Origin: Palleronia marisminoris
GTDB taxonomy: Bacteria; Pseudomonadota; Alphaproteobacteria; Rhodobacterales; Rhodobacteraceae
Direction: 5' to 3'
Length of the DNA: 64,000 nucleotides
Assembly: GCF_900172315.1 (NCBI RefSeq)
Contig: NZ_FWFV01000009.1
Coordinates: 62,001-126,000, forward strand
How positions within the stretch are numbered: position 1 is the first letter of the stretch; each line of letters starts with the position of its first letter. Below, piece after piece: positions 1-64,000 of this stretch. A program made the position numbers and the translations under genes. The notes under the pieces were generated by a model, which did no database searches, was not told the DNA's origin, and worked only from the letters and a program-made list of their open reading frames with translations.

Positions 1-108
1 TGGCAGCGCGAGATCGAGGGGCCGCTTCATTCCGTGCGCTTCACCCACCGCAAGCTGATCGCTCCGGGTGAGTGGCGTCACGTCACGGGGGAGTTCCCGC
101 TGCATTAA
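1..108 (+). CDS. usg: Usg family protein, C-terminal end (partial)
   Basis: The window opens inside a rightward reading frame whose last 35 residues are visible, ending in TAA at 106-108. The tail, which begins WQREIEGPLHSVR and ends GEFPLH, matches my recollection of the end of the short (about 90 aa) Usg family. That family is known in Caulobacter and other alphaproteobacteria next to tryptophan genes; its biochemical role is not established. It runs tail-to-tail into trpE, with the two stop codons overlapping over 105-108. The trp neighbourhood supports the call. The start and most of the protein lie outside the window. Confidence 0.7.
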   Translation, partial: WQREIEGPLHSVRFTHRKLIAPGEWRHVTGEFPLH

Positions 109-1619
109 GTGTTGCCGCGAAGCCCCGCGAAGCGGCCAGCATCCTCGGCGGCGCGGCGCAGGGCGCGGGCCTTGTTGACGGTCTCCTGGTATTCGGCCTC
201 GGGGTCGCTGTCGAAGACGACGCCGCCGCCGGACTGGATGTAGAGCTTGTCGTCCTGCACCACCGCCGTACGCAGGGCGATGCACATGTCCATGTCGCCT
301 CCGGCGCTGAAATAGCCGAGGCCGCCGCCGTAGATGCCGCGCTTTTCGGGCTCCAACTCGTCGATGATCTCCATCGCGCGGACCTTGGGCGCGCCCGAGA
401 CGGTGCCGGCGGGGAGGCCCGCCAGCAAGGCCGAGAGCGCGTCCTGATCGTCGCGCAGCTCGCCCACCACGTTCGAGACGATGTGCATGACGTGCGAGTA
501 ACGCTCGATGATGAACTCTTCGGTGGGGTGGACCGTGCCGATCTTTGCCACGCGGCCGACGTCGTTGCGTCCCAAGTCGAGCAGCATCAGGTGCTCGGCC
601 CGTTCCTTGGCGTCGGCCAGCAGGTCCTCTTCGTTGGCGCGGTCCTCTTCGGGGGTGGCGCCGCGGGGGCGGGTGCCGGCGATGGGGCGGATCGTGACTT
701 CGCCGTCCATGACGCGCACGAGGATCTCGGGGGACGCGCCGACGACCTGAAAGCCGCCGAAGTTGAAGTAGAACATGAAGGGCGACGGGTTCGTGCGCCG
801 CAAGCTGCGGTAGAGCGCGAAGGGCGGCAGGGGAAACTCCTGCGTCCAGCGCTGCGAGGGCACGACCTGAAAGATGTCGCCGGCGCGGATGTAATCCTTC
901 GCGCGTTCTACGATCGACAGGTAGTCGTCGTGGCTGATGTTCGACACGGGGTCGGGCAGGGTGCCGGTTTCGCCGAGGTCACGGGCGTTGGCGCCGGTCG
1001 GCCGGTCGAGGTCGCGCAGGGCATCCATGACACGCTCGGCCGCCTGGGCGTAGGCGGCGCGGGCGGTTTGACCGTCGGCGGCCCAGGCGGGGGCCACCAC
1101 GGTGACCTCGCCCTTCACACCGTCGAGCACCGCGACGACCGAGGGGCGCAGCATCAGCGCGTCGGGCAGGCCGATCGGGTCGGGGTTCACGTTGGGCAGA
1201 TTCTCGACCAGGCGGATCATGTCGTAGCCGAGATAGCCGAAGAGGCCGGCCGAGGCGGCGGGAAGCTCGTCCGGCAGGTCGATGCGGCTTTCGGCGAGGA
1301 CCGCGCGCAGGGTGTCGAGGGGGTGGCCCTCCATGTTCTCGAACGCGGTGTCGTCGAAGCGGGCGTGGCGGTTCACGCAGCTGGTCTCGCCCGTGCATTT
1401 CCAGACGAGGTCGGGCTTCATCCCGATGATCGAGTAGCGGCCGCGCACCTCGCCGCCGGTCACGGATTCAAGCATGAACGTGTCGCGCCCGGCCTGCCCG
1501 AGCTTGAGCATCAGCGAGACGGGCGTGTCGAGATCGGCGGCGATGCGGGCGTAGACGACCTGGTTTTTCCCCACGGCATGGCCGCGCGCGAAGGTGTCGA
1601 AATCCGGGCTGAGCTGCAT
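105..1619 (-). CDS. trpE: Anthranilate synthase component I
   Basis: Catalytic subunit that turns chorismate plus ammonia (supplied by the TrpG amidotransferase) into anthranilate, the first committed step of tryptophan synthesis; cytoplasmic. At 504 aa it is full length. The N-terminal domain carries the LKL segment and SVTGGEVRGRYSIIG, typical of tryptophan-feedback binding. The chorismate-binding domain shows IFQVVPSQRW, ASPEILVRV, PIAGTRPRG and the C-terminal YGGGLGYFS block. The ATG overlaps the stop of the upstream ppiD-like gene as ATGA, so the two are probably translationally coupled. No trp leader peptide is visible in front of it, because it sits second in an operon. Confidence 0.96.
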   Translation of the reverse strand: MQLSPDFDTFARGHAVGKNQVVYARIAADLDTPVSLMLKLGQAGRDTFMLESVTGGEVRGRYSIIGMKPDLVWKCTGETSCVNRHARFDDTAFENMEGHPLDTLRAVLAESRIDLPDELPAASAGLFGYLGYDMIRLVENLPNVNPDPIGLPDALMLRPSVVAVLDGVKGEVTVVAPAWAADGQTARAAYAQAAERVMDALRDLDRPTGANARDLGETGTLPDPVSNISHDDYLSIVERAKDYIRAGDIFQVVPSQRWTQEFPLPPFALYRSLRRTNPSPFMFYFNFGGFQVVGASPEILVRVMDGEVTIRPIAGTRPRGATPEEDRANEEDLLADAKERAEHLMLLDLGRNDVGRVAKIGTVHPTEEFIIERYSHVMHIVSNVVGELRDDQDALSALLAGLPAGTVSGAPKVRAMEIIDELEPEKRGIYGGGLGYFSAGGDMDMCIALRTAVVQDDKLYIQSGGGVVFDSDPEAEYQETVNKARALRRAAEDAGRFAGLRGNT

Positions 1620-3472
1620 CAGTTGAACTGGGACAGGACGGCATTGATCGCCGACTGGTTGAGGGCAATGCCCTTCTGCGCCTCGATCGCCGAGGTGAAG
1701 GACGAGGTCAGGTCCTGTGCGACGCCTTGCCCGACGGCCTGGCGCAGGCCTGCGCGGGCCTCGTCGCCCTCGACCGCGTCTGGCGCGTTCACGGAGTCGA
1801 CCCGGACGAGGATGGCGCCGTCGGTCGTGGGGACCACGGTCGCGGCGCGTTCGTCGAGGGCGAAGGCCGTTTCGACGAAGTCTTCGGGCGCGAATTCGAT
1901 CACGGCGTCGCGGGTCACGTCGGCGCGGCGCATGACCTCGCCGCCGAGGGTGTCGAGAGAGACGGCGGCGCTGTTCTGCAGGGTTTCCAGGGCAGCTTCG
2001 GCCTGCGCGACCAGTTGGTCGCGGCGGGCGGCGGCTTCCCAGTCGGCGCGGACCTGCTCGCGGACCTCTGCGAAGGGTTGGACGGAGGGGTCGAGGACCT
2101 CGTCGACGCGGAGCGCGAAGAGGCTGCCATCGGAGAGCTGGCCGATTTCGGGGAAGTCGCCCGGCTCGGTCTGCTCGGCGGCCTCGCGGAAGGTGTCGTA
2201 GGCGTCGATCGAGGCGCCGTCCTCGCTGGCGTCGCCGGGGGACCAGACGGTTTCGTTCAGCTCGAACGGGGTTTCCTCGGCCAGCTCTTCGAGGGTCGCG
2301 CCGCCGGCGAGGAGATCCTCGGCCGGTTCGATCTCGGATTCGAGGGCGCGGCGGGCGGCCGAAAGGGAAGCCTCGGCCTGCAATTCGGCGGCGACCTCTT
2401 CGAACGGGGTCTCCTGCGCCGAAAGGATGGCGTTGACGCGGAACAGCGCGGGGCCGAGCGGCGTGGGGGCGGGGCCGACGATGCCGGGCTCTTGCAGCGC
2501 GAATACGGCCTCGGACGCGGCGCCGAGATCATCGCGGGCGACTTCGCCCAGATCCACGTCCGACAGGGTCAGGCCGCGCTGGTCCACCAGGTCCCCGAAG
2601 GTGGTGTCGCCGGCCTCGATAGCAGCGAGCGCCTCTTGCGCGGCGGCCTCGTCCGCGAAGACGAGGCGTTCGACGAGGCGACGCTCGGGCTGGTTATACT
2701 GGGCGGAGCGTTCGTCGTAGAGCGCGCGCACGGCGTCCTCGCCAACCTCGACCTCGCCCGCCATCATCTCGGGCGTGACCCAGGCATAGGTGATCTCTTT
2801 GCGGCGGGGCAGGGTGTAGGTGTCCTCGTTCGCGGCGTGATAGGCGCGCAGGTCGTCCTCGGTCGGCTCGGGCACGGGCTGCGTGGGCTCGGCGAACCGG
2901 ACGAGGGTGAGGTCGCGGGTCTCGCGGGCATATTGATACAGGGCGTCGACGAAAGCGGCGGGGGGCTGGATGCCGGCGATCACGGCGCCTTGCAGGATCG
3001 AGCGGGCGGTTTCGTCCCGAAGCTGGGATTCGAACTCGGTCACGGTCAGGCCGGATTGTTCGAGGGCGAAGCGGTAGGCCTCGGCGTCGAAATTGCCGTC
3101 CATGCCCTGAAAGGCCTGGATGTCCTGGATCGACTCGGCGACCTCGGTATCGCCGACGGACAGGCCAAGCTCGTCGGCCTCGTCCTCGAGGGCGGCGGTG
3201 GCGATCAGGCGTTGCAGGACGATCTGATCGAGGCCGAATTCACGCGCCTCGGTGATGGTGAGGTTCTGCCCAGTCTGCTGCTCGAACCCGCGGATCTCCT
3301 GCTGGAGCGCGCGGGCGTAGCGGTCGATGCCGATCTCGGTGTCGCCGACCTCGCCCACGTTCTGGGTGGAGCCGCCGAAACTGGTCGCGCCGAAGCCCGC
3401 GAGGCCCACGATCAGCAGCAGAAGGACGAACCAGACGAGGCCCTTCGCGATCGGGTTCTTCTTCTTGGCCAT
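1619..3472 (-). CDS. PpiD/SurA-like peptidylprolyl isomerase, membrane-anchored
   Basis: A 617-residue periplasmic folding factor held in the inner membrane by one N-terminal segment (about residues 10-32, LVWFVLLLLIVGLAG) after a lysine-rich cytoplasmic start. A SurA_N-like helical region follows (about 35-190), then a parvulin-like region (about 220-350) and a long acidic C-terminal part, the PpiD layout. The parvulin domain is poorly conserved, as in many alphaproteobacterial PpiD proteins, so isomerase activity is uncertain. The start is well supported by AGGAGGTGACCC directly before ATG. It is the first gene of an operon with trpE (ATGA overlap), a pairing of envelope folding with tryptophan synthesis that has no obvious functional logic. 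Confidence 0.88.
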   Translation of the reverse strand: MAKKKNPIAKGLVWFVLLLLIVGLAGFGATSFGGSTQNVGEVGDTEIGIDRYARALQQEIRGFEQQTGQNLTITEAREFGLDQIVLQRLIATAALEDEADELGLSVGDTEVAESIQDIQAFQGMDGNFDAEAYRFALEQSGLTVTEFESQLRDETARSILQGAVIAGIQPPAAFVDALYQYARETRDLTLVRFAEPTQPVPEPTEDDLRAYHAANEDTYTLPRRKEITYAWVTPEMMAGEVEVGEDAVRALYDERSAQYNQPERRLVERLVFADEAAAQEALAAIEAGDTTFGDLVDQRGLTLSDVDLGEVARDDLGAASEAVFALQEPGIVGPAPTPLGPALFRVNAILSAQETPFEEVAAELQAEASLSAARRALESEIEPAEDLLAGGATLEELAEETPFELNETVWSPGDASEDGASIDAYDTFREAAEQTEPGDFPEIGQLSDGSLFALRVDEVLDPSVQPFAEVREQVRADWEAAARRDQLVAQAEAALETLQNSAAVSLDTLGGEVMRRADVTRDAVIEFAPEDFVETAFALDERAATVVPTTDGAILVRVDSVNAPDAVEGDEARAGLRQAVGQGVAQDLTSSFTSAIEAQKGIALNQSAINAVLSQFN

Positions 3473-3550
3473 GGGTCACCTCCTGGTCGCGCGCGATGCG
3501 GTCCGCAGGGGTGTAGGCGATGGTCCGTCGGCCCTCAAGGGGCCAACGTC

Positions 3551-4114
3551 CTAGGGAATGATGCGGGTGTACTTGGTGCCTTCGAGAGAGGCGCCTGCCA
3601 TCAGCCCGGCCTGCCCGAAGACCAGCCCGATCACCGGCGCGGTCGAGGTCGTGGTCGTCGCGCTGAGATTGCCGCCGCGGTCGCGCAGGGCGTATTCGAT
3701 GTCGCCGCCCGCCTCCCAGCCCGGCGAGGTGCGGAACTGGTAGAGCGCGTCATTGGTCATGAAAAACAGGACGTGGGCGTATTGCTGCGCACCGATCTGG
3801 AACCCGAGGCTCGCCTGCGCGGCAGAGTAGTAGTCCACCGTCGCCCCGTTCACCAGAAGCGCGCCACGGCCATAGGCCCCGCCGGCGCCGAGCGCGGCCT
3901 TGGTCATCAGGGGCATGACCAGCACGCCCGTCGCCTTGTTGCGCAGCTGGTCGGTTCCGGGGAAGTTGGTCGACAGGTAGTTCATGGTGCTGGCAACCCG
4001 CGCGTCGATGGTCGCTGCACCAGCCGAGCCGACCGAGTTGTTGCAGCCCGCCGCGGCAAAGCCGGTGGCCGCGAGCGCGCCGGCCATGGCCGCGCGCCGT
4101 GTCAGGGTGGTCAT
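3551..4114 (-). CDS. SYLF/YSC84-domain lipoprotein
   Basis: A 187-residue exported lipoprotein: the N-terminus MTTLTRRAAMAGALAATGF leads to a lipobox-like AAAGC, with the lipidated Cys at about residue 23, followed by a SYLF (YSC84) domain. Conserved-looking stretches are GVLVMPLMTKAALGAGGAYG, SLGFQIGAQ and the C-terminal LMAGASLEGTKYTRI. The family binds lipids in eukaryotes; bacterial members are envelope proteins of unknown role. AAGGGACACAC precedes the ATG. It is transcribed leftward after hemB with a 142-bp gap and before the ppiD-trpE pair, and may have its own promoter in that gap. Confidence 0.87.
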   Translation of the reverse strand: MTTLTRRAAMAGALAATGFAAAGCNNSVGSAGAATIDARVASTMNYLSTNFPGTDQLRNKATGVLVMPLMTKAALGAGGAYGRGALLVNGATVDYYSAAQASLGFQIGAQQYAHVLFFMTNDALYQFRTSPGWEAGGDIEYALRDRGGNLSATTTTSTAPVIGLVFGQAGLMAGASLEGTKYTRIIP

Positions 4115-4256
4115 GTGTGTGTCCCTTGCTGCTTTCGTTGCCTCAGCGGCAACCTTGTATCGGCTGCTCGCCGATTCAGCATATCACGGGTTGGCGCCCT
4201 GTCATCCCCCGGTCACCGGGTCGGTCACAATGCGGGGCAAAGCGGCGGCGACTCGC

Positions 4257-5306
<1,050 letters not shown>

Positions 5307-5347
5307 TCAAGTGTAAGCGCAAGGGTGCATGACCGGCGGAGCGCGAC

Positions 5348-5875
5348 GTGGACTGGTACGAGACGGTATTCGAGCTGATCGACATGCGTTCGTTCTCGAA
5401 CCTGTGGTACTGGATCGCACTCGCGACGGCGTGGTCCACTGCGTCGCATTACGTTCTGGGCGTGCCCTACGACATGGTGACGCGGGCCGAACGGCAGGGC
5501 GGGCAGGCCGAGGCTGACCTGCACGATGTCGTTCGCATCCGCGTGGCTCGGCTGCTCTATGTCGAGGATGTCTCGGGGCTGGTTCTGGTGGGTCTTGGCG
5601 CGGCGGTTCTGACGACGCTGGCGCTGCTGGGGTTCGTCTACGCGGTGGAGTTCGCCCAGGCCGTGTTCCTGATCGCGGCGCCGATGTCGCTGGTGGGCTG
5701 GCTGAGCATCCGCTGCGCCCGTGAAATCGCCCGGAGCGGCCTGCATGGCGAGGCACTGCGGGATCGGCTGCGGCGCCAGCGCGCGGTGGTGCAGGGGATC
5801 GGCATGGTCGCGATCTTCGTGACCGCGATGTGGGGCATGTACCAGAATTTCGGCGTGGCGCTGCCCGGCTACTGA
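5348..5875 (+). CDS. Conserved membrane protein of unknown function (Rhodobacterales)
   Basis: A 175-residue integral membrane protein starting at GTG (MDWYETVFELID). It has about four predicted membrane segments, near residues 18-38, 75-97, 99-120 and 150-170, with basic loops RCAREIARSGLHGEALRDR between. I recall close relatives in Rhodobacteraceae carrying the label 'component of SufBCD complex', but nothing in the sequence (no Cys cluster, no suf genes beside it) supports a Fe-S role. It shares its upstream region with hemB and converges on the Nudix gene, overlapping its end by 7 bp. Confidence 0.75.
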   Translation: MDWYETVFELIDMRSFSNLWYWIALATAWSTASHYVLGVPYDMVTRAERQGGQAEADLHDVVRIRVARLLYVEDVSGLVLVGLGAAVLTTLALLGFVYAVEFAQAVFLIAAPMSLVGWLSIRCAREIARSGLHGEALRDRLRRQRAVVQGIGMVAIFVTAMWGMYQNFGVALPGY

Positions 5876-6270
5876 TACGCGCGGGCGCGAACGAGGATTG
5901 TGTCGACGTCGCGGCTCATGCGGCGGGCGGCGGTCTCGACCTCGGTGAAGGGGATCCAGGCGGCGGCGCTGATGTCGTCGGCGGCGACCGGATCGCCTGA
6001 GACATAGCGGCAGAGCACCATGTCCAACCGGAAGCGCGGGGAATCGGCGCCCCCGACATGAAGCGTGTCGAGCAGCGCAACCGGTGCCGCGACGACCGAG
6101 GTTTCCTCATGCAACTCGCGGATAGCGGCCTGGAAGGCGGTTTCGCCGGGCTCGACATGGCCGCCGGGATAGCCCCAGAGCCCTGCATCGGGCGGATTGA
6201 TGCGCCGAGCCAGGAGGACATGACCGCGCCACAGGACCACGGCGGCGGCGCCATGACGTTCCACCTGCAT
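5869..6270 (-). CDS. Nudix hydrolase
   Basis: A small pyrophosphohydrolase cleaving a nucleoside diphosphate linked to another group; the substrate cannot be predicted. The Nudix box GX5EX7REXXEEXG is complete in GHVEPGETAFQ plus RELHEETSV, preceded by GLWGYPGG as in MutT/ADP-ribose type enzymes. I place the start at MQVERHGAAAVV (6270), because GAAGGGAAAGCGGG precedes it. An in-frame ATG at 6294 would add eight unconserved residues and has a poor ribosome site. The gene converges with the membrane protein gene at 5348-5875. Confidence 0.9.
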   Translation of the reverse strand: MQVERHGAAAVVLWRGHVLLARRINPPDAGLWGYPGGHVEPGETAFQAAIRELHEETSVVAAPVALLDTLHVGGADSPRFRLDMVLCRYVSGDPVAADDISAAAWIPFTEVETAARRMSRDVDTILVRARAYQ

Positions 6271-6344
6271 TTCCCGCTTTCCCTTCGCTACCATTTTCCG
6301 CTACACGCGGGGCCGCGATGGTCGCAAGGCCCCGGCGAAGTCGG

Positions 6345-6428
6345 GCCCGCGTGGCGGAATGGTAGACGCAGGGGATTCAAAATCCCCCGCCGCAAGGCTT
6401 GCCGGTTCGAGTCCGGCCGCGGGTACCA
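6345..6428 (+). tRNA. tRNA-Leu (anticodon CAA)
   Basis: A full cloverleaf can be folded. Acceptor arms are GCCCGCG (6345-6351) and CGCGGGT (6418-6424), with A73 and an encoded CCA to 6428. The anticodon stem is GGGGA/TCCCC around loop TTCAAAA (anticodon CAA). A long variable arm, typical of Leu, and the T-loop GGTTCGAGTCC follow. It reads UUG codons and lies alone on the plus strand between two leftward genes. Confidence 0.95.
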
Positions 6429-6465
6429 TCGCAATTTCCCGGGAAGTCGAGCCGAGGGTAAGGCC

Positions 6466-6843
6466 TCAGCCCTCCTGTTCGGCGGACAGCTCTTCGACGT
6501 CCTTGAACTTGATCGACTCGCCGCAGCCGCAGGCGTCCACCACGTTCGGGTTGCGGAACTTGAAGGCCGATTCCAGCAGCGACGTCTCGTAGTCGATCTC
6601 GGTCCCGAACAGGAACATCTGCGCCATGGGGGCGATCATCACCCGCGCGCCGTCCTGTTCGACGACCTCGTCATGCGGATCGACCTCGTCAACGTAGTCC
6701 ATGGTGTACTCCATGCCCGCGCAGCCGCCCTTCTTCACGCCGATGCGCAGGCCCTTGTGGCCCTTTGCGTTCATCAGCTTGAGGATCTGCGTGGCGGCCG
6801 TGGGGCTCATCGTGACGGCTTGCTTGCCCGGAATGCCGAACAT
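6466..6843 (-). CDS. A-type iron-sulfur cluster carrier (IscA/SufA/ErpA family)
   Basis: Carries and delivers Fe-S clusters to apoproteins. The 125-aa protein has the three invariant cysteines at residues 41 (GGCAGMEY) and 105/107 (ACGCGES), plus the family core FKFRNPNV. Subfamily (SufA, IscA or ErpA) cannot be settled from sequence alone, and no suf or isc genes are adjacent. The start ATG at 6843 adds 11 residues before the usual family start near MSPTAATQ; that shorter start is possible. It follows hisH on the same strand with a 52-bp gap. The window holds several Fe-S clients (MoaA, LipA, possibly others). Confidence 0.93.
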   Translation of the reverse strand: MFGIPGKQAVTMSPTAATQILKLMNAKGHKGLRIGVKKGGCAGMEYTMDYVDEVDPHDEVVEQDGARVMIAPMAQMFLFGTEIDYETSLLESAFKFRNPNVVDACGCGESIKFKDVEELSAEQEG

Positions 6844-6895
6844 CGTGGCCTCTCCTGTCAGGTCTAGCCCAATGTAGGGGGAAGGCTGGTTTCGC

Positions 6896-7537
6896 TCAAG
6901 GCGTCCAGCCGAGGAAGTTCCGAATGAGGCGCAGGCCGGTCGCCTGGCTTTTCTCGGGGTGGAACTGGGCGCCGATTCGGTTGCCGTTGGCGACGATGGC
7001 CGTGACCGCCTCGCCGTAATCGCAATGGGCGAGGCGCTGGTCGGGCACAGTAAGCTTCATGTGGAAGGAGTGGACGAAATAGGCGTGGTCGCCGGTTGCG
7101 ATTCCGTCGAGCACCGGATGGGGGTGGTCGATCACGAGGTCGTTCCAGCCCATGTGGGGCACCTTCAGCGCGGGATCGGCGGGGGTGATCGGCACGACCT
7201 CTCCGTCGATCCAGCCGAGGCCGTCGGTCTCGTGATACTCGAGCCCCCGCTTGGCCATCAGCTGCATGCCGACGCAAATGCCGAGGAAGGGGCGTCCCTG
7301 GCGCTCTACCGCATCCAGTAGCGCCTCGTGCAGGGCGGCGCGGTCGCGCATCAGGGCGCGGGCGCAGGCGGGGAAAGCCCCGTCGCCGGGCAGGACGACG
7401 CGCGTGGCACGGGCGACAGCGTCGGGATCGGCGGTCACGATCACCTCGCCCGCGTCGGCCTCGCGGGCCATGCGCTGGAACGCTTTTTCCGCCGAGTGCA
7501 GGTTGCCGCTGTCGGTGTCGATGAGGACGGTCGTCAT
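6896..7537 (-). CDS. hisH: Imidazole glycerol phosphate synthase, glutaminase subunit
   Basis: Releases ammonia from glutamine for HisF, which makes imidazole glycerol phosphate and AICAR in histidine synthesis. The 213-aa class I amidotransferase shows the nucleophile Cys88 in GICVGMQ and the partners His193/Glu195 in QFHPEKS; the oxyanion-strand motif LPGDGAF is present. Its ATG directly abuts the hisB stop (TAAATG), so the two are translationally coupled. hisA and hisF are expected next in related genomes but are absent here: an Fe-S carrier gene follows instead. Confidence 0.97.
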   Translation of the reverse strand: MTTVLIDTDSGNLHSAEKAFQRMAREADAGEVIVTADPDAVARATRVVLPGDGAFPACARALMRDRAALHEALLDAVERQGRPFLGICVGMQLMAKRGLEYHETDGLGWIDGEVVPITPADPALKVPHMGWNDLVIDHPHPVLDGIATGDHAYFVHSFHMKLTVPDQRLAHCDYGEAVTAIVANGNRIGAQFHPEKSQATGLRLIRNFLGWTP

Positions 7538-8125
7538 TTAGAGAGTGCCCTTGGTCGACGGCACCGCGTGGCCCTTGCGCGGGTCAGCCTCGACCGCCTG
7601 GCGCAGGGCGCGGGCGACGCCCTTGAAAGCGGCTTCAGCGATGTGGTGGCTATTCACTCCGCGTACGAGGTCCACGTGGAGCGTGATGCCGCCATGGGTC
7701 GACAGCGCCTGGAAGAACTCGCGCACCAGTTCGGTGTCGAAGGTGCCGATCCTTTCGGCCGTCATCGGCAGGTTCCAGGCCAGCCACGGCCGCCCCGACA
7801 GGTCGAGCGCCGCCGTCACCAGCGTGTCGTCCATCGGCAGGGCGCACTGGCCGTAGCGCTGGATGCCGCGCTTTTCACCGAGCGCCTGGCGGAGCGCCTG
7901 GCCGATGGCGATGCCGGTATCCTCGACCGTGTGGTGGTCGTCGATGTGGAGGTCGCCGGTGGCGCGCACATGCATGTCGATCAGCGAGTGACGCGCAAGC
8001 TGGTCGAGCATGTGGTCGAAGAACCCCACGCCGGTCTGGATCTCGGACGTGCCGGTGCCGTCGAGGTCGACCATGACGGTGATGTCGGTCTCGGCGGTCT
8101 TGCGGGTGATCGAGGCGCTGCGCAT
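7538..8125 (-). CDS. hisB: Imidazoleglycerol-phosphate dehydratase
   Basis: Dehydrates imidazoleglycerol phosphate to imidazole-acetol phosphate in histidine synthesis, using a di-manganese centre. The 195-aa product is the normal monofunctional length. The two His-rich metal motifs are present as [13 protein letters not shown] near residue 40 and [10 protein letters not shown] near residue 65, with the second pair [11 protein letters not shown] near the C-terminus. The start at [12 protein letters not shown] has GAAAGGCAGCCCG before it; a GTG eight codons upstream is less likely. It leads the hisB-hisH pair and is divergent from the aceE operon. Confidence 0.96.
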
Positions 8126-8257
8126 CGGGCTGCCTTTCGTGCTGTTCACCGCCTGTTAGCCGGGCGAGGCGGCCATGAAAAGGGCCGGGGCCGGCGCGCA
8201 AGGATCCTGCGCGCAGGAACAGCAAATCCGTGGCGTCTGCACCGACACTTCGTTACG

Positions 8258-8302
8258 CTGCTATGCAGCATTTGCATGGCAGTTGCGCCACGTGCATAGC
8301 AG
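8258..8302. promoter_or_regulatory. Operator-like cluster: three copies of a 10-bp motif upstream of aceE
   Basis: The 309-bp hisB/aceE intergenic region (8126-8434) contains CTGCTATGCA at 8258-8267, its exact reverse complement TGCATAGCAG at 8293-8302, and a one-mismatch copy TGCATGGCAG at 8273-8282. The first two copies to the left form a dyad with a 5-bp spacer. The two forward copies start exactly 20 bp apart, about two helical turns. This looks like a cooperative transcription-factor site for the aceE operon, hisB, or both. No known regulator motif is claimed. A further palindrome TCCTGCGCGCAGGA sits at about 8205-8218; I see no gene in this intergenic stretch. Confidence 0.55.
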
Positions 8303-8363
8303 ATCTTCGCGCAGGGTGGCTGACGCTATGGCGAAGGGCAGTCTATGGTCTACGTCAATTCAG

Positions 8364-8384
8364 CAGTCCGAGGGAGGCGGACTG
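8364..8384 (+). other. Stem-loop in the aceE leader
   Basis: CAGTCCG (8364-8370) and CGGACTG (8378-8384) form a perfect 7-bp stem around the purine loop AGGGAGG, about 50 nt before the aceE start codon. The loop itself resembles a Shine-Dalgarno sequence, while the true one (AGAGGGAGAG) lies just before the ATG. It could be a protein or sRNA landing site; no function is known. Confidence 0.4.
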
Positions 8385-8434
8385 ACGGCGCACGGCTTGC
8401 GCCCCGCCTCCTTCGCCATGAGAGGGAGAGCGCC

Positions 8435-11089
8435 ATGAAAGACGGCCAGGACGACATCGATCCGGTGGAAAGCCAGGAATGGCAGGAGGCGATCGAGGAT
8501 GTCATCGCCCGCGACGGGCCGGACCGGGCGCATTTCCTGCTCGACAAGGCGGTCAGCCAGGCACGGGCGGCGGGCGCGGTGCTGCCGTTCAGCTCGACCA
8601 CGCCCTACCAGAACACCATCCCCGCCGATGACCTGATCGAGATTCCCGGCGACGCCGAGATGGAAAAGCGCATCCGGTCGATCAACCGCTGGAACGCGGC
8701 GGCGACGGTGGTGAAGGCGAACAAGGCCGAGGACGGGATCGGCGGGCACATCGCCTCGTTCGCGTCGTCGGCGGTAATGTACGACATCGGCCTCAACCAT
8801 TTCTGGCGCGCGCGGTCGGCAACGCATGGCGGCGACCTGGTGTTCTTCCAGGGCCACGTGATCCCGGGGATCTACGCGCGCTCCTTCATGGAGGGGCGCA
8901 TTTCCGAAGACGACCTGAAGGGCTTCCGGATGGAAACGGGCGGCAAGGGCCTGTCGTCCTACCCGCACCCGTGGCTGATGCCCGACTACTGGCAGTTTCC
9001 GACCGTCTCGATGGGGCTGGGGCCGCTGATGGCGGTCTACCAGGCACGGTTCATGAAATACATGGAGAACCGCGGCCTGATCGAGAAGTCGGACCGCAAG
9101 GTCTGGGCCTTCCTCGGCGACGGCGAGATGGACGAGCCGGAATCGCTGGGCGCCATCAACATCGCGGCGCGAGAGAAGCTCGACAACCTGATCTTCGTGG
9201 TGAACTGCAATCTCCAGCGCCTCGACGGGCCGGTGCGCGGCAACAGCAAGATCGTGCAGGAACTGGAAGGTTCGTTCCGCGGATCGGGCTGGAACGTCAT
9301 CAAGGTGCTCTGGGGCAAGGGTTGGGATGACCTGCTGGAACGTGACACGTCCGGCAAGCTGCGCCAGTTGATGGACGAGACGGTGGACGGCGACTACCAG
9401 ACCTTCAAGTCGAAGGACGGTGCCTATATCCGCGAGCATTTCTTCGGGAAATATCCCGAAACCGCCGCCCTGGTCGAGGACTGGACCGACGAAGAGGTCT
9501 TCGCCCTTCGTCGCGGCGGTCACGATGCGCAGAAGGTCTATACGGCCTACAAGCGCGCGACCGAGACCAAGGACCGCCCGTCCTGCCTGCTGATCAAGAC
9601 GGTCAAGGGCTATGGCATGGGCAAGGCCGGCGAGGGCGCGAACACCGCCCACCAGTCCAAGAAGATGGACACCGACCAGTTGAAGGCCATGCGGGACCGC
9701 TTCAAGATTCCCGTGGATGATTCCGAGATCGAGAAGGTCCCCTTCGTCAGCCTGAACAACGCGCAGAAGGCCTATCTGGCCGACCGGCGCAAGGAACTGG
9801 GCGGCTCGTTCCCGTCCCGCTACACCGGCGCCCCGGCGCTGGAGGTTCCGGCGCTCGAAGCGTTCAAGCGCGAGTTGCAGGCCAGTGGCGACCGTGAATT
9901 CTCGACCACGATGGCGTTCGTGCGGATCCTGACGACGCTGCTGCGCGACAAGAAGATCGGCGAGCGCGTCGTGCCGATTGTGCCGGACGAGTCGCGCACC
10001 TTCGGGATGGAGGGGCTGTTCCGCTCGGTCGGGATCTACAATCCGCTGGGCCAGCAATACACGCCCGCCGACGCCGACCAGATGGCCTACTACAAGGAAT
10101 CGAAGGACGGCCAGGTCCTGCAGGAGGGGATCAACGAGGCCGGCGCCATGGCCGACTGGATCGCCGCCGCGACGTCCTATTCGAACCACGGGGTCCCGAT
10201 GATCCCGTTCTACATCTACTACTCGATGTTCGGGTTCCAGCGTGTCGGCGACCTGTGCTGGGCCGCGGGCGACAGCCGGGCGCGGGGCTTCCTGCTGGGA
10301 GGTACCGCCGGGCGCACCACGCTGAATGGCGAGGGGCTGCAGCACGAGGACGGGCACAGCCTTGTCCTTGCCGCGACCATCCCGAACTGCATCAGCTACG
10401 ACCCGACCTTCAGCTACGAGGTCGCGGTGATCGTGCAGTCCGGCATGCAGCGCATGTTCGCGGACCAGGAGGATGTCTACTATTACATCACCCTGATGAA
10501 CGAGAACTACAAACACCCCGAGATGCCGATGGGTGCCGAAGAGGGGATCATCAAGGGCCTCTACCGCCTCTCCAAGACCGACAAGCCCGCAAAGAAGCAC
10601 GTGAATCTCATGGGGTCAGGGACGATCCTGATGCAGGTGATCCGGGCCGCCGAGCTGCTGAAGGAAGATTTCGGCGTGACCTCGGATGTCTGGTCGGCGA
10701 CGTCGTTCAACGAACTGGCCCGCGATGGGCAGGATGCGCTGCGGTGGAACCGGCTCAACCCGCTGTCGGAACCGAAGGTGCCTTACGTCACGCAGACGCT
10801 GGCGAACGCCAAGGGTCCGGTGATCGCGGCGACGGATTACATCAAGGCCTATGCTGACCAGATTCGCGCTTTCGTCGATCAGCCCTACACGGTGCTGGGG
10901 ACGGACGGTTACGGCCGGTCGGACAGCCGCGCGAACCTGCGCCGCTTCTTCGAGGTCGACGCCAATCACATCGCGGCCGCCGCGATGCACGAGCTCTACA
11001 AGGCCGGAACCGTGTCGAAGGAGGACATGGAGAAAGCCGTGCAGAAGTACGAGATCGAGGGCGAGAAGCCCAACCCGCGGCTGAGCTGA
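8435..11089 (+). CDS. aceE: Pyruvate dehydrogenase E1 component, homodimeric type
   Basis: Thiamine-diphosphate enzyme that decarboxylates pyruvate and reductively acetylates the lipoyl groups of the PDH complex. At 884 aa it matches the E. coli-type alpha2 E1 rather than the PdhA/PdhB heterodimer common in alphaproteobacteria. The ThDP motif runs from GDGEMDEPESLG to NCNLQRLDGPV; the flexible active-site loop region RGGHDAQKVYTAYK and the transketolase-like C-terminal half (GTAGRTTLNGEGLQHEDGHS) are intact. The ATG at 8435 is chosen for AGAGGGAGAGCGCC before it; an in-frame start at 8345 would read through the leader hairpin. First gene of aceE-aceF-lpd, 33 bp before aceF. Confidence 0.97.
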   Translation: MKDGQDDIDPVESQEWQEAIEDVIARDGPDRAHFLLDKAVSQARAAGAVLPFSSTTPYQNTIPADDLIEIPGDAEMEKRIRSINRWNAAATVVKANKAEDGIGGHIASFASSAVMYDIGLNHFWRARSATHGGDLVFFQGHVIPGIYARSFMEGRISEDDLKGFRMETGGKGLSSYPHPWLMPDYWQFPTVSMGLGPLMAVYQARFMKYMENRGLIEKSDRKVWAFLGDGEMDEPESLGAINIAAREKLDNLIFVVNCNLQRLDGPVRGNSKIVQELEGSFRGSGWNVIKVLWGKGWDDLLERDTSGKLRQLMDETVDGDYQTFKSKDGAYIREHFFGKYPETAALVEDWTDEEVFALRRGGHDAQKVYTAYKRATETKDRPSCLLIKTVKGYGMGKAGEGANTAHQSKKMDTDQLKAMRDRFKIPVDDSEIEKVPFVSLNNAQKAYLADRRKELGGSFPSRYTGAPALEVPALEAFKRELQASGDREFSTTMAFVRILTTLLRDKKIGERVVPIVPDESRTFGMEGLFRSVGIYNPLGQQYTPADADQMAYYKESKDGQVLQEGINEAGAMADWIAAATSYSNHGVPMIPFYIYYSMFGFQRVGDLCWAAGDSRARGFLLGGTAGRTTLNGEGLQHEDGHSLVLAATIPNCISYDPTFSYEVAVIVQSGMQRMFADQEDVYYYITLMNENYKHPEMPMGAEEGIIKGLYRLSKTDKPAKKHVNLMGSGTILMQVIRAAELLKEDFGVTSDVWSATSFNELARDGQDALRWNRLNPLSEPKVPYVTQTLANAKGPVIAATDYIKAYADQIRAFVDQPYTVLGTDGYGRSDSRANLRRFFEVDANHIAAAAMHELYKAGTVSKEDMEKAVQKYEIEGEKPNPRLS

Positions 11090-11122
11090 GCCGGACCGGA
11101 AAAGAACGAGGGAAAACTACAG

Positions 11123-12451
11123 ATGGCAACCGAAGTCAAAGTTCCGGATATCGGCGATTTCGACGAAGTTCCGGTCGTGTCGGTCCTGGTCTCGGTCGGA
11201 GACCGGATCGAGAAGGAAGACGCCCTGATCGAGCTGGAAAGCGACAAGGCGACGATGGAGGTCCCGTCCTCCCACGCCGGCGTCGTGAAGGAGGTCAAGC
11301 TCAAGGAAGGCGACAGCGCCGCCGAGGGCACGGTGATCCTGATCCTCGAGGACGAGGAGGAAGGCGCTTCGGACGAGCCGAAGGAAGAAAAGGCGGCCGA
11401 GCCGAAGGTCGACGAGAAGGCCGCGGCCGACGACGAGGAGAAATCGGGCGGCAAGGGTTCTGAGAGCAAGCCTTCGGCCGAGGGCTACGGCAACAGGGGC
11501 GGCGATGCGCCGGCCTCGAACGCTGTGGTGGATACCGGGTCGTCGAAGTTCCACGCCTCGCCTTCCGTCCGGTCGTTCGCGCGGCGGGTGGACGTGGACC
11601 TGCGGCAGGTGAACGGGTCGGGCCGCAAGGGCCGGATCCTGCGCGAAGATGTCGAAAAGGCGCTGAAAGGCCAGGCCGGACCGGCCGCGCCGCAGGGCAA
11701 GGCGCAGGGTGGCATGGGCATTCCACCGATCCCGGCTGTCGACTTCTCGAAGTTCGGGCCCGTGGAAGACGTCGACATGTCGCGGATCCAGAAGATTTCG
11801 GGCCCTGCGCTGCATCGGTCTTGGCTCAACATCCCGCATGTCACGCATAACGAGGACGCGGCGATCGACGAGGTCGACGCCTACCGCAAGGAGCTGGACA
11901 CCAAGGCCAAGGACGAGGGCTACCGCGTCACTCTGCTGTCCTTCGTGGTGAAGGCCAGCGTCTCGGCGCTGAAGCAGCACTGGCAGCTCAATTCCTCGAT
12001 CCACCCGGATGGCGACAAGCTGATCCGCAAGCACTTCTACAATATCGGCTTCGCGGCGGACACGCCGAACGGTCTGGTGGTGCCGGTGATCAAGGATGCG
12101 GACCGCAAGGGAATCGTCGAGATCTCGAAGGAACTGGGCGATCTGAGCGCGCAGGCGCGTGATGGCAAGCTCAAGGGCGACGACATGAAGGGCGCGACCT
12201 TCACGATCTCGTCCCTGGGTGGCATCGGCGGGACCAGCTTCACCCCCATCGTCAACGCCCCCGAGGTCGCGATCCTGGGACTGACGAAATACTGGATGAA
12301 GCCGATCTGGAACGGACAGGAATTCGTGCCGCAAAAGACGCTGCCGATGAGCCTGTCCTACGACCACCGCGCCATCGACGGGGCGCTCGCGGCGAAGTTC
12401 TGCGCCCAACTGGCGTATCTGCTGGGCGATCCCCGGCGTCTGATGCTGTGA
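11123..12451 (+). CDS. aceF: Dihydrolipoamide acetyltransferase, PDH E2 component
   Basis: Core of the pyruvate dehydrogenase complex; passes acetyl groups from lipoyl-lysine to CoA. The 442-aa protein has one lipoyl domain (residues 1-75, lipoylated Lys42 in ESDKATMEV), an acidic Lys/Glu/Asp-rich linker (about 76-135), a peripheral subunit-binding domain (ASPSVRSFARR to GRKGRILREDVE, about 148-185) and the catalytic domain ending with SYDHRAIDGA (His and Asp of the active site). Only a single lipoyl domain is present, fewer than the three in E. coli AceF. GAGGGAAAACTACAG precedes the ATG. Confidence 0.97.
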   Translation: MATEVKVPDIGDFDEVPVVSVLVSVGDRIEKEDALIELESDKATMEVPSSHAGVVKEVKLKEGDSAAEGTVILILEDEEEGASDEPKEEKAAEPKVDEKAAADDEEKSGGKGSESKPSAEGYGNRGGDAPASNAVVDTGSSKFHASPSVRSFARRVDVDLRQVNGSGRKGRILREDVEKALKGQAGPAAPQGKAQGGMGIPPIPAVDFSKFGPVEDVDMSRIQKISGPALHRSWLNIPHVTHNEDAAIDEVDAYRKELDTKAKDEGYRVTLLSFVVKASVSALKQHWQLNSSIHPDGDKLIRKHFYNIGFAADTPNGLVVPVIKDADRKGIVEISKELGDLSAQARDGKLKGDDMKGATFTISSLGGIGGTSFTPIVNAPEVAILGLTKYWMKPIWNGQEFVPQKTLPMSLSYDHRAIDGALAAKFCAQLAYLLGDPRRLML

Positions 12452-12455
12452 GGGG

Positions 12456-14204
12456 ATGAGCATGGAAATCAAGGTTCCCGATATCGGAGACTTCTCCGAT
12501 GTGCCCGTCGTGTCGGTGCTCGTGTCCGTCGGCGACAAGGTCGAGAAGGAAGATCCGCTCATCGAGCTGGAATCCGACAAGGCCACGATGGAGGTGCCGT
12601 CCCCGAATGCGGGGACGGTGAAGGAGATCCGCGTCAAAGAGGGCGACACTGTCACCCAAGGCGATGTCATCATGATCTTCGAAGCGGCCGAGGACGGCGA
12701 CACGCCCGACGAGGGCGCGAAGAAATCCGAGGCCAAGACCGAGGACAAGCCCGCACCCAAGGCGGCCGAGGGCTCCAAGGCGGGTTCCGGCGACGTACAT
12801 GGCGAGGTGGTCGTGCTGGGCTCTGGCCCCGGCGGCTATTCGGCGGCGTTTCGGGCGGCGGATCTCGGCAAGAAGGTCGTGCTGATCGAGCGGTATTCCT
12901 CGCTCGGCGGGGTCTGTCTCAACGTCGGCTGCATCCCGTCGAAGGCGCTTCTGCACGCGGCCAAGGTCGTCACCGAGGCCGAGGAGATGTCCGAGCACGG
13001 CCTGAACTTCGGCAAGCCCGACATCGACGGCGAGACCTTGCGCAAGTGGAAGGACTCGGTCGTCCAGCAACTGACGGGCGGCCTCAAGGGCCTCGCCAAG
13101 CAGCGCAAGGTCACGGTGGTCGAAGGCTACGGCACCTTCACCGGCGCGCACTCGATCGAGGTCGAGACGTCCGACGGGAAGAAGACGGTCACCTTCGACC
13201 AGTGCATCATCGCCGCCGGCTCCGAGCCCGTGAAGCTGCCCTTCATTCCCCATGACGACCCGCGCGTGGTCAGCTCGACCGGCGCACTGGAACTCGACCC
13301 CATCCCCGAGCGCATGTGCGTCCTGGGCGGCGGGATCATCGGGTTCGAGATGGCGACCGTCTACGACGCGCTGGGGTCGGACGTGACGGTGATCGAGATG
13401 ATGGACCAGATCCTGCCCGGTGCGGACAAGGACATGGTCAAGCCGCTGGCGAAACGGATGGAAGGCCGGCTGAAGGCGATCCATACCAAGACCAAATGCA
13501 CCGGGGTCGAGGCCAAGGATGATGGCCTCCACGTCACCTATGAAGGCCCCGACGGCAACAGCCAGACCGAGGTGTTCGACAAGCTCCTCGTCTCGGTCGG
13601 GCGCAGCCCCAACGGCGGCAAGATCGGCGCCGACAAGGCGGGCGTGGCCGTGACGGATCGCGGTTTCATCGAGGTCGACCACCAGCAGCGGACCAACGTG
13701 CCCCACATCTTCGCCATCGGCGACACGGTGGGCCAGCCGATGCTCGCCCACAAGGCGGTGCACGAGGGCAAGGTCGCGGCGGAAGTCTGCGCCGGCGAGA
13801 AGCGCGCCTTCGATGCCCGCGTGATCCCCTCGGTCGCCTATACCGACCCCGAGGTCGCCTGGTGCGGCGTGACCGAGGCTCAGGCAAAAGAGCAGGGGCT
13901 GAAGATCGCGAAGGGCGTCTTCCCGTGGCAAGCCTCGGGGCGGGCGCTGTCGAACGCGCGCAGCGAGGGGATGACGAAGCTGATCTTCGACCCCGAGGAC
14001 GACCGCGTGATCGGCGGCGCCATCGTCGGCACCAACGCGGGCGAGCTGATCGCCGAGGTTGCGCTGGCCATCGAGATGGGCGCGGACGCGGTGGACCTGG
14101 GTCATACCATTCACCCGCACCCGACCCTGTCGGAAACGGTGAACTTCGCCGCCGAAATGTTCGAGGGCACGATCACCGACCTGATGCCGCCGAAGAAGAA
14201 GTGA
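12456..14204 (+). CDS. lpdA: Dihydrolipoyl dehydrogenase with N-terminal lipoyl domain, PDH E3
   Basis: Flavoprotein that re-oxidises dihydrolipoyl groups with NAD+. The 582-aa protein is longer than a plain E3 (about 470 aa), because residues 1-75 are a lipoyl domain with Lys42 in ESDKATMEV, followed by a Lys/Glu/Ala-rich linker. The E3 body has the FAD fold VVLGSGPGGYS, the redox disulfide in CLNVGCIPSK, an NAD-binding CVLGGGIIGFE and the C-terminal HPHPTLSE with the catalytic His. The lipoyl domain is about three quarters identical to that of AceF, so an internal duplication is likely. It starts 4 bp after aceF. Confidence 0.97.
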   Translation: MSMEIKVPDIGDFSDVPVVSVLVSVGDKVEKEDPLIELESDKATMEVPSPNAGTVKEIRVKEGDTVTQGDVIMIFEAAEDGDTPDEGAKKSEAKTEDKPAPKAAEGSKAGSGDVHGEVVVLGSGPGGYSAAFRAADLGKKVVLIERYSSLGGVCLNVGCIPSKALLHAAKVVTEAEEMSEHGLNFGKPDIDGETLRKWKDSVVQQLTGGLKGLAKQRKVTVVEGYGTFTGAHSIEVETSDGKKTVTFDQCIIAAGSEPVKLPFIPHDDPRVVSSTGALELDPIPERMCVLGGGIIGFEMATVYDALGSDVTVIEMMDQILPGADKDMVKPLAKRMEGRLKAIHTKTKCTGVEAKDDGLHVTYEGPDGNSQTEVFDKLLVSVGRSPNGGKIGADKAGVAVTDRGFIEVDHQQRTNVPHIFAIGDTVGQPMLAHKAVHEGKVAAEVCAGEKRAFDARVIPSVAYTDPEVAWCGVTEAQAKEQGLKIAKGVFPWQASGRALSNARSEGMTKLIFDPEDDRVIGGAIVGTNAGELIAEVALAIEMGADAVDLGHTIHPHPTLSETVNFAAEMFEGTITDLMPPKKK

Positions 14205-14212
14205 CGGGCCAA

Positions 14213-14232
14213 GGGGCGGCGCAAGTCGCCCC
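14213..14232 (+). terminator. GC-rich stem-loop after lpdA (weak terminator candidate)
   Basis: GGGGCG (14213-14218) and CGCCCC (14227-14232) can pair around an 8-nt loop a few bases after the lpdA stop. No U-run follows, so intrinsic termination is doubtful. It may stabilise the pdh mRNA end or aid Rho-dependent stopping before the phasin gene. Confidence 0.3.
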
Positions 14233-14310
14233 CTGACCGCCGCGCTTGATAGTAAGGGCGGAAGGGTTAAGGTTCGGGGGGTAGGCAACACGCCCGAGGA
14301 GGAGACGCGC

Positions 14311-14805
14311 ATGGCCCGAAATCCGAACAATCCCTTTGACATGAGCGCCTTCATGGATGCGTTCGACCCAGATCGCATCGCCAAGATGTGGAACCCGCAG
14401 ACGATGATGCAGGCGTTCCAGCAGCCTCAGGCGCAGATGTTCGACATGGAGCAGGTGATCCGCGCCAACCAGCGGAACTTCGAAGCCATGTCCGAGGCCA
14501 ACAAGGCCGCCGCCGAGGCGTACAAGGACCTCCTCGACAAGCAGATGGAGATCTTCGAGAAGCTGACCCATGCCGCGCGCCAGCAATACGAATGGGCCGA
14601 AGAGAATGCCGGCCCAGATGCGCTGAAGGCCCGCACCAACGCGATGAACGACGGTGTGGAAGAGGCGCTGAAGCTGATGCGCAAGATGGCCGACAACGCC
14701 CGCGAGGCGAACGAGCAGGCCTATCGCTCGATGCAGAACCAGGTGGACGAGTCCGTCGCCAAGGTCGAGCAGTCGGCCAAGAAGGCGGCGTCGAAGTCCA
14801 CCTGA
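14311..14805 (+). CDS. Phasin family protein
   Basis: A 164-aa, largely helical, Met/Gln/Ala/Lys-rich protein with no cysteine or signal peptide, matching phasins that coat polyhydroxyalkanoate granules. The central region (about residues 45-140; NQRNFEAMSEANKAAAEAYK and following) is an amphipathic coiled coil, and a Lys/Ala-rich tail ends SAKKAASKST. AGGAGGAGACGCGC precedes the ATG. Its position after the PDH operon fits a link from acetyl-CoA to PHB storage; a 3-hydroxybutyrate dehydrogenase lies at 39.3 kb in the same window. Confidence 0.88.
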   Translation: MARNPNNPFDMSAFMDAFDPDRIAKMWNPQTMMQAFQQPQAQMFDMEQVIRANQRNFEAMSEANKAAAEAYKDLLDKQMEIFEKLTHAARQQYEWAEENAGPDALKARTNAMNDGVEEALKLMRKMADNAREANEQAYRSMQNQVDESVAKVEQSAKKAASKST

Positions 14806-14818
14806 TCCTTCGGGGTCG

Positions 14819-16192
14819 TTACTGGCGGGCGCTGCGGGCCTGTAGCTCGGAACGATCGGCAAGCGGCGACAGGCCGGTTGTCCGCGTCGCCCACACCATG
14901 GCGAGGGCCGCGGCGACGTTGGCTGTCGCTGCGGCGGCCGCGATACCGGCAAAGCCGAAGAGCCCCACGAGCAGCCAGGCCAGCGGCAGGTAGACCGCGA
15001 AGATGCGGGCCGCGGACAGTCCCATGGACCACATCGCCTTCGACCGGGCGTTCATCGCGGCGTTGCCCGTCACGAGCACGCCGTAGCCGAAGAGCGACAG
15101 CCCCACGATGCGCAGGTAGACTGCGGCGACCGCGGCATCGTCGGGGCCCGAAGCGACGGCGCTCGCGATGGGGCCGCCGAACAGCATCAACACCGTCCCT
15201 ACGCAGGCGCCGTAGCCGCCACACATCAGGAACGTGACGCGCACGGCCCCGCGCGCCCGGTCCGTCCTCTGCGCGCCCCAGTTCTGGCCGACCACCGGCC
15301 CGATCCCCGACGACAACGCCAGAAGCGGCACGATGGCCAGCGACTGCACCCGCGTGGCCGCGCCGAACCCGGCGACGGCCGCTTCCCCCAGCGTGGCGAC
15401 GGCGGCGGTCACCATGGCCATCCCGGCCGGGTTGATCGCGTTCGAGATCGCCGCGGGCAGCCCGACCTCGCCGATCCTGCGGACCGAGCGGCCGATCTGT
15501 TCGAAGGGGTTGCGAGCGGTCGACAGATGCCCCTTGCGCCACGCCCACCAGATCCCGCCAACCGTGGCGCCCACGCGCACGAGGAATGTGGCGAGCCCGG
15601 CGCCGCCCGTGGACATCTCGGGAAAGGGACCGAGCCCGAAGATCAGCAGCGGGTCGAGCGCGATGTTCGTCGCCGCCTGGTTGGCCATGATGATCGAGGC
15701 GGTGACGCCGTCTCCACGGGCGCGGAACATTGCGCCCACCAGCATCGACAGGACGAGGAACGGAAAGCTCATCGCCCACCAGAAGACATAGTCGGCGATC
15801 TCGTCCGTCACGGGTCCCTTGGCGCCGATCAGCCCGAAGATGGGCCCCTGAAGCGCCCACAACGCGGTGCCCACGACGACGCCGACGACGAGGCCCAGTC
15901 CGAGGGCGTGCAGCCCCATGCGGTGGGTCTCGTCCTCGGAGGTGCCGGCGCCGATCGACTGGCTGAGCGCCGCATTCGCGCCGGCGGCGAGGCCGATGGA
16001 CAGGGACGTGACCGACACCGTCACCGGATAGATGTAGCCCACGGCGGCAAGCTGCGTCTGCCCGACACGGGCCAGGAAGTAGGCGTCGGCCAGCCCCACG
16101 GCCAGAACGCCGAAGATGCCCAGAACCATCGGGGCGGACACGGAAAGAACCGCGCGGCTGATCGAGCCGTCGGTGAGCGAACGGTCTGACAT
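14819..16192 (-). CDS. MATE family efflux transporter
   Basis: A 457-aa inner-membrane exporter with about 12 hydrophobic segments in two homologous halves, using Na+ or H+ to expel cationic compounds; the substrate is not predictable. The N-terminal half opens with DGSISRAVLSVSAPMVLG and LADAYFLARVG, characteristic of MATE/DinF-NorM proteins. I start it at MSDRSLTDG; longer in-frame starts reach into the divergent oxidoreductase gene and give a non-hydrophobic extension. It converges on the phasin gene and is separated from the divergent FAD oxidase by only 76 bp. Confidence 0.92.
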   Translation of the reverse strand: MSDRSLTDGSISRAVLSVSAPMVLGIFGVLAVGLADAYFLARVGQTQLAAVGYIYPVTVSVTSLSIGLAAGANAALSQSIGAGTSEDETHRMGLHALGLGLVVGVVVGTALWALQGPIFGLIGAKGPVTDEIADYVFWWAMSFPFLVLSMLVGAMFRARGDGVTASIIMANQAATNIALDPLLIFGLGPFPEMSTGGAGLATFLVRVGATVGGIWWAWRKGHLSTARNPFEQIGRSVRRIGEVGLPAAISNAINPAGMAMVTAAVATLGEAAVAGFGAATRVQSLAIVPLLALSSGIGPVVGQNWGAQRTDRARGAVRVTFLMCGGYGACVGTVLMLFGGPIASAVASGPDDAAVAAVYLRIVGLSLFGYGVLVTGNAAMNARSKAMWSMGLSAARIFAVYLPLAWLLVGLFGFAGIAAAAATANVAAALAMVWATRTTGLSPLADRSELQARSARQ

Positions 16193-16268
16193 TCCGCCCG
16201 ATGTAGCGAGCGCAACGTCTCCGCCAAGGCGCCTTGACCTTTCCATGGGGTGGGCAGAGCGTGGCGCC

Positions 16269-17615
16269 ATGCTCCAGGACGGCCCCGTTACCCTTTCGAC
16301 CCCCATCGCCCACGACGCTGATCTGCCGCCCGAGGCCGACCTCGTGGTGATCGGCGGCGGCGTCGCGGGCGTCAGCACCGCGATCTATGCCGCGAAAGCC
16401 GGCGCGCGGGTCGTGCTGGTCGAGAAGGGGCGGATCGCGGGCGAGCAATCTTCGCGCAACTGGGGCTGGATACGGCAGCAAGGCCGCGATCCCGACGAGC
16501 TGCCGTTGGTGATGGAGGCGGTGCGCAACTGGCACGACCTCCAGTCGGAAACCAACGAAGATTTGGGCCTGCGACAGACCGGGACGCTCTACTTTGCAGA
16601 GGACGATGCAACGCTGGAGCGCTACCGAAACTGGGCTGGGATCGCGGCGGGGCACGGGCTGGACAGCCGGGTGATCGACAGGGCGGAACTGTCGCGGATG
16701 CTGCCCGAGGCGCGTGCGGGCTGGATCGGGGCGCTGTGGACACCGTCCGATTGCCGGGCCGAGCCGTGGCTGGCGGTGCCGGCCCTTGCACGGCTCGCCG
16801 CCCGTCTCGGCGTCACGATCCGCGAGAACTGCGCCGCGCGGGCCTTGGACATCGAAGGCGGCCGCGTCACCGGCGTGGTGACCGAGGCCGGGCGGGTGCG
16901 CGCACCAAGCGTCGTGCTGGCGGGCGGTGCGTGGTCCTCGACGCTGCTGCGGCGGCACAGGGTCGCGCTGCCGCAGCTTTCGGTCCGTGGGACGGTTGCT
17001 CAGACCGAGCCGTTGCCCGAGATCTTCGCGGGGCAGGGCGTGGACAATCATTTTGCCTTCCGTCGTCGCGTCGACGGGGGCTACTCGCTCGCCCCGTCCT
17101 TCGACCACGACTTCTTCATTGGTCCCGATGCCGTCCGCCACTCCCGCGCCTTCTTCCCGGAGTTCCGGCGCGACATGCTGTCTACCAACCTGCGCCCGGC
17201 CTCGCCCGCCGGCTACCCCGACGCCTGGCGCCGAACGACGTGCTGGGGCGAGGACGAGGCAAGCCCGTTCGAGCGGTTGCGGGTCCTCGATCCCACGCCG
17301 AACCGGCGTTTCGTCGCGCGGATGGCCCGGCACTTCGCGGAGGCCTTCCCCTCGCTGGGTCCGGTTCGCATGCGCAAAGCCTGGGCGGGGATGATCGACA
17401 GCCTGCCCGACATGATCCCGGTGATCGACAACGTCCCGGACCTGCCCGGCCTGACCCTGCTGACGGGCCTCTCGGGGCATGGCTTCGGCATCGGTCCCGG
17501 TGTAGGACGCGCTGCCGCCGATCTTGCGCTGGGGCGCGACCCCGGAACCGACCTGACCCCCTTCCGTTTCGCGCGCTTCCGGGATGGCTCCCGACGCGCG
17601 GCATTCCACCTGTAA
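16269..17615 (+). CDS. FAD-dependent oxidoreductase, DAO family
   Basis: A 448-aa flavoprotein of the D-amino-acid oxidase/sarcosine oxidase fold, expected to oxidise an amine or amino acid. The N-terminal dinucleotide motif VVIGGGVAGVSTA ends in the ribose-binding Glu of VLVEKG, followed by SSRNWGWIRQQGRD and the C-terminal LSGHGFGIGPGVGR. The substrate is unknown. The start MLQDGPV places the FAD motif near residue 25; MGWAERG eight codons upstream is a possible alternative, and neither has a strong ribosome site. It is followed after 11 bp by an M20 amidohydrolase, so the pair may hydrolyse and then oxidise an N-acylated compound. Confidence 0.88.
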   Translation: MLQDGPVTLSTPIAHDADLPPEADLVVIGGGVAGVSTAIYAAKAGARVVLVEKGRIAGEQSSRNWGWIRQQGRDPDELPLVMEAVRNWHDLQSETNEDLGLRQTGTLYFAEDDATLERYRNWAGIAAGHGLDSRVIDRAELSRMLPEARAGWIGALWTPSDCRAEPWLAVPALARLAARLGVTIRENCAARALDIEGGRVTGVVTEAGRVRAPSVVLAGGAWSSTLLRRHRVALPQLSVRGTVAQTEPLPEIFAGQGVDNHFAFRRRVDGGYSLAPSFDHDFFIGPDAVRHSRAFFPEFRRDMLSTNLRPASPAGYPDAWRRTTCWGEDEASPFERLRVLDPTPNRRFVARMARHFAEAFPSLGPVRMRKAWAGMIDSLPDMIPVIDNVPDLPGLTLLTGLSGHGFGIGPGVGRAAADLALGRDPGTDLTPFRFARFRDGSRRAAFHL

Positions 17616-17626
17616 GAGGCCGACCA

Positions 17627-18787
17627 ATGCCCATCCGCAACCGCATCGCCGACATGGCCCCCGAGATCGCCGCATGGCGCCAGCACCTGCACCGCCGGCC
17701 CGAGCTGGGGTTCGACACGCACGAAACATCGGCTTTCGTGGCCGACAAGCTTCGGGAAATCGGCTGCGACGACGTCGTGACCGGCATCGGGCGCACGGGC
17801 GTGGTCGGGCTGATCCACGGCAAGGGCGGCCCCGGCCGCTGCGTGGGCCTGCGCGCAGACATGGACGCGCTGCCGATCACCGAGGCGACGGGCGCCGCGT
17901 ATGCCAGCGAAGTGCGCGGAAAGATGCATGCCTGCGGCCATGACGGGCACACCGCGATGCTGCTAGGCGCGGCGCGCTACCTGGCCGAGACGCGCGCGTT
18001 CGGCGGAACGGTCGCGGTGATCTTCCAGCCCGCCGAAGAGGGCGGCGGCGGCGGCGAGGTCATGGTTCAGGACGGCATGATGGATCGCTTCGGCATCGAA
18101 GAGGTCTACGGCATGCACAACTGGCCGGGCCTGCCGCTGGGCAGTTTCGCGATCCGCGCGGGCGCGTTCTTCGCGGCGACGGACGTGTTCGAGATCGACG
18201 TGATCGGGCAGGGCGGCCACGCTGCCAAGCCGCACGAAACGATCGACGCCACCGTGGTCGCGGCGGAAATCGTGGGCGCGCTGCAGACCATCGCCTCGCG
18301 CGTCGCCGACCCGACGAAGCAGGTGGTGGTGTCGGTGACCTCGTTCGAGACGTCCTCGACCGCGTTCAACGTGATCCCCGGGCGCGTCCACATGAAGGGC
18401 ACGGTCCGCACGCTGGAACCCGAGGTGCAGGACATGGCCGAGGCGCGGATCGCCCGGATCGCAGAAGGCATCGCGGGGGCTCACGGGGCTGAAGCGCAGG
18501 TGCGGTACGAGCGCAATTATCCGGTGATGGCGAACCATCACACCGAAACCGCCTACGCCGCCGAGGCCGCGCGCGCGGTGGCCGGCGACTGCGCCGCGGC
18601 GGACCTGGTGATGGGCGGCGAGGATTTCGCGTACATGCTCGAGGCGCGGCCGGGGGCTTATATTCTAGTCGGCAACGGCGATACAGCTCCGTTGCATTCC
18701 GCGAAGTTCGACTTCGACGATAACGCAATTCCCGCTGGCGTCAGCTACTGGGCCACGCTGGTCGAACAGCGCCTGCCCGCCGCCTAG
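17627..18787 (+). CDS. M20 family amidohydrolase (N-acyl-amino-acid / hippurate hydrolase type)
   Basis: A 386-aa metal-dependent amidase removing an acyl group from an amino acid or similar amine. All M20D metal-site motifs are visible: GLRADMDALPI, ACGHDGHTAML, PAEEGGGGGEV and MGGEDFAYMLE. AAGAGGCCGACCA precedes the ATG, 11 bp after the oxidoreductase stop. The TAG stop sits inside CTAG, which also provides the stop of the convergent glycosyltransferase gene. Exact substrate is not determinable. Confidence 0.93.
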   Translation: MPIRNRIADMAPEIAAWRQHLHRRPELGFDTHETSAFVADKLREIGCDDVVTGIGRTGVVGLIHGKGGPGRCVGLRADMDALPITEATGAAYASEVRGKMHACGHDGHTAMLLGAARYLAETRAFGGTVAVIFQPAEEGGGGGEVMVQDGMMDRFGIEEVYGMHNWPGLPLGSFAIRAGAFFAATDVFEIDVIGQGGHAAKPHETIDATVVAAEIVGALQTIASRVADPTKQVVVSVTSFETSSTAFNVIPGRVHMKGTVRTLEPEVQDMAEARIARIAEGIAGAHGAEAQVRYERNYPVMANHHTETAYAAEAARAVAGDCAAADLVMGGEDFAYMLEARPGAYILVGNGDTAPLHSAKFDFDDNAIPAGVSYWATLVEQRLPAA

Positions 18788-19857
18788 AGCGGGGGGCGGT
18801 GGACGGCCAGATCCTCGCCTGCCCACAGGCGTTCGTAGATTTCGGCCGCCCCGTCCGCCTCGCGCGCGATGGAATGGTCGGCGACGGCCTTGTCGCGGGC
18901 GGCGCGGCCCATGCTCTCGATCCGGTCGGGGTCGGACAGCAGTTCGCCGACGGCAGCGGCGGTGGCTTCGGCGTCGTCGGTCGGGACGATCAGGCCGGTG
19001 CGGCCGCCGTCCGAGAAGGCGCGGTAATGGCCGGTATCGGAACAGACGAACGGAGTGCCCGCGGCCATGCCCTCGATCGGGACGACGCCGAACGGCTCGT
19101 ATCGCGCGACGTTAACCACGAGCGACAGGGCGGGCAGAACCTCGGTTCGCAGATGGTCGAGCGGCAGGGCGCCAGTGAAGTGGAAGCGCCCGCCCAGACC
19201 TGCGGCCGCGATCCGGGCGTGGAGATCGGAAACGAAGGCATCCTCGGACGGCTTGGCGAGTCCGACGATCAGCGCATGAACGCCCGGGTCCGTCGCCATG
19301 ACGCGGATCATCGCGTCCACGAAGACGTCCGTTCCCTTCGACGACCGCACCCGGCCGATGATGGCGACGCCGTGGGTGCCGCCGTAGCCGAGGCTCTCCC
19401 ACGCGGCGCACCGGTTGGCGGCGGGCTGGTAGGCGTCGACGTCGACCCCGTGCGGCAGGGTCGCGGCCACGTCCGGGAAAAACGACGCGGCATCGGGGGA
19501 CGTGGCGATCACCGCATCCATACGGCCGATCAGCCAGCGTGGAAGCGCGCCGTGCCGATGTTTCGCCGCCGAGGTGAAAACGGTTCGGATCGGCAGGCGG
19601 AGGATGTCGCGCGCGTAGAGGGCCGAGATCATCTCGGGATCGCGGCGGACGTGCCAGATCGCGAAGGGCCGGCCCTTCGGCGGCGTGCGGCTGAGCTGGC
19701 GCGCGGCACGGGGCGTGATCGGGTCAGGCAGGCCGGGCAGCGGCTGGCCGACGAGCGCGAGGTCGTGGCGCTGCAGGTGGTGCACCGCCATGCGCTGCGC
19801 GGTCGAGGAAACGCCGGTAAAGCGCGCGTTGTAGTTGGTGACGAAAAGCTCGGGCAT
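18784..19857 (-). CDS. Glycosyltransferase family 4 (GT-B fold), probable LPS core enzyme
   Basis: A 357-aa GT-B glycosyltransferase starting MPELFVTNYNARFTG. The C-terminal group 1 domain shows IIGRVRSSKGTDVF (donor-side loop), VNVARYEPFGVVPIEGMA (the E-X7-E motif) and GRTGLIVPTDD. Sitting 40 bp downstream of waaA on the same strand, it probably adds a sugar to the Kdo region of lipopolysaccharide; that role is inferred from context. No good ribosome site precedes the ATG. Its stop overlaps the M20 gene stop tail-to-tail by 4 bp. Confidence 0.9.
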   Translation of the reverse strand: MPELFVTNYNARFTGVSSTAQRMAVHHLQRHDLALVGQPLPGLPDPITPRAARQLSRTPPKGRPFAIWHVRRDPEMISALYARDILRLPIRTVFTSAAKHRHGALPRWLIGRMDAVIATSPDAASFFPDVAATLPHGVDVDAYQPAANRCAAWESLGYGGTHGVAIIGRVRSSKGTDVFVDAMIRVMATDPGVHALIVGLAKPSEDAFVSDLHARIAAAGLGGRFHFTGALPLDHLRTEVLPALSLVVNVARYEPFGVVPIEGMAAGTPFVCSDTGHYRAFSDGGRTGLIVPTDDAEATAAAVGELLSDPDRIESMGRAARDKAVADHSIAREADGAAEIYERLWAGEDLAVHRPPL

Positions 19858-19897
19858 GGTGTTGATGTGCCCGGCTCGGAGCCGCTTGTCGAGGGGA

Positions 19898-21127
19898 TCA
19901 CAACGCCAGGCAGGCCCCGGCGATAGCGCGCGCCAAGTCGGCCGTCGGACCCTTCCCGTTGCTTTCGGTGCGTGGCGGCCCGAGACTTTCGGCTGCGGCC
20001 GTCGCGATTTCCGCGGCGGTGCGGACGCGGGTGACGACAGGGCCAAGGGCAGTGAAGTCCGTCTCGGCATTGGCCGTGTGAGGGCCGGTCAGGATGTGGC
20101 AGGCGAAGGCGGCGGGCTCGAGCGGGTTGTGCCCGCCGATCCCCTCGACCAGCGACCCTCCGAGGAAGACCGTGCGCGAGAGCGAGAACCAGAGCCCAAG
20201 CTCTCCGTAGGTGTCGGCGATATAGAGGCCACCGACCGGCCGGGCGCCGCGGCTGCGCAACCGGGGCTGCCAGCGGGCGAATTTCTCGGCCAGTTCCGCG
20301 CCGCGTTCGGCATGGCGGGGGGCGATGATCAGAAGGGCATCGGGATGCGTCTTGCGCAGGAGGGCATGCGCATCGGTGACGAGCTTCTCCTCTCCGGGGT
20401 GAGTCGATGCGGCGACCCAGAGCGGTCGGTCGCCGATCCGTTCGGCGAAGGCGGCGCGCTCGGCCTCGTCCACCGGCAGGGGCGCGGACGCAGCTTTCAG
20501 CGATCCGGCGACTTCGACGCGAGGGGCGCCCAGGGCCCGGGCGCGCTCGGCCGTGGCAGCGTCCTGGGCGAGAAGCAGCGTGATCCGCCCGAACACGGCG
20601 CGGGCGAGGCCGGGGGCACGGCCCCATTTCCGCGCGGACTCCTCGGTCAGGCGCGCCGATACCACCGCAAGCGGGATGCGCCGCCGGTCGAGCGCCGCGA
20701 TCTGGCTGGGCCAGAGCTCGCTTTCGAGGAAGATCGCGCGTTCGGGCTTCCACTGGGTGAGGAACCGCGCGACCGCGGCAGGGTCGTCCACCGGCGCGAA
20801 ACGATGGATCGCCCGCTCGGGCATGCGCATCGAGGCCAGCGAGGCGGAGGACACCGTGGTCGTCGTCAGCAGCACCCGCGCCTCGGGGCGTGCGGCGAGC
20901 AGGGCTTCGACGAGGGGCAGGGCCGACATCATCTCGCCCACGCTGACCGCATGGACCCAGATCACCGGGCCATCGGGCACTGCGTCGGACCGGCCCAACC
21001 GCTCGGGCCAGCGCTCCGGATCACCGCCCTTATCGACGTAGCGCCGCTCGGTCCGCCGGCGGATCAGTGGCCAGACCGCCCGTTCGCCGAGGCCCACGAG
21101 GCTCAGCCAGATCGACCGTCCAGCCAT
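19898..21127 (-). CDS. waaA: 3-deoxy-D-manno-octulosonic acid (Kdo) transferase
   Basis: Transfers Kdo from CMP-Kdo to lipid A at the cytoplasmic face of the inner membrane. The 409-aa product has the N-terminal WVHAVSVGEM with the catalytic Glu of the family, TTTTVSSASL, FLESELWPSQIAAL and the donor-binding region VAASTHPGEEKLV. A hydrophobic first helix (SIWLSLVGLGERAVWPLI) can anchor it to the membrane. It lies 7 bp downstream of moaA and upstream of a glycosyltransferase, giving a moaA-waaA-GT run. Whether it adds one or two Kdo units cannot be told. Confidence 0.95.
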   Translation of the reverse strand: MAGRSIWLSLVGLGERAVWPLIRRRTERRYVDKGGDPERWPERLGRSDAVPDGPVIWVHAVSVGEMMSALPLVEALLAARPEARVLLTTTTVSSASLASMRMPERAIHRFAPVDDPAAVARFLTQWKPERAIFLESELWPSQIAALDRRRIPLAVVSARLTEESARKWGRAPGLARAVFGRITLLLAQDAATAERARALGAPRVEVAGSLKAASAPLPVDEAERAAFAERIGDRPLWVAASTHPGEEKLVTDAHALLRKTHPDALLIIAPRHAERGAELAEKFARWQPRLRSRGARPVGGLYIADTYGELGLWFSLSRTVFLGGSLVEGIGGHNPLEPAAFACHILTGPHTANAETDFTALGPVVTRVRTAAEIATAAAESLGPPRTESNGKGPTADLARAIAGACLAL

Positions 21128-21134
21128 CGGACCG

Positions 21135-22139
21135 TCAGCCGCCCGTGTGGCTCATGTGGCGGGTCATCTGGCCGCCGGCCTCCTGCCGGGAATAGTCGAA
21201 ATCGTGACCCTTGGGCTTGAGCGAGATCGCGGCGCGGATCGCCTGTTCCAGCACGCGGTCATCCTCGGATGCCCGGAGGGGCGTGCGCAGGTCGGCCATG
21301 TCCTCCTGCCCGAGGCACATGTAGAGTTCACCGGTGCAGGTCAGGCGGACCCGGTTGCAGCTTTCGCAGAAATTGTGGCTCAGCGGCGTGATGAAGCCGA
21401 TCTCCTGCCCGGTCTCGCCGAGGCGAACATAGCGGGCGGGACCGCCGGTGCGCTTGGTCAGCTCGGTGACCGTGAAGCGTTCGGCCAGGCGAGCGCGGAC
21501 GTCTTTCAGCGACCAGAACTGCCCGACACGATCCTCGCCGCCCAGATCGCCCATGGGCATGACCTCGATGAAGGTCAGGTCCATGTCGCGTTCGGCGCAC
21601 CAGTCCACCAGCGTGTGAAGCTCGTCCTCGTTGAAGCCCTTGAGCGCGACGGTGTTGATCTTGACCCGCAACCCGGCAGCCTGCGCCGCGTCGATGCCCT
21701 TCAGCACCTGCGGCAGGCGACCCCAACGGGTGACGCGTCCGAACTTCTCCTCGTCCAGGGTGTCGAGCGAGACATTCACCCGCCGGACTCCCGCGGCATA
21801 GAGATCGTCGGCGAAGCGCGACAGTTGTGAGCCGTTCGTGGTCAGCGTCAGCTCTTGCAGCGCGCCCGATTCAAGGTGACGGCCCATCGCGCGGAAGAAG
21901 GTCATGATGTCCCGCCGGACGAGCGGTTCGCCGCCGGTGATCCTGAGCTTGCGCACGCCCAAGCCCACGAAGGTCGAGCACATGCGGTCGAGCTCTTCGA
22001 GCGTCAGCAGCTCTTTCTTGGGCAGGAACTGCATGTTCTCGGCCATGCAATAGACGCAGCGGAAATCGCAGCGGTCCGTGACTGAGACACGCAGGTAAGA
22101 GATCGCGCGCTGGAACGGGTCGATGAGAGGTTCGGTCAT
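21135..22139 (-). CDS. moaA: GTP 3',8-cyclase, molybdenum cofactor biosynthesis
   Basis: Radical-SAM enzyme that rearranges GTP to 3',8-cH2GTP, the first step of molybdopterin synthesis. The SAM cluster cysteines are at 24, 28 and 31 (CDFRCVYC), followed by GGEPLVRR for SAM binding. A second [4Fe-4S] site for the substrate is formed by CESC plus a third Cys after RVRLTC, near residues 263-280. The C-terminal GG (SHTGG) that relatives need for activity is present as the last two residues. Length 334 aa is normal. It is divergent from a lipoprotein gene and leads into waaA after 7 bp. Confidence 0.97.
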
Positions 22140-22223
22140 GGGTTCAACCTATGGCGCGCCTCGGGGGGCAACAAGGGGCACTCCGTCGTTGTGACGCGGG
22201 CCGGGATGGGGCAGGATCATTTC

Positions 22224-22661
22224 ATGAATCTCAACATGCCCCTTTCCGCCGTCGCCGCATTGAGCCTTCTCGGTGCCTGTTCGCAGATCTCCCGTGGTTC
22301 CGAGCCGGCCACAGTCGCACCCGTGCCGGCGGTGCAGCCAGCGGATACGACCGTAGCCGACCCGGCGGTCGCCGCAGCCGAGGCCGACGAGAGTGCACCG
22401 GCACCTGCCGCAACGGGTGGCGGTCAGCGTCTCGGGGAGGTGACGGCATCGCTGGGTGACCCGAGCGAGGGGGGCACCTGGCTGGCAACGTCGCTCGTGT
22501 CGTCGGTGCAGCCGGGCCGGGCCGAGATCGCCTCGACCGGCCAGAGCGCCGATGTCGAACTGCGTCCGGCGCAAGGCGGGGCGACGCTGTCGCTATCGGC
22601 AATGCAGGCGCTCGGCCTTGGGCTTGCGGATATTCCGACGGTCGCCGTCTACACGCGCTGA
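22224..22661 (+). CDS. Putative lipoprotein, unknown function
   Basis: A 145-aa exported protein: the N-terminus MNLNMPLSAVAALSLLGACS is a short lipoprotein signal with lipobox LGAC (Cys at about 19). A Pro/Ala/Val-rich low-complexity stretch (about 28-70) resembles a periplasmic linker, and a compact C-terminal part begins GQRLGEVTASLGDPSEGG and ends IPTVAVYTR. I do not recognise a family; the C-terminal part could be a small beta-rich domain of the SPOR or septal-ring type, but no motif proves it. ATG at 22224 is preferred for the lipobox position and a nearby AGGA. Confidence 0.7.
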   Translation: MNLNMPLSAVAALSLLGACSQISRGSEPATVAPVPAVQPADTTVADPAVAAAEADESAPAPAATGGGQRLGEVTASLGDPSEGGTWLATSLVSSVQPGRAEIASTGQSADVELRPAQGGATLSLSAMQALGLGLADIPTVAVYTR

Positions 22662-22664
22662 GAC

Positions 22665-22690
22665 CTCCGCCGGCCGCGAGGCCGGCGGAG
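22665..22690. terminator. Perfect 11-bp GC stem with GCGA tetraloop between convergent genes
   Basis: CTCCGCCGGCC (22665-22675) pairs perfectly with GGCCGGCGGAG (22680-22690) around a GNRA-type loop GCGA. It lies 4 bp after the lipoprotein stop and 11 bp from the convergent DoxX stop. No T-run follows on either strand, so it is probably a bidirectional U-less terminator or an mRNA 3'-end stabiliser. Confidence 0.5.
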
Positions 22691-22700
22691 CGCCATCGGA

Positions 22701-23111
22701 TCAGGCCGTGCGGTGCGTGGTCCTGTGCGTGTTGCCGCGCGCAGCGTCGAGGCTCCACGGTCCGGGACCAGCGAAGACGAAGTAGAGGAAGACGAAGCAG
22801 AAGAGGATCGCCGCATCGCCGCCGTTCAGGGCGGGATAGAGCGATTGCGGCGCGTGCGCGATCCAGTAGGCGAAGGCCATCAGCCCCGACAGCACGAAGG
22901 CGACCGGCCGGGTGAAGAGGCCGAGGATCAGAAGTGCTCCACCGACGAGTTCGAGGATCCCCGCGATCCAGGGCATGCTGAAGGCGGCGGGATTCATGTC
23001 CGACGCGGGAAAGCCGAGGATTTTCTGCGTCCCGTGCACGAAAAAGATCAGCGCGGAGACAATTCGCAGCACGCTCAGCACTTGCGGGGCATAGCGATCG
23101 AGGGTCGTCAT
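22701..23111 (-). CDS. DoxX family membrane protein
   Basis: A 136-aa protein with four hydrophobic segments, of the DoxX/DoxD-like family; relatives are linked to redox or thiol stress, but the role here is unknown. Recognisable parts are the N-terminal VLRIVSALIFFVHGTQKILG, GILELVGGALLILGLFTRP and AYWIAHAP. AGGAGTGCCCC directly before ATG at 23111 sets the start; an upstream in-frame start adds 12 hydrophilic residues. It stands alone, divergent from the MttB-like gene. Confidence 0.9.
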   Translation of the reverse strand: MTTLDRYAPQVLSVLRIVSALIFFVHGTQKILGFPASDMNPAAFSMPWIAGILELVGGALLILGLFTRPVAFVLSGLMAFAYWIAHAPQSLYPALNGGDAAILFCFVFLYFVFAGPGPWSLDAARGNTHRTTHRTA

Positions 23112-23326
23112 GGGGCACTCCTGTTTTGTTGACGCCGGGTAAGTCACGCGGTGCGAATATCACATCCCGGCGCCGTGGGAATTCGGGGTGGGCGAACGCG
23201 TCCTGTGCGCAGGTGTGGAGACCGGGCGGCCTCGTGTCGGTTTTCGTCGTCAGGCGGCGCAAATGGGCCGCGGACGGGTCGATTCGCGCGCTAGACAGGC
23301 CGGAAGCGAACTTCAGGGGTGCGATC

Positions 23327-24874
23327 ATGTCCGACACGGCGACACGCAAGCGCGGCAGGGGCACGGGAGGTGGCGCCGCGCGGCGGGCCGAACGCACCGC
23401 CGTACGCATCGAGGCGGCGCGGTATATCGAGCGCAACATCCCGAACCTCGAGATGCTCGACGACGCGGCGCTCGAGCTCATCGAGGCGAATGCCGAGACG
23501 GTGCTCGAGGAAATCGGCGTCGTGTTTTCCGAGAATCCCGCCGCTTTGGATCGCTGGCGCGAGGCGGGCGCCGATGTGCAGGGGGACCGCGTCCGCATCC
23601 CCAAGGGGCTGGCCCGCAAGCTTTGTTCCACGGCGCCTGCGCAGTTCACGCAGCACGCGCGCAATCCCGAACGTTCGGTCGAGATCGGCGGGCGCAATCT
23701 GGTCTTCGCGCCGGTCTACGGACCGCCCTTCGTGCGCGACCGCCAACTCGGGCGGCGATACGCCACGATCGAGGATTTTCGCAGCTTCGTGAAGCTCGCC
23801 TACATGTCGAAATGGATGCACCACTCGGGCGGGACAGTGTGCGAGCCGACCGACATCCCCGTGAACAAGCGGCATTTCGACATGCTGATGGCGCATATGA
23901 CGCTGTCGGACAAGCCGTTCATGGGATCTGTGACCGAGCCCAGCCGCGCCGCCGATTCGGTGGAGATGTGCGAGATCCTCTTCGGCAAGGAGTTCGTCGC
24001 CGAGAACACGGTGATGACGTCGCTCATCAACATCAACTCTCCGTTGACGTTCGACGCGACGATGATGGGCGCGCTCGAGGTCTACGCGCAGGCGAACCAG
24101 GCGTGCATCGTCTCGCCGTTCATCGTGGGCGGTGCGATGGCGCCGGTGACCGTGGCCGGCACGCTGACGCAGGTGCTGGCCGAGGTCATGGCGGGGGTGG
24201 CCTACAGCCAGCTCTGCCGCAAGGGCGCGCCGGTGATTGCCGGGGCCTTCGTGACGTCGATCGACATGAATTCGGGCGCCCCGACCTTCGGCACGCCCGA
24301 GGCGGCGCTGATCACCTACGGGGCCGGGCAACTCGTGCGGCGGCTGGGGCTGCCGTACCGCTCGGCGGGGTCATTCACAGGTTCCAAGCTACCCGACGCG
24401 CAGTCGGCCTACGAGACGTCGAACTCCTTGAACATGGGGCTGCTGTCGGGCGTGAACTTCATGCTCCACGCCGCCGGCTGGCTTGAAGGCGGGCTGGTGG
24501 CCTCGCTGGAGAAGTTCGTGACCGATGCGGACCAGCTCGGCGTGCTGCATACGCTGGCCGGTGGAGTCGACATGAGCGAGACCGGGCAGGCGATGGACGC
24601 CCTGCGCGAGGTCGGGCCGGGCGGCCATTTCCTTGGCTGCGCGCATACGCAAGCCAACTTCAAGACGGCGTTCTGGCGGTCCCAGGTCCTGGACTACAAG
24701 CCGTTCGAGACCTGGGCCGACGAGGGCGGCCGCGATACGGCCGCGCTGGGTGAAGCGCGGGTCGAAAAGCTGCTGGCCGAGTATCAGCCGCCCGATCTCG
24801 ACCCGGGGATCGCCGACGGCCTTGAAGATTACGTCGCGCGCCGCAAGGCCGAGATGCCCGACGCCTTCAACTGA
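23327..24874 (+). CDS. Trimethylamine methyltransferase (MttB) family protein, non-pyrrolysine
   Basis: A 515-aa TIM-barrel methyltransferase of the MttB superfamily, which moves a methyl group from a quaternary or tertiary amine to a corrinoid protein. The reading frame is open throughout with no in-frame amber codon, so this is a pyrrolysine-free member like the glycine-betaine, carnitine or proline-betaine methyltransferases; which substrate is used cannot be read from sequence. Clear blocks are KWMHHSGGTVCEPTDIP, INSPLTFDATMMGALEVYA and GGHFLGCAHT. CAGGGGTGCGATC precedes the ATG. No corrinoid protein or partner methyltransferase gene is adjacent. Its end overlaps the DUF6477 gene by 8 bp tail-to-tail. 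Confidence 0.9.
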   Translation: MSDTATRKRGRGTGGGAARRAERTAVRIEAARYIERNIPNLEMLDDAALELIEANAETVLEEIGVVFSENPAALDRWREAGADVQGDRVRIPKGLARKLCSTAPAQFTQHARNPERSVEIGGRNLVFAPVYGPPFVRDRQLGRRYATIEDFRSFVKLAYMSKWMHHSGGTVCEPTDIPVNKRHFDMLMAHMTLSDKPFMGSVTEPSRAADSVEMCEILFGKEFVAENTVMTSLININSPLTFDATMMGALEVYAQANQACIVSPFIVGGAMAPVTVAGTLTQVLAEVMAGVAYSQLCRKGAPVIAGAFVTSIDMNSGAPTFGTPEAALITYGAGQLVRRLGLPYRSAGSFTGSKLPDAQSAYETSNSLNMGLLSGVNFMLHAAGWLEGGLVASLEKFVTDADQLGVLHTLAGGVDMSETGQAMDALREVGPGGHFLGCAHTQANFKTAFWRSQVLDYKPFETWADEGGRDTAALGEARVEKLLAEYQPPDLDPGIADGLEDYVARRKAEMPDAFN

Positions 24875-25160
24875 GGCGTCCGACACCAAGTAGCAGGCGC
24901 GCTTCGGCCAACAGCGCCGTCAGCGCCTCGACATGGCCGGCGACGCTGTATCCGGCGTCGCCCCGCCTGCGCGCATCGTCCAGCGCGCGCTCCGTCCGCG
25001 TCAGTTGATCGAAGCTCGTCGTTCCCGGATCGGGGGCGACGCCCTTCAGGATGCGCGACAGGACCGCTTCGCGGTCATAGCCCGTCAACCCGTGGCGCGC
25101 GGCCTGCACGAGCAGGCGCGGACGGCGGAGCTGAGCGAGGGTTCGTTCGAAGATCGACAT
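24867..25160 (-). CDS. DUF6477 family protein
   Basis: A 97-aa, Arg/Leu-rich helical protein beginning MSIFERTLAQLRRPRLLVQA. The pattern LRRPRLLVQAARHGLTGYDR and the C-terminal AGYSVAGHVEALTALLAEAR agree with my recollection of DUF6477, a Rhodobacterales-limited family of unknown function. It is divergent from the DUF6456 regulator at 25381, a pairing I recall from related genomes, so the two may be co-regulated. Confidence 0.8.
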   Translation of the reverse strand: MSIFERTLAQLRRPRLLVQAARHGLTGYDREAVLSRILKGVAPDPGTTSFDQLTRTERALDDARRRGDAGYSVAGHVEALTALLAEARLLLGVGRLS

Positions 25161-25295
25161 GTGTAACTCCCGAATCTGGCGGGAATGTGTCTGCCATGAG
25201 ACAACTTATTGTTGCGCGTTCGGAACAAGTAGCGCGCGCAGGCGCAGTTACAGTTTAGTAAACCGCATGCAGAAGGGGTGTGACGGTTATCGTCG

Positions 25296-25310
25296 TTAAC
25301 AAAACGTCAA
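25296..25310. promoter_or_regulatory. CtrA-like binding site (TTAA-N7-TCAA) in the DUF6477/DUF6456 intergenic region
   Basis: GTTAAC at 25295-25300, five bases, then GTCAAC at 25306-25311 gives TTAA-N7-TCAA, one mismatch from the CtrA consensus TTAA-N7-TTAA, with the flanking C and G of the alphaproteobacterial version kept. It lies about 70 bp before the DUF6456 gene in a 220-bp AT-richer divergent control region (25161-25380). The short dyad TCCCG/CGGGA near 25177-25193 sits at the other end, close to DUF6477. Confidence 0.45.
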
Positions 25311-25380
25311 CAGTGAACAAGGATAGTCGCAACGATTCTTCTGACAGTCAGAGGTGAACTTGATCGGAGGCCGGACAGAC

Positions 25381-26433
25381 ATGGCAGCGCACGCGCAGAA
25401 CTCGGCAGATGCTTGCCCGGACGCCTGGATCCCCGACCATGTGCAGACATACCTCGCGCATGTCGTAGAGGGCCGGTCGATCCGGTCCCTGGCGCGACAC
25501 GCAGGATGCCATGCCTCGACCGTCCTGCGGCAGGTGAGGCGCTGTGAAGCGCGGCGGGACGATCCTCTGATCGACAGGGCGCTGACGCGGCTCGGGCATA
25601 TCCGAACCGCTCCGCGGATCGCTGGACGGCTCGAAGGGAAACGGGACATGAATGCGATGACTCACGCGGACGCCTTTCCGTCATCAGAGAAATTCGACCG
25701 CGAGGCCGAGCGCGTCTTGCGTCGCCTGAGCGAGCAAGGCGCCTGCCTCGCGGTTGCCGAGGGCATGGAAATGGCGGTGATCGTCCGCGAAGTCGCGGGC
25801 GGCGAGACGCTGCGGACCGGCACGGTGGAAAGCGCCGTGGCCGAGGCGATGGCCCTGCGCGACTGGATCGCCTCGGGCACGTCAGGCCGCGTGCTGCGCT
25901 ACCGGATCACGGGACCGGGGCGTGCGGCGCTGAAGGCATACTTGGCCCATACGGAGAACGCGACCGCCCGCGCGGCGCATGATGACGACACCCCCGACCG
26001 CCGGACCCGCTATGCCGCGGAAAGCCCGCTCGTGATGCTGGCCCGGCGCAAGGACAAGTCGGGCGAACGTTTCCTGGAAGATGCCCAGGTCCGCGCCGGA
26101 GAGCGGCTGCGCGAGGATTTCGAGATCGCCGCGATGGCCGGGATTCCCGAGGGCGGATGGGAGAGCCTTCTGGTCGTCACGCCCACGGGCGACGTGACCG
26201 CGCGAGGCTCCGAGGGCGCCTTGGCTCGAGTGTCCGCGGCGCTTGCGGATCTTGGCCCCGGCCTGGGCGACGTGGTGCTGCGGGTCTGTTGCAAGCTCGA
26301 AGGGCTCGAGACGGTCGAACAGCGCATGGGCTGGGCGGCAAGATCGGGCAAGATCGTTCTGCGCATCGGCCTCCAGCGGCTCGAGCGGCACTATGCCGAA
26401 CATGGCGTGAAGGGCGGCGGCCTGATCGGCTGA
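25381..26433 (+). CDS. Helix-turn-helix DUF6456 domain protein, probable regulator
   Basis: A 350-aa protein with an N-terminal helix-turn-helix (about residues 25-60: GRSIRSLARHAGCHASTVLR) followed by an Arg-rich helix, a middle linker with a second basic segment, and a C-terminal DUF6456 domain (about 210-345; ERFLEDAQVRAGERLREDF, RVCCKLEGLETVEQR). The HTH suggests DNA binding, but its targets are unknown. CGGAGGCCGGACAGAC precedes the ATG; an earlier GTG at 25354 is possible. A CtrA-like site upstream hints at cell-cycle, motility or gene-transfer-agent type control. A strong terminator follows. Confidence 0.82.
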   Translation: MAAHAQNSADACPDAWIPDHVQTYLAHVVEGRSIRSLARHAGCHASTVLRQVRRCEARRDDPLIDRALTRLGHIRTAPRIAGRLEGKRDMNAMTHADAFPSSEKFDREAERVLRRLSEQGACLAVAEGMEMAVIVREVAGGETLRTGTVESAVAEAMALRDWIASGTSGRVLRYRITGPGRAALKAYLAHTENATARAAHDDDTPDRRTRYAAESPLVMLARRKDKSGERFLEDAQVRAGERLREDFEIAAMAGIPEGGWESLLVVTPTGDVTARGSEGALARVSAALADLGPGLGDVVLRVCCKLEGLETVEQRMGWAARSGKIVLRIGLQRLERHYAEHGVKGGGLIG

Positions 26434-26459
26434 CCACCCACAGTTTCCCGAACCAATGC

Positions 26460-26488
26460 GGCCGCCGGTGATCCCGGCGGCCCTTTTT
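26460..26488 (+). terminator. Rho-independent terminator after the DUF6456 gene
   Basis: GGCCGCCGG (26460-26468) and CCGGCGGCC (26474-26482) make a perfect 9-bp stem with loop TGATC, followed by CTTTTT. It ends the transcript that begins in the DUF6456 promoter and separates it from the histidine kinase gene. Confidence 0.9.
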
Positions 26489-26607
26489 GTGGAAGTGTCA
26501 CGGTCCGCGTCATGCAGCAGCCCGACCGGAGCGTGGCGTATGAGGTGACGAAACTCCGAAACGAAGGGTGGAGGGGCGCGCGCTTTCTTGCTAACGCCGC
26601 AAGACAA

Positions 26608-27690
26608 ATGACCGGTCCATCGCAAATGCTCACCCACGAACACCGCCGCGCCCGCCGCGCCACCCTCCGTTCTTACGGGTTGTCCAAGGACTCGGACCTG
26701 ACCTCGATGCGTGAAATCGTCGTGCTGGCGATGCGCCTGTGCGGTGTCGGGCAGGGCAACATCTCGCTCTTCGACGAACAGCGCCAATGGTTCGTCGTCC
26801 GCGAGGGCATGGAGGTCGAAGAGCTTCCGCTGGACGAGACGATCTGCATGCGCGTGATCTCCGGCTCGGGTGTCGCCGTCGTTGAAGATACCCGTGCCGA
26901 CCCCCGCACCGCCGGGCTTCGGATCTGCGTGGAGGGGACCGTGGGTTTTTACGCCGCGGCACCGCTGTTGACCGGAAGCGGGCGAGTCTTCGGCACCCTG
27001 TCGGTGATGGACCGCACGCCGCGCAGCCTGACGGAAGACCAGATCACGATGCTGGGGGTCATGTCTCGCCAGGTCATGGCGCAGCTCGAGCTGCGCCGGG
27101 CGTTGCGCCGGGCCGACGTGATGCGCCGCGAGGTCGATCACCGGGTGAAGAACTCGCTGCAATCGGTCGCCTCGCTGACCCGCCTGCAATCGCGCCGGGT
27201 CGAGACGCCCGAAGCGCGCGAGGCGCTCGAGGTGGTGTCGCGGCGGATCGACACGGTGGCGGCGCTGAACTCGGAACTCTACCGGACCGGCACCGACCGC
27301 AAGATCGGCCTCAAGAGCTTCCTGTCCTCGGTCATCGACCTGATCCGTGCCTCGGCGCCCGAGAGGGTGACGATCTCGCTCGACTGCGCGGATGTGAACA
27401 TCTCGGCTCAGCATGCCGGCAGCCTCGCCATCGTGGTCAACGAGTTCACGACCAACAGTTTCAAGCACGCTTTCCCCGACGACCGCGATGGCCACATCGA
27501 AATCGTGGGCCGCCAGACCGAGCCCGGAACCTTCAGCCTGACCTGCCGGGACGACGGAGTCGGCGTCGCGAACCCGGGCGCGGGCCTGGGTATCGCGATC
27601 ATCGACAGCGCCGTCGAAAGCCTCTCGGGCGAGATCGAGCGGGATATCCAAGGTCCGGGCTACGCCATCGCTGTGGAGTTCGGCATCTGA
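26608..27690 (+). CDS. Sensor histidine kinase, GAF plus HisKA_2/HWE type
   Basis: A soluble kinase of about 360 aa. A GAF domain (about residues 30-165; SLFDEQRQWFVVREG, VSGSG-like VISGSGVAVVEDT) is followed by a HisKA_2 phosphoacceptor box REVDHRVKNSLQSVASL, with the His in DHRVKN, and an ATPase domain with the N-box VVNEFTTNSFKHAFP and glycine boxes GDGVGV-like DDGVGV and GAGLGIAII. No transmembrane segment and no response regulator nearby, so it is an orphan that likely senses a cytoplasmic signal. The start is uncertain: ATGs at 26512, 26608 and 26626 are in frame and none has a good ribosome site; the first falls just after a terminator and adds unconserved residues. Confidence 0.85.
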   Translation: MTGPSQMLTHEHRRARRATLRSYGLSKDSDLTSMREIVVLAMRLCGVGQGNISLFDEQRQWFVVREGMEVEELPLDETICMRVISGSGVAVVEDTRADPRTAGLRICVEGTVGFYAAAPLLTGSGRVFGTLSVMDRTPRSLTEDQITMLGVMSRQVMAQLELRRALRRADVMRREVDHRVKNSLQSVASLTRLQSRRVETPEAREALEVVSRRIDTVAALNSELYRTGTDRKIGLKSFLSSVIDLIRASAPERVTISLDCADVNISAQHAGSLAIVVNEFTTNSFKHAFPDDRDGHIEIVGRQTEPGTFSLTCRDDGVGVANPGAGLGIAIIDSAVESLSGEIERDIQGPGYAIAVEFGI

Positions 27691-27780
27691 ACGAGACGCG
27701 GGGGTTGCCGCTGGCGCATGGCGGCTCTCCGTGGACTTCCGGCGCAGGTTTGCCTATCTCGGACCTAGAGGAGGGGCCCC

Positions 27781-28731
27781 ATGCCGCGCGATCTGAAGAT
27801 TCCCGCCGAACGCCACCCTGAAAAGGCGCATCGGCCCGTCACGCCCCGCCTGAAGAAGCCGGACTGGATCCGGGTGAAGGCGCCATCGGGCGAGGGCTAC
27901 CAGGCCACGCGCGAGATCATGCGGACCCATGAGCTCACCACCGTGTGCGAGGAAGCCGGTTGCCCGAACGTGGGCGAGTGCTGGTCGCAGGGTCATGCCA
28001 CCATGATGATCATGGGCGAGATCTGCACCCGCGGCTGCACCTTCTGCAACGTGGCGACCGGACGGCCCGATGCGCTCGACGTGTTCGAACCGGGCCGCGT
28101 GGCGGATGCGGTGAAGAAGCTGGGCCTGAACCACGTGGTCATCACCAGCGTCGACCGCGACGATGTCGAGGATGGCGGCGCCTATCACATCGCTCAGACG
28201 ATCCGCGCCACCCGGCACCGCTCGCCCGGGACCACGATCGAGGTGCTGACTCCCGATTTCCTGCGCTGCGGTCCCGAGGCCCTCGAAGCGGTCGTCGAGG
28301 CGCGCCCGGATGTCTTCAACCACAACCTGGAAACCGTGCCGGGCCTCTATCCCGAGGTTCGCCCTGGCGCGCGCTACTTCCATTCGCTGCGCCTCTTGCA
28401 GCGCGTGAAAGAACTCGATCCGACCATGTTCACCAAGTCGGGAATCATGGTGGGCCTGGGCGAAGATCGCCAGTCGGTGCATCAGGTCATGGACGACATG
28501 CGCGCGGCCGACATCGATTTCATCACCATAGGGCAGTACCTGCAGCCCACCTCACGCCACCACGCCGTCGACCGCTACATCACCCCCGAGGAATTCGCGG
28601 CCTACGAAAAGGCGGCCTGGGGCAAGGGCTTCCTGATGGTCTCGGCCACGCCCCTGACCCGGTCGAGCTACCACGCCGGCGACGACTTTGCGCGCCTCAA
28701 GGCTGCCCGCGACGCGAAATTCGCCTCCTGA
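27781..28731 (+). CDS. lipA: Lipoyl synthase
   Basis: Radical-SAM enzyme inserting two sulfurs into octanoyl-lysine to form lipoyl groups, for instance on Lys42 of the AceF and LpdA lipoyl domains at 11-13 kb. The 316-aa protein has the auxiliary cluster cysteines at 56, 61 and 67 (CEEAGC, then GEC) and the SAM cluster cysteines at 82, 86 and 89 (CTRGCTFC). The C-terminal [10 protein letters not shown] provides the conserved serine ligand of the auxiliary cluster. GAGGAGGGGCCCC precedes the ATG. It stands alone after the kinase gene. Confidence 0.98.
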
Positions 28732-28740
28732 TTCCGGCGC

Positions 28741-28772
28741 CCTCGCTTCATCCTGCCAAAGATACTCCGGGG
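28741..28772. repeat. Possible Rhodobacteraceae intergenic repeat element (single copy here)
   Basis: Between the convergent lipA and thioesterase genes, the stretch containing CTTCATCCTGCCAAAGATAC followed by TCCGGGG resembles a short intergenic sequence I recall recurring in Rhodobacteraceae genomes. Only one copy lies in this window, so its repeat nature rests on memory, not on the sequence shown. Confidence 0.3.
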
Positions 28773-28791
28773 CCGTAGCAGAGACCCGCGG

Positions 28792-29199
28792 CTACCGCGG
28801 CGGGATCGAGTAGGTCACCGACGCCCGCGCCACGGGCGCCTCGGCACCGTCCGAGTAGATCAACACATCCCCCACGGCGAGAACCCGACCGAGCTTCAGC
28901 AGCCGCACCTCGGCGGTCAGGTCCACGCCTGCGGCGGGTTTGCGCATGAAGTCGATGGAACAATTCGTGGTCACCGCCAGCGCGACCGGCCCGAGGCGGG
29001 ACAGGATCATCAGGTAGACCCCTACATCCGCCAGGGCAAAGATCGATGGCCCCGACACCGTGCCGCCCGGACGCAGATGCCGATCGCCCACGTGCAAACG
29101 GACGCGCATTCCATCTTCGGATAAGTCCTCGACGATGAAATCTTCGGCCACCTGGGGGAACGCGTCGGCCAGGAAGCTTTGAAGGGCACGGATGTCCAT
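28792..29199 (-). CDS. PaaI-type hotdog-fold thioesterase
   Basis: A 135-aa single hotdog domain expected to hydrolyse an acyl- or aryl-CoA. The family signature is HLRPGGTVSGPSIFALADVG near residues 40-60, followed by TNCSIDFMRKPAAG and the closing VARASVTYSIPPR. The true CoA substrate is unknown. It follows the HAD gene by 9 bp on the same strand and probably shares its transcript. Confidence 0.9.
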   Translation of the reverse strand: MDIRALQSFLADAFPQVAEDFIVEDLSEDGMRVRLHVGDRHLRPGGTVSGPSIFALADVGVYLMILSRLGPVALAVTTNCSIDFMRKPAAGVDLTAEVRLLKLGRVLAVGDVLIYSDGAEAPVARASVTYSIPPR

Positions 29200-29208
29200 G
29201 ACGGCCGT

Positions 29209-29859
29209 TCAGAGGGCCAGCAGGTCGGCAACGACGGCCGGCAGCGACTCGCCGGTGACCTGTGGCGCGGACATCGCGCTGCCGTAGGGGCGGGTGCGCC
29301 GGACGAAACCGGCGGTCAATCCCGCGCTCATGGCGCCCTGGCAGTCCCACGGGTGGCAGGCCACCAGCGCCATTTCGGCCGGTGCGACGCCCGCGGCTTC
29401 GGCAGCATGGGTATAGACACCGGCGCGCGGCTTCCAGATGCCGATCTCCTCGATCGAGATCACGCGCGAGACCAGCTCGGCGAGGCCGTTCCGCTCCATC
29501 AGCGTGCGGGTCACGTCGGGATTGCCGTTCGTCAGCGCGATGACCGGAACCTCCTCGGCCGCCAGCCGATCGAAGGCGGGTCTCACGTCGGGATGCGCGG
29601 AGAGGTTGGTGAACCCGTCGAGGATCGTCTCTGCCGCGTCGGGGGCCACACCCATCTGCGCGAGGCTCGAGCGCGCGACCTCGGCGAAGGGTTTGAAGAA
29701 CCCGCAGGTATCGAGAGCGAAGGCATCGCGCAGGAGGCTTGCGAAAAACGGCTCGAGGTCGCTTTCCTGCAGGCCGATGCGCGGGAACAGGGGGCGCAGC
29801 GGGTCGAGCGGGAACAGCGTTTCGATGACGTCGAAGGCGATGGCGCGGGGGGCTGGCAT
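29209..29859 (-). CDS. HAD-superfamily hydrolase, haloacid dehalogenase type II-like
   Basis: A 216-aa HAD-fold protein. Motif I is FDVIETLF, with the nucleophile Asp but Glu where many relatives have Gly; motif II is ALTNGNPD, the conserved Lys is in IGIWKPRAGVY, and motif III falls in VACHPWDCQGA. Relatives labelled haloacid dehalogenase act on 2-haloacids, but phosphatase activity is equally possible. AAGGAGACCGCC precedes the ATG at 29859, rejecting a start 18 codons upstream. It sits between arginase (28 bp upstream) and the thioesterase. Confidence 0.87.
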   Translation of the reverse strand: MPAPRAIAFDVIETLFPLDPLRPLFPRIGLQESDLEPFFASLLRDAFALDTCGFFKPFAEVARSSLAQMGVAPDAAETILDGFTNLSAHPDVRPAFDRLAAEEVPVIALTNGNPDVTRTLMERNGLAELVSRVISIEEIGIWKPRAGVYTHAAEAAGVAPAEMALVACHPWDCQGAMSAGLTAGFVRRTRPYGSAMSAPQVTGESLPAVVADLLAL

Positions 29860-29887
29860 TGGCGGTCTCCTTGCTGCCTGCGACAGG

Positions 29888-30832
29888 TTAGCCGCCGGTG
29901 CGTCCGACACCATAGCCGAACCCCCGCGTCGGACGGTCGAAGATCCGCTTGCCCATCAGCGAGGCCGTCAGTTCCACCATCAGACGGGCGGTCCTGCTGC
30001 GCTCGTCCATTGCCGGGTTCAGCTCGACCAGGTCCAACGAGGTCACGAGTTCCGATTCCGACAGCATCTCCATCACAAGATGCGCCTCGCGGAAGGTGGC
30101 GCCACCGGGAACCGTCGTGCCCACAGCGGGCGCGATCGAGGGGTCGAGGAAATCCACGTCCAGCGAGACATGCAGATCGGCCTCGCCGGCCGCCGCGACC
30201 TTGGCCAGGAAGTCTCGCAAGGGTGCCGCAAAGCCGGTCTCGTCGATCGCGCGCATGTCGTGAAGCTGCGCATCGGTGGCGGCCAGGCGGTCACGCTCTC
30301 CGGGATCGACCGAGCGCAGGCCCATCATGCACAGGTTGTCGAACGGAACCGGCGGGCCGGGCAGGGGCGGGAAGCCCTCGAACCCGTCCTGACCGGTGTA
30401 GTAGGCCACTGGCGTCCCGTGCAGATTGCCGCTTTCGGTCGTCAGCGGCGTGTGGAAATCGCTATGCGCGTCGAGCCACAGGACGAATAGCGGCCGATCC
30501 CGGTCCGCCGCGCGCGCTGCCATCCCGGCGACCGAGCCAAGTGCAAGCGCGTGGTCACCGCCCATGAAAACCGGCATGCCCTCGACGCTTCGCCCTGCGT
30601 CGATCAGGGCTTCGGTCCAGGCCGCGACCTCCCCCGGCCGGACGAGATGCGCGGGCCCCGGCATCTCGGGCACGGGGCCATGGGACACATTGCCGATGTC
30701 GCGGACCGTGTGGCCCAGGCCGGTGAGGGTGGGGACGATGCCCGCTACGCGATAGGCGTCCGGCCCCATCAAGCAACCGGGCCGCGTCTGGCCGCTATCC
30801 AGCGGCACACCAATGAGGGTGATCTCTGTCAT
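29888..30832 (-). CDS. rocF: Arginase
   Basis: Hydrolyses arginine to ornithine and urea, using a binuclear manganese centre. The 314-aa protein has the metal motifs GGDHALALGS, WLDAHSDFHTP and SLDVDFLDPSIAP, and the N-terminal IGVPLDSGQTRPG with the PxGxGxxxxG-type signature. It lies downstream of dsbB by 38 bp on the same strand and upstream of the HAD and thioesterase genes. The usual companion ornithine cyclodeaminase is not present in the window. Confidence 0.95.
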   Translation of the reverse strand: MTEITLIGVPLDSGQTRPGCLMGPDAYRVAGIVPTLTGLGHTVRDIGNVSHGPVPEMPGPAHLVRPGEVAAWTEALIDAGRSVEGMPVFMGGDHALALGSVAGMAARAADRDRPLFVLWLDAHSDFHTPLTTESGNLHGTPVAYYTGQDGFEGFPPLPGPPVPFDNLCMMGLRSVDPGERDRLAATDAQLHDMRAIDETGFAAPLRDFLAKVAAAGEADLHVSLDVDFLDPSIAPAVGTTVPGGATFREAHLVMEMLSESELVTSLDLVELNPAMDERSRTARLMVELTASLMGKRIFDRPTRGFGYGVGRTGG

Positions 30833-30870
30833 GCCCGACAGGTGGGGCTCCGCGCGCTCGCGGCAAGCCG

Positions 30871-31335
30871 TCAGCGCAACGTCCGGACCAGTGCGGCAGC
30901 CCAGATGCACGCCAGCGCGAACGACGCCACCGCGTTCCACGATGCCATCGACAGGCCGGCGAAGGCCCACGCGACCTCGTCGCACATCACGACCTTGTCC
31001 AGGGTTTCGGTGGACAGCATGTCCGCCCCGCTCAACCCCGACAGATCGCCGCCGCCCGAACAGGAGCTTGGCCCCTCCCACCAGCCGCGCTCGACGCCGG
31101 TGTGGTAGATGCCGAACCCGGCCGTGGTCAAGGCAGCCAGCGCGCCCACGACCGCCGTGACCGCGCGCGCGTAGAAGATCGCGACGACGCCCACCAGGAT
31201 CGCGACGCCGTGCGGCCAACGCTGCCAAAGGCAAAGCTTGCAGGGCGCGTAGCCGAGCGCCTGAAACGTGTAGGCCCCGAGCAGAAGGGCCGCCGAACCG
31301 GCGGCGGCGAGGATCATGAGGGAACGCGCTGTCAT
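30871..31335 (-). CDS. dsbB: Disulfide bond formation protein B (DsbB family)
   Basis: Inner-membrane quinone-linked oxidase that re-oxidises DsbA. The 154-aa protein has four membrane helices with the cysteine pair at 32/35 (PCKLCLWQRWPH) in the first periplasmic loop and Cys92/Cys118 in the second. The ATG overlaps the yqaA stop as ATGA, so translation is coupled. A FrnE-like DsbA-family protein is encoded 5 kb away, but its lack of a signal peptide makes it an unlikely partner. Confidence 0.93.
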   Translation of the reverse strand: MTARSLMILAAAGSAALLLGAYTFQALGYAPCKLCLWQRWPHGVAILVGVVAIFYARAVTAVVGALAALTTAGFGIYHTGVERGWWEGPSSCSGGGDLSGLSGADMLSTETLDKVVMCDEVAWAFAGLSMASWNAVASFALACIWAAALVRTLR

Positions 31336-31910
31336 AAGTAGTGGAGCACCACGAAACCGCCGATCAGGGCCACGCAAAACAGCGTGAACACGAGGCCGAG
31401 CCGGCGTTCGATGAATTCCCGGATCGGCTCGCCGAAGGCCCGCAGAAGACCCGCGACAAGGAAGAACCGCAAGCCGCGCGCAGCGATCGAGGCCACGATG
31501 AAGATCGGCAGTGACAGCCCGGTGGTGCCCGACAGGATCGTGATGACCTTGAAGGGGAACGGCGTCACACCGGCCACCAGGACCGCCCAGGCGCCGAACT
31601 GGTTGTACCAGTCGCTGAACTCGCCGAACTTGTCGCCCTTGCCGTAAAGCTCGAGGATGGGTCGCCCGACCTGCTCGAACAGGGCCGAGCCGATCCAGTA
31701 TCCCGCAAGCCCCCCCAGTACGGACGACACCGTCGCCACGCCGGCGATCAGCCACGCCCGCCGCGGTGCAGCGATGATCATCGGGATCATCAGCACGTCC
31801 GGCGGGATCGGGAAGATCGAACTTTCGAGGAAAGACACCACTGCAAGCGCCCAGAGGGCCTGCGGATGAGCGGAGAGGGACAATGTCCAGTTATAGATGC
31901 GGCGCAGCAT
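31332..31910 (-). CDS. YqaA family membrane protein (SNARE-associated/DedA-like)
   Basis: A 192-aa protein with four to five hydrophobic segments and the DedA-like motifs FLESSIFPIPPDVL and GVTPFPFKVITILSG. The superfamily is implicated in lipid flipping and membrane homeostasis; YqaA members are uncharacterised. It leads a two-gene run with dsbB (ATGA overlap) and is divergent from mfd, sharing a 137-bp control region. Confidence 0.9.
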   Translation of the reverse strand: MLRRIYNWTLSLSAHPQALWALAVVSFLESSIFPIPPDVLMIPMIIAAPRRAWLIAGVATVSSVLGGLAGYWIGSALFEQVGRPILELYGKGDKFGEFSDWYNQFGAWAVLVAGVTPFPFKVITILSGTTGLSLPIFIVASIAARGLRFFLVAGLLRAFGEPIREFIERRLGLVFTLFCVALIGGFVVLHYL

Positions 31911-32047
31911 GGCTTGCCATCTCGCACCACGCTGGTCCGGTCAAGGGCCGATGAAAGGCCGCTCAGGCTTTCCCGCGCATTGCGTCCCGCGCACCCGCGC
32001 GTCCGGGCCCATTGACACCGCCGGTGGTGCCGTTAACGACGCGCACC

Positions 32048-35000
32048 ATGGCTGATCCCCGGAAAATTTCCCTCGGCGGCGCGCCCGAAGGGTTCGACGC
32101 CCGTCTCGTTCTCGACGAGATCGGCAAGAGCGGTGCCGTCCTTCACGTGGCCCGCGACGACAAGCGGCTTGCGGCGATGCAGGCCGCGCTGGCCTTCTAC
32201 GATCCCGCGCTGCCGATCTTCACGTTCCCGGCATGGGACTGCCTGCCGTTCGACCGCGTCTCGCCGAACGCCGACATCTCGGCGGCGCGCATGGCCACGC
32301 TCGCCGCGCTGACCCACGCGATGCCCAAGCGGTTCGCGCTGCTGACGACGATCAACGGCGCGACGCAAAAGGTCCCCCCGCGCGAGACGGTGCGCGAAAG
32401 CTCGTTCACCGCCCGCGTCGGCAACCGGATCGACGAAGAGGGGCTGCGCAAGTTCCTCGTCCGCATGGGCTTCACCCAGGCGCCCACGGTGATGGAGCCG
32501 GGCGACTACGCGGTCCGCGGCGGCATCATCGACGTCTGGCCCCCGGGTCACGAGGGACCCGTCCGCCTCGACCTGTTCGGCGACACGCTGGACGGCGCGC
32601 GCCGGTTCGACCCGATGAACCAGCGCACGACCGAGAAGCTGTCCGAGGTCGAGCTTGCCCCCGTGTCCGAGGTCATCCTCGACGACGGCGCGATCACCCG
32701 CTTCCGCCAAAGCTACCGGATCGAGTTCGGCGCGGCCGGCACCGACGACCCGCTCTACGAAGCGGTCAGCGCCGGCAAGAAGCACCAGGGCGCGGAGCAT
32801 TGGCTTGGCTTCTTCCATGACAAGCTCGAGACCGTGTTCGACTACCTTCCGGGTGTGACCGTCACGCTGGATGACCAGTCCACCCCCGCGCGGCTGGCGC
32901 GGTGGGAGACCATCGCCGACCAGTACGACAACCGCCGCGAGGCGATGCAGAAGAAGGGGCGCGTGGACACCGTCTACAAGCCCGCGCCGCCGGACCTGCT
33001 CTACCTGTCGGACAAAGCGTGGGAGGCTACGACCGCCGACCGCCGGATCGTCCAGTTCCACCCGCTCGCACAGGCCTCCGGCCCCGGCGTTGCGGATGCC
33101 GGCGGACGGATCGGCCGCAACTTCTCGCCCGAGCGTCAGCAGGAAGGCGTCAGCCTCTTCGGGGCGCTGGCCGATCACATCGGCAAGCGCCGCCGCGAGG
33201 GGCCGGTGGTTGTCGCCAGCTATTCCGAGGGCGCGCGTGAACGCCTCCGCGGCCTGCTGGACGACGAGGACGTCAAGGGCGCGACCGAGATTCGCGACTT
33301 CCGCGACGTGCCCGACAGCAAGGGCGGCCTCTACCTTGCCGTCTGGTCGCTCGAACACGGCTTCGAAGGCCCCCACGGCAAGGACCGCCTGACCGTCATC
33401 TCGGAACAGGACGTGCTGGGCGACCGCCTCGTCCGCAAGGGCCCGAAGAAGCGCCGCGCCGAGAACTTCCTGAGCGACGCGCAGTCCCTCAGCGTGGGCG
33501 ACCTCGTCGTCCACGTGGATCACGGCGTCGGCCGGTTCCAGGGTCTCGAAGTCGTCACCGCCGCAGGCTCGCCGCACGAATGCGCGCTGCTCGAATACCA
33601 GGGCGGCGACCGCCTTTACCTGCCGGTCGAGAACATCGAACTGCTCAGCCGCTACGGCCACGAGGAAGGCATCCTCGACAAGCTGGGCGGCGGCGCGTGG
33701 CAGGCCAAGAAGGCCCGCATGAAAGAGCGGATCCGCGAGATCGCGGACCGCCTGATCCGGATCGCCGCCGAACGCCTCGTCCGCAGCGCCCCGATCCTCG
33801 AACCCCCCGAACACGCGTGGGAGGATTTCAGCGCCCGCTTCCCCTACGAAGAGACCGAGGATCAGCTGAAAGCCATCGAGGACGTGATGGAGGACCTCGA
33901 AAAGGGCGTCCCCATGGACCGCCTCATCGTCGGCGACGTGGGCTTCGGCAAGACCGAGGTCGCCATGCGCGCGGCCTTCATCGCCGCCATGTCGGGCGTG
34001 CAGGTCGCCGTGATCGCCCCCACCACGCTGCTGGCCCGCCAGCACTACAAGTCCTTCGCCGACCGCTTCCGCGGCTTCCCGATCGAGGTGCGCCAGCTGT
34101 CGCGCTTCGTCTCGGACCGGGACGCGAAATTGGCGCGCGAGCGCATCGCCGAGGGCACCTGCGACATCGTCATCGGCACCCACGCGCTGCTGGCCAAAAG
34201 CGTGAAGTTCAAGAACCTGGGCCTGCTCGTCATCGACGAAGAGCAGCATTTCGGTGTGTCCCACAAGGAACGGCTGAAGTCCCTTCGGACGGATGTCCAC
34301 GTCCTGACCCTGACCGCGACGCCGATCCCGCGGACCCTGCAACTGTCGCTGACCGGCGTGCGCGACCTGTCGATCATCGGGACACCCCCCGTCGATCGCC
34401 TCGCGATCCGCACCTATGTCTCGGAGTTCGACGCGATCACGGTACGCGAGGCGCTGCTGCGCGAATTCTATCGCGGCGGCCAGTCCTTCATCGTGGCCCC
34501 CCGGATCAAGGACCTGCCCGAGCTGGAGGAGTTCCTGAAGACCGAGGTCCCCGAGATCAAGTACGTCACCGCCACCGGCCAGATGGCGGCGGGCGAACTA
34601 GACGACCGGATGAACGCCTTCTACGACGGCAAGTACGACGTGCTGCTGGCCACCTCGATCGTGGAATCCGGCCTCGATATCCCGACCGCGAACACGATGG
34701 TCGTCTGGCGCGCCGACATGTTCGGCCTCGCGCAGCTCTACCAGATCCGGGGGCGGGTCGGCCGCGCCAAGACCCGCGCCTACGCCTACCTGACGACGAA
34801 ACCGCGCGGGAAGCTGACCGCCACGGCCGAGAAGCGTCTGCGCGTGCTGGGCTCGCTCGACACGCTCGGGGCGGGCTTCAACCTTGCCAGCCAGGACCTC
34901 GACATCCGGGGTGCTGGCAACCTTGTCGGCGAAGAGCAGTCCGGCCAGATCAAGGAGGTCGGCTACGAACTTTACCAGTCGATGCTGGAAGAGACGATCG

Positions 35001-35530
35001 CCAAGCTCAAGACCGGCGAGCTGGAAGGCATCGTCGAACTGGGCGACAGCGATTGGTCGCCCCAGATCAACATGGGCGTCCCCGTGCTGATCCCCGACGA
35101 TTACGTGCCGGACCTCGACGTGCGCCTCGGCCTCTACCGCCGCCTCTCGGACCTGACCACGAAGGTCGAACTCGAAGGCTTCGCGGCCGAGCTGATCGAC
35201 CGGTTCGGCAAGCTGCCCAAGGAAGTGAACACCCTGCTTCTGGTCGTGCGCATCAAGGCCGAGTGCAAGCGGGCCGGGATCGCCAAGCTCGACGCGGGTC
35301 CAAAGGGCGTAACGGTCCAGTTCCACAACGACAAGTTCGCCTCGCCCGAGGGGTTGGTATCCTTCATCAAGGATCAAGACGGTCAGGCAAAGGTGAAGGA
35401 CAACAAGATCGTCATTCGCCGCGACTGGTCCAAGGACAGCGAGAAGATCAAGGGCAGCTTTGCCGTCGCACAGGATCTGGCGCGCCATGCCAAGGCCGCC
35501 GGCAAAAAGGCGGCCGAGGCCGAAAAGTGA
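32048..35530 (+). CDS. mfd: Transcription-repair coupling factor
   Basis: Removes RNA polymerase stalled at DNA lesions and recruits UvrA. The 1160-aa protein is full length: UvrB-homology region with the N-terminal GGAPEGFDARL, RNA-polymerase-interaction domain around LVVHVDHGVGRFQGLE, and a RecG-like motor with Walker A GDVGFGKTEVAMRA, DEEQ box in VIDEEQHFGV, TATPIPRTLQLS and the helicase motif VI region QIRGRVGRAKTRAYAYL. The C-terminal D7 domain is present. ATG at 32048 is preferred; an in-frame GTG 12 codons upstream is possible. Confidence 0.97.
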   Translation: MADPRKISLGGAPEGFDARLVLDEIGKSGAVLHVARDDKRLAAMQAALAFYDPALPIFTFPAWDCLPFDRVSPNADISAARMATLAALTHAMPKRFALLTTINGATQKVPPRETVRESSFTARVGNRIDEEGLRKFLVRMGFTQAPTVMEPGDYAVRGGIIDVWPPGHEGPVRLDLFGDTLDGARRFDPMNQRTTEKLSEVELAPVSEVILDDGAITRFRQSYRIEFGAAGTDDPLYEAVSAGKKHQGAEHWLGFFHDKLETVFDYLPGVTVTLDDQSTPARLARWETIADQYDNRREAMQKKGRVDTVYKPAPPDLLYLSDKAWEATTADRRIVQFHPLAQASGPGVADAGGRIGRNFSPERQQEGVSLFGALADHIGKRRREGPVVVASYSEGARERLRGLLDDEDVKGATEIRDFRDVPDSKGGLYLAVWSLEHGFEGPHGKDRLTVISEQDVLGDRLVRKGPKKRRAENFLSDAQSLSVGDLVVHVDHGVGRFQGLEVVTAAGSPHECALLEYQGGDRLYLPVENIELLSRYGHEEGILDKLGGGAWQAKKARMKERIREIADRLIRIAAERLVRSAPILEPPEHAWEDFSARFPYEETEDQLKAIEDVMEDLEKGVPMDRLIVGDVGFGKTEVAMRAAFIAAMSGVQVAVIAPTTLLARQHYKSFADRFRGFPIEVRQLSRFVSDRDAKLARERIAEGTCDIVIGTHALLAKSVKFKNLGLLVIDEEQHFGVSHKERLKSLRTDVHVLTLTATPIPRTLQLSLTGVRDLSIIGTPPVDRLAIRTYVSEFDAITVREALLREFYRGGQSFIVAPRIKDLPELEEFLKTEVPEIKYVTATGQMAAGELDDRMNAFYDGKYDVLLATSIVESGLDIPTANTMVVWRADMFGLAQLYQIRGRVGRAKTRAYAYLTTKPRGKLTATAEKRLRVLGSLDTLGAGFNLASQDLDIRGAGNLVGEEQSGQIKEVGYELYQSMLEETIAKLKTGELEGIVELGDSDWSPQINMGVPVLIPDDYVPDLDVRLGLYRRLSDLTTKVELEGFAAELIDRFGKLPKEVNTLLLVVRIKAECKRAGIAKLDAGPKGVTVQFHNDKFASPEGLVSFIKDQDGQAKVKDNKIVIRRDWSKDSEKIKGSFAVAQDLARHAKAAGKKAAEAEK

Positions 35531-35552
35531 TGAAGCGCGCGACTCGCTCCAC

Positions 35553-35567
35553 CGGGCGGGTCGCCCG
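35553..35567 (+). terminator. Short stem-loop after mfd (weak)
   Basis: CGGGCG (35553-35558) pairs with CGCCCG (35562-35567) around GGT, 23 bp after the mfd stop, followed by only TT. A 3-nt loop and no U-run make intrinsic termination weak. Confidence 0.3.
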
Positions 35568-35619
35568 TTAACCGACACGTGCGATTGCGCTTCGCCCCGG
35601 CCGCTGTAAGCTGCCTTTC

Positions 35620-35865
35620 ATGCTTCGGGTCTTCATCTTCCTTCTCGCCGCATCACCCGCTCTGGCCGAGCCGCTGCCGAGCGTGAGGGATTCGCCCTTC
35701 GCGCCGTTCCTGATCGCGCAAACCTTCACCTGCAGCGGCAAGACGTGCGGCCAGATGGGGTCCTGCGCCGAAGCCTGTCACGCCCTCCTGGTGTGCGGGG
35801 AGCGCGCGCGCGACAGGGACAATGACGGCATCCCCTGCGAGAGCCTCTGCTCTGCGCGCTGCTGA
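35620..35865 (+). CDS. Secreted excalibur-like calcium-binding domain protein
   Basis: An 81-aa exported protein: signal peptide MLRVFIFLLAASPALA, then a mature domain of about 65 residues with six to eight cysteines. The C-terminal DRDNDGIPCESLC is the DxDxDGxxCE calcium loop of the excalibur domain, preceded by TCSGKTCGQMGSC. The domain occurs in extracellular nucleases and surface proteins; here it stands alone, so its role is unknown. It converges on the DsbA-family gene, with only 3 bp between stops. Confidence 0.85.
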   Translation: MLRVFIFLLAASPALAEPLPSVRDSPFAPFLIAQTFTCSGKTCGQMGSCAEACHALLVCGERARDRDNDGIPCESLCSARC

Positions 35866-35868
35866 TCG

Positions 35869-36495
35869 CTAGCTGCCGATCACCTCGTCCAGCACCCGGT
35901 CCCACAGCTCTGGCGGTTGCGCGCCGGGCACGGCATGCCGCTCGCCTACGATGAACGTCGGCACGGCGGTGACACCTCGTTCGCGCGCATGGGAATCGCG
36001 CGCGGCCACCTCGTCGCGATCCGCGCCCGCCGCCAGCAGGCGCGCGACCAGGTCCCGGTCCATCTCGATCCGCCCGGCGATCTCGACAAGCACCTCGGGC
36101 GCGCCGATATCCTCGCCGCGCTTGAAATAGGCGTCGAACAACGCCGAGACGGCGGCGGTCTGCCGCCCCTCCAGCCCCGCCCAGTGGATCAGGCAATGCG
36201 CCGACAGGGTATTCGGCACGCGGGTCATCTTGTCCCACGCGATTTCCACGCCTGCCGCTTCCGCGGCTTCGAGCACGGGGGCATAGGCCGCCAGCGCGCC
36301 GTCCCGCCCGCCGAACTTCGCCTCGAGGTATGTCTGCCGGTCGATCCCTTCGGCTGGCATGTCGTAGTTCAGCTGGAAGGGGTGCCATTCGATCACGAAG
36401 GGGTGGTCCGGCCGGCGAGACAGCGCGCGGTCGAGGTTAGCCTTGCCGATATAGCACCAGGGGCAGATCGGGTCGGAGAGGATGTCGAGTTTCAT
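35869..36495 (-). CDS. DsbA-family (FrnE-like) oxidoreductase
   Basis: A 208-aa thioredoxin-fold protein with an inserted helical domain. The active site CPWC lies at about residues 11-14 (SDPICPWCYIGK), and the cis-proline loop is GVTAVPTFIVGE. No signal peptide, so it is cytoplasmic, like FrnE/polyketide-type thiol oxidoreductases linked to oxidative stress. CGAGGAGGCACC precedes the ATG. It is transcribed leftward, with the CsbD-like stress gene upstream of it on the same strand. Confidence 0.92.
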   Translation of the reverse strand: MKLDILSDPICPWCYIGKANLDRALSRRPDHPFVIEWHPFQLNYDMPAEGIDRQTYLEAKFGGRDGALAAYAPVLEAAEAAGVEIAWDKMTRVPNTLSAHCLIHWAGLEGRQTAAVSALFDAYFKRGEDIGAPEVLVEIAGRIEMDRDLVARLLAAGADRDEVAARDSHARERGVTAVPTFIVGERHAVPGAQPPELWDRVLDEVIGS

Positions 36496-36572
36496 GGTGC
36501 CTCCTCGCGCTGATGGCGTGCGGCCGCTTTTACCCGGCCAAGGCTGCGTCGCAAGCTTGATCCGGACGCAGA

Positions 36573-36603
36573 GAAGGCGCGAACCCTTCCGGGCCGCGCC
36601 TTC
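36573..36603. terminator. Bidirectional-looking 9-bp stem-loop between CsbD-like and DsbA-family genes
   Basis: GAAGGCGCG (36573-36581) pairs perfectly with CGCGCCTTC (36595-36603) around a 13-nt loop. It lies 28 bp after the stop of the leftward CsbD-like gene and about 78 bp before the next leftward gene. No T-run follows on either strand. It probably marks a transcript end, though the absence of U residues leaves this open. Confidence 0.45.
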
Positions 36604-36630
36604 GCCGTCGGTCAGAATGACGCCCTGGCG

Positions 36631-36984
36631 TCAGGAGGACGGCTTGCGGCCCACGGGGTGGTCCGCCTCGATGTCGTCGCCGAAATTCCTGTCATCGGCA
36701 TAAACGTCTTCGCCCACGCCGATATGTGCGGCCGAGGCGCGGATGTTCTCGCCGTCACGGGTCTCGTCCATCGCCACGTCGGCCGGGACGGCACCCTGTT
36801 CCCACTCCTTGACCTGGCGTTCGGCTTCTGCGGCGGAGAGGGTCTGGCGCTCGGCCACGTAGCTCACCAGCGCGGCGCGATCCCCTTCGAGCCCCAGAAG
36901 ATCGTTCTCTTCGGTCTCGGGGAAACGCTGCATCAGCGCTTCGGTGAAGGCGGGCCAGTTTCTCTGGATGGCGGTCCACTGCAT
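36631..36984 (-). CDS. CsbD-like stress protein
   Basis: A 117-aa acidic protein. Residues 1-65 follow the CsbD pattern: MQWTAIQRNWPAFTEAL, an acidic segment, a Leu-Gly-Glu-Gly-Asp region and AERQVKEWEQG. CsbD proteins are abundant general-stress proteins of unknown mechanism. The C-terminal 45 residues (ending ADHPVGRKPSS) are acidic and probably disordered, an extension the short CsbD proteins lack. CGAGGAGGACACCG precedes the ATG, a strong ribosome site. Confidence 0.78.
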   Translation of the reverse strand: MQWTAIQRNWPAFTEALMQRFPETEENDLLGLEGDRAALVSYVAERQTLSAAEAERQVKEWEQGAVPADVAMDETRDGENIRASAAHIGVGEDVYADDRNFGDDIEADHPVGRKPSS

Positions 36985-37042
36985 CGGTGTCCTCCTCGTG
37001 TGCTTTCTCAGGCCAATGCGGGCCGCGCGGGGCGGTTCCGCC

Positions 37043-37207
37043 TCAGGGAAGGTCGTGGCGATCGCGGGTGACGATCATCACGGCGCTGCCGGCCGCATGC
37101 ATCGTCGCGCCCGCCGCCGTGCCGGCCACCTTGACCGGCACCTTCGCGATCGAACATCCGCCAAGAGCCAGCAGGGCGCAGGCCAGCGCGATCTCAGCCT
37201 TCCTCAT
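37043..37207 (-). CDS. Small lipoprotein (54 aa)
   Basis: A short exported lipoprotein: MRKAEIALACALLALGGCS gives a signal with lipobox LGGC, Cys at 18. The mature 37 residues carry PVKVAGTAAGATMHAAG, like a class of tiny alphaproteobacterial lipoproteins I recall as the NF038104 family. Function unknown. Its start overlaps the end of the upstream solute-binding protein gene by 14 bp, so it is probably translated from the same mRNA. Confidence 0.75.
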   Translation of the reverse strand: MRKAEIALACALLALGGCSIAKVPVKVAGTAAGATMHAAGSAVMIVTRDRHDLP

Positions 37208-39026
37208 ACCACCACACTTCCGGCAGGAAGCCGAGCCAGTCGCCATAGATCGGCAGCGTCTCGGGGTAGTGCAGGTTGGAGTCGTGGGCCACGTGCGAGA
37301 CCGGGTTGTACCACACCGGCACAACGTAGCGCCCGGTCGTCAGCACCCGGTCCAGCGCCTTGACCGCCGCCACGTAATCCTCGCGGCTTTCCGAGGTCAG
37401 CATCTCGTTGATCAGCCCGTCGATGGCGTCCGACTTCACGCCCATCCAGTTCGAGCTGCCCTCCTGGTCGGCCGCGTCCTTGCCCCAATAGAGGTATTGC
37501 TCGTTGCCGGGGCTCAGGCTCATGCCGCGGGTGTACCACGCCATGTCGAAGTCGAAGGCGTTCGTCCGCTCGGTGAACTGGGCCTGGTCGACCAGCGTGA
37601 TCGTGGGCGAGATGCCCAGCCGATCGAGCGCCGCGACGTAAAGATCCGCCGTCCGCTGCGCCACCTGGGGCTCGTAGCCGCCCTGGCTGAGCAGGATCTC
37701 GATCTCGAACGGCTCGCCCGCCTCGTTGCGCAGGGCGCCGCCGTCGCCGATGGTCCAGCCGGCCTCTTGCAGAAGCCCAAGCGCCGCGCGGGTGTTGGCG
37801 CGGTTCCGCTCGGAGCCGTCGCTTTCGGGCAGCGAATACCCCTCCATCGCGCCGGGAAGCAGGTCGTCCTCGTACTTCGCCAGCAGTTCGGCCACGCGCC
37901 CTTCGGCGGGGCCGTGATCCATGCCGAGCTGCGAATTCGAGAAGTAGGACTCGATTCGGGGCAGGGTGCTGCCGTTCAGGACCTGGTTCACGAACTCGAA
38001 GTTGAACGCCTGGATCAGCGCCTCGCGCACGCGCCAGTCGTCGAAGGGCGCCTCGCGGGTGTTCATCACGAAGCCGGTGATCCCCGAGGGGCGCTCGTGC
38101 GGGATGTCGGACTTGACCACCTCGCCGGACTCGATGCGCGGGAAGGCGTATTGAGTCTCCCACCGCTGCGCGTCCGTCTCGCGGTTGATCGACAGGGCGC
38201 CGGACTTGAACGCCTCGAACATCACGGCCTGGTCGCCGTAGAACTCCATCCGGATCTCGTCGAGGTTCGCTTGCCCGGCCATGAACGGCAGGTCGTTGCC
38301 CCAATAATCGGGATCGCGCGCCAGGGTGACGTAGCGGCCGGGTTCATAGTCAGAAATCACGTAGGGCGCGGTCGTGATCGGGATGGTTTCGAGGCTCGAA
38401 TCGGCGAAATCCTTGCCTTCCCACTGGGCCTTCTTCAGGATCGGCCGCATCCCCATGATGAGCGCGAGTTCACGATCGTTCTCGTTGAATTCGAACCGCA
38501 CCGTCCGGTCGTTCACGGCCCGGGCATCGGCGACCTTCAACCACGCGCCGCGGTAGCGGGGGTTCCCCTCGGTCCCGAGGGTCTCGTAGCTCCACAGAAC
38601 GTCCTCGACCGTGACCGGCGTGCCATCCGAGAACTTGGCCTCGGGGCGCAGGGTGAACTCCACCCAGCTGCCATCATCGGCGACGTCGATCGATTCAGCC
38701 AGAAGTCCGTACAGGGTGAACGGCTCGTCATATGACCGACCCATCAGCGATTCGTAGGCGAGCGAGCGCAGCTGCCAAGGCGGATTGCCCTTCAGGATCA
38801 TGGGGTTGAGAGAGTCGTATGATCCAACTTCGCCGGTCACGAGCCGCCCGCCCTTGGGTGCGTCCGGGTTTGCATAGGGAAGGTGCGCATAGTCCGGCGG
38901 CAGGGCGGGTTCGCCGAACATGGCGACACCGTGTTGCGGCTCGGCCACGGCAGCGCTCCCGAGCAGGGCGGCGCCGACGGCGGCAAGACGACAGATTTGA
39001 CGGGCGGAACGGACGATCGATCTCAT
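37194..39026 (-). CDS. ABC transporter periplasmic oligopeptide-binding protein (YejA-like)
   Basis: A 610-aa solute-binding protein (SBP family 5) with a Sec signal peptide (MRSIVRSARQICRLAAVGAA and a cut near AVA-EP). The N-terminal HGVAMFGEPALPPDYAHLPY and YDSLNPMILKG are typical of YejA, the binding protein for peptides such as microcin C-type compounds. Long length also fits YejA. The permease and ATPase genes (yejBEF) are not next to it, so it is an orphan here or its partners lie elsewhere. Transcription starts in the same intergenic region as the candidate sRNA. Confidence 0.9.
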   Translation of the reverse strand: MRSIVRSARQICRLAAVGAALLGSAAVAEPQHGVAMFGEPALPPDYAHLPYANPDAPKGGRLVTGEVGSYDSLNPMILKGNPPWQLRSLAYESLMGRSYDEPFTLYGLLAESIDVADDGSWVEFTLRPEAKFSDGTPVTVEDVLWSYETLGTEGNPRYRGAWLKVADARAVNDRTVRFEFNENDRELALIMGMRPILKKAQWEGKDFADSSLETIPITTAPYVISDYEPGRYVTLARDPDYWGNDLPFMAGQANLDEIRMEFYGDQAVMFEAFKSGALSINRETDAQRWETQYAFPRIESGEVVKSDIPHERPSGITGFVMNTREAPFDDWRVREALIQAFNFEFVNQVLNGSTLPRIESYFSNSQLGMDHGPAEGRVAELLAKYEDDLLPGAMEGYSLPESDGSERNRANTRAALGLLQEAGWTIGDGGALRNEAGEPFEIEILLSQGGYEPQVAQRTADLYVAALDRLGISPTITLVDQAQFTERTNAFDFDMAWYTRGMSLSPGNEQYLYWGKDAADQEGSSNWMGVKSDAIDGLINEMLTSESREDYVAAVKALDRVLTTGRYVVPVWYNPVSHVAHDSNLHYPETLPIYGDWLGFLPEVWWYEEG

Positions 39027-39101
39027 ATCGGGTGGGACTCCAGACGGTGCGGATCGAGGATCAACTTATGGGAGTAACTCCCCGAGATATAGCTTTTCCT
39101 T

Positions 39102-39129
39102 TTGCCTTCCCGGGGAATCGGCGTATATA
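39102..39129 (+). promoter_or_regulatory. Sigma-70-type promoter for the candidate sRNA
   Basis: TTGCCT (39102-39107) and TATATA (39124-39129) are separated by 16 bp, a good housekeeping promoter. A start near 39136 is expected. No rightward reading frame begins before the terminator at 39183-39211, so it must drive a short non-coding transcript, unless readthrough reaches bdhA at 39344. Confidence 0.6.
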
Positions 39130-39135
39130 GGGGGC

Positions 39136-39211
39136 ACTGCTCGATAGGTTTCTTGCCTGTATGAAACCTGCCTCAATGACTTAACGCCCGCCTCGTGCGG
39201 GCGTTTTTTTT
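39136..39211 (+). ncRNA. Candidate small RNA, about 76 nt
   Basis: The stretch holds a complete transcription unit without a coding frame: promoter at 39102-39129, a perfect 7-bp hairpin AGGTTTC (39146-39152) / GAAACCT (39163-39169) with a 10-nt loop TTGCCTGTAT, a short linker, and an intrinsic terminator. The 317-bp space between the divergent solute-binding protein gene and bdhA (39027-39343) has no other gene. The name, family and targets are unknown; I do not recognise it. Boundaries are inferred from the promoter and terminator. Confidence 0.6.
39183..39211 (+). terminator. Rho-independent terminator of the candidate sRNA
   Basis: AACGCCCGC (39183-39191) and GCGGGCGTT (39197-39205) form a 9-bp stem with loop CTCGT, followed by a run of eight T residues (39204-39211), the strongest intrinsic terminator in the window. 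It faces rightward although no rightward gene lies upstream within its intergenic region. Confidence 0.92.
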
Positions 39212-39343
39212 GGGCCCGCGGAACAGGTCACCCGCATCGGCGATCCGGGCCGGACGCTCAACCCCGTTTTGCGATGGATCACGCCGGTGTGAGAGCTATC
39301 TGCGCCGTGAAACCGCGGCCGTTCCGCGCGAAGGGAGTGCATC

Positions 39344-40117
39344 ATGGATCTCAAGGGCAAGACCGCCATCGTCACCGGCTCGAACTCGGGAATCGGGCTT
39401 GGCGTGGTGCGCGAACTTGCGCGCGCCGGTGCCGACGTCGTGCTGAACTCGTTCACCGACCGCGACGAGGATCACGACCTCGCCCGCGCGATCGGGGACG
39501 AGTTCGGCGTGACCGCGCGCTACATCCGCGCTGACCTGTCGAAGGGGGACGAGGCTCGCAAGCTGATCGAGGATTCCGGGCGCTGCGACATCCTGATGAA
39601 CAACGCCGGCATCCAGCACGTCGCCGGCATCGAGGATTTCCCGACCGAAAGATGGGACGCGATCATCGCCATCATGCTGTCCTCGGCCTTCCACACGGCA
39701 GCCGTGGCGGTCCCGATGATGCGCGAGCAGGGCTGGGGCCGGATCATCAACCTTGCCTCGGCGCACGGGCTGCGCGCCTCCCCCTACAAGTCCGCATATG
39801 TCGCGGCCAAGCACGGGGTGGTGGGCCTGACCAAGGTGATCGCGCTGGAAACCGCGCAGGACCCGATCACCGCCAACGCGATCTGCCCCGGCTACGTGAT
39901 GACGCCGCTGGTCGAGGACCAGATCCCCGACACCATGAAGAAATACGACATGGACCGCGAGACGGCGATCAAGGAGGTCATCCTCGAACGCCAGCCCTCG
40001 AAGGATTTCGCGACCGTCGAACAGATCGGCGGGGTCGCGACCTTCCTGTGCTCGGCCGCGGCGGCGCAGATCACCGGCACGACGATTTCGGTCGATGGAG
40101 GCTGGACCGCGCGGTAG
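39344..40117 (+). CDS. bdhA: 3-hydroxybutyrate dehydrogenase
   Basis: Short-chain dehydrogenase interconverting D-3-hydroxybutyrate and acetoacetate with NAD; used when poly-3-hydroxybutyrate is broken down. The 257-aa protein has the NAD motif VTGSNSGIGLG, the NNAG block, catalytic Ser/Tyr/Lys in LASAHGLRAS and YVAAKHGVVG, and the HBDH-typical insert KYDMDRETAIKEVILERQPS. GAAGGGAGTGCATC precedes the ATG. It is followed after 39 bp by a patatin-like gene and links to the phasin at 14.3 kb in PHB metabolism. Confidence 0.95.
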   Translation: MDLKGKTAIVTGSNSGIGLGVVRELARAGADVVLNSFTDRDEDHDLARAIGDEFGVTARYIRADLSKGDEARKLIEDSGRCDILMNNAGIQHVAGIEDFPTERWDAIIAIMLSSAFHTAAVAVPMMREQGWGRIINLASAHGLRASPYKSAYVAAKHGVVGLTKVIALETAQDPITANAICPGYVMTPLVEDQIPDTMKKYDMDRETAIKEVILERQPSKDFATVEQIGGVATFLCSAAAAQITGTTISVDGGWTAR

Positions 40118-40156
40118 GGCGCGGCGCCTGGCGGCGACACCAAGGAAGGCGAACGG

Positions 40157-41179
40157 ATGCCCGACGTGAAGCGGATCAACATCGCGCTGCAAGGTGGCGG
40201 TGCCCACGGGGCGTTCACCTGGGGTGTGCTCGACCGGATCCTGGAAAGCGACCGGGTCGAGATCGCGGCGATCTCGGGGACATCGGCCGGTGCGTTGAAC
40301 GGGGCGGCGCTGAAGGCGGGGCTTGCGCGGGGCGGACCGGACGCTGCGCGCGAGACGCTCGGCTGGCTTTGGGCGCGAATCCTCAGGGTCAGGGACCTGA
40401 AGCTCGCCACCTGGCTGTCACCGATGGCGCCGGCGACCGGCGCGATCTCGCGCGCGATCGAGTATTCGACGCTCTACACGGTGGGGGACATCCTCGGGCA
40501 GGCGACCTCTCCCTATGCGCTGGGGCCGTTCTACCGCAATCCGCTGGCCCCCATCGTCTCGGACATGCGCTTCGAAGACATCTGTTCCCCGGCGGGTCCC
40601 GAGCTTCACGTTTGCGCCACGAATGTCCGCACCGGCAAGATCCGGGTCTTCTCGGGGGCCGAGCTGAGCCCTTCGGCGCTTCTGGCCTCGTCCTGCCTTC
40701 CCTCTATGTTCCAGGCGGTCGAGATCGACGGCGAGGCCTATTGGGACGGCGGCTATACCGGGAATCCCGCGCTCTTTCCCCTTTATGACCCCGCGCTGCC
40801 GGGCGACGTGGTGATCGTGAACATCAACCCGCTGCTGCGCGACGACCTGCCCTATACCGCCCAAGAAATCCACAACCGGATCAACGAGATCTCCTTCAAC
40901 AGCTCGCTCCTGCGCGACCTGCGGGCCATCCGGTTCGTGCAACGTCTGCTCGAAGAGGGGACGATGCCCGAGGGCGCGATGAAATACGTCTTCGTGCACA
41001 TGATCGCGGATGACGAGCTCATGCGGGACCTGTCGGTCGCGACGAAGATGATCCCTTCGGCCGTTCTGGCCGACCGCCTGTTCCGCGCCGGCCGCTTGGC
41101 CGCCGAGCGATTCCTCGACGCGCATCTCGAGGATCTGGGCCACCGCTCGACCGTCGACCTGGCCGAGATGTACGACTGA
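40157..41179 (+). CDS. Patatin-like phospholipase
   Basis: A 340-aa alpha-beta hydrolase-like Ser-Asp dyad enzyme. The oxyanion loop GGGAHGAF is at about residues 13-20, the nucleophile motif GTSAGALN near 45, and the catalytic DGG in YWDGGYTGNPALFP near 197. Patatin proteins cleave phospholipids or other acyl esters; a close tie to bdhA suggests a role in PHB granule or lipid turnover, which is inference from the gene order. AAGGAAGGCGAACGG precedes the ATG. Confidence 0.92.
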   Translation: MPDVKRINIALQGGGAHGAFTWGVLDRILESDRVEIAAISGTSAGALNGAALKAGLARGGPDAARETLGWLWARILRVRDLKLATWLSPMAPATGAISRAIEYSTLYTVGDILGQATSPYALGPFYRNPLAPIVSDMRFEDICSPAGPELHVCATNVRTGKIRVFSGAELSPSALLASSCLPSMFQAVEIDGEAYWDGGYTGNPALFPLYDPALPGDVVIVNINPLLRDDLPYTAQEIHNRINEISFNSSLLRDLRAIRFVQRLLEEGTMPEGAMKYVFVHMIADDELMRDLSVATKMIPSAVLADRLFRAGRLAAERFLDAHLEDLGHRSTVDLAEMYD

Positions 41180-41257
41180 CGCGGCCCCGGGCAACTTGGC
41201 ATTCGCCGCCGGAGCCTTTACCTGAACGGATCGCGCAGGAAGAAGCCCAGGCCACCG

Positions 41258-42259
41258 ATGACGGAACGACCCGCAGATCTCGACACCGCCGCTCGCCTGT
41301 CCGTCGCCCCGATGATGGACTGGACGGACCGGCATTGCCGCGTGTTCCACCGCAAGATGTCGCGCCATGCGCTACTCTATACCGAGATGATCACCGCCCC
41401 CGCGCTGGTCCGGGGCGGGGCCCGGCACCTGATTGCCTTCGACGACAGCGAGCACCCGGTCGCCCTGCAACTGGGCGGCTCCGACCCGCGCGAGCTGGCC
41501 GAGGCCGCCAAGATCGGGGCCGAGGAGGGCTACGACCAGATCGACCTGAACTGCGGCTGCCCGTCCGACCGCGTCCAGTCCGGCACGTTCGGCGCGGTGC
41601 TCATGCGCCACTCCGACCTCGTTGCCGACTGTGCGGCCGAGATGATCCACGCCCAAGGGCGCGAGGTCACCGTGAAATGCCGCATCGGGGTGGACGAGCA
41701 AGAGCCCGAGGCCGTCTTGCCCGACTTCCTGCAGAAGATCTCTGCCGCGGGCGTCCGGCGCGTGACGATCCACGCCCGCAAGGCCTGGCTCCAGGGCCTC
41801 AGCCCGAAGGAGAATCGCGACGTCCCGCCGCTCGACTACCCGCTCGTCCACCGGATGAAGGCGGCGTTCCCCGATCTCCACATCTCGATAAACGGGGGGA
41901 TCGACAGCCTCGACGCGGCGTCCGCGCATCTGGATGCGCTCGACGGTGTGATGATCGGACGCGCCGCCTACCAGCGCCCCGCCGATATCCTGCTCGACGC
42001 CGACCGCCGCATCTTCGGCGACGACGCGCCGCGCCCCACGGCCGAGGATGTCGCACTTGAGATGATCCCCTACGCCGAGGCGCACATCGTCACCGGCGGT
42101 CGCCTGCACCAGGTCACGCGCCACATGCTGGGCCTCTTCACGGGCCGCCCCGGCGCGCGGCACTGGCGGCGCATCCTGTCCGAAGGCGCGAACCGCCCCG
42201 GCGCCGACGGTCGCCTCGTCGAAGAGGCGCTGTCGGCCGTCACGCGCGAGGTTGCCTGA
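41258..42259 (+). CDS. dusA: tRNA-dihydrouridine synthase A
   Basis: FMN enzyme that reduces uridines 20/20a in the tRNA D-loop. The 333-aa protein shows the barrel start LSVAPMMDWTDRHCRVF, the catalytic Cys in LNCGCPSDRVQSGTFGA, HARKAWLQGLSPKENR and NGGIDS with FMN contacts. Those DusA-specific motifs distinguish it from DusB/C. It is transcribed alone, its stop 4 bp from the convergent DUF1289 gene. Confidence 0.96.
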   Translation: MTERPADLDTAARLSVAPMMDWTDRHCRVFHRKMSRHALLYTEMITAPALVRGGARHLIAFDDSEHPVALQLGGSDPRELAEAAKIGAEEGYDQIDLNCGCPSDRVQSGTFGAVLMRHSDLVADCAAEMIHAQGREVTVKCRIGVDEQEPEAVLPDFLQKISAAGVRRVTIHARKAWLQGLSPKENRDVPPLDYPLVHRMKAAFPDLHISINGGIDSLDAASAHLDALDGVMIGRAAYQRPADILLDADRRIFGDDAPRPTAEDVALEMIPYAEAHIVTGGRLHQVTRHMLGLFTGRPGARHWRRILSEGANRPGADGRLVEEALSAVTREVA

Positions 42260-42263
42260 CCCG

Positions 42264-42491
42264 CTACTCCCGCGTCCGCGCCCGCCCACCCCGACGGCGG
42301 GCGATCAGGCCCTGACGGCTCGGCAGTTCGGCCAGCACCTCGCGCCGCTCGTCGTCGGACATCATGCTCCAGCCCGAGATCTCGTTGATCGAGCGCAGGC
42401 AACCGGTGCACAGCCGGGACTGAGGATGGATCACGCAGACCTTGATGCACGGGCTCTGAACCTCGTCGCGTTTCCAGACGTCGTCGCTCAT
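42264..42491 (-). CDS. DUF1289 domain-containing protein
   Basis: A 75-aa protein with a compact four-cysteine knuckle, CIKVC then CTGC, typical of DUF1289, followed by GWSMMSDDERREVL and an Arg-rich tail RRRGGRARTRE. Cysteine spacing suggests a metal site (Fe-S or zinc). Function unknown. Its start overlaps the ruvX stop by 4 bp, so it is the last gene of ccmI-ruvX-DUF1289. Confidence 0.9.
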   Translation of the reverse strand: MSDDVWKRDEVQSPCIKVCVIHPQSRLCTGCLRSINEISGWSMMSDDERREVLAELPSRQGLIARRRGGRARTRE

Positions 42492-42955
42492 CCGATCCTC
42501 GTCAGCCTGTCCAATGCACCCTGCAGGATGTAGGCGGCCGCGACCTGGTCCACCACCTCGGCCCGGCGGGCGCGGCTGGTATCGGCTTCGAGCAGCGCAC
42601 GCTCGGCCGCCACCGTCGACAGCCGCTCGTCCCAGAAGCCGATCGGCAGGTCCAGCAGCCGCGACAGGTTGCGGGCGAAGGCGCGGGTGGATTGAGCGCG
42701 CGGCCCCTCGCTGCCGTCCATGTTGCGCGGCAGGCCCATGACAATGCCGCCGATCTCGCGGCCCTCGGCAATCTCGACAAGCCGCCCGGCATCCTGCGTG
42801 AACTTCTTGCGGCGCACCGTCTCGATCCCGCTCGCCACGGACCGCATCCGGTCCGACACCGCCACCCCGATCGTCTTGGTGCCGAAATCGAGTCCCATCA
42901 GCGCGCGCATGGGCGGCAGGTCGGCGGCGAACTCTTCCATCCGGTCATGGATCAT
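42488..42955 (-). CDS. ruvX: Holliday junction resolvase-like protein RuvX (YqgF)
   Basis: RNase-H-fold nuclease, with roles in junction resolution and 16S rRNA 5'-end maturation. The 155-aa protein has MGLDFGTKTIGVAVSD with the first catalytic Asp, then DERLSTVAAERAL and the C-terminal DQVAAAYILQ, completing the acidic triad. A shorter start at MEEFAADL is possible. It is coupled by ATGA overlaps to ccmI upstream and to the DUF1289 gene downstream. Confidence 0.94.
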   Translation of the reverse strand: MIHDRMEEFAADLPPMRALMGLDFGTKTIGVAVSDRMRSVASGIETVRRKKFTQDAGRLVEIAEGREIGGIVMGLPRNMDGSEGPRAQSTRAFARNLSRLLDLPIGFWDERLSTVAAERALLEADTSRARRAEVVDQVAAAYILQGALDRLTRIG

Positions 42956-44169
42956 CGCGCGACACCCGCCTGCGCGGCGGCCTCCTCGATCAGGGCAAGG
43001 TCGGCGGGCTGGTTGCCGAACACCTGCTGCGCCTCGCCATAGATGGCCGCCGCGCGCTCGGTGTCGCCCATCACCCCCAGCGCCGAGATCAGCCGCGCCC
43101 AGTCCGGCGCCGGCCCGCCCTCGGTGGCAAGGCGCTCGGTGAGGCGCGCGACCATGCCCACGATCATCTCCTGCCGCGCCTCGGGGGACATCTCGGCCGC
43201 GGCGGCCATGTCCTCGGCCGTAGGGCCGGGCGCCACGGACGGAGCCTGGTAGTCGATTCCGGCGCGCGCGGCGACCTCGCCAATCTGGGCGCGGGCCGCC
43301 GAGACCCAGGCCGCGTCGGCCGGGGCAGTCTCGAGCAGCGGGCGCCAGATGGCGAAGGCGCGGTCCGGGCGGCCGGTCTGCAGGTAGCTCAGCCCCTTGA
43401 AATAGAGCGCGCGGGTGTCACTCCGGTCGATTGCGAGGGCGGCATCGAACTGTGCCTCGGCCTCGGGCGAGACGTAGCCACCGGCGTTCATCACCATCAA
43501 CTCTCCCAGGAAGGCGTGGGTCTCGGCGGTGGTCTCCTCGCCCAGAAGCGCCACGAGCCGTTCCTGTGCGTCGCGGGCCGCGGCGAAATTGCCCAGCCGC
43601 GCCTCGTTCACGGCCAGAAGCCGCAGGCCTTGCGGATCGTCGGGCCGGTCTTGCATGGTGCTGCGCAGACGGTCGATCAGCAACGCGAATTCGGGAGCAG
43701 GCTCCACGGGGTCGGGCAGGGCGCCGATCTCTTGCGCGCGCGCCTCGGCGTCGGCCTGGCTCAAGCGCTCGGCCCGGGCGGCGTCGGCATCGGCCAGCCG
43801 AGCGCGCAGCGGCAGGTCGGGATAGCCCGGCGCGCCCTGGTTCCAGTAGATCGCTACCCCACCCACCATAACTGCCAGCGCGACGAGGCCCGCGGCCACG
43901 AGCCGCACTTTGCGGGGTGCCTGGTGGGCCTGGCGCACGCCGCGACGGTCCGCCTCAAGCAGGCGGCGCGCGACTTCGGCGCGCGTGCGCTCGGCCTCGT
44001 CTCCGGTCAGGACACCGCGTGCCAGGTCCCGATCGATCTCGGCCAGCTGGTCGCGGTAGATCGCCATGTCCTGCGCCGGTTCGCGCGACCCGTCCGATCG
44101 GAACAGCGCCGCCAGGACGGGCAGGGTGCCCAGGGCGGCGATCAGCACGGCGGCGATCCAGAACAGCAT
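42952..44169 (-). CDS. ccmI: Cytochrome c biogenesis protein CcmI
   Basis: Membrane chaperone that delivers apocytochrome c to the haem ligation machinery. The 405-aa protein opens with a helix MLFWIAAVLIAALGTLPVLA, then a cytoplasmic coil (YRDQLAEIDRDLARGVLT) and a second helix VRLVAAGLVALAVMVGGVAI at about 100-120; a periplasmic TPR region follows, the two-part CcmI layout. GGAAGGACCGAA sets the ATG at 44169. It is divergent from soxB. Other ccm genes are not in the window. Confidence 0.92.
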   Translation of the reverse strand: MLFWIAAVLIAALGTLPVLAALFRSDGSREPAQDMAIYRDQLAEIDRDLARGVLTGDEAERTRAEVARRLLEADRRGVRQAHQAPRKVRLVAAGLVALAVMVGGVAIYWNQGAPGYPDLPLRARLADADAARAERLSQADAEARAQEIGALPDPVEPAPEFALLIDRLRSTMQDRPDDPQGLRLLAVNEARLGNFAAARDAQERLVALLGEETTAETHAFLGELMVMNAGGYVSPEAEAQFDAALAIDRSDTRALYFKGLSYLQTGRPDRAFAIWRPLLETAPADAAWVSAARAQIGEVAARAGIDYQAPSVAPGPTAEDMAAAAEMSPEARQEMIVGMVARLTERLATEGGPAPDWARLISALGVMGDTERAAAIYGEAQQVFGNQPADLALIEEAAAQAGVAR

Positions 44170-44345
44170 TTCGGTCCTTCCCCAAAGCGGGTCCGGCGTC
44201 CTCTCTAGACCCATCGCGGCCCGGCGGAAAGCGCATGGGACATCGCGCCGCGCCGGTCATGTCGCAAATATCGTTGAACATGCCGCTGCGGCGCATCTAC
44301 TCGGACGCACCGGGCCGTACCACGGGCCGGACGGAAGGGACGCCG

Positions 44346-45590
44346 ATGAAACGCTATTCTGCCTTCGCCATCGCCCGCGAGGCGTTTCGCCACCATACCG
44401 GCTGGACGCGCGCCTGGCGCAGCCCCGCGCCGAAGTCGCGCTACGACGTCGTCATCGTCGGCGCGGGCGGCCACGGCCTCGCCACCGCCTACTGGCTGGG
44501 CAAGAACCACGGCATCACCAACGTGGCGGTGCTGGAAAAAGGTTGGCTCGGTGGCGGCAACACGGGCCGCAACACCACGATCATCCGCTCGAACTATCTG
44601 CAGGACCCGTCGGCCGCGCTGTACGAAAAGTCGCGCAGCCTCTTCGAGACGATGAGCCAGGACCTGAATTACAACGTCATGTTCTCGCCCCGTGGCGTGC
44701 TGATGCTGGCCCAGACCGAGCATGAAAAGCGCGGCTACCTGCGCACCGCCCACGCCAACGCGCTGCAGGGTATCGACACGCGTTTCATCGGGCCGAAAGA
44801 GGTCAAGGAGATCTGCCCGATCATGAACACCGAAGGGCCGCGCTATCCGGTCCTAGGCGGTTTGTGGCAAAAGCGCGCCGGCACCGCCCGCCACGACGCC
44901 GTCGCCTGGGGCTATGCGCGCGCCTGCTCGGACATGGGCATGGACATCATCGAACAGTGCGAGGTGACGGGCGTCACCCGCGACGGCGGCAAGGTCACCG
45001 GCGTCGACACCACGCGCGGCCGGATCGCCACCGACAAGATGGGCATCGTCGTCGCGGGGCATTCGGGTCGCCTGGCCGAAATGGCCGGCTTCCGCCTTCC
45101 CATCGAATCCGTGCCGCTGCAGGCGTTGGTCTCCGAGCCGATCAAGCCCTGCATGGATATCGTCGTGATGGCCAACACCGTCCACGGCTATCTCAGCCAG
45201 TCCGACAAGGGCGAGATGGTGATCGGCGGGGGCACCGATGCCTACAACGCCTACACCCAGCGCGGCAGCTTCCACCATATCGAGGAAACCGTGCGCTCGC
45301 TGATCGAGATCTTCCCCATGATCTCGCGTCTGAAGATGCTGCGCCAGTGGGGCGGCATCGTGGACATGACCGGCGACCGCTCGCCCATCCTGTCGAAGAC
45401 GCCCGTGGACGGCATCTTCATCAACTGCGGCTGGGGCACGGGCGGCTTCAAGGCCACCCCCGGCTCGGGCTTCGCCTTCGCCGAACTGATGGCCACCGGG
45501 AAAAGCCCCCTGACCGACGCCTTCTCGCTGGACCGCTTCCGCGAAGGCCGCTTCATCGACGAGAGCGTCGCGGCGGGGGTGGCGCATTGA
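44346..45590 (+). CDS. soxB: Sarcosine oxidase, beta subunit
   Basis: Subunit carrying the sarcosine-oxidising FAD and the covalent FMN of heterotetrameric sarcosine oxidase, which makes glycine, H2O2 and methylene-tetrahydrofolate from sarcosine. The 414-aa protein has a GxGxxG FAD motif VVIVGAGGHGLATAYWLG, LGGGNTGRNTTIIRSNYL and the C-terminal NCGWGTGGFKATPGSG. The His at about residue 175 (GTARHDAVAWG) lies near the covalent FMN anchor region of the family. GGAAGGGACGCCG precedes the ATG. First gene of soxBDAG. Confidence 0.96.
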   Translation: MKRYSAFAIAREAFRHHTGWTRAWRSPAPKSRYDVVIVGAGGHGLATAYWLGKNHGITNVAVLEKGWLGGGNTGRNTTIIRSNYLQDPSAALYEKSRSLFETMSQDLNYNVMFSPRGVLMLAQTEHEKRGYLRTAHANALQGIDTRFIGPKEVKEICPIMNTEGPRYPVLGGLWQKRAGTARHDAVAWGYARACSDMGMDIIEQCEVTGVTRDGGKVTGVDTTRGRIATDKMGIVVAGHSGRLAEMAGFRLPIESVPLQALVSEPIKPCMDIVVMANTVHGYLSQSDKGEMVIGGGTDAYNAYTQRGSFHHIEETVRSLIEIFPMISRLKMLRQWGGIVDMTGDRSPILSKTPVDGIFINCGWGTGGFKATPGSGFAFAELMATGKSPLTDAFSLDRFREGRFIDESVAAGVAH

Positions 45591-45633
45591 CTGCCCTGCG
45601 CCCGAAAGACGGCCTCACCACCAAGGGGTTTCC

Positions 45634-45981
45634 ATGCTGATCCTCCACTGCCCCTATTGCGGCGTCGATGCCGACGAGACCGAGCTTTCCCCCGGCGGCG
45701 AGGCGCACCTGACGCGCCACGGACCGGGCTCGGACGACACCGATTTCGAAAGCTACCTCTTCATGCGCGAGAACCCAAAGGGTCCCCAATTCGAGCGGTG
45801 GCGCCACGCCATGGGCTGCGGCAAGTGGTTCCACGCCGCCCGCCACACGGTCACCATGCAGGTCTTCGGCACCTATCCCGCGCAGACCCAGAGGCCCCCG
45901 CAGGAGATCCTCGACCGGATTTCGGCCGCCCAACCCGGTTGGCGCTGGCGCGATCTGGGCGACGAAGGACAGCGCGCATGA
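45634..45981 (+). CDS. soxD: Sarcosine oxidase, delta subunit
   Basis: A 115-aa small subunit with a zinc-like cysteine and histidine set: HCPYCG near the N-terminus and GCGKWFHAARHTVT around residue 62, with the core FRENP-like MRENPKGPQFERWRHAMGC. It stabilises the heterotetramer and lies between the beta and alpha genes, as in other sox operons. Its stop overlaps the soxA ATG by 4 bp. Confidence 0.95.
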   Translation: MLILHCPYCGVDADETELSPGGEAHLTRHGPGSDDTDFESYLFMRENPKGPQFERWRHAMGCGKWFHAARHTVTMQVFGTYPAQTQRPPQEILDRISAAQPGWRWRDLGDEGQRA

Positions 45982-48929
45982 CCAGCTATCGCCTGACGAC
46001 CCCTGGCCGCCGCATCGTGCGCGGCCGCCGCCTGAACTTCACCTTCGACGGCAAGCCGCACGAGGGGCTGCATGGCGACACGATCGCCTCGGCGCTGATG
46101 GCGGGCGGTCGCACCCTGATGGGTCGGTCATTCAAGTACCACCGCCCCCGCGGCCCCGTCACCGCCGGCCACGAAGAGCCGAACGCCCTCGTCGGCACCG
46201 GCACCGGATCCCGGTTCGAGCCCAACCAGCGCGCCACCACCACGCGCCTCCACGAAGGACTGCGCGCCACCTCGCAGAACCGCTGGCCGACGCTCGATCA
46301 CGACATCGGCGCGATCAACTCGCGGCTCTCGCGCTTTCTGCCCGCCGGGTTCTACTACAAGACCTTCACCTGGCCCGCCGCCTTCTGGGAGAAAGTCTAC
46401 GAGCCCATCATCCGTCGCTCCGCCGGCCTCGGCCGCCCGCCCGAAGGGCCGGACGCGGACCGCTACGAGCACTTCTATGCCCATTGCGACCTGGCCGTCG
46501 TCGGTGGCGGTGTCGCGGGGATCGCCGCCGCGCTGAAGGCGGCGCGCGAGGGCAAGCGTGTCCTGTTGTTGGAGCAGGACACGCTCTGGGGCGGGCGCAG
46601 CATCACGGACGGCACCATGATGGAAGGCGAGGCGCCCGCCGACTGGACCGCCGCACGCATCGCCGAGCTCGAGGGGATGGAGAACGTCACCCTGCGCCTG
46701 AACCTGCAGGGCTCGGGCGTCTACGACCATGGCTACCTGACGGCCTACGAGTGGGTGGCCGAGGATCGCCCCGGCGCCGACGCCCCCCGTCACCGCCTCT
46801 GGCGCATCCGAGCCGGCCACATCATCACCGCCACCGGCGCGATCGAGCGTCCGTTGCCGTTCGCCGGCAACGACATACCGGGGGTCATGCTCGCCTCGGC
46901 CGTGCGCGACTATGTCAGCGACTACGCGGTGACGCCCGGCCGCCGGGTGATCATCGTCACGAACAATGACGACGCCTACCGCACCGCGCTGGCGCTTCTC
47001 GACGCCGGCGTGACGGTCCCGCTTGTCGTCGACGCCCGCCACGAGGCTGCTGGCGAACTGGCCCGGCAGGTCCGGGACCGCGGCGTCGAGATAGCGACCG
47101 CGTCCGGCATCACTGCCGAAGGCGGCAAGGAGGTTACAGGCGTCCGGGTGGTCGACATCGCCGGGAACGGCTCGGGCGGTCGGCTGGTCCGCTGCGACGC
47201 GATCGCCATGTCGGGCGGCTGGTCGCCGGTTCCGCACCTGTGGTCCCATTGCGGCGGCAAGCTTCTGTGGGATGACGCGCAAGGCTTCTTCTACCCCGAT
47301 CCCGACCGTCCGCCGCTTGGCGCTGACGGGATGGGCATGGTCTCGGCGGTGGGGGCGGCTGCGGGGGATCTGACGCTTTCCCGTGCCGGTCTTCGACAGG
47401 ACTCCAAGGGCTCCCTCACGGAACAGCCGACGCGGCCCGTCTGGGTGATGCCGGAGGGTGCTGGCCCGGATCTGCGGGCGAAGATGTTCCTCGACTACCA
47501 GAACGACGTGAAGGTCACTGACGTGCAGCTCGCGGCACGCGAAGGCTTCGTCAGCGTGGAGCATGCAAAGCGCTACACGACGCTCGGCATGGCGACGGAT
47601 CAGGGTAAGCTCAGCAACATCAACGGACTGGCTGTGCTTTCGGCACAAGTCGGCAACTCGATCCCGCAGGTCGGGACCACCACCTTCCGGCCTCCCTACG
47701 TCCCGATATCGATGGGATCGATCGCGGGAGCGGCCCGCGGCGACATCTTCCAGCCCCTCCGTCGAACGCCGCTGCACGACTGGCACGAAGCGCGCGGCAC
47801 CCGGTGGGAACCGGTCGGCCACTGGCGGCGCCCCTTCTGCTATCCGCGGGCCGGCGAAGATCCCCACGCGGCGGTGATGCGCGAGGTGAAGAACGCAAGG
47901 CAAACCCTTGGATTGCTGGATGCTTCCACGCTGGGAAAGATCGTAGTGAAGGGCCCGGATGCGGGTCGGTTCCTCGATCTGCTCTACACGAACATGATGA
48001 GTACCCTGAAGGTCGGCCGCTGTCGCTACGGGCTCATGTGCTCGGAAAACGGCTTCCTGATGGATGACGGCGTGGTTGCCCGCCTGACCGAGGACACCTT
48101 CCTGTGCCACACGACCAGCGGCGGGGCGGACCGCATCCACGCGCATATGGAGGAATGGCTGCAGACCGAATGGTGGGACATGCAGGTCTATGTCGCCAAC
48201 ATCACCGAGCAATGGGCGCAGATCGCCGTCGTGGGGCCAAATGCCCGCAAGGTGCTGGAAAAGCTGGGAGGAATGGACCTTTCAAGGGATGCGCTGCCCT
48301 TCATGGCCTGGGCCGAGGGCGAGATCGCCGGGCTTCCGGCGCGAGTCTTCCGCATCTCGTTCTCGGGCGAGCTGAGTTACGAGATCGCGGTTTCTGCCAA
48401 CCATGGCAAGGCACTGTGGGACAAACTTCTGAGCGCAGGTGAAGAGTTCGGAGTAATGCCTTACGGGACCGAGGCCTTGCACGTCCTCCGCGCGGAAAAG
48501 GGCTTCATCATGATCGGGGACGAAAGCGACGGCACCGTGATCCCGCAGGATCTGGGGCTCGGCTGGGCGATCTCGAAGAGGAAGGACGACTACATCGGCA
48601 AGCGCGCGCAGGAGCGGGTTCACATGACCGACCCGAAGCGCTGGAAGCTGGTGGGACTTCAGACTCTGGACGGCAGCGTCCTGCCGGACGGGGCCTATGC
48701 GGTCGCCGAGGGCACCAACGAGAATGGGCAGCGCAACACCCAGGGCCGCGTGACCTCGACCTACCATTCCCCGACGCTTGGCCACGGGATCGCGATGGGG
48801 TTGGTGCTGAACGGACCGGACCGGATGGGTGAGGTTCTCGACTTCCCCGGCACCGACAGCACGGTCCACAAGGCCCGAATTTGCGACCCGGTCTTCTATG
48901 ACAAGGAAGGGGCCAAGCAGGATGTCTGA
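45978..48929 (+). CDS. soxA: Sarcosine oxidase, alpha subunit
   Basis: The 983-aa large subunit holding NAD+ and the tetrahydrofolate-accepting GcvT-like domain. N-terminal (about 15-100) is a 2Fe-2S-type fold remnant with LNFTFDGKPHEGLHGDTIAS; the FAD/NAD domain has LAVVGGGVAGIAAAL and RPLPFAGNDIPGVM. The aminomethyltransferase-like C-terminal half (about 600-980) includes LDASTLGKIVVKGPDAG and SYEIAVSANHGK. Codon use drifts: third positions are almost all G/C early but noticeably more A/T after about 47.5 kb, possibly from recombination. The start is ATGA-coupled to soxD. Confidence 0.95.
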   Translation: MTSYRLTTPGRRIVRGRRLNFTFDGKPHEGLHGDTIASALMAGGRTLMGRSFKYHRPRGPVTAGHEEPNALVGTGTGSRFEPNQRATTTRLHEGLRATSQNRWPTLDHDIGAINSRLSRFLPAGFYYKTFTWPAAFWEKVYEPIIRRSAGLGRPPEGPDADRYEHFYAHCDLAVVGGGVAGIAAALKAAREGKRVLLLEQDTLWGGRSITDGTMMEGEAPADWTAARIAELEGMENVTLRLNLQGSGVYDHGYLTAYEWVAEDRPGADAPRHRLWRIRAGHIITATGAIERPLPFAGNDIPGVMLASAVRDYVSDYAVTPGRRVIIVTNNDDAYRTALALLDAGVTVPLVVDARHEAAGELARQVRDRGVEIATASGITAEGGKEVTGVRVVDIAGNGSGGRLVRCDAIAMSGGWSPVPHLWSHCGGKLLWDDAQGFFYPDPDRPPLGADGMGMVSAVGAAAGDLTLSRAGLRQDSKGSLTEQPTRPVWVMPEGAGPDLRAKMFLDYQNDVKVTDVQLAAREGFVSVEHAKRYTTLGMATDQGKLSNINGLAVLSAQVGNSIPQVGTTTFRPPYVPISMGSIAGAARGDIFQPLRRTPLHDWHEARGTRWEPVGHWRRPFCYPRAGEDPHAAVMREVKNARQTLGLLDASTLGKIVVKGPDAGRFLDLLYTNMMSTLKVGRCRYGLMCSENGFLMDDGVVARLTEDTFLCHTTSGGADRIHAHMEEWLQTEWWDMQVYVANITEQWAQIAVVGPNARKVLEKLGGMDLSRDALPFMAWAEGEIAGLPARVFRISFSGELSYEIAVSANHGKALWDKLLSAGEEFGVMPYGTEALHVLRAEKGFIMIGDESDGTVIPQDLGLGWAISKRKDDYIGKRAQERVHMTDPKRWKLVGLQTLDGSVLPDGAYAVAEGTNENGQRNTQGRVTSTYHSPTLGHGIAMGLVLNGPDRMGEVLDFPGTDSTVHKARICDPVFYDKEGAKQDV

Positions 48930-49482
48930 CCTTCAAAGTGCGCTGCAGGGTGCACGGTTTGACGGCTATGTTTCGGTGTTCGAGGCGCAACCGGCCGGGA
49001 TGATCCAGTTGCGGGCCGATCTGGCCGAGGATGCGGTTGCGCATGCCGTGCATCGGGCCACCGGGGCGACCATCCCGCAGCCTCTGGGGCTGTCCACCGG
49101 GGATCGCGGCGAAGCCCTCTGGATGGCGCCGGACGAGCTGTTGCTCCGCGTGTTGACGGACGCCATTCCTGAGCTGCTGGCCGACGTTCAGGACGACCTG
49201 CGGGATCATCATCACCTGGCGTTGGACGTCAGCGCCATGCGCACCGAAATCCGCGTCGAAGGGGCGGCAGTTCGCGAGGTCCTGGCCAAGGTGACGCCGG
49301 TGGATATGGAAACGCTGAAGCCCGGCACGGTGAGGCGCACGCGCCTTGCGCAGGTGGCCGCGGCCATCTGGCTATCGAACGACGAAACCGCCCATGTCCT
49401 GTGCTTTCGCTCGGTCGCGACCTACGTGTTCGACGTGCTTTCCGTCAGTGCACGAAAAGGCGGGGAAGTCGGCGCGTTCTGA
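48922..49482 (+). CDS. soxG: Sarcosine oxidase, gamma subunit
   Basis: A 186-aa subunit of the heterotetrameric enzyme, needed for assembly; it has a GcvT-like small domain with ALWMAPDELLLRV and TRLAQVAAAIWLS. Its start lies 8 bp inside the soxA end, so it completes a tightly coupled soxB-D-A-G operon. The folate genes often found next (purU, folD, glyA) are not present downstream; sodB follows after 96 bp, useful given the H2O2 and superoxide chemistry nearby though that link is only inference. Confidence 0.93.
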   Translation: MSDLQSALQGARFDGYVSVFEAQPAGMIQLRADLAEDAVAHAVHRATGATIPQPLGLSTGDRGEALWMAPDELLLRVLTDAIPELLADVQDDLRDHHHLALDVSAMRTEIRVEGAAVREVLAKVTPVDMETLKPGTVRRTRLAQVAAAIWLSNDETAHVLCFRSVATYVFDVLSVSARKGGEVGAF

Positions 49483-49578
49483 GGGTTTCCCGGCGCGTCG
49501 GGCGCTCTAGATCACGCATCAGCGAGCGGTCCGACCCGCGGATCGCCGCCCGAAATTTCCAATGACGGAGGGCCTCAC

Positions 49579-50178
49579 ATGGCTTTCGAACTGCCAGATC
49601 TGCCGTATTCCCACGACGCGCTTGCCGACAAGGGCATGAGCCGCGAGACGCTGGAATACCATCACGACATTCACCACAAGGCCTACGCCGACAAGACGGC
49701 CGACATGGTCTCCGGCTCCGAGTGGGAAGGCAAATCCATCAAGGAGATCATCAAGGGCACCTACGACAAGGGCGCCGTGGCGCAGTCGGGCCTGTTCAAC
49801 AACGCGTCGCAATACTGGAACCACAACCAGTTCTGGAACTGGATGACGCCGGGCGAAAGCAAGATGCCGTCCGAGGTCGAGAGCGCTCTGACCGACAGCT
49901 TCGGCTCGGTCGACAAGTTCAAGGAAGAGTTCTCGACCAAGGGCGGCGGTCAGTTCGGCTCGGGCTGGGTGTGGCTCGTGAAGGATACCGATGGTTCGCT
50001 GAAGGTCACCTCGACCGAGAACGGCGTGAACCCGGTCTGCTTCAACCAGACGGCGCTGCTGGGCTGCGACGTGTGGGAGCATTCCTACTACATCGACTTC
50101 CGCAACAAGCGTCCGGCCTACCTGTCGAACTTCCTCGAGAAGCTCGCCAATTGGGAAGATGTCGCGTCGCGCATGTGA
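49579..50178 (+). CDS. sodB: Superoxide dismutase [Fe]
   Basis: Dismutates superoxide in the cytoplasm; 199 aa. Metal ligands are His28 (EYHHDIHH), His82 (QYWNHNQFW), Asp164 and His168 (CDVWEHSYY). Gln78 in FNNASQYW, placed as in iron enzymes, argues for Fe rather than Mn; a few relatives are cambialistic. CGGAGGGCCTCAC precedes the ATG. It is ended by a good terminator. Confidence 0.96.
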   Translation: MAFELPDLPYSHDALADKGMSRETLEYHHDIHHKAYADKTADMVSGSEWEGKSIKEIIKGTYDKGAVAQSGLFNNASQYWNHNQFWNWMTPGESKMPSEVESALTDSFGSVDKFKEEFSTKGGGQFGSGWVWLVKDTDGSLKVTSTENGVNPVCFNQTALLGCDVWEHSYYIDFRNKRPAYLSNFLEKLANWEDVASRM

Positions 50179-50205
50179 CCCGGCTTCGGAATTTACATCG
50201 CAACT

Positions 50206-50231
50206 GGCCGGTCCTTCGGGGCCGGCCTTTT
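50206..50231 (+). terminator. Rho-independent terminator after sodB, UUCG tetraloop
   Basis: GGCCGGTCC (50206-50214) pairs with GGGCCGGCC (50219-50227), with one G-U pair, around the very stable TTCG loop, followed by TTTT (50228-50231), 27 bp after the sodB stop. It separates sodB from the next rightward gene. Confidence 0.88.
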
Positions 50232-50253
50232 GCGTCGGATGATGGAGGAACGG

Positions 50254-50559
50254 ATGGTCATCGAAATGGAGCCGCTAGACGCCGAGGTGCTGGCGCTGCT
50301 GCGCGCGCCGATGCGGATGCCGCAGGGCATGGCGTTTCAGCCGATCTCGGCCGAGGCGGCGTTGGACGACAGCGCGGGGTTCCGGTTGGTGGGCTCGCTG
50401 GTGCTGGCTGATGCCGCGTCGAGCGAGGCGGCGGCGCAATGGCTGTGGGACCGCGTCGAAGACGCCGCGCCTCTGATCATCAAGGTCGGTGGCACGAAGG
50501 CCCGCGTGGGCGAGCCGGCGGCGCTGGCGTGGCTGATCGACCGCGCGCGGTCAGTCTGA
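50254..50559 (+). CDS. Hypothetical protein, 101 aa
   Basis: An acidic, alanine-rich soluble protein starting MVIEMEPLDAEVLALLRAP and ending ALAWLIDRARSV. I do not recognise a family. It has no signal or membrane segment. GGAGGAACGG directly before ATG at 50254 supports a real translated gene and favours this start over an earlier in-frame TTG. It lies between the sodB terminator and a rightward pair of small genes, perhaps one operon. Confidence 0.6.
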   Translation: MVIEMEPLDAEVLALLRAPMRMPQGMAFQPISAEAALDDSAGFRLVGSLVLADAASSEAAAQWLWDRVEDAAPLIIKVGGTKARVGEPAALAWLIDRARSV

Positions 50560-50619
50560 GGAACTCAGCCTCGACCCCACGGGTTTCCTTCTGGACACCT
50601 TACGAGAAGGAGGCTGACG

Positions 50620-50871
50620 ATGGCCGAGAGAAAGAGATCGAAGGACGGCTCGAGCGACACCGAGAAGTTCGTGGATGACGCTGTCGAGACGCCGAGCCAA
50701 GGTGGTCGCTCGGACGGCAACCTCGAGCGGAACGTCGGGACCCGTGATGAAGGTCGCCAAGCCGAACACGGCGAGGGCACGACCCGGGTCACCAAGTCCG
50801 ACGAAGAGGGCGACGGCAACCTGGGGGGGCTGCACGGCACCGGCGAAGACGACGACGGAAAGGGGAGCTGA
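50620..50871 (+). CDS. Small hydrophilic, probably disordered protein, 83 aa
   Basis: A highly charged, Gly/Asp/Glu/Arg-rich protein with no hydrophobic segment, beginning MAERKRSKDGSSDTEKFVDD and ending GTGEDDDGKGS. Composition suggests an intrinsically disordered stress-type protein. AGAAGGAGGCTGACG before the ATG is strong, and the stop lies one base before the ATG of the host-attachment family gene, so the two are tightly coupled. No family recognised. Confidence 0.65.
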   Translation: MAERKRSKDGSSDTEKFVDDAVETPSQGGRSDGNLERNVGTRDEGRQAEHGEGTTRVTKSDEEGDGNLGGLHGTGEDDDGKGS

Positions 50872-50872
50872 G

Positions 50873-51331
50873 ATGGGCGCGAAACTGTCCAAAGGAACCT
50901 GGGTGTTGATCGCGGATGGCGAGAAGGCGCTGGTTCTCGAGAACCAGACGGACCACGAGAACCCGTATCTTACCGTCCTGTCGAAGGAAGAGCAGGAGAA
51001 CCCGCCCGATCGCGAGCAGTCCGCAAACCGGCGGGGCCGCTTCAACGACGGCCCCAGCGTCCATCGTTCGGCTGTCGAAGACACGGACTGGCACCAGCTT
51101 GCCAAGGACCGTTTCGCGGATGACTTGGCGGAGATGCTCTACAAGAAGGCCCACAAGGGGGCGTTCAAGGACATCGTTCTGGTCGCGGCGCCCGGAGTGC
51201 TCGGCGAACTGCGCAACAAGATCCACAAGGAAGTCGAGCAGAAGGTGATCGCCGAGGTCCCGAAGACCCTGACGAACCACAACCTCGACGATATCGAGAA
51301 GGTGCTGAAGCACGAGCTCGACACCGCCTGA
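50873..51331 (+). CDS. Host attachment protein family (AtsE / baeRF12-like)
   Basis: A 152-aa protein of the family named after Agrobacterium AtsE, related to bacterial release-factor-like baeRF domains. It begins MGAKLSKGTWVLIADGEKAL; the central DRFADDLAEMLYKKAHKG and the C-terminal DIEKVLKHELDTA fit the family. Its true function (surface attachment or ribosome rescue-like) is uncertain. AGGGGAGCTGAG precedes the ATG. A strong terminator follows 10 bp after the stop. Confidence 0.85.
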   Translation: MGAKLSKGTWVLIADGEKALVLENQTDHENPYLTVLSKEEQENPPDREQSANRRGRFNDGPSVHRSAVEDTDWHQLAKDRFADDLAEMLYKKAHKGAFKDIVLVAAPGVLGELRNKIHKEVEQKVIAEVPKTLTNHNLDDIEKVLKHELDTA

Positions 51332-51341
51332 GGAAGCGAGA

Positions 51342-51368
51342 CGGCGCGCCTTGGTGGCGCGCCGTTTT
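51342..51368 (+). terminator. Rho-independent terminator
   Basis: CGGCGCGCC (51342-51350) pairs perfectly with GGCGCGCCG (51356-51364) around TTGGT, followed by TTTT. It ends the rightward run 50254-51331 and lies just before the stop of the convergent gpt gene. Confidence 0.88.
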
Positions 51369-51378
51369 CATGTCCGGC

Positions 51379-51900
51379 TCAGTCGGTGCCGCGATAGGGT
51401 GGCACGTATTGCAGCCCCATGTCCCACGGGAAGAAGATCCACGTGTCCTGGCTGACTTCCGTGACGTAGGTATCGACCTGTGGCCGGCCCTTCGGCTTGG
51501 CGTAGACCGTGGCGAAATGGGCCTTCGGGAAAGCGGCGCGGACGACTTCCAGCGTCCGGCCCGAGTCCACCAGGTCGTCCACGATCAGCACGCCCTTACC
51601 GTCGCCCATCAGCTCGACGTCTGGGCTTTTCAGCACGCGGGCTTCGGCCTGCGACTGGTGCTCGTAGCTTTTGACGCTGATCGTATCGACGATGCGGATA
51701 TCCAGCTCGCGCGCGACGATCATCGCGGGGGCCATGCCGCCGCGGGTGATGGCGACCACGGCGCGCCAGCCGCCGCCGCGCTCGCCGGCCTCACCCTCGG
51801 GGCCGACCCCGTCGAGGCGCCAGGCAAGGGCGCGAGCATCGCGGTGAAGCTGGTCCCAGCTGACGTGGAAGCCTTTTTCGTGGGGGAGGCGGTCGGTCAT
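51379..51900 (-). CDS. gpt: Xanthine phosphoribosyltransferase
   Basis: Purine salvage: converts xanthine and guanine with PRPP to XMP and GMP. The 173-aa protein has the PRPP loop [15 protein letters not shown] at about residues 100-115, [17 protein letters not shown] and the C-terminal [13 protein letters not shown] for base binding. CAAGGAGACCGCT precedes the ATG. It is transcribed leftward, 16 bp downstream of the two LysE genes and fabI. Confidence 0.94.
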
Positions 51901-51916
51901 AGCGGTCTCCTTGATG

Positions 51917-52531
51917 TCAGCCGAGCGCGACTTTCACGCCGAGTGCGCCCAGTATGGTGCCCATCCCCCGGTCGAGCCACGACTTCGCGTGCCCATAGAT
52001 CGCTCGCGGCCGGGACAGCGAGAACACGCGGGCGGTGAAGAGATACCAGAGCGTCTCGACCCAGAGGATGTTGAACAGGATCAGCGCCTTGACGTCCCAA
52101 CCCGCGTCGGGCGGGACGAGGCCGACGAAGACGGCGCCGAAGAAGATGGCGGGCTTGGGGTTCGCGAGTTGCGTTACCACCCCCAGCCGAATGGCCGAAA
52201 GCGTCCCCCGCGGTGGCACGTCGGGGGCGACCTGCGGCATGGGCTCGTCCGCATGGCGCCACATCTTGAAGGCCAGCCACAAGAGGAACAGCCCCCCGCC
52301 GATCTTCAGCACGAGGAACAGCGGCGGCAGGACCTCGAACAGCAGCGCCAGTCCGGCAAGGGCGGCGAAGGCCCAAAGCGCGGCACCGATCCCGAAGCCG
52401 AGCGCCAGCCCGGCTGCCGGCCGGAAGCCTTCGGTGGCGGCTGTGCGGATGGACAGCACGAAGGAAGGACCGGGCGATATCGCCGCCAGCAGGTGCGCCA
52501 AGGCGACGCCTATGATCGCGACGACGCTCAT
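51917..52531 (-). CDS. LysE family translocator (first copy)
   Basis: A 204-aa membrane exporter with five or six hydrophobic segments and the LysE pattern [20 protein letters not shown] near the N-terminus, followed by [11 protein letters not shown], and [15 protein letters not shown] in the second half. Members export amino acids or homoserine lactones; substrate unknown. Its ATG overlaps the stop of the second LysE gene by 4 bp (ATGA). Confidence 0.93.
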
Positions 52532-53136
52532 GCCCGCGAGAACAGCAGCTTGAGGCCGAGCGTGGCAAGCACGATGCCGGCGAACCGGTCGAGCGCCGTC
52601 TTCGCGCCAAGATATGCCGCGCGCGCGGCGGGGCGGGACAGGGCGGTGGCGAGGATCGTGTAGAACGCGACCTCGATGGCAAGGTGGTTGAGCACGATTG
52701 CCCCCATGGCAGTGGGGGACAGGTCGGCGGGGAAGATGACGATCAGGACGGCGGCGGCGAAGAGCACCGATTTCGGGTTCGCCAGGTTGATCGCCGCCCC
52801 ACGCAGGATCGCCCGGCCCGCCCGCACGGGGTGGGCGGCGGCCAACGGGGCGCGGGCGTCGCGCCAGGTCGTCCAGGCCACCCACAGAAGGTAGAGCGCG
52901 CCGCCGATCTTCAGCGCGCCGTAGGCAAACGGGACAAGGGCGAAGACCCGGTCGAGGCCCAGCAGCGCCAGCCCCGTCCACATCGCCGCCACCACGCCCA
53001 GCCCGATCCCGGTCAGGATGCCCGCCCGTCTGCCTTCGACGATCGACACCCGCAGCGCATAGATCAGCGCCGGCCCGGGCGAGAGGATGGCGGCCGCGAG
53101 GGTCGCGTTGAAGGCGATGAGGTGGGCGAGCTCCAC
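52528..53136 (-). CDS. LysE family translocator (second copy)
   Basis: A 202-aa protein with the same layout (AAILSPGPALIYALRVS; INLANPKSVLFAAAVL) but only partial identity to the neighbouring copy, so the pair arose by an old duplication or was recruited separately. Start GTG at 53136 lies one base before the fabI stop codon (TGA at 53138-53140 on the plus-strand numbering), so it is coupled to fabI. The order fabI-lysE-lysE-gpt is unusual, joining fatty-acid synthesis to export. Confidence 0.92.
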   Translation of the reverse strand: MELAHLIAFNATLAAAILSPGPALIYALRVSIVEGRRAGILTGIGLGVVAAMWTGLALLGLDRVFALVPFAYGALKIGGALYLLWVAWTTWRDARAPLAAAHPVRAGRAILRGAAINLANPKSVLFAAAVLIVIFPADLSPTAMGAIVLNHLAIEVAFYTILATALSRPAARAAYLGAKTALDRFAGIVLATLGLKLLFSRA

Positions 53137-53137
53137 G

Positions 53138-53941
53138 TCAGTCCTTCGTGATGTCGGGCGCGTCGGGGTTCTTCATGCCGATGACGTGGTATCCGGCATC
53201 GACATGCAGCACTTCGCCGGTGACGGCCGAGCCGAGGTCGGACAGCAGGTAGAGCGCCGACTTGCCCACTTCGTCCTGCGTGACCGTCCGGCGGAGAGGC
53301 GAATTGTACTCGTTCCACTTCATGATGTAGCGGAAGTCGCCGATGCCACTGGCCGCCAGCGTCTTGATCGTGCCGGCGCTGATCGCGTTCACGCGAATGC
53401 CGTCGCGGCCCAGATCCTCGGCCAGGTAGCGCACCGACGCCTCGAGCGCGGCCTTGGCGACTCCCATCACGTTGTAGTGGGGCATCACCCGCTCGGCGCC
53501 GTAATAGGTCAGCGTCAGGGCCGATCCGCCCTCGGTCATCAGCTTCTCGGCGCGCTGCATCACGGCGGTGAAGGAGTAGCACGAGATGTCGAGGCTCATG
53601 CGGAAGTTCTCGCGGCTGGTGTCGACGTAGCGGCCGCGCAGTTCCGACTTGTCAGAGAAGCCGATGGCATGAACGACGAAGTCGAGCTTGCCCCAGCGGT
53701 TGCCGATCGTGGCGAAGAGGCTGTCGAGGCTGTCCATGTCGGCCACGTTGCACTCGACCAGGAAGTCCGACCCGACGCTTTCCGCCAAGGGCTTCACGCG
53801 CTTCATCAGCGCGTCGCCCTGGTACGAGAAGCACAATTCGGCGCCCTGATCGGCAAGCGCCTTGGCGATCCCCCAGGCAATGGACTTGTCGTTCGCCAGC
53901 CCCATGATGAGGCCGCGTTTGCCCGCCATTAGTCCTGCCAT
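53138..53941 (-). CDS. fabI: Enoyl-[acyl-carrier-protein] reductase (NADH)
   Basis: Final reduction of each fatty-acid elongation cycle and target of triclosan-type drugs. The 267-aa SDR protein has the FabI NAD motif GLANDKSIAWGIA, YYGAERVMPHYNVMGVAK with the Tyr-X6-Lys catalytic pair, and the C-terminal GEVLHVDAGYHVIGM. Start MAGLMAGKR; a second Met four codons in is possible. It is the first gene of the fabI-lysE-lysE run and is divergent from pdxH. Confidence 0.97.
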   Translation of the reverse strand: MAGLMAGKRGLIMGLANDKSIAWGIAKALADQGAELCFSYQGDALMKRVKPLAESVGSDFLVECNVADMDSLDSLFATIGNRWGKLDFVVHAIGFSDKSELRGRYVDTSRENFRMSLDISCYSFTAVMQRAEKLMTEGGSALTLTYYGAERVMPHYNVMGVAKAALEASVRYLAEDLGRDGIRVNAISAGTIKTLAASGIGDFRYIMKWNEYNSPLRRTVTQDEVGKSALYLLSDLGSAVTGEVLHVDAGYHVIGMKNPDAPDITKD

Positions 53942-54023
53942 CGTGTCGCCTCGCTGGTGTCCGGTTGGCCGAGGCTTTAGGCGATTGTAACAGGCGCATC
54001 AAGAGAGCGGAGGTTCCCCGAAG

Positions 54024-54629
54024 ATGTCCAATGGCGTCACCATTCCTGAGACCGATGATCCCGTCGGCCTGTTCCGCGACTGGATGGCCGAGGCCGCCGG
54101 GGCCGAGCCGAACGACCCCAACGCCATCGCGCTCGCCACGGTGGACGCGGACGGAATGCCGAACGTGCGGGTGGTGCTCTTGAAGGAGATCGAGGACGAC
54201 GGCTTCGTGTTCTACACGAACTACGAAAGCGCCAAGGGGAAGGAGCTGTCCTCGCACCCGCAGGCGGCCTTCGTCTGCCACTGGAAGTCGCTTCGGCGGC
54301 AGGTGCGGGTTCGCGGCCACGTCACGCGCGAAGATGGGCCAAAGGCCGACGCCTACTATGCCTCCCGCGATATCGGTTCGCGACTGGGAGCGTGGGCGTC
54401 GCAGCAGTCCCGGCCGCTGGATGCGCGCGAGACCTTGGTCGCTCGGGTCGAAGAGGTGCGGGAGCGGTTCGGTGACGCTCCGCCCCGGCCGGACTTCTGG
54501 GGCGGATTTCGCCTGACGCCGCTCGAGATGGAGTTCTGGACCGACGGAAGGAGCCGTCTGCACGAACGGTTTCGGTGGAGCAGGGATGCACCGTCCGAGC
54601 CTTGGTATGTAAAAAGACTTTTTCCCTGA
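54024..54629 (+). CDS. pdxH: Pyridoxamine 5'-phosphate oxidase
   Basis: FMN enzyme that makes pyridoxal phosphate from pyridoxine or pyridoxamine phosphate. The 201-aa protein carries [31 protein letters not shown], a Gln/Arg-rich FMN site and the closing [20 protein letters not shown] and RFRWSRD. Full length. GGAGGTTCCCCGAAG precedes the ATG. It shares an 82-bp control region with the divergent fabI. Confidence 0.96.
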
Positions 54630-54662
54630 CGGAATATTTCGTAGGTGGAACTGGCTATCGGC

Positions 54663-54735
54663 CGGACCCCGTATTGTCGGGCGATCTTTTTCGGGTCCGA
54701 GAAATGCAGAAATGAGCACGGGCTGTCTGGCCCGT
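54663..54735 (+). promoter_or_regulatory. Structured 5' leader of the cold-shock gene
   Basis: The 119-nt space before the double-CSD gene contains two nested inverted repeats. CGGACCC (54663-54669) pairs with GGGTCCG (54693-54699) around an inner CCCG/CGGG hairpin, and ACGGGC (54718-54723) pairs with GCCCGT (54730-54735), the latter ending 13 nt before the start codon. Such structured leaders are common on cold-shock genes and can control translation with temperature; that role here is inferred. Confidence 0.45.
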
Positions 54736-54748
54736 CATGTGAGGGCAG

Positions 54749-55339
54749 ATGTCTTTTGACAGCGAGGAAGCGGGCAGAACGTGCACCGGTGTCGTGAAGT
54801 GGTTCGACAGCACGAAGGGCTATGGCTTCGTCGTCGCCGCCGATCAGGAGCGGGACATCTTGCTGCACGCCAATGTCCTGCGCAACTTCGGGCAGAACAG
54901 CGTCGCCGATGGCAGCCGGATCTCGTTGAGAGTCGTCGAGACCCCGCGTGGCAGCCAGGCGCAGGAGATCCTGTCCATCGCCCCCCCCGAACCGACCGAC
55001 GAGGGAGAGGGGGGCCGTAGCCCGCTGCCTTTCGACGAGACGCTTCAGGGCGGCGACATCGTGCCTGCGCGGATCAAGTGGTTCGACCGCGCCAAGGGGT
55101 TCGGGTTTGCCAACGTCTTCGGCCTGGGGGATGATGTGTTCATTCACATCGAAGTCCTGCGCAGATCCTCTCTTGCGGATCTGCAGCCGGGCGAGGCGAT
55201 CGCCATCCGTGTGGCGGACGGCGCAAGGGGCAAGCTGGCAACGCAGGTTGGTGTATGGGAAAGCGCGATCAACGACGAGGGTGGTCTGACCGCCTCGGTC
55301 GAGGAATACGACTGGCAACAGGACGAAGCGGCCGAGTAG
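54749..55339 (+). CDS. Double cold-shock-domain protein
   Basis: A 196-aa protein with two cold-shock domains in tandem: CSD1 (about residues 12-76, GVVKWFDSTKGYGFV and DILLHANVL) and CSD2 (about 105-170, RIKWFDRAKGFGFANVF and DVFIHIEVL). RNP motifs are kept in both, so it likely binds single-stranded RNA or DNA. Two-domain CSPs are typical of alphaproteobacteria. GAGGGCAG precedes the ATG. Its last 85 bp overlap the DUF192 gene in another frame. Confidence 0.93.
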   Translation: MSFDSEEAGRTCTGVVKWFDSTKGYGFVVAADQERDILLHANVLRNFGQNSVADGSRISLRVVETPRGSQAQEILSIAPPEPTDEGEGGRSPLPFDETLQGGDIVPARIKWFDRAKGFGFANVFGLGDDVFIHIEVLRRSSLADLQPGEAIAIRVADGARGKLATQVGVWESAINDEGGLTASVEEYDWQQDEAAE

Positions 55340-55791
55340 CGCTTCTTGTCTGCGCCCTGGGCGGGCCGGCATTTGCCGCCTGTTCCGAGGATTCCGTCGA
55401 GCTCAGGGGGGAATGGGGCAGCGCGCGGTTCGCCGTGGACGTGGCCGATGACGCGCAAGAGCGCGCCAAGGGCCTGATGTTCGTGGAAGAGATGCCCGCG
55501 ATGAAGGGCATGCTCTTCATCTACGAACGCCCGCAGCCAGCCTCGTTCTGGATGCGCAACACGCTCATTCCACTCGACATGCTGTTCCTGGACGAGACGG
55601 GGACGGTCACCCATATCCACGAGAACGCGACGCCGCAGGACGAGACCCCGATCCCGGGCGGTGACGCGGTGCTCTCTGTGCTCGAGGTGAATGGCGGAAT
55701 GGCCGAGCGGCTCGGGATCGACGAGGGCAGCGTGCTGCGCCACCCCGACCTGCCACAAGATGTTGCGGCCTGGCCCTGCGGCGTCGAGTAG
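55255..55791 (+). CDS. DUF192 family secreted protein, overlapping the cold-shock gene
   Basis: A 178-aa protein with a DUF192 domain: [20 protein letters not shown], the hallmark [15 protein letters not shown] and [15 protein letters not shown]. Export signal [15 protein letters not shown] precedes the mature part. The only usable start codon in frame is ATG 55255, inside the cold-shock gene, giving an 85-bp overlap and an Arg-rich N-terminus. DUF192 function is unknown; members are periplasmic. tRNA-Pro follows 63 bp later. Confidence 0.85.
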
Positions 55792-55854
55792 GAATTCCGC
55801 TTCCGCATCTTCGCGGCTTTCAAAACGCGCGGATCGGGTTTAGGGAGAGCGCGT

Positions 55855-55931
<77 letters not shown>

Positions 55932-56166
55932 TTTCCACCACATCTAGTAAAGACCGCGCGTCGCGCCGCCATTGCGTGTGCTGTCCGGTGCGGTGTTGCC
56001 GGTTGTCCACCGTTCTCCCGCCCTGTGGAGAAGTGCGATTCGACGACCGGATGCCAAGTTTTTCAGAGGCTTCCGGAGAGGTCACGCGATCGCTCGCCTC
56101 TCGGTAGAATGGTCAAGAAATTTTTGTGGGGGAGAAGTCGGACATTTGCGTTGACCGGACCCCCTG

Positions 56167-56225
56167 AGCGCGTCAGTTTGTGTCGTGAAGACGTAACACC
56201 ACTATATTTGGTACAGACTGACGCG
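56167..56225. promoter_or_regulatory. Inverted repeat and NrdR-box-like site upstream of nrdJ
   Basis: In the 355-bp region before nrdJ (55932-56286), GCGCGTCAGTTTGT (56167-56180) and ACAGACTGACGCGC (56212-56225) can pair over 14 bp with one G-U, enclosing a 31-nt loop. Inside, CCACTATATTTGGTAC (56198-56213) resembles the NrdR box (11 of 16 to acaCTATATATAGTGT), and TATATT there could be a -10 element. The end of arm one (TTTGTGT) is 31 bp away and could be a degenerate second box. Regulation by NrdR is inferred; no nrdR gene is in the window. No B12 riboswitch motifs are seen. Confidence 0.45.
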
Positions 56226-56286
56226 CCTCCGACCACGGGCTTCGGGGCGGTGCGGCTGGTCTGCGCAGGGCGAGAAGGACGGACAC

Positions 56287-59200
56287 ATGAAGATCGAGCG
56301 CAAGTTCACCAAGGCCGGGCAGGACGCCTATGCGGAGCTCGAGTTCACCACCACGGTGAGCGAGATCCGCAACCCGGACGGCTCGGTCGTGTTCCGCAAC
56401 GATGCCGTCGAGGTGCCGTCCACCTGGAGCCAGGTCGCCTCGGACGTCATCGCCCAGAAGTACTTCCGCAAGGCCGGCATTCCCGAGAAGCTCAAGCCGG
56501 TCCGCGAAAAAGGCGTGCCCGAGTTTCTGTGGCGCTCGGCCCCCGACGGCGACTGCGCCCGTGGTGGCGAGACGAGCGCCAAGCAGGTGTTCGACCGCCT
56601 CGCCGGGGCCTGGACCTACTGGGGCTGGAAGGGCGGCTACTTCACCACCGAAGAGGACGCCCGCGCCTATTTCGACGAGATGCGCTTCATGCTGGCCACC
56701 CAGAAGGCAGCGCCGAACTCGCCGCAATGGTTCAACACCGGCCTGCACTGGGCCTACGGGATCGATGGCCCGAGCCAGGGCCACTTCTATGTCGACTGGC
56801 AGTCCGGCAAACTGACCAAATCCGAAACCGCCTATGAGCATCCCCAGCCCCACGCCTGCTTCATCCAGTCAGTGTCTGACGACCTGGTGAACGACGGCGG
56901 CATCATGGACCTGTGGGTCCGCGAGGCGCGCCTGTTCAAGTACGGCTCGGGCACCGGCTCGAACTTCTCGTCCCTGCGCGGCGAGGGCGAGCCCCTGTCG
57001 GGCGGCGGCAAATCGTCCGGCCTGATGGGCTTCCTGAAAATCGGTGACCGCGCGGCGGGGGCCATCAAGTCGGGCGGCACCACGCGGCGCGCCGCCAAGA
57101 TGGTGATCGTCGATGCCGACCACCCCGATATCGAGGCCTTCATCAACTGGAAGGTCATCGAAGAGCAGAAGGTCGCCAGCCTTGTCGCTGGTTCGAAGCT
57201 GCATAGTCGCGAGCTGAACGGCATCTTCACCGCCATCGCCGAGAACGAGGACCAGGGCGACGCGCGCTATGACGCCAACGCGAACCCCGCCCTCAAGGCC
57301 GCGGTGAAATCCGCCAAGAAATCCGCGATACCCGAGACCTACATCAAGCGCATCCTGGATTACGCTCGGCAGGGCTACACATCGATCGAGTTCCCGACCT
57401 ACGACACCGACTGGGACAGCGAAGCCTACAGCTCGGTCTCGGGGCAGAACTCGAACAACTCGATCCGCGTCACCGACGCCTTCCTCAAGGCCGTCAAGGA
57501 CGATGCCGATTGGGAACTGATCCGCCGCACCGACGGAAAGCCCGCCAAGACCCTCAAGGCCCGCGAATTGTGGGAGCAGATCGGCCACGCCGCATGGGCC
57601 TGCGCCGATCCCGGCATCCAGTTCCACGATACGGTCAACGCCTGGCACACCTGCCCCGAGGACGGCCCGATCCGCGGCTCGAACCCGTGCTCGGAATACA
57701 TGTTCCTCGACGACACGGCCTGCAACCTTGCCTCGCTGAACCTGCTGACCTTCTACAAGGACGGCAAGTTCCGGGCGGATGACTACATGCACGCCGCGCG
57801 GCTGTGGACTGTTACGCTCGAGATCAGCGTGATGATGGCGCAGTTCCCCTCGAAGGAGATCGCGCAACGCTCCTACGACTTCCGCACGCTGGGCCTCGGC
57901 TACGCCAATATCGGCGGCCTGCTGATGACCATGGGCTACGGCTATGACAGCGACGAGGGCAGGGCGCTTTGCGGTGCGCTGACCGCGCTGATGACCGGCG
58001 TCAGCTATGCCACCTCGGCCGAGATGGCGGGCGAGCTTGGCGCGTTCCCCGGCTACGAGCGCAATGCTGATCACATGCTGCGGGTCATCCGCAACCACCG
58101 CCGCGCGGCTCAGGGCGATATCGACGGCTACGAGGATCTGGCGGTCAAGCCGGTGCCGCTGGATGCTGCGAACTGCCCGGACGGTTGCCTGGTCGAGCTG
58201 GCGCGGCAATCCTGGGACGAAGCGCTGCGCCTGGGCGAGGCCCACGGCTACCGCAACGCCCAAGTCTCGGTCATCGCGCCGACGGGCACCATCGGCCTCG
58301 TCATGGATTGCGACACGACAGGGATCGAGCCCGACTTCGCGCTGGTGAAGTTCAAGAAGCTCGCCGGTGGCGGTTATTTCAAGATCATCAACCGCTCGGT
58401 GCCCGCAGCACTCGAAAAGCTCGGCTACCGGTCGAGCGAGATCGAAGAGATCGTCTCCTACGCGGTCGGCCACGGCTCGCTCGGCAATGCGCCCGGCATC
58501 AACCACACCTCGCTGATCGGCCACGGCTTTGGCCAAGCCGAGATCGACAAGATCGAGGCGTCGCTCGCCTCGGCCTTCGACATCCGCTTCGTGTTCAACC
58601 AGTGGACCTTGGGCGAAGAGTTCCTGACCAAGACGCTGGGCATCCCGGCGGCCAAGCTGGCGGACCCGACCTTCAACTTGCTCCAGCATCTCGGCTTCAA
58701 GAAGGCCGAGATCGAGGCGGCGAACCTTCATGTCTGCGGGACCATGACGCTGGAAGGCGCGCCGCACCTGAAACCTGCGCATTACAGCGTGTTCGACTGC
58801 GCCAACGCCTGCGGCAAGATCGGCAAGCGCTACCTTGGCGTCGACAGCCACATCCACATGATGGCCGCCGCGCAAAGCTTCATCTCGGGCGCGATCTCGA
58901 AGACGATCAACATGCCCAACACGGCCACGGTCGACGACTGTCAGAAAGCCTACGAGCTGTCGTGGTCGCTCGGCACCAAGGCCAACGCACTCTACCGCGA
59001 TGGCTCGAAGCTGTCGCAGCCGCTGGCATCCGCGCTGATCGAGGATGACGAGGACGCCGAAGAGACCCTTGCCACCGGCACGAACCAAGAAAAGGCGCAG
59101 GTGCTGGCCGAGAAGATCGTCGAGAAGATCATCTACAAGGAGGTCGCCAAGGGCCGCGCGAAGATGCCCGAGCGGCGTCGCGGCTACACCCAGAAGGCAA

Positions 59201-59907
59201 TCGTGGGCGGTCACAAGGTCTACCTGCGGACCGGCGAATATCGCGACGGCAAGCTCGGCGAGATCTTCATCGACATGCACAAGGAAGGTGCGGGCTTCCG
59301 GGCGATGATGAACAACTTCGCCATCGCGGTCTCGGTGGGCCTGCAATACGGCGTGCCGCTGGAAGAGTTCGTGGACGCCTTCACCTTCACCCGCTTCGAA
59401 CCGGCTGGCATGGTGCAAGGCAACGAGGCGATCAAGAACGCGACCTCGATCCTCGACTACATCTTCCGCGAACTGGCGGTCAGCTACCTCGACCGGTCGG
59501 ACCTCGCCCATGTCAAACCCGAGGGGCAGTCCTTCGACGACCTCGGCCGCGGCGAGGAAGAGGGCAAGCGCAATTTCTCGGACATCTCGGGGTCCGACGG
59601 CTCATCGCCGCTCGACGTGCTGCGCCAGGTCGCCTCGACCGGCTACCTGCGCGGCCGTGCCCCGAAGGAGCTGGTGGTGATGCAGGGCGGCCGGTCCCAG
59701 ACCGTCTCGCTGTCCCACGCCGAGGCTGTGGCGGTCCAGACCTACGAGGCGCAGACCGAGGCCGCGCCCCAGGTCGACGAGCGCCTGAAGGCCAAGATGC
59801 AGGGCTACGAGGGCGACCCTTGCGGCGAATGCGGCAACTACACGCTGGTCCGCAACGGCACCTGCATGAAGTGCAACACCTGCGGCGGCACGTCGGGGTG
59901 TAGCTGA
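56287..59907 (+). CDS. nrdJ: Vitamin B12-dependent ribonucleotide reductase, class II
   Basis: Converts ribonucleotides to deoxyribonucleotides with adenosylcobalamin in place of a diiron subunit. The 1206-aa protein has the N-terminal ADDLW-like region ([15 protein letters not shown]), the substrate-site block [20 protein letters not shown] with redox Cys and Glu, [18 protein letters not shown] and a C-terminal zinc-ribbon-like tail with [14 protein letters not shown] and CS at the end. It probably allows anaerobic or oxygen-independent growth. AGAAGGACGGACAC precedes the ATG. Confidence 0.97.
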
Positions 59908-60050
59908 CACGAGTTTCGGTGCGGGTCGAATGGCCCGCCCCTCGCTTGGGATAAAGAGGTCCGGGGCGGGTGCGCTCGCCCCCGGTGCTGGTCGAGCCGC
60001 AGGCAAGAATATTACCGGGCGGTGAACCAATGAGCTCGACAAGCAAAACT

Positions 60051-60076
60051 AGGGGCCCCGCGCGGGGCCCCTTTTT
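60051..60076. terminator. Bidirectional Rho-independent terminator between nrdJ and glgX
   Basis: A 20-bp perfect palindrome (60052-60071; arms GGGGCCCC around GCGC) is flanked by TTTTT on the right (60072-60076) and by AAAAC on the left, so it can stop transcripts from both the rightward nrdJ side and the leftward glgX side. The remainder of 59908-60104 shows no gene. Confidence 0.85.
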
Positions 60077-60104
60077 CTGCGCGATACCTGCGGATCGTCC
60101 GGGG

Positions 60105-62114
60105 TCAGGCCAGCTTGACCACCACCACCGTCTGCCAGCCGACCTTCAGCGACGCGCCGTCGAGCGTGGCCGTCTCGGGCTCTGACACGAAGGCGATCGT
60201 CCAGCCGCCGTCCGGCAAGTCGACCACCGCGTCGTCGCCACCGTTGATGATGACGATCAGCCGATCCTCGTCCGAGGCGATGTCCATCAGCAGCGGCGCG
60301 TCGTCGTCACCCCACGTTGCCTCGGTCATCTGCGAGCCGTCCGGCCCGCGCCACGTCACCGAGGTTTCGCAGGCGAAATTAGTTTCCTGCAGCAACGGGT
60401 GGACCTTGCGCAGATCGGAGAGCCGGGCGAGCGTCTCGATCAGCTCGCTGCGCTCGGCGTTGTCCCAGCGGGTCCAGCCGATCTCGTTGTCCTGGCAATA
60501 GGCGTTGTTGTTGCCGTCCTGACTGTTGCCCAGTTCGTCGCCAGCCAGCATCATCGGAACGCCGCGCGACAGCATCAGCGTCGACAGCATCGCCCGGACG
60601 CGCCGCATCCGGCGGGCGATGATCTCGGGGTCTTCGCTCAGCCCCTCGACGCCCATGTTGTCGCTGAGGTTGTTGTTGTGGCCGTCGTTGTTGTTCTCGC
60701 CATTTGCCATGTTGTGCTTGTCGTTGAACGACACGACGTCCCACAACGTGAAGCCGTCATGGGCTGCGACGAAGTTGACGCTGGAGGTGGCGGGGCGGTT
60801 CGAGTGATCGAACTGCACCGGGCTGCCGCTGAGACGCTCGGCCAGCTTGCCCTTCTGACCGCCCTGGCGGCGCCAGAAGGCGCGCGTGTCGTCGCGGAAC
60901 TTGTCGTTCCACTCGCGGAAGGGCCAGGGGAAGCCGCCGACCTGGTAGCCGCCATCGCCGATATCCCAGGGCTCGGCGATGAGCTTGACGCGCGACAGCA
61001 CGGGGTCCTGCCGGATCGCGGCGAAGAACGAGCCCTCGCGTTCGAACCCCGTGGCCTCGCGGCCGAGCGTCGAGGCAAGGTCGAAGCGGAACCCGTCTAC
61101 ATGCATTTCCTCGACCCAGTGGCGCAGCGAATCGAGAACCATGCGCAGCACCATCGGATGCGCGACGTTGACGGTGTTGCCGGTGCCGGTCGTGTCGTAG
61201 CAATGGCGCGGATCGTCGCCGTGCAGGTAGTAGGACAGGTTGTCGATGCCGCGGAAGGACAGGGTCGGGCCAAGTTCGGAGCCCTCGGCGGTGTGGTTGT
61301 AAACCACGTCGAGGATCACCTCGATCCCGGCCTTGTGGAAGCGATTGATCGCCTCCTTGATCTCGCCCCATTCGCCGGTTTTCAAGTACCGGCGTTCTGG
61401 TGCGAAGAAGTTGAGCGTGTTGTAGCCCCAGTAGTTCGACAGACCCTTGTCGATCAGGTGGTTGTCCTGAAGGAAGGCCTGCACGGGCAGAAGCTCGATC
61501 GCGGTGACGCCGATCTTGTGCAGATGCTCGATCATCGGGTCCGAGGCGAGGCCGGCGAAGGTGCCGCGCATGTCCTGGGGCACGTCGTCGCGCAGCATCG
61601 TCAGGCCGCGGACATGCGCCTCGTAGATCACCGTCTCGCGCCAGGGGGTGAAGAGCGCCCGGTCGAAATCCCAGTCATAGGCCGGGTCGGTGACGAAGCA
61701 TTTCGGCACGTAGGGGGCGCTGTCGCGCTCGTCGAAGGTCAGGTCGTCGCCGGTCGAGACGTCGTAGCCGAACACCGCGTCGTTCCATTCCACGGCACCG
61801 GTAAGCTGGCGGGCATAGGGGTCGATCAGCAGCTTGTTGGGGTTGAACCGATGACCTTCCTGCGGCGCGTAGGGGCCATGCACGCGGTAACCATAGCGTT
61901 GGCCAGGGTAGATGCCGGGGAGGTAGCCGTACCAGACCCCGCCCTCCATGTGCGGCAGGTCGAGACGGGTTTCGGTCCCGGCCTCGTCGAAGAGGCACAG
62001 CTCGACCCTCTCTGCATGGTCCGAAAAAAGGGCAAAATTCGTGCCGTCGCCGTCGAACTGCGCGCCCATGGCCGAGTTCGACGCCGCGCTGCGGTCAAAT
62101 GTAAGGGTTGTCAC
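60105..62114 (-). CDS. glgX: Glycogen debranching enzyme (GlgX/TreX type)
   Basis: GH13 isoamylase hydrolysing alpha-1,6 branch points of glycogen or limit dextrins. The 669-aa protein has a CBM48 (about residues 10-95), a (beta/alpha)8 barrel with conserved regions DVVYNHT, GFRFDLAS (catalytic Asp), IAEPWD (catalytic Glu) and NFVAAHD, then a small C-terminal domain. An Asn/Asp/His-rich loop (NGENNNDGHNNN) lies near residue 455, unusual but typical of GlgX. In a treY context the TreX role, releasing linear glucans for trehalose synthesis, is likely. It follows the GlgC-like gene after 25 bp. Confidence 0.95.
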   Translation of the reverse strand: MTTLTFDRSAASNSAMGAQFDGDGTNFALFSDHAERVELCLFDEAGTETRLDLPHMEGGVWYGYLPGIYPGQRYGYRVHGPYAPQEGHRFNPNKLLIDPYARQLTGAVEWNDAVFGYDVSTGDDLTFDERDSAPYVPKCFVTDPAYDWDFDRALFTPWRETVIYEAHVRGLTMLRDDVPQDMRGTFAGLASDPMIEHLHKIGVTAIELLPVQAFLQDNHLIDKGLSNYWGYNTLNFFAPERRYLKTGEWGEIKEAINRFHKAGIEVILDVVYNHTAEGSELGPTLSFRGIDNLSYYLHGDDPRHCYDTTGTGNTVNVAHPMVLRMVLDSLRHWVEEMHVDGFRFDLASTLGREATGFEREGSFFAAIRQDPVLSRVKLIAEPWDIGDGGYQVGGFPWPFREWNDKFRDDTRAFWRRQGGQKGKLAERLSGSPVQFDHSNRPATSSVNFVAAHDGFTLWDVVSFNDKHNMANGENNNDGHNNNLSDNMGVEGLSEDPEIIARRMRRVRAMLSTLMLSRGVPMMLAGDELGNSQDGNNNAYCQDNEIGWTRWDNAERSELIETLARLSDLRKVHPLLQETNFACETSVTWRGPDGSQMTEATWGDDDAPLLMDIASDEDRLIVIINGGDDAVVDLPDGGWTIAFVSEPETATLDGASLKVGWQTVVVVKLA

Positions 62115-62139
62115 GTGTCGGCCATCCTTGGCGCTTTGG

Positions 62140-63258
62140 TCACCTACCGGCAGAAACGTGGAGGTCCGCCATTGGTTGCATCTCGGCGATCATTGCCGGT
62201 GTGACGAGGACCGTGCCGTCGGGCGTGCGACGGAACCGCATGGCGTCCGACTTGGGGTCCACGCCGATGGCCATGGCAAAGGGGACGGCAGCACCCGGGG
62301 CGACGATGCTTTTTGCCACGAGAGCCCCTTCCGAGACGAATGCGCCCTTCATGACGATGCTATCCACCACACCCAGGCGCGAGATGGCGCCCGGCGGGGT
62401 GGGCAGATCGAAGGGCGGGCGGTCCGACATGAAATCCAGGGCCGCGGCGCGCAATGCGTCGAGCGTTCCGACGTCGCGCCAGTAGAACGGCGTCTGCGCC
62501 CCCGGTGTATGTGCGTAGGCCTCGCCTCGCGAGACCGCCTGCGGCAGGATGTCGTGCCCAAAATCGAGCGCGCCGGGATTGTTCATCAGCAATGCGCGCA
62601 ACGCGTCCCACCGGAAGATGTAGAGCCCCATGCTGGCCAGAGCCACGGCCGGGTTTCCTGACCACGTCGGCGCACTACTCGGCTTCTCGACAAAGCGGAT
62701 GATCCGGTCGGCGCAGTCGGTCTCGAGGATGCCGAAGGCGCTCGCCGCGTCTCGGGGCACACAATCGGCGGCAACGGTGACCGCGGCACCCTGAGCGCGG
62801 TGCGCGTCGATCATCCCGCGGTAGTCCATGCGATAGACGTGGTCGGCCGCGAGGATGAGGACATCGCGCGGGGCGGCGGCGTCGATCTCGTCGATCATCA
62901 GCCGGACGGCATCTGCCGTGCCCTTCGAGCCTTCCGGCCGTCCAGTCATCTGGGGCGCGTGGCGGATTCCAACGGCAACCGAGTCGTTCCAGCGGTTCTT
63001 CAGGTGATTGTGCAGGAGGTTGGGGCGGTATTGCGTGGCGACCAGCACCTCGGGGGCGCCCCCGAGGCGCAGGTTCTCCATCGTGAAATCGACGATGCGG
63101 GTCGAACCGAGGAAGGGCACGGCCGGTTTGCAGATCATCTCGGTCAGTTCATGAAGGCGCGATCCCTTGCCGCCCGCAAGCAGGATGGGCAGCACGTCGC
63201 GGGGCCAGGTTGCTGCCCCCGCCGGTCTCGCCTCGTTCCTGTACGCAATCACACTCAC
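62140..63258 (-). CDS. Divergent glucose-1-phosphate adenylyltransferase (GlgC-like)
   Basis: A 372-aa nucleotidyltransferase of the GlgC/RfbA superfamily, about 50 aa shorter than normal GlgC. Catalytic features are LLAGGKGSRLHELTEMICK (nucleotide loop, with Lys of KPAV), the Asp in ILAADHVYRMDY, and FVEKP for glucose-phosphate binding. Many otherwise conserved GlgC residues are replaced (for example the RAKPAVYFGG block). The C-terminal left-handed helix (GVVDSIVMKGAFVSEGALVA) is truncated. I start it at GTG 63258 with GAGG 6 bp away; an earlier GTG at 63417 adds a Pro/Arg-rich run. Activity as ADP-glucose synthase is plausible but unproven. Confidence 0.75.
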   Translation of the reverse strand: MSVIAYRNEARPAGAATWPRDVLPILLAGGKGSRLHELTEMICKPAVPFLGSTRIVDFTMENLRLGGAPEVLVATQYRPNLLHNHLKNRWNDSVAVGIRHAPQMTGRPEGSKGTADAVRLMIDEIDAAAPRDVLILAADHVYRMDYRGMIDAHRAQGAAVTVAADCVPRDAASAFGILETDCADRIIRFVEKPSSAPTWSGNPAVALASMGLYIFRWDALRALLMNNPGALDFGHDILPQAVSRGEAYAHTPGAQTPFYWRDVGTLDALRAAALDFMSDRPPFDLPTPPGAISRLGVVDSIVMKGAFVSEGALVAKSIVAPGAAVPFAMAIGVDPKSDAMRFRRTPDGTVLVTPAMIAEMQPMADLHVSAGR

Positions 63259-63432
63259 CCCAAACCTCGAAGCCGCCAAAAGAAGTTCACTCGATGCTGA
63301 GGAAAGCCGAGGCGGCGGTCTTGGGTTCCGGCCAAGGTGCAAACGTGATCGGCGGGAATCCCCCCTGTCCGGGTCGAATGATCCGGTGGTGGGCGGCGCG
63401 GGCCACCCGGCCGCCACAACCTTAGCATGCGT

Positions 63433-64000
63433 TCAGTGCAGGTAGAGCCCGAGTGTCTGCCCCAACTCGGCGCTCTGCGAGGACCACTGCAAGCCTTCGG
63501 CGGGCAGGGCGTCCGTGGTGATCGTCAGCCGGACCTCGCCCCCTGTGCCGCGGCGGACCAGGTGGCGCGCCTTTTCGGGGGCCTCCCACTCGGCAGTTCC
63601 TTCGCGGAACAGGTCGGGGTGGGCCCGGCGGATCGACAGCACCGCGCGAAGAAGATCGGACTTCTGGCCCGAGGCGGCGGCGAGGGCGTCCCACTCCGGT
63701 AGGCGCCGGTTGTCGGGGTCGGTCAATTGCAGAAGCAGCCGCTCTTCGCCCTGGTAGATATCCGGCATTCCCGGCCACAGGCAGCGCAGGCCGATCTCGA
63801 CCAGCGACAGGTGTTCGCCGATCCGCTGAACGCGCTTCAGTTCGGATGGCTGGTGCGCGTCCCAGTGCGCGAGCAGGGCGCGGACCCAGGCCTGCATGTT
63901 GGCTTCGCGCTCTTCGTTGGGGGCAGTCCAGTAGCTGACTTCCTTCCCCTCGCGCAGGGCCTTCACCATGTGGGCCGCCGCGCGGTCGCCTGCATCCGGC
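63433..64000 (-). CDS. treY: Malto-oligosyltrehalose synthase, C-terminal end (partial)
   Basis: The last 189 residues of a GH13 enzyme, open to the window edge, which rearranges the reducing end of maltodextrins into a trehalose unit. The segment PDIYQGEERLLLQLTDPDNRR, with the preceding GLRCLWPGMPDIYQG, is the signature of TreY; the final part HLVRRGTGGEVRLT and GLYLH closes it. It lies upstream of the GlgC-like and glgX genes on the same strand. The natural partner treZ is not visible. Its start is beyond position 64000. Confidence 0.85.
   Translation of the reverse strand, partial: PDAGDRAAAHMVKALREGKEVSYWTAPNEEREANMQAWVRALLAHWDAHQPSELKRVQRIGEHLSLVEIGLRCLWPGMPDIYQGEERLLLQLTDPDNRRLPEWDALAAASGQKSDLLRAVLSIRRAHPDLFREGTAEWEAPEKARHLVRRGTGGEVRLTITTDALPAEGLQWSSQSAELGQTLGLYLH

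Follow-up and report, generated by a model that had tools for sequence, protein, structure and literature searches.

A small RNA gene of Palleronia marisminoris, lying between a gene for a solute-binding protein and bdhA, is near-universal in Rhodobacteraceae and carries a loop complementary to a site in the mraZ/dcw leader. The targeted leader would be the long 5′ leader that is released in Rhodobacter sphaeroides as the abundant small RNA UpsM. We consider it probable, from the sequences, that the RNA pairs with this leader and acts on it through its loop seed and its 5′ tail. Throughout, the window is the whole 64,000-nt stretch of DNA that was analysed.

The small RNA gene and its promoter

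We have very high confidence that the RNA gene is real. Its predicted parts and its neighbours in the window are the following.

39102-39129, plus strand: promoter, with TTGCCT (39102-39107), a 16-nt spacer and TATATA (39124-39129)
39136-39211, plus strand: small RNA of about 72-76 nt, with putative start A39136 and putative end at 39207-39211
39137-39143, plus strand: unpaired 5′ patch CTGCTCG, the complement of CGAGCAG in the dcw leader, 3′ of the first site
39146-39169, plus strand: hairpin with a 7-bp stem AGGTTTC/GAAACCT (39146-39152 / 39163-39169) and a 10-nt loop
39154-39170, plus strand: candidate pairing segment TGCCTGTATGAAACCTG with the seed GCCTGTA (39155-39161), complementary to the mraZ/dcw leader (UpsM)
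39183-39211, plus strand: intrinsic terminator, a 9-bp stem (39183-39205) and a U tail
37194-39026, minus strand: SBP_bac_5 (family 5 solute-binding protein), divergent neighbour
39344-40117, plus strand: bdhA, 3-hydroxybutyrate dehydrogenase (TIGR01963 above cut-off), downstream neighbour

The original prediction described a promoter, a 7-bp hairpin with a 10-nt loop and a terminator following one another rightward, and these coordinates were confirmed in the sequence. Its statement that no rightward gene lies upstream of the terminator was borne out as well, as no substantial one is found there and the neighbour at 37194-39026 is on the minus strand. Judged by sequence and conservation, the element has what is expected of a trans-acting sRNA, namely its own promoter and intrinsic terminator and no co-directional gene upstream.

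The 7-bp stem is closed by an extra U-G pair, and the fold of the RNA beats 200 of 200 shuffles (z -4.2). The terminator ends in eight Ts (39204-39211), two of which fall within the 9-bp stem. It had been called the strongest terminator in the window; this holds for the tail, as it is the only one of the four 9-pair terminators with a run of eight Ts, but not for the stem, whose length is tied with those at 26460, 50206 and 60051, all three of which have more G-C pairs. The U tail is compatible with Hfq binding. A small ORF in the window's RNA (ATG AAA CCT GCC TCA ATG ACT TAA, MKPASMT) was rejected: its stop is lost in several relatives and the RNA core is nearly unvarying at every codon position.

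An E. coli-type promoter scan of positions 36001-43000 found none where 0.6 were expected, and the promoter alone is not significant. It is convincing because it is conserved among relatives. A pattern of TTG-N(18-21)-TA close before the core fits 144 of 149 loci (5 did not fit), with the consensus CAAACTTTTAGCTTGGAC-N17-TATAAA-N5-CACTG; most of the loci behind this count and behind the neighbour counts given below come from an exact-pattern scan, a bias of which the 36 loci found by similarity are free. The spacer measures 16 nt in the window and 17 nt in 119 of the 144 aligned loci. The missing T at -7 is reported to be usual in alphaproteobacterial sigma-70 promoters (PMC8407463). Since the promoters of RpoHI and RpoHII likewise carry TTG and TAT elements (PMC10673084, PMC3441632), the promoter may belong to either kind of sigma factor; the TTGG-N17-TATAAA promoter of this RNA does not conserve two further bases reported for RpoH promoters, a C at -14 and a T at -9. 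Directly 5′ of the -35 element lies an A/T-rich box, CAAACTTTTAG, with a per-base conservation of 66-92% over 144 loci and weak in the window. It could be a UP element or a regulator site.

Conservation in Rhodobacteraceae

A 116-nt DNA query matched in 36/36 genomes of the window's family with E 3e-15 or better; in 24 genomes from other families of Alphaproteobacteria its best match had E 0.015. In a larger draw of family genomes at least 90% complete, the RNA was found in 391 of 395 (348/351 genera) at E<=1e-6. Across 143 genomes of the class, a covariance model scored above 100 bits in two from this family, one of them the window's own; in seven genomes outside the family it scored 23-30 bits. 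Within one genus, g48, the RNA is present in 124 of 125 genomes; we take g48 to be Paracoccus because its members are closest to the named P. aminovorans locus. The named loci among the matches listed are from Ruegeria, Leisingera, Paracoccus, Roseobacter, Cereibacter, Jannaschia, Rhodovulum and Neomegalonema.

Of the 42 nt of the core, 40-42 are unchanged in each of the 36 loci that the similarity search found, and 25 of these loci have exactly the window's core. Eleven core variants occur in a larger set of 153 loci among the matches listed, a number that understates the variation, as 117 of these loci were chosen by an exact pattern fixing 37 of 40 core positions. Three chance matches (L031-L033) were left out, together with L106 (22/42), a match at a locus edge.

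Three pairs of the terminator are altered on both sides and still paired, in 6, 8 and 3 of the 36 sequences. The hairpin showed no covariation in the 36 loci, as it is nearly unvarying. Of the structure that an alignment across the family was expected to reveal, the conserved hairpin and the covarying terminator were thus found, but not a covarying hairpin. The stand-alone transcript of about 76 nt in the original prediction is strongly supported by the conserved promoter and core and by the compensatory changes in the terminator, and we infer that the gene is transcribed.

Four of the 395 family genomes have no match to the RNA (G159, G178, G385 and G432), and G385 still matches the gene of the solute-binding protein. 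One genome, G341, is listed with two matches, the sole such case among the 395.

Comparison with known RNAs

An Rfam search of the whole window agreed with the RNA being unannotated: no family passed the threshold at its locus, and only two tRNAs passed elsewhere. The tRNA genes of the window are at 6345-6425 and 55855-55928. The best plus-strand matches below threshold at the RNA locus include Hrs13 (RF02631, 26.9 bits against a gathering score of 52), BjrC1505 (RF02356, 25.4 against 50) and mmgR/suhB (RF00519, 23.4 against 41), the last an sRNA family of like size. An RNA this conserved in a much-studied marine and phototrophic family has yet no Rfam match over threshold.

As far as the open-licence literature was searched, the RNA is undescribed. 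Six short stretches of it or of its complement were absent from the relevant papers in that literature, and no published RSs name for it was found there, RSs1386 included; its interpolated gene index in R. sphaeroides is near 1367. Two Paracoccus denitrificans sRNAs, Intergenic 60 and 134, are reported with a size and conservation like those of this RNA (PMC5107571). None of their coordinates coincides with the RNA matches in the 125 g48 genomes.

Complementarity to the mraZ/dcw leader

Short antisense matches of the query coincide with the positions of mraZ. The complement of the loop seed GCCTGTA is present in 27 of 27 mraZ leaders of a first set, taken as fixed 550-nt regions, compared with a mean of 0.43 and a maximum of 3 for 100 dinucleotide shuffles; this set includes the genomes where the match was first noticed. 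Among the 7-mers of the 27 regions, this complement, TACAGGC, is shared most widely. A second set of 30 genomes from other genera was picked before their leaders were looked at, and here the complement occurs in 28 of 30, while 629 other 7-mers of the same composition occur in 0.87 leaders on average and in 19 at most. The leader counts are not independent, as the genomes are related by descent, and they exclude G030 (contig edge) and G003 and G024 (no MraZ match).

One leader of the second set, L223, has a perfect 17-nt site. In the two misses, G064 and G085, the site is altered and still recognisable (CATCAGGC in L227 and CATCGGGC in L249, respectively) and the RNA is unchanged, which makes these two leaders natural test cases for the predicted pairing. 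In G005 and G028, which have variants of the RNA, the leader matches the variant incompletely. No covariation between the RNA and the leader was found, since the RNA hardly varies.

For a 22-nt segment, the calculated duplex energy is better than with any of 50 shuffled leaders in 26 of the 27 genomes; in the remaining genome it is better than with 49 of them. The median is -31.2 kcal/mol and the median z -5.3. The match is also specific in the two genomes searched. When the window's genome is compared with the 17-nt segment allowing 2 mismatches, only the RNA gene itself and the mraZ leader match, the leader with one mismatch (A opposite C); four other sites have 3 mismatches each. The same holds for genome G086, where the leader again has 1 mismatch and three other sites have 3. 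The reversed control pattern gave one 3-mismatch site per genome in both. The RNA combines a conserved seed with a conserved complementary site in a predicted trans target, as expected of a trans-acting sRNA, and it probably pairs with the dcw leader in a conserved manner. If it is true, the pairing may account for TACAGGC being kept in an otherwise variable stretch of the leader.

A second patch, CGAGCAG, is complementary to the 5′ tail of the RNA and lies 3′ of the first site in 21 of 28 leaders. It was found in 20 of the 27 leaders of the first set (shuffles: mean 2.1, maximum 7) and, at a distance of 40-75 nt, in 25 of the 30 leaders of the second set. This patch is weaker evidence because it is inside a leader block conserved as a whole. 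The dcw leader has in this block, GAGCAGACATCCCCCCAGGTGG, its second stretch of strong conservation, which lies in a predicted hairpin and is conserved beyond the 7 nt that match the RNA. In an unconstrained co-fold of the window's RNA with its own leader both sites are predicted to be used (RNA nt 2-8 and 18-36), with a gain of about 20 kcal/mol.

Neighbouring genes

The RNA is linked to its neighbours. Of 154 loci, 141 have the gene of the solute-binding protein upstream in divergent orientation and 118 have bdhA downstream within the locus, in a few cases at 1-2 kb; some of the 36 loci without bdhA are misses at locus ends. The original prediction had proposed from the neighbours alone that the RNA regulates the nutrient response, and this linkage would suit such a role, or a direct regulation of the adjoining peptide-uptake and PHB-use genes. 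However, the best 7-mer complement of the RNA is not widespread at either neighbour's 5′ region (it occurs in 34 of 142 loci at bdhA and in 15 of 148 at the gene of the solute-binding protein), and a shared intergenic region can account for the linkage. We regard a role in the nutrient response as very unlikely. Compared with 27/27 and 28/30 leaders, these counts make the dcw leader and not the neighbours the best functional lead.

The RNA and bdhA are on the same strand, with 132 nt between the T run and the start of bdhA, and the element could in principle be an attenuator or leader of bdhA and not an sRNA. Its terminator is strong, though, its conservation resides in the RNA, and bdhA was not found downstream in the 36 loci mentioned above, some of which are truncated, so that this explanation is hardly credible.

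The predicted pairing site within UpsM of R. sphaeroides

Genome G086 is, as we assume, Rhodobacter sphaeroides 2.4.1, and we take its contig C4 to be chromosome 1. The RNase E cut in UpsM was mapped at 694,720 (PMC6238624), a position which falls within the leader found here and supports this identity. UpsM is a 206-nt leader-derived RNA that starts 268 nt 5′ of mraZ (PMC5089854). It is not a homolog of the RNA described here but its predicted partner: with this start, the leader site in G086 corresponds to UpsM nt 55-71, which match the loop and a stem arm of the RNA. The mapped RNase E cut is 14 nt beyond the 3′ end of the site, at nt 85. The published 130-nt fragment implies a cut nearer nt 76; we used the mapped position.

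The structure model places the site within the R1 loop, in a small hairpin that leaves nt 62-66 unpaired; opening the site would cost about 5.5 kcal/mol. The co-fold of the two G086 RNAs has a predicted gain of about 11 kcal/mol. In it RNA nt 19-36 pair with UpsM nt 54-71, and RNA nt 37-43 pair with UpsM nt 1-9, which form part of the R1 stem. The CGAGCAG patch is unused in this co-fold, and four bases of the 5′ tail pair elsewhere. A competing match of 11 pairs, one of them a wobble, lies near the UpsM terminator of R. sphaeroides.

These observations are consistent with the following mechanism. The loop GCCUGUA, lengthened by the 3′ stem arm to about 17 nt, would pair with the leader site, and the 5′ tail CUGCUCG would contact a second site that lies about 50-70 nt 3′ of the first, the two contacts being collinear and antiparallel. 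The leader segment between the two sites would be looped out, and in R. sphaeroides it would contain the mapped RNase E cut. We infer that such a duplex forms in cells. It would then determine how the leader is cleaved, how stable it is or how far it is read through, possibly with Hfq or RNase E taking part, and may in this way raise or lower the supply of division and cell-wall proteins. If the pairing is true, cell division would be under RNA control at a point that is common to the family and open to testing.

The pairing might also be real and work in reverse, with UpsM as a sponge that titrates the RNA away from its main targets among other mRNAs. UpsM is reported to be the most abundant sRNA of R. 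sphaeroides, with about 60% of the Hfq-bound sRNAs (PMC5089854), and the near-invariant core of the RNA suggests several, and thus further, targets. On the other hand, a search of two genomes with the full 17-nt segment yielded no further site at 2 mismatches or fewer. We consider titration by UpsM rather unlikely, and action on the leader remains our preferred reading.

Relation to StsR

A known sRNA already shares this partner. StsR (RSs0827) is a 72-nt, RpoHI/HII-dependent RNA that binds UpsM and also acts on rpoE (PMC8307010), and both its Hfq binding and its pairing with UpsM and the dcw leader have been reported (PMC8307010, PMC8625941). On the rpoE mRNA the pairing of StsR is described to begin 10 nt after the start codon. 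In the literature searched, control of the dcw leader by UpsM and StsR was found described for R. sphaeroides only. From its UpsM match we initially identified our RNA with StsR, and the like size and the shared partner would fit an ortholog; the promoter, with TTG and TAT elements that RpoHI/RpoHII promoters have too, does not speak against one. We doubted this identity after mapping the coordinates. If the RSs numbers follow gene order, interpolation on chromosome 1 of strain 2.4.1 between RSs0682 (UpsM, 694.6 kb) and RSs1624 (1,724.5 kb) places RSs0827 near 853 kb, whereas the RNA is at 1,444 kb in G086. The CCTCCTCCC repeats are presumably the mark of CcsR (RSs0680a-d), and as they adjoin UpsM they support a numbering by gene order.

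A better candidate is found close to the expected position:

L218:18041-18138 (G086:C4 about 858,041-858,138): probable StsR gene, with an RpoH-like CCCATGTT box and an eight-T terminator

It contains TTCACTGTCCC, an 11-nt complement of UpsM nt 13-23, the 5′ strand of the stem adjoining the cut region. By position and features, and not by comparison with the published StsR sequence, this 858-kb gene probably encodes StsR. On the same grounds, map position and the 858-kb candidate, the RNA described here is unlikely to be an StsR ortholog and is probably a second partner of UpsM and the dcw leader. The two would differ in their sites, as the likely StsR matches the 5′ strand of the R1 stem and our RNA a site inside the R1 loop. 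A TIGR02451 profile search of G086 gave no match, and rpoE was dropped as a candidate target of our RNA.

We tentatively raise the possibility that a near-universal, near-invariant sRNA of Rhodobacteraceae clamps the dcw leader at two points and forms with the stress-induced StsR a pair that reads the R1 loop and the R1 stem, possibly under different growth conditions, the two jointly setting the output of the division genes. When UpsM nt 8-23 are held open in the structure model, the R1 stem is broken; nt 72-74 become unpaired, nt 81-83 do so in part, and nt 75-80 pair elsewhere. In outline, the 858-kb RNA would fit the published mechanism of StsR (PMC8307010). Holding the first site of our RNA alone unpaired left the predicted state of the cut region unchanged.
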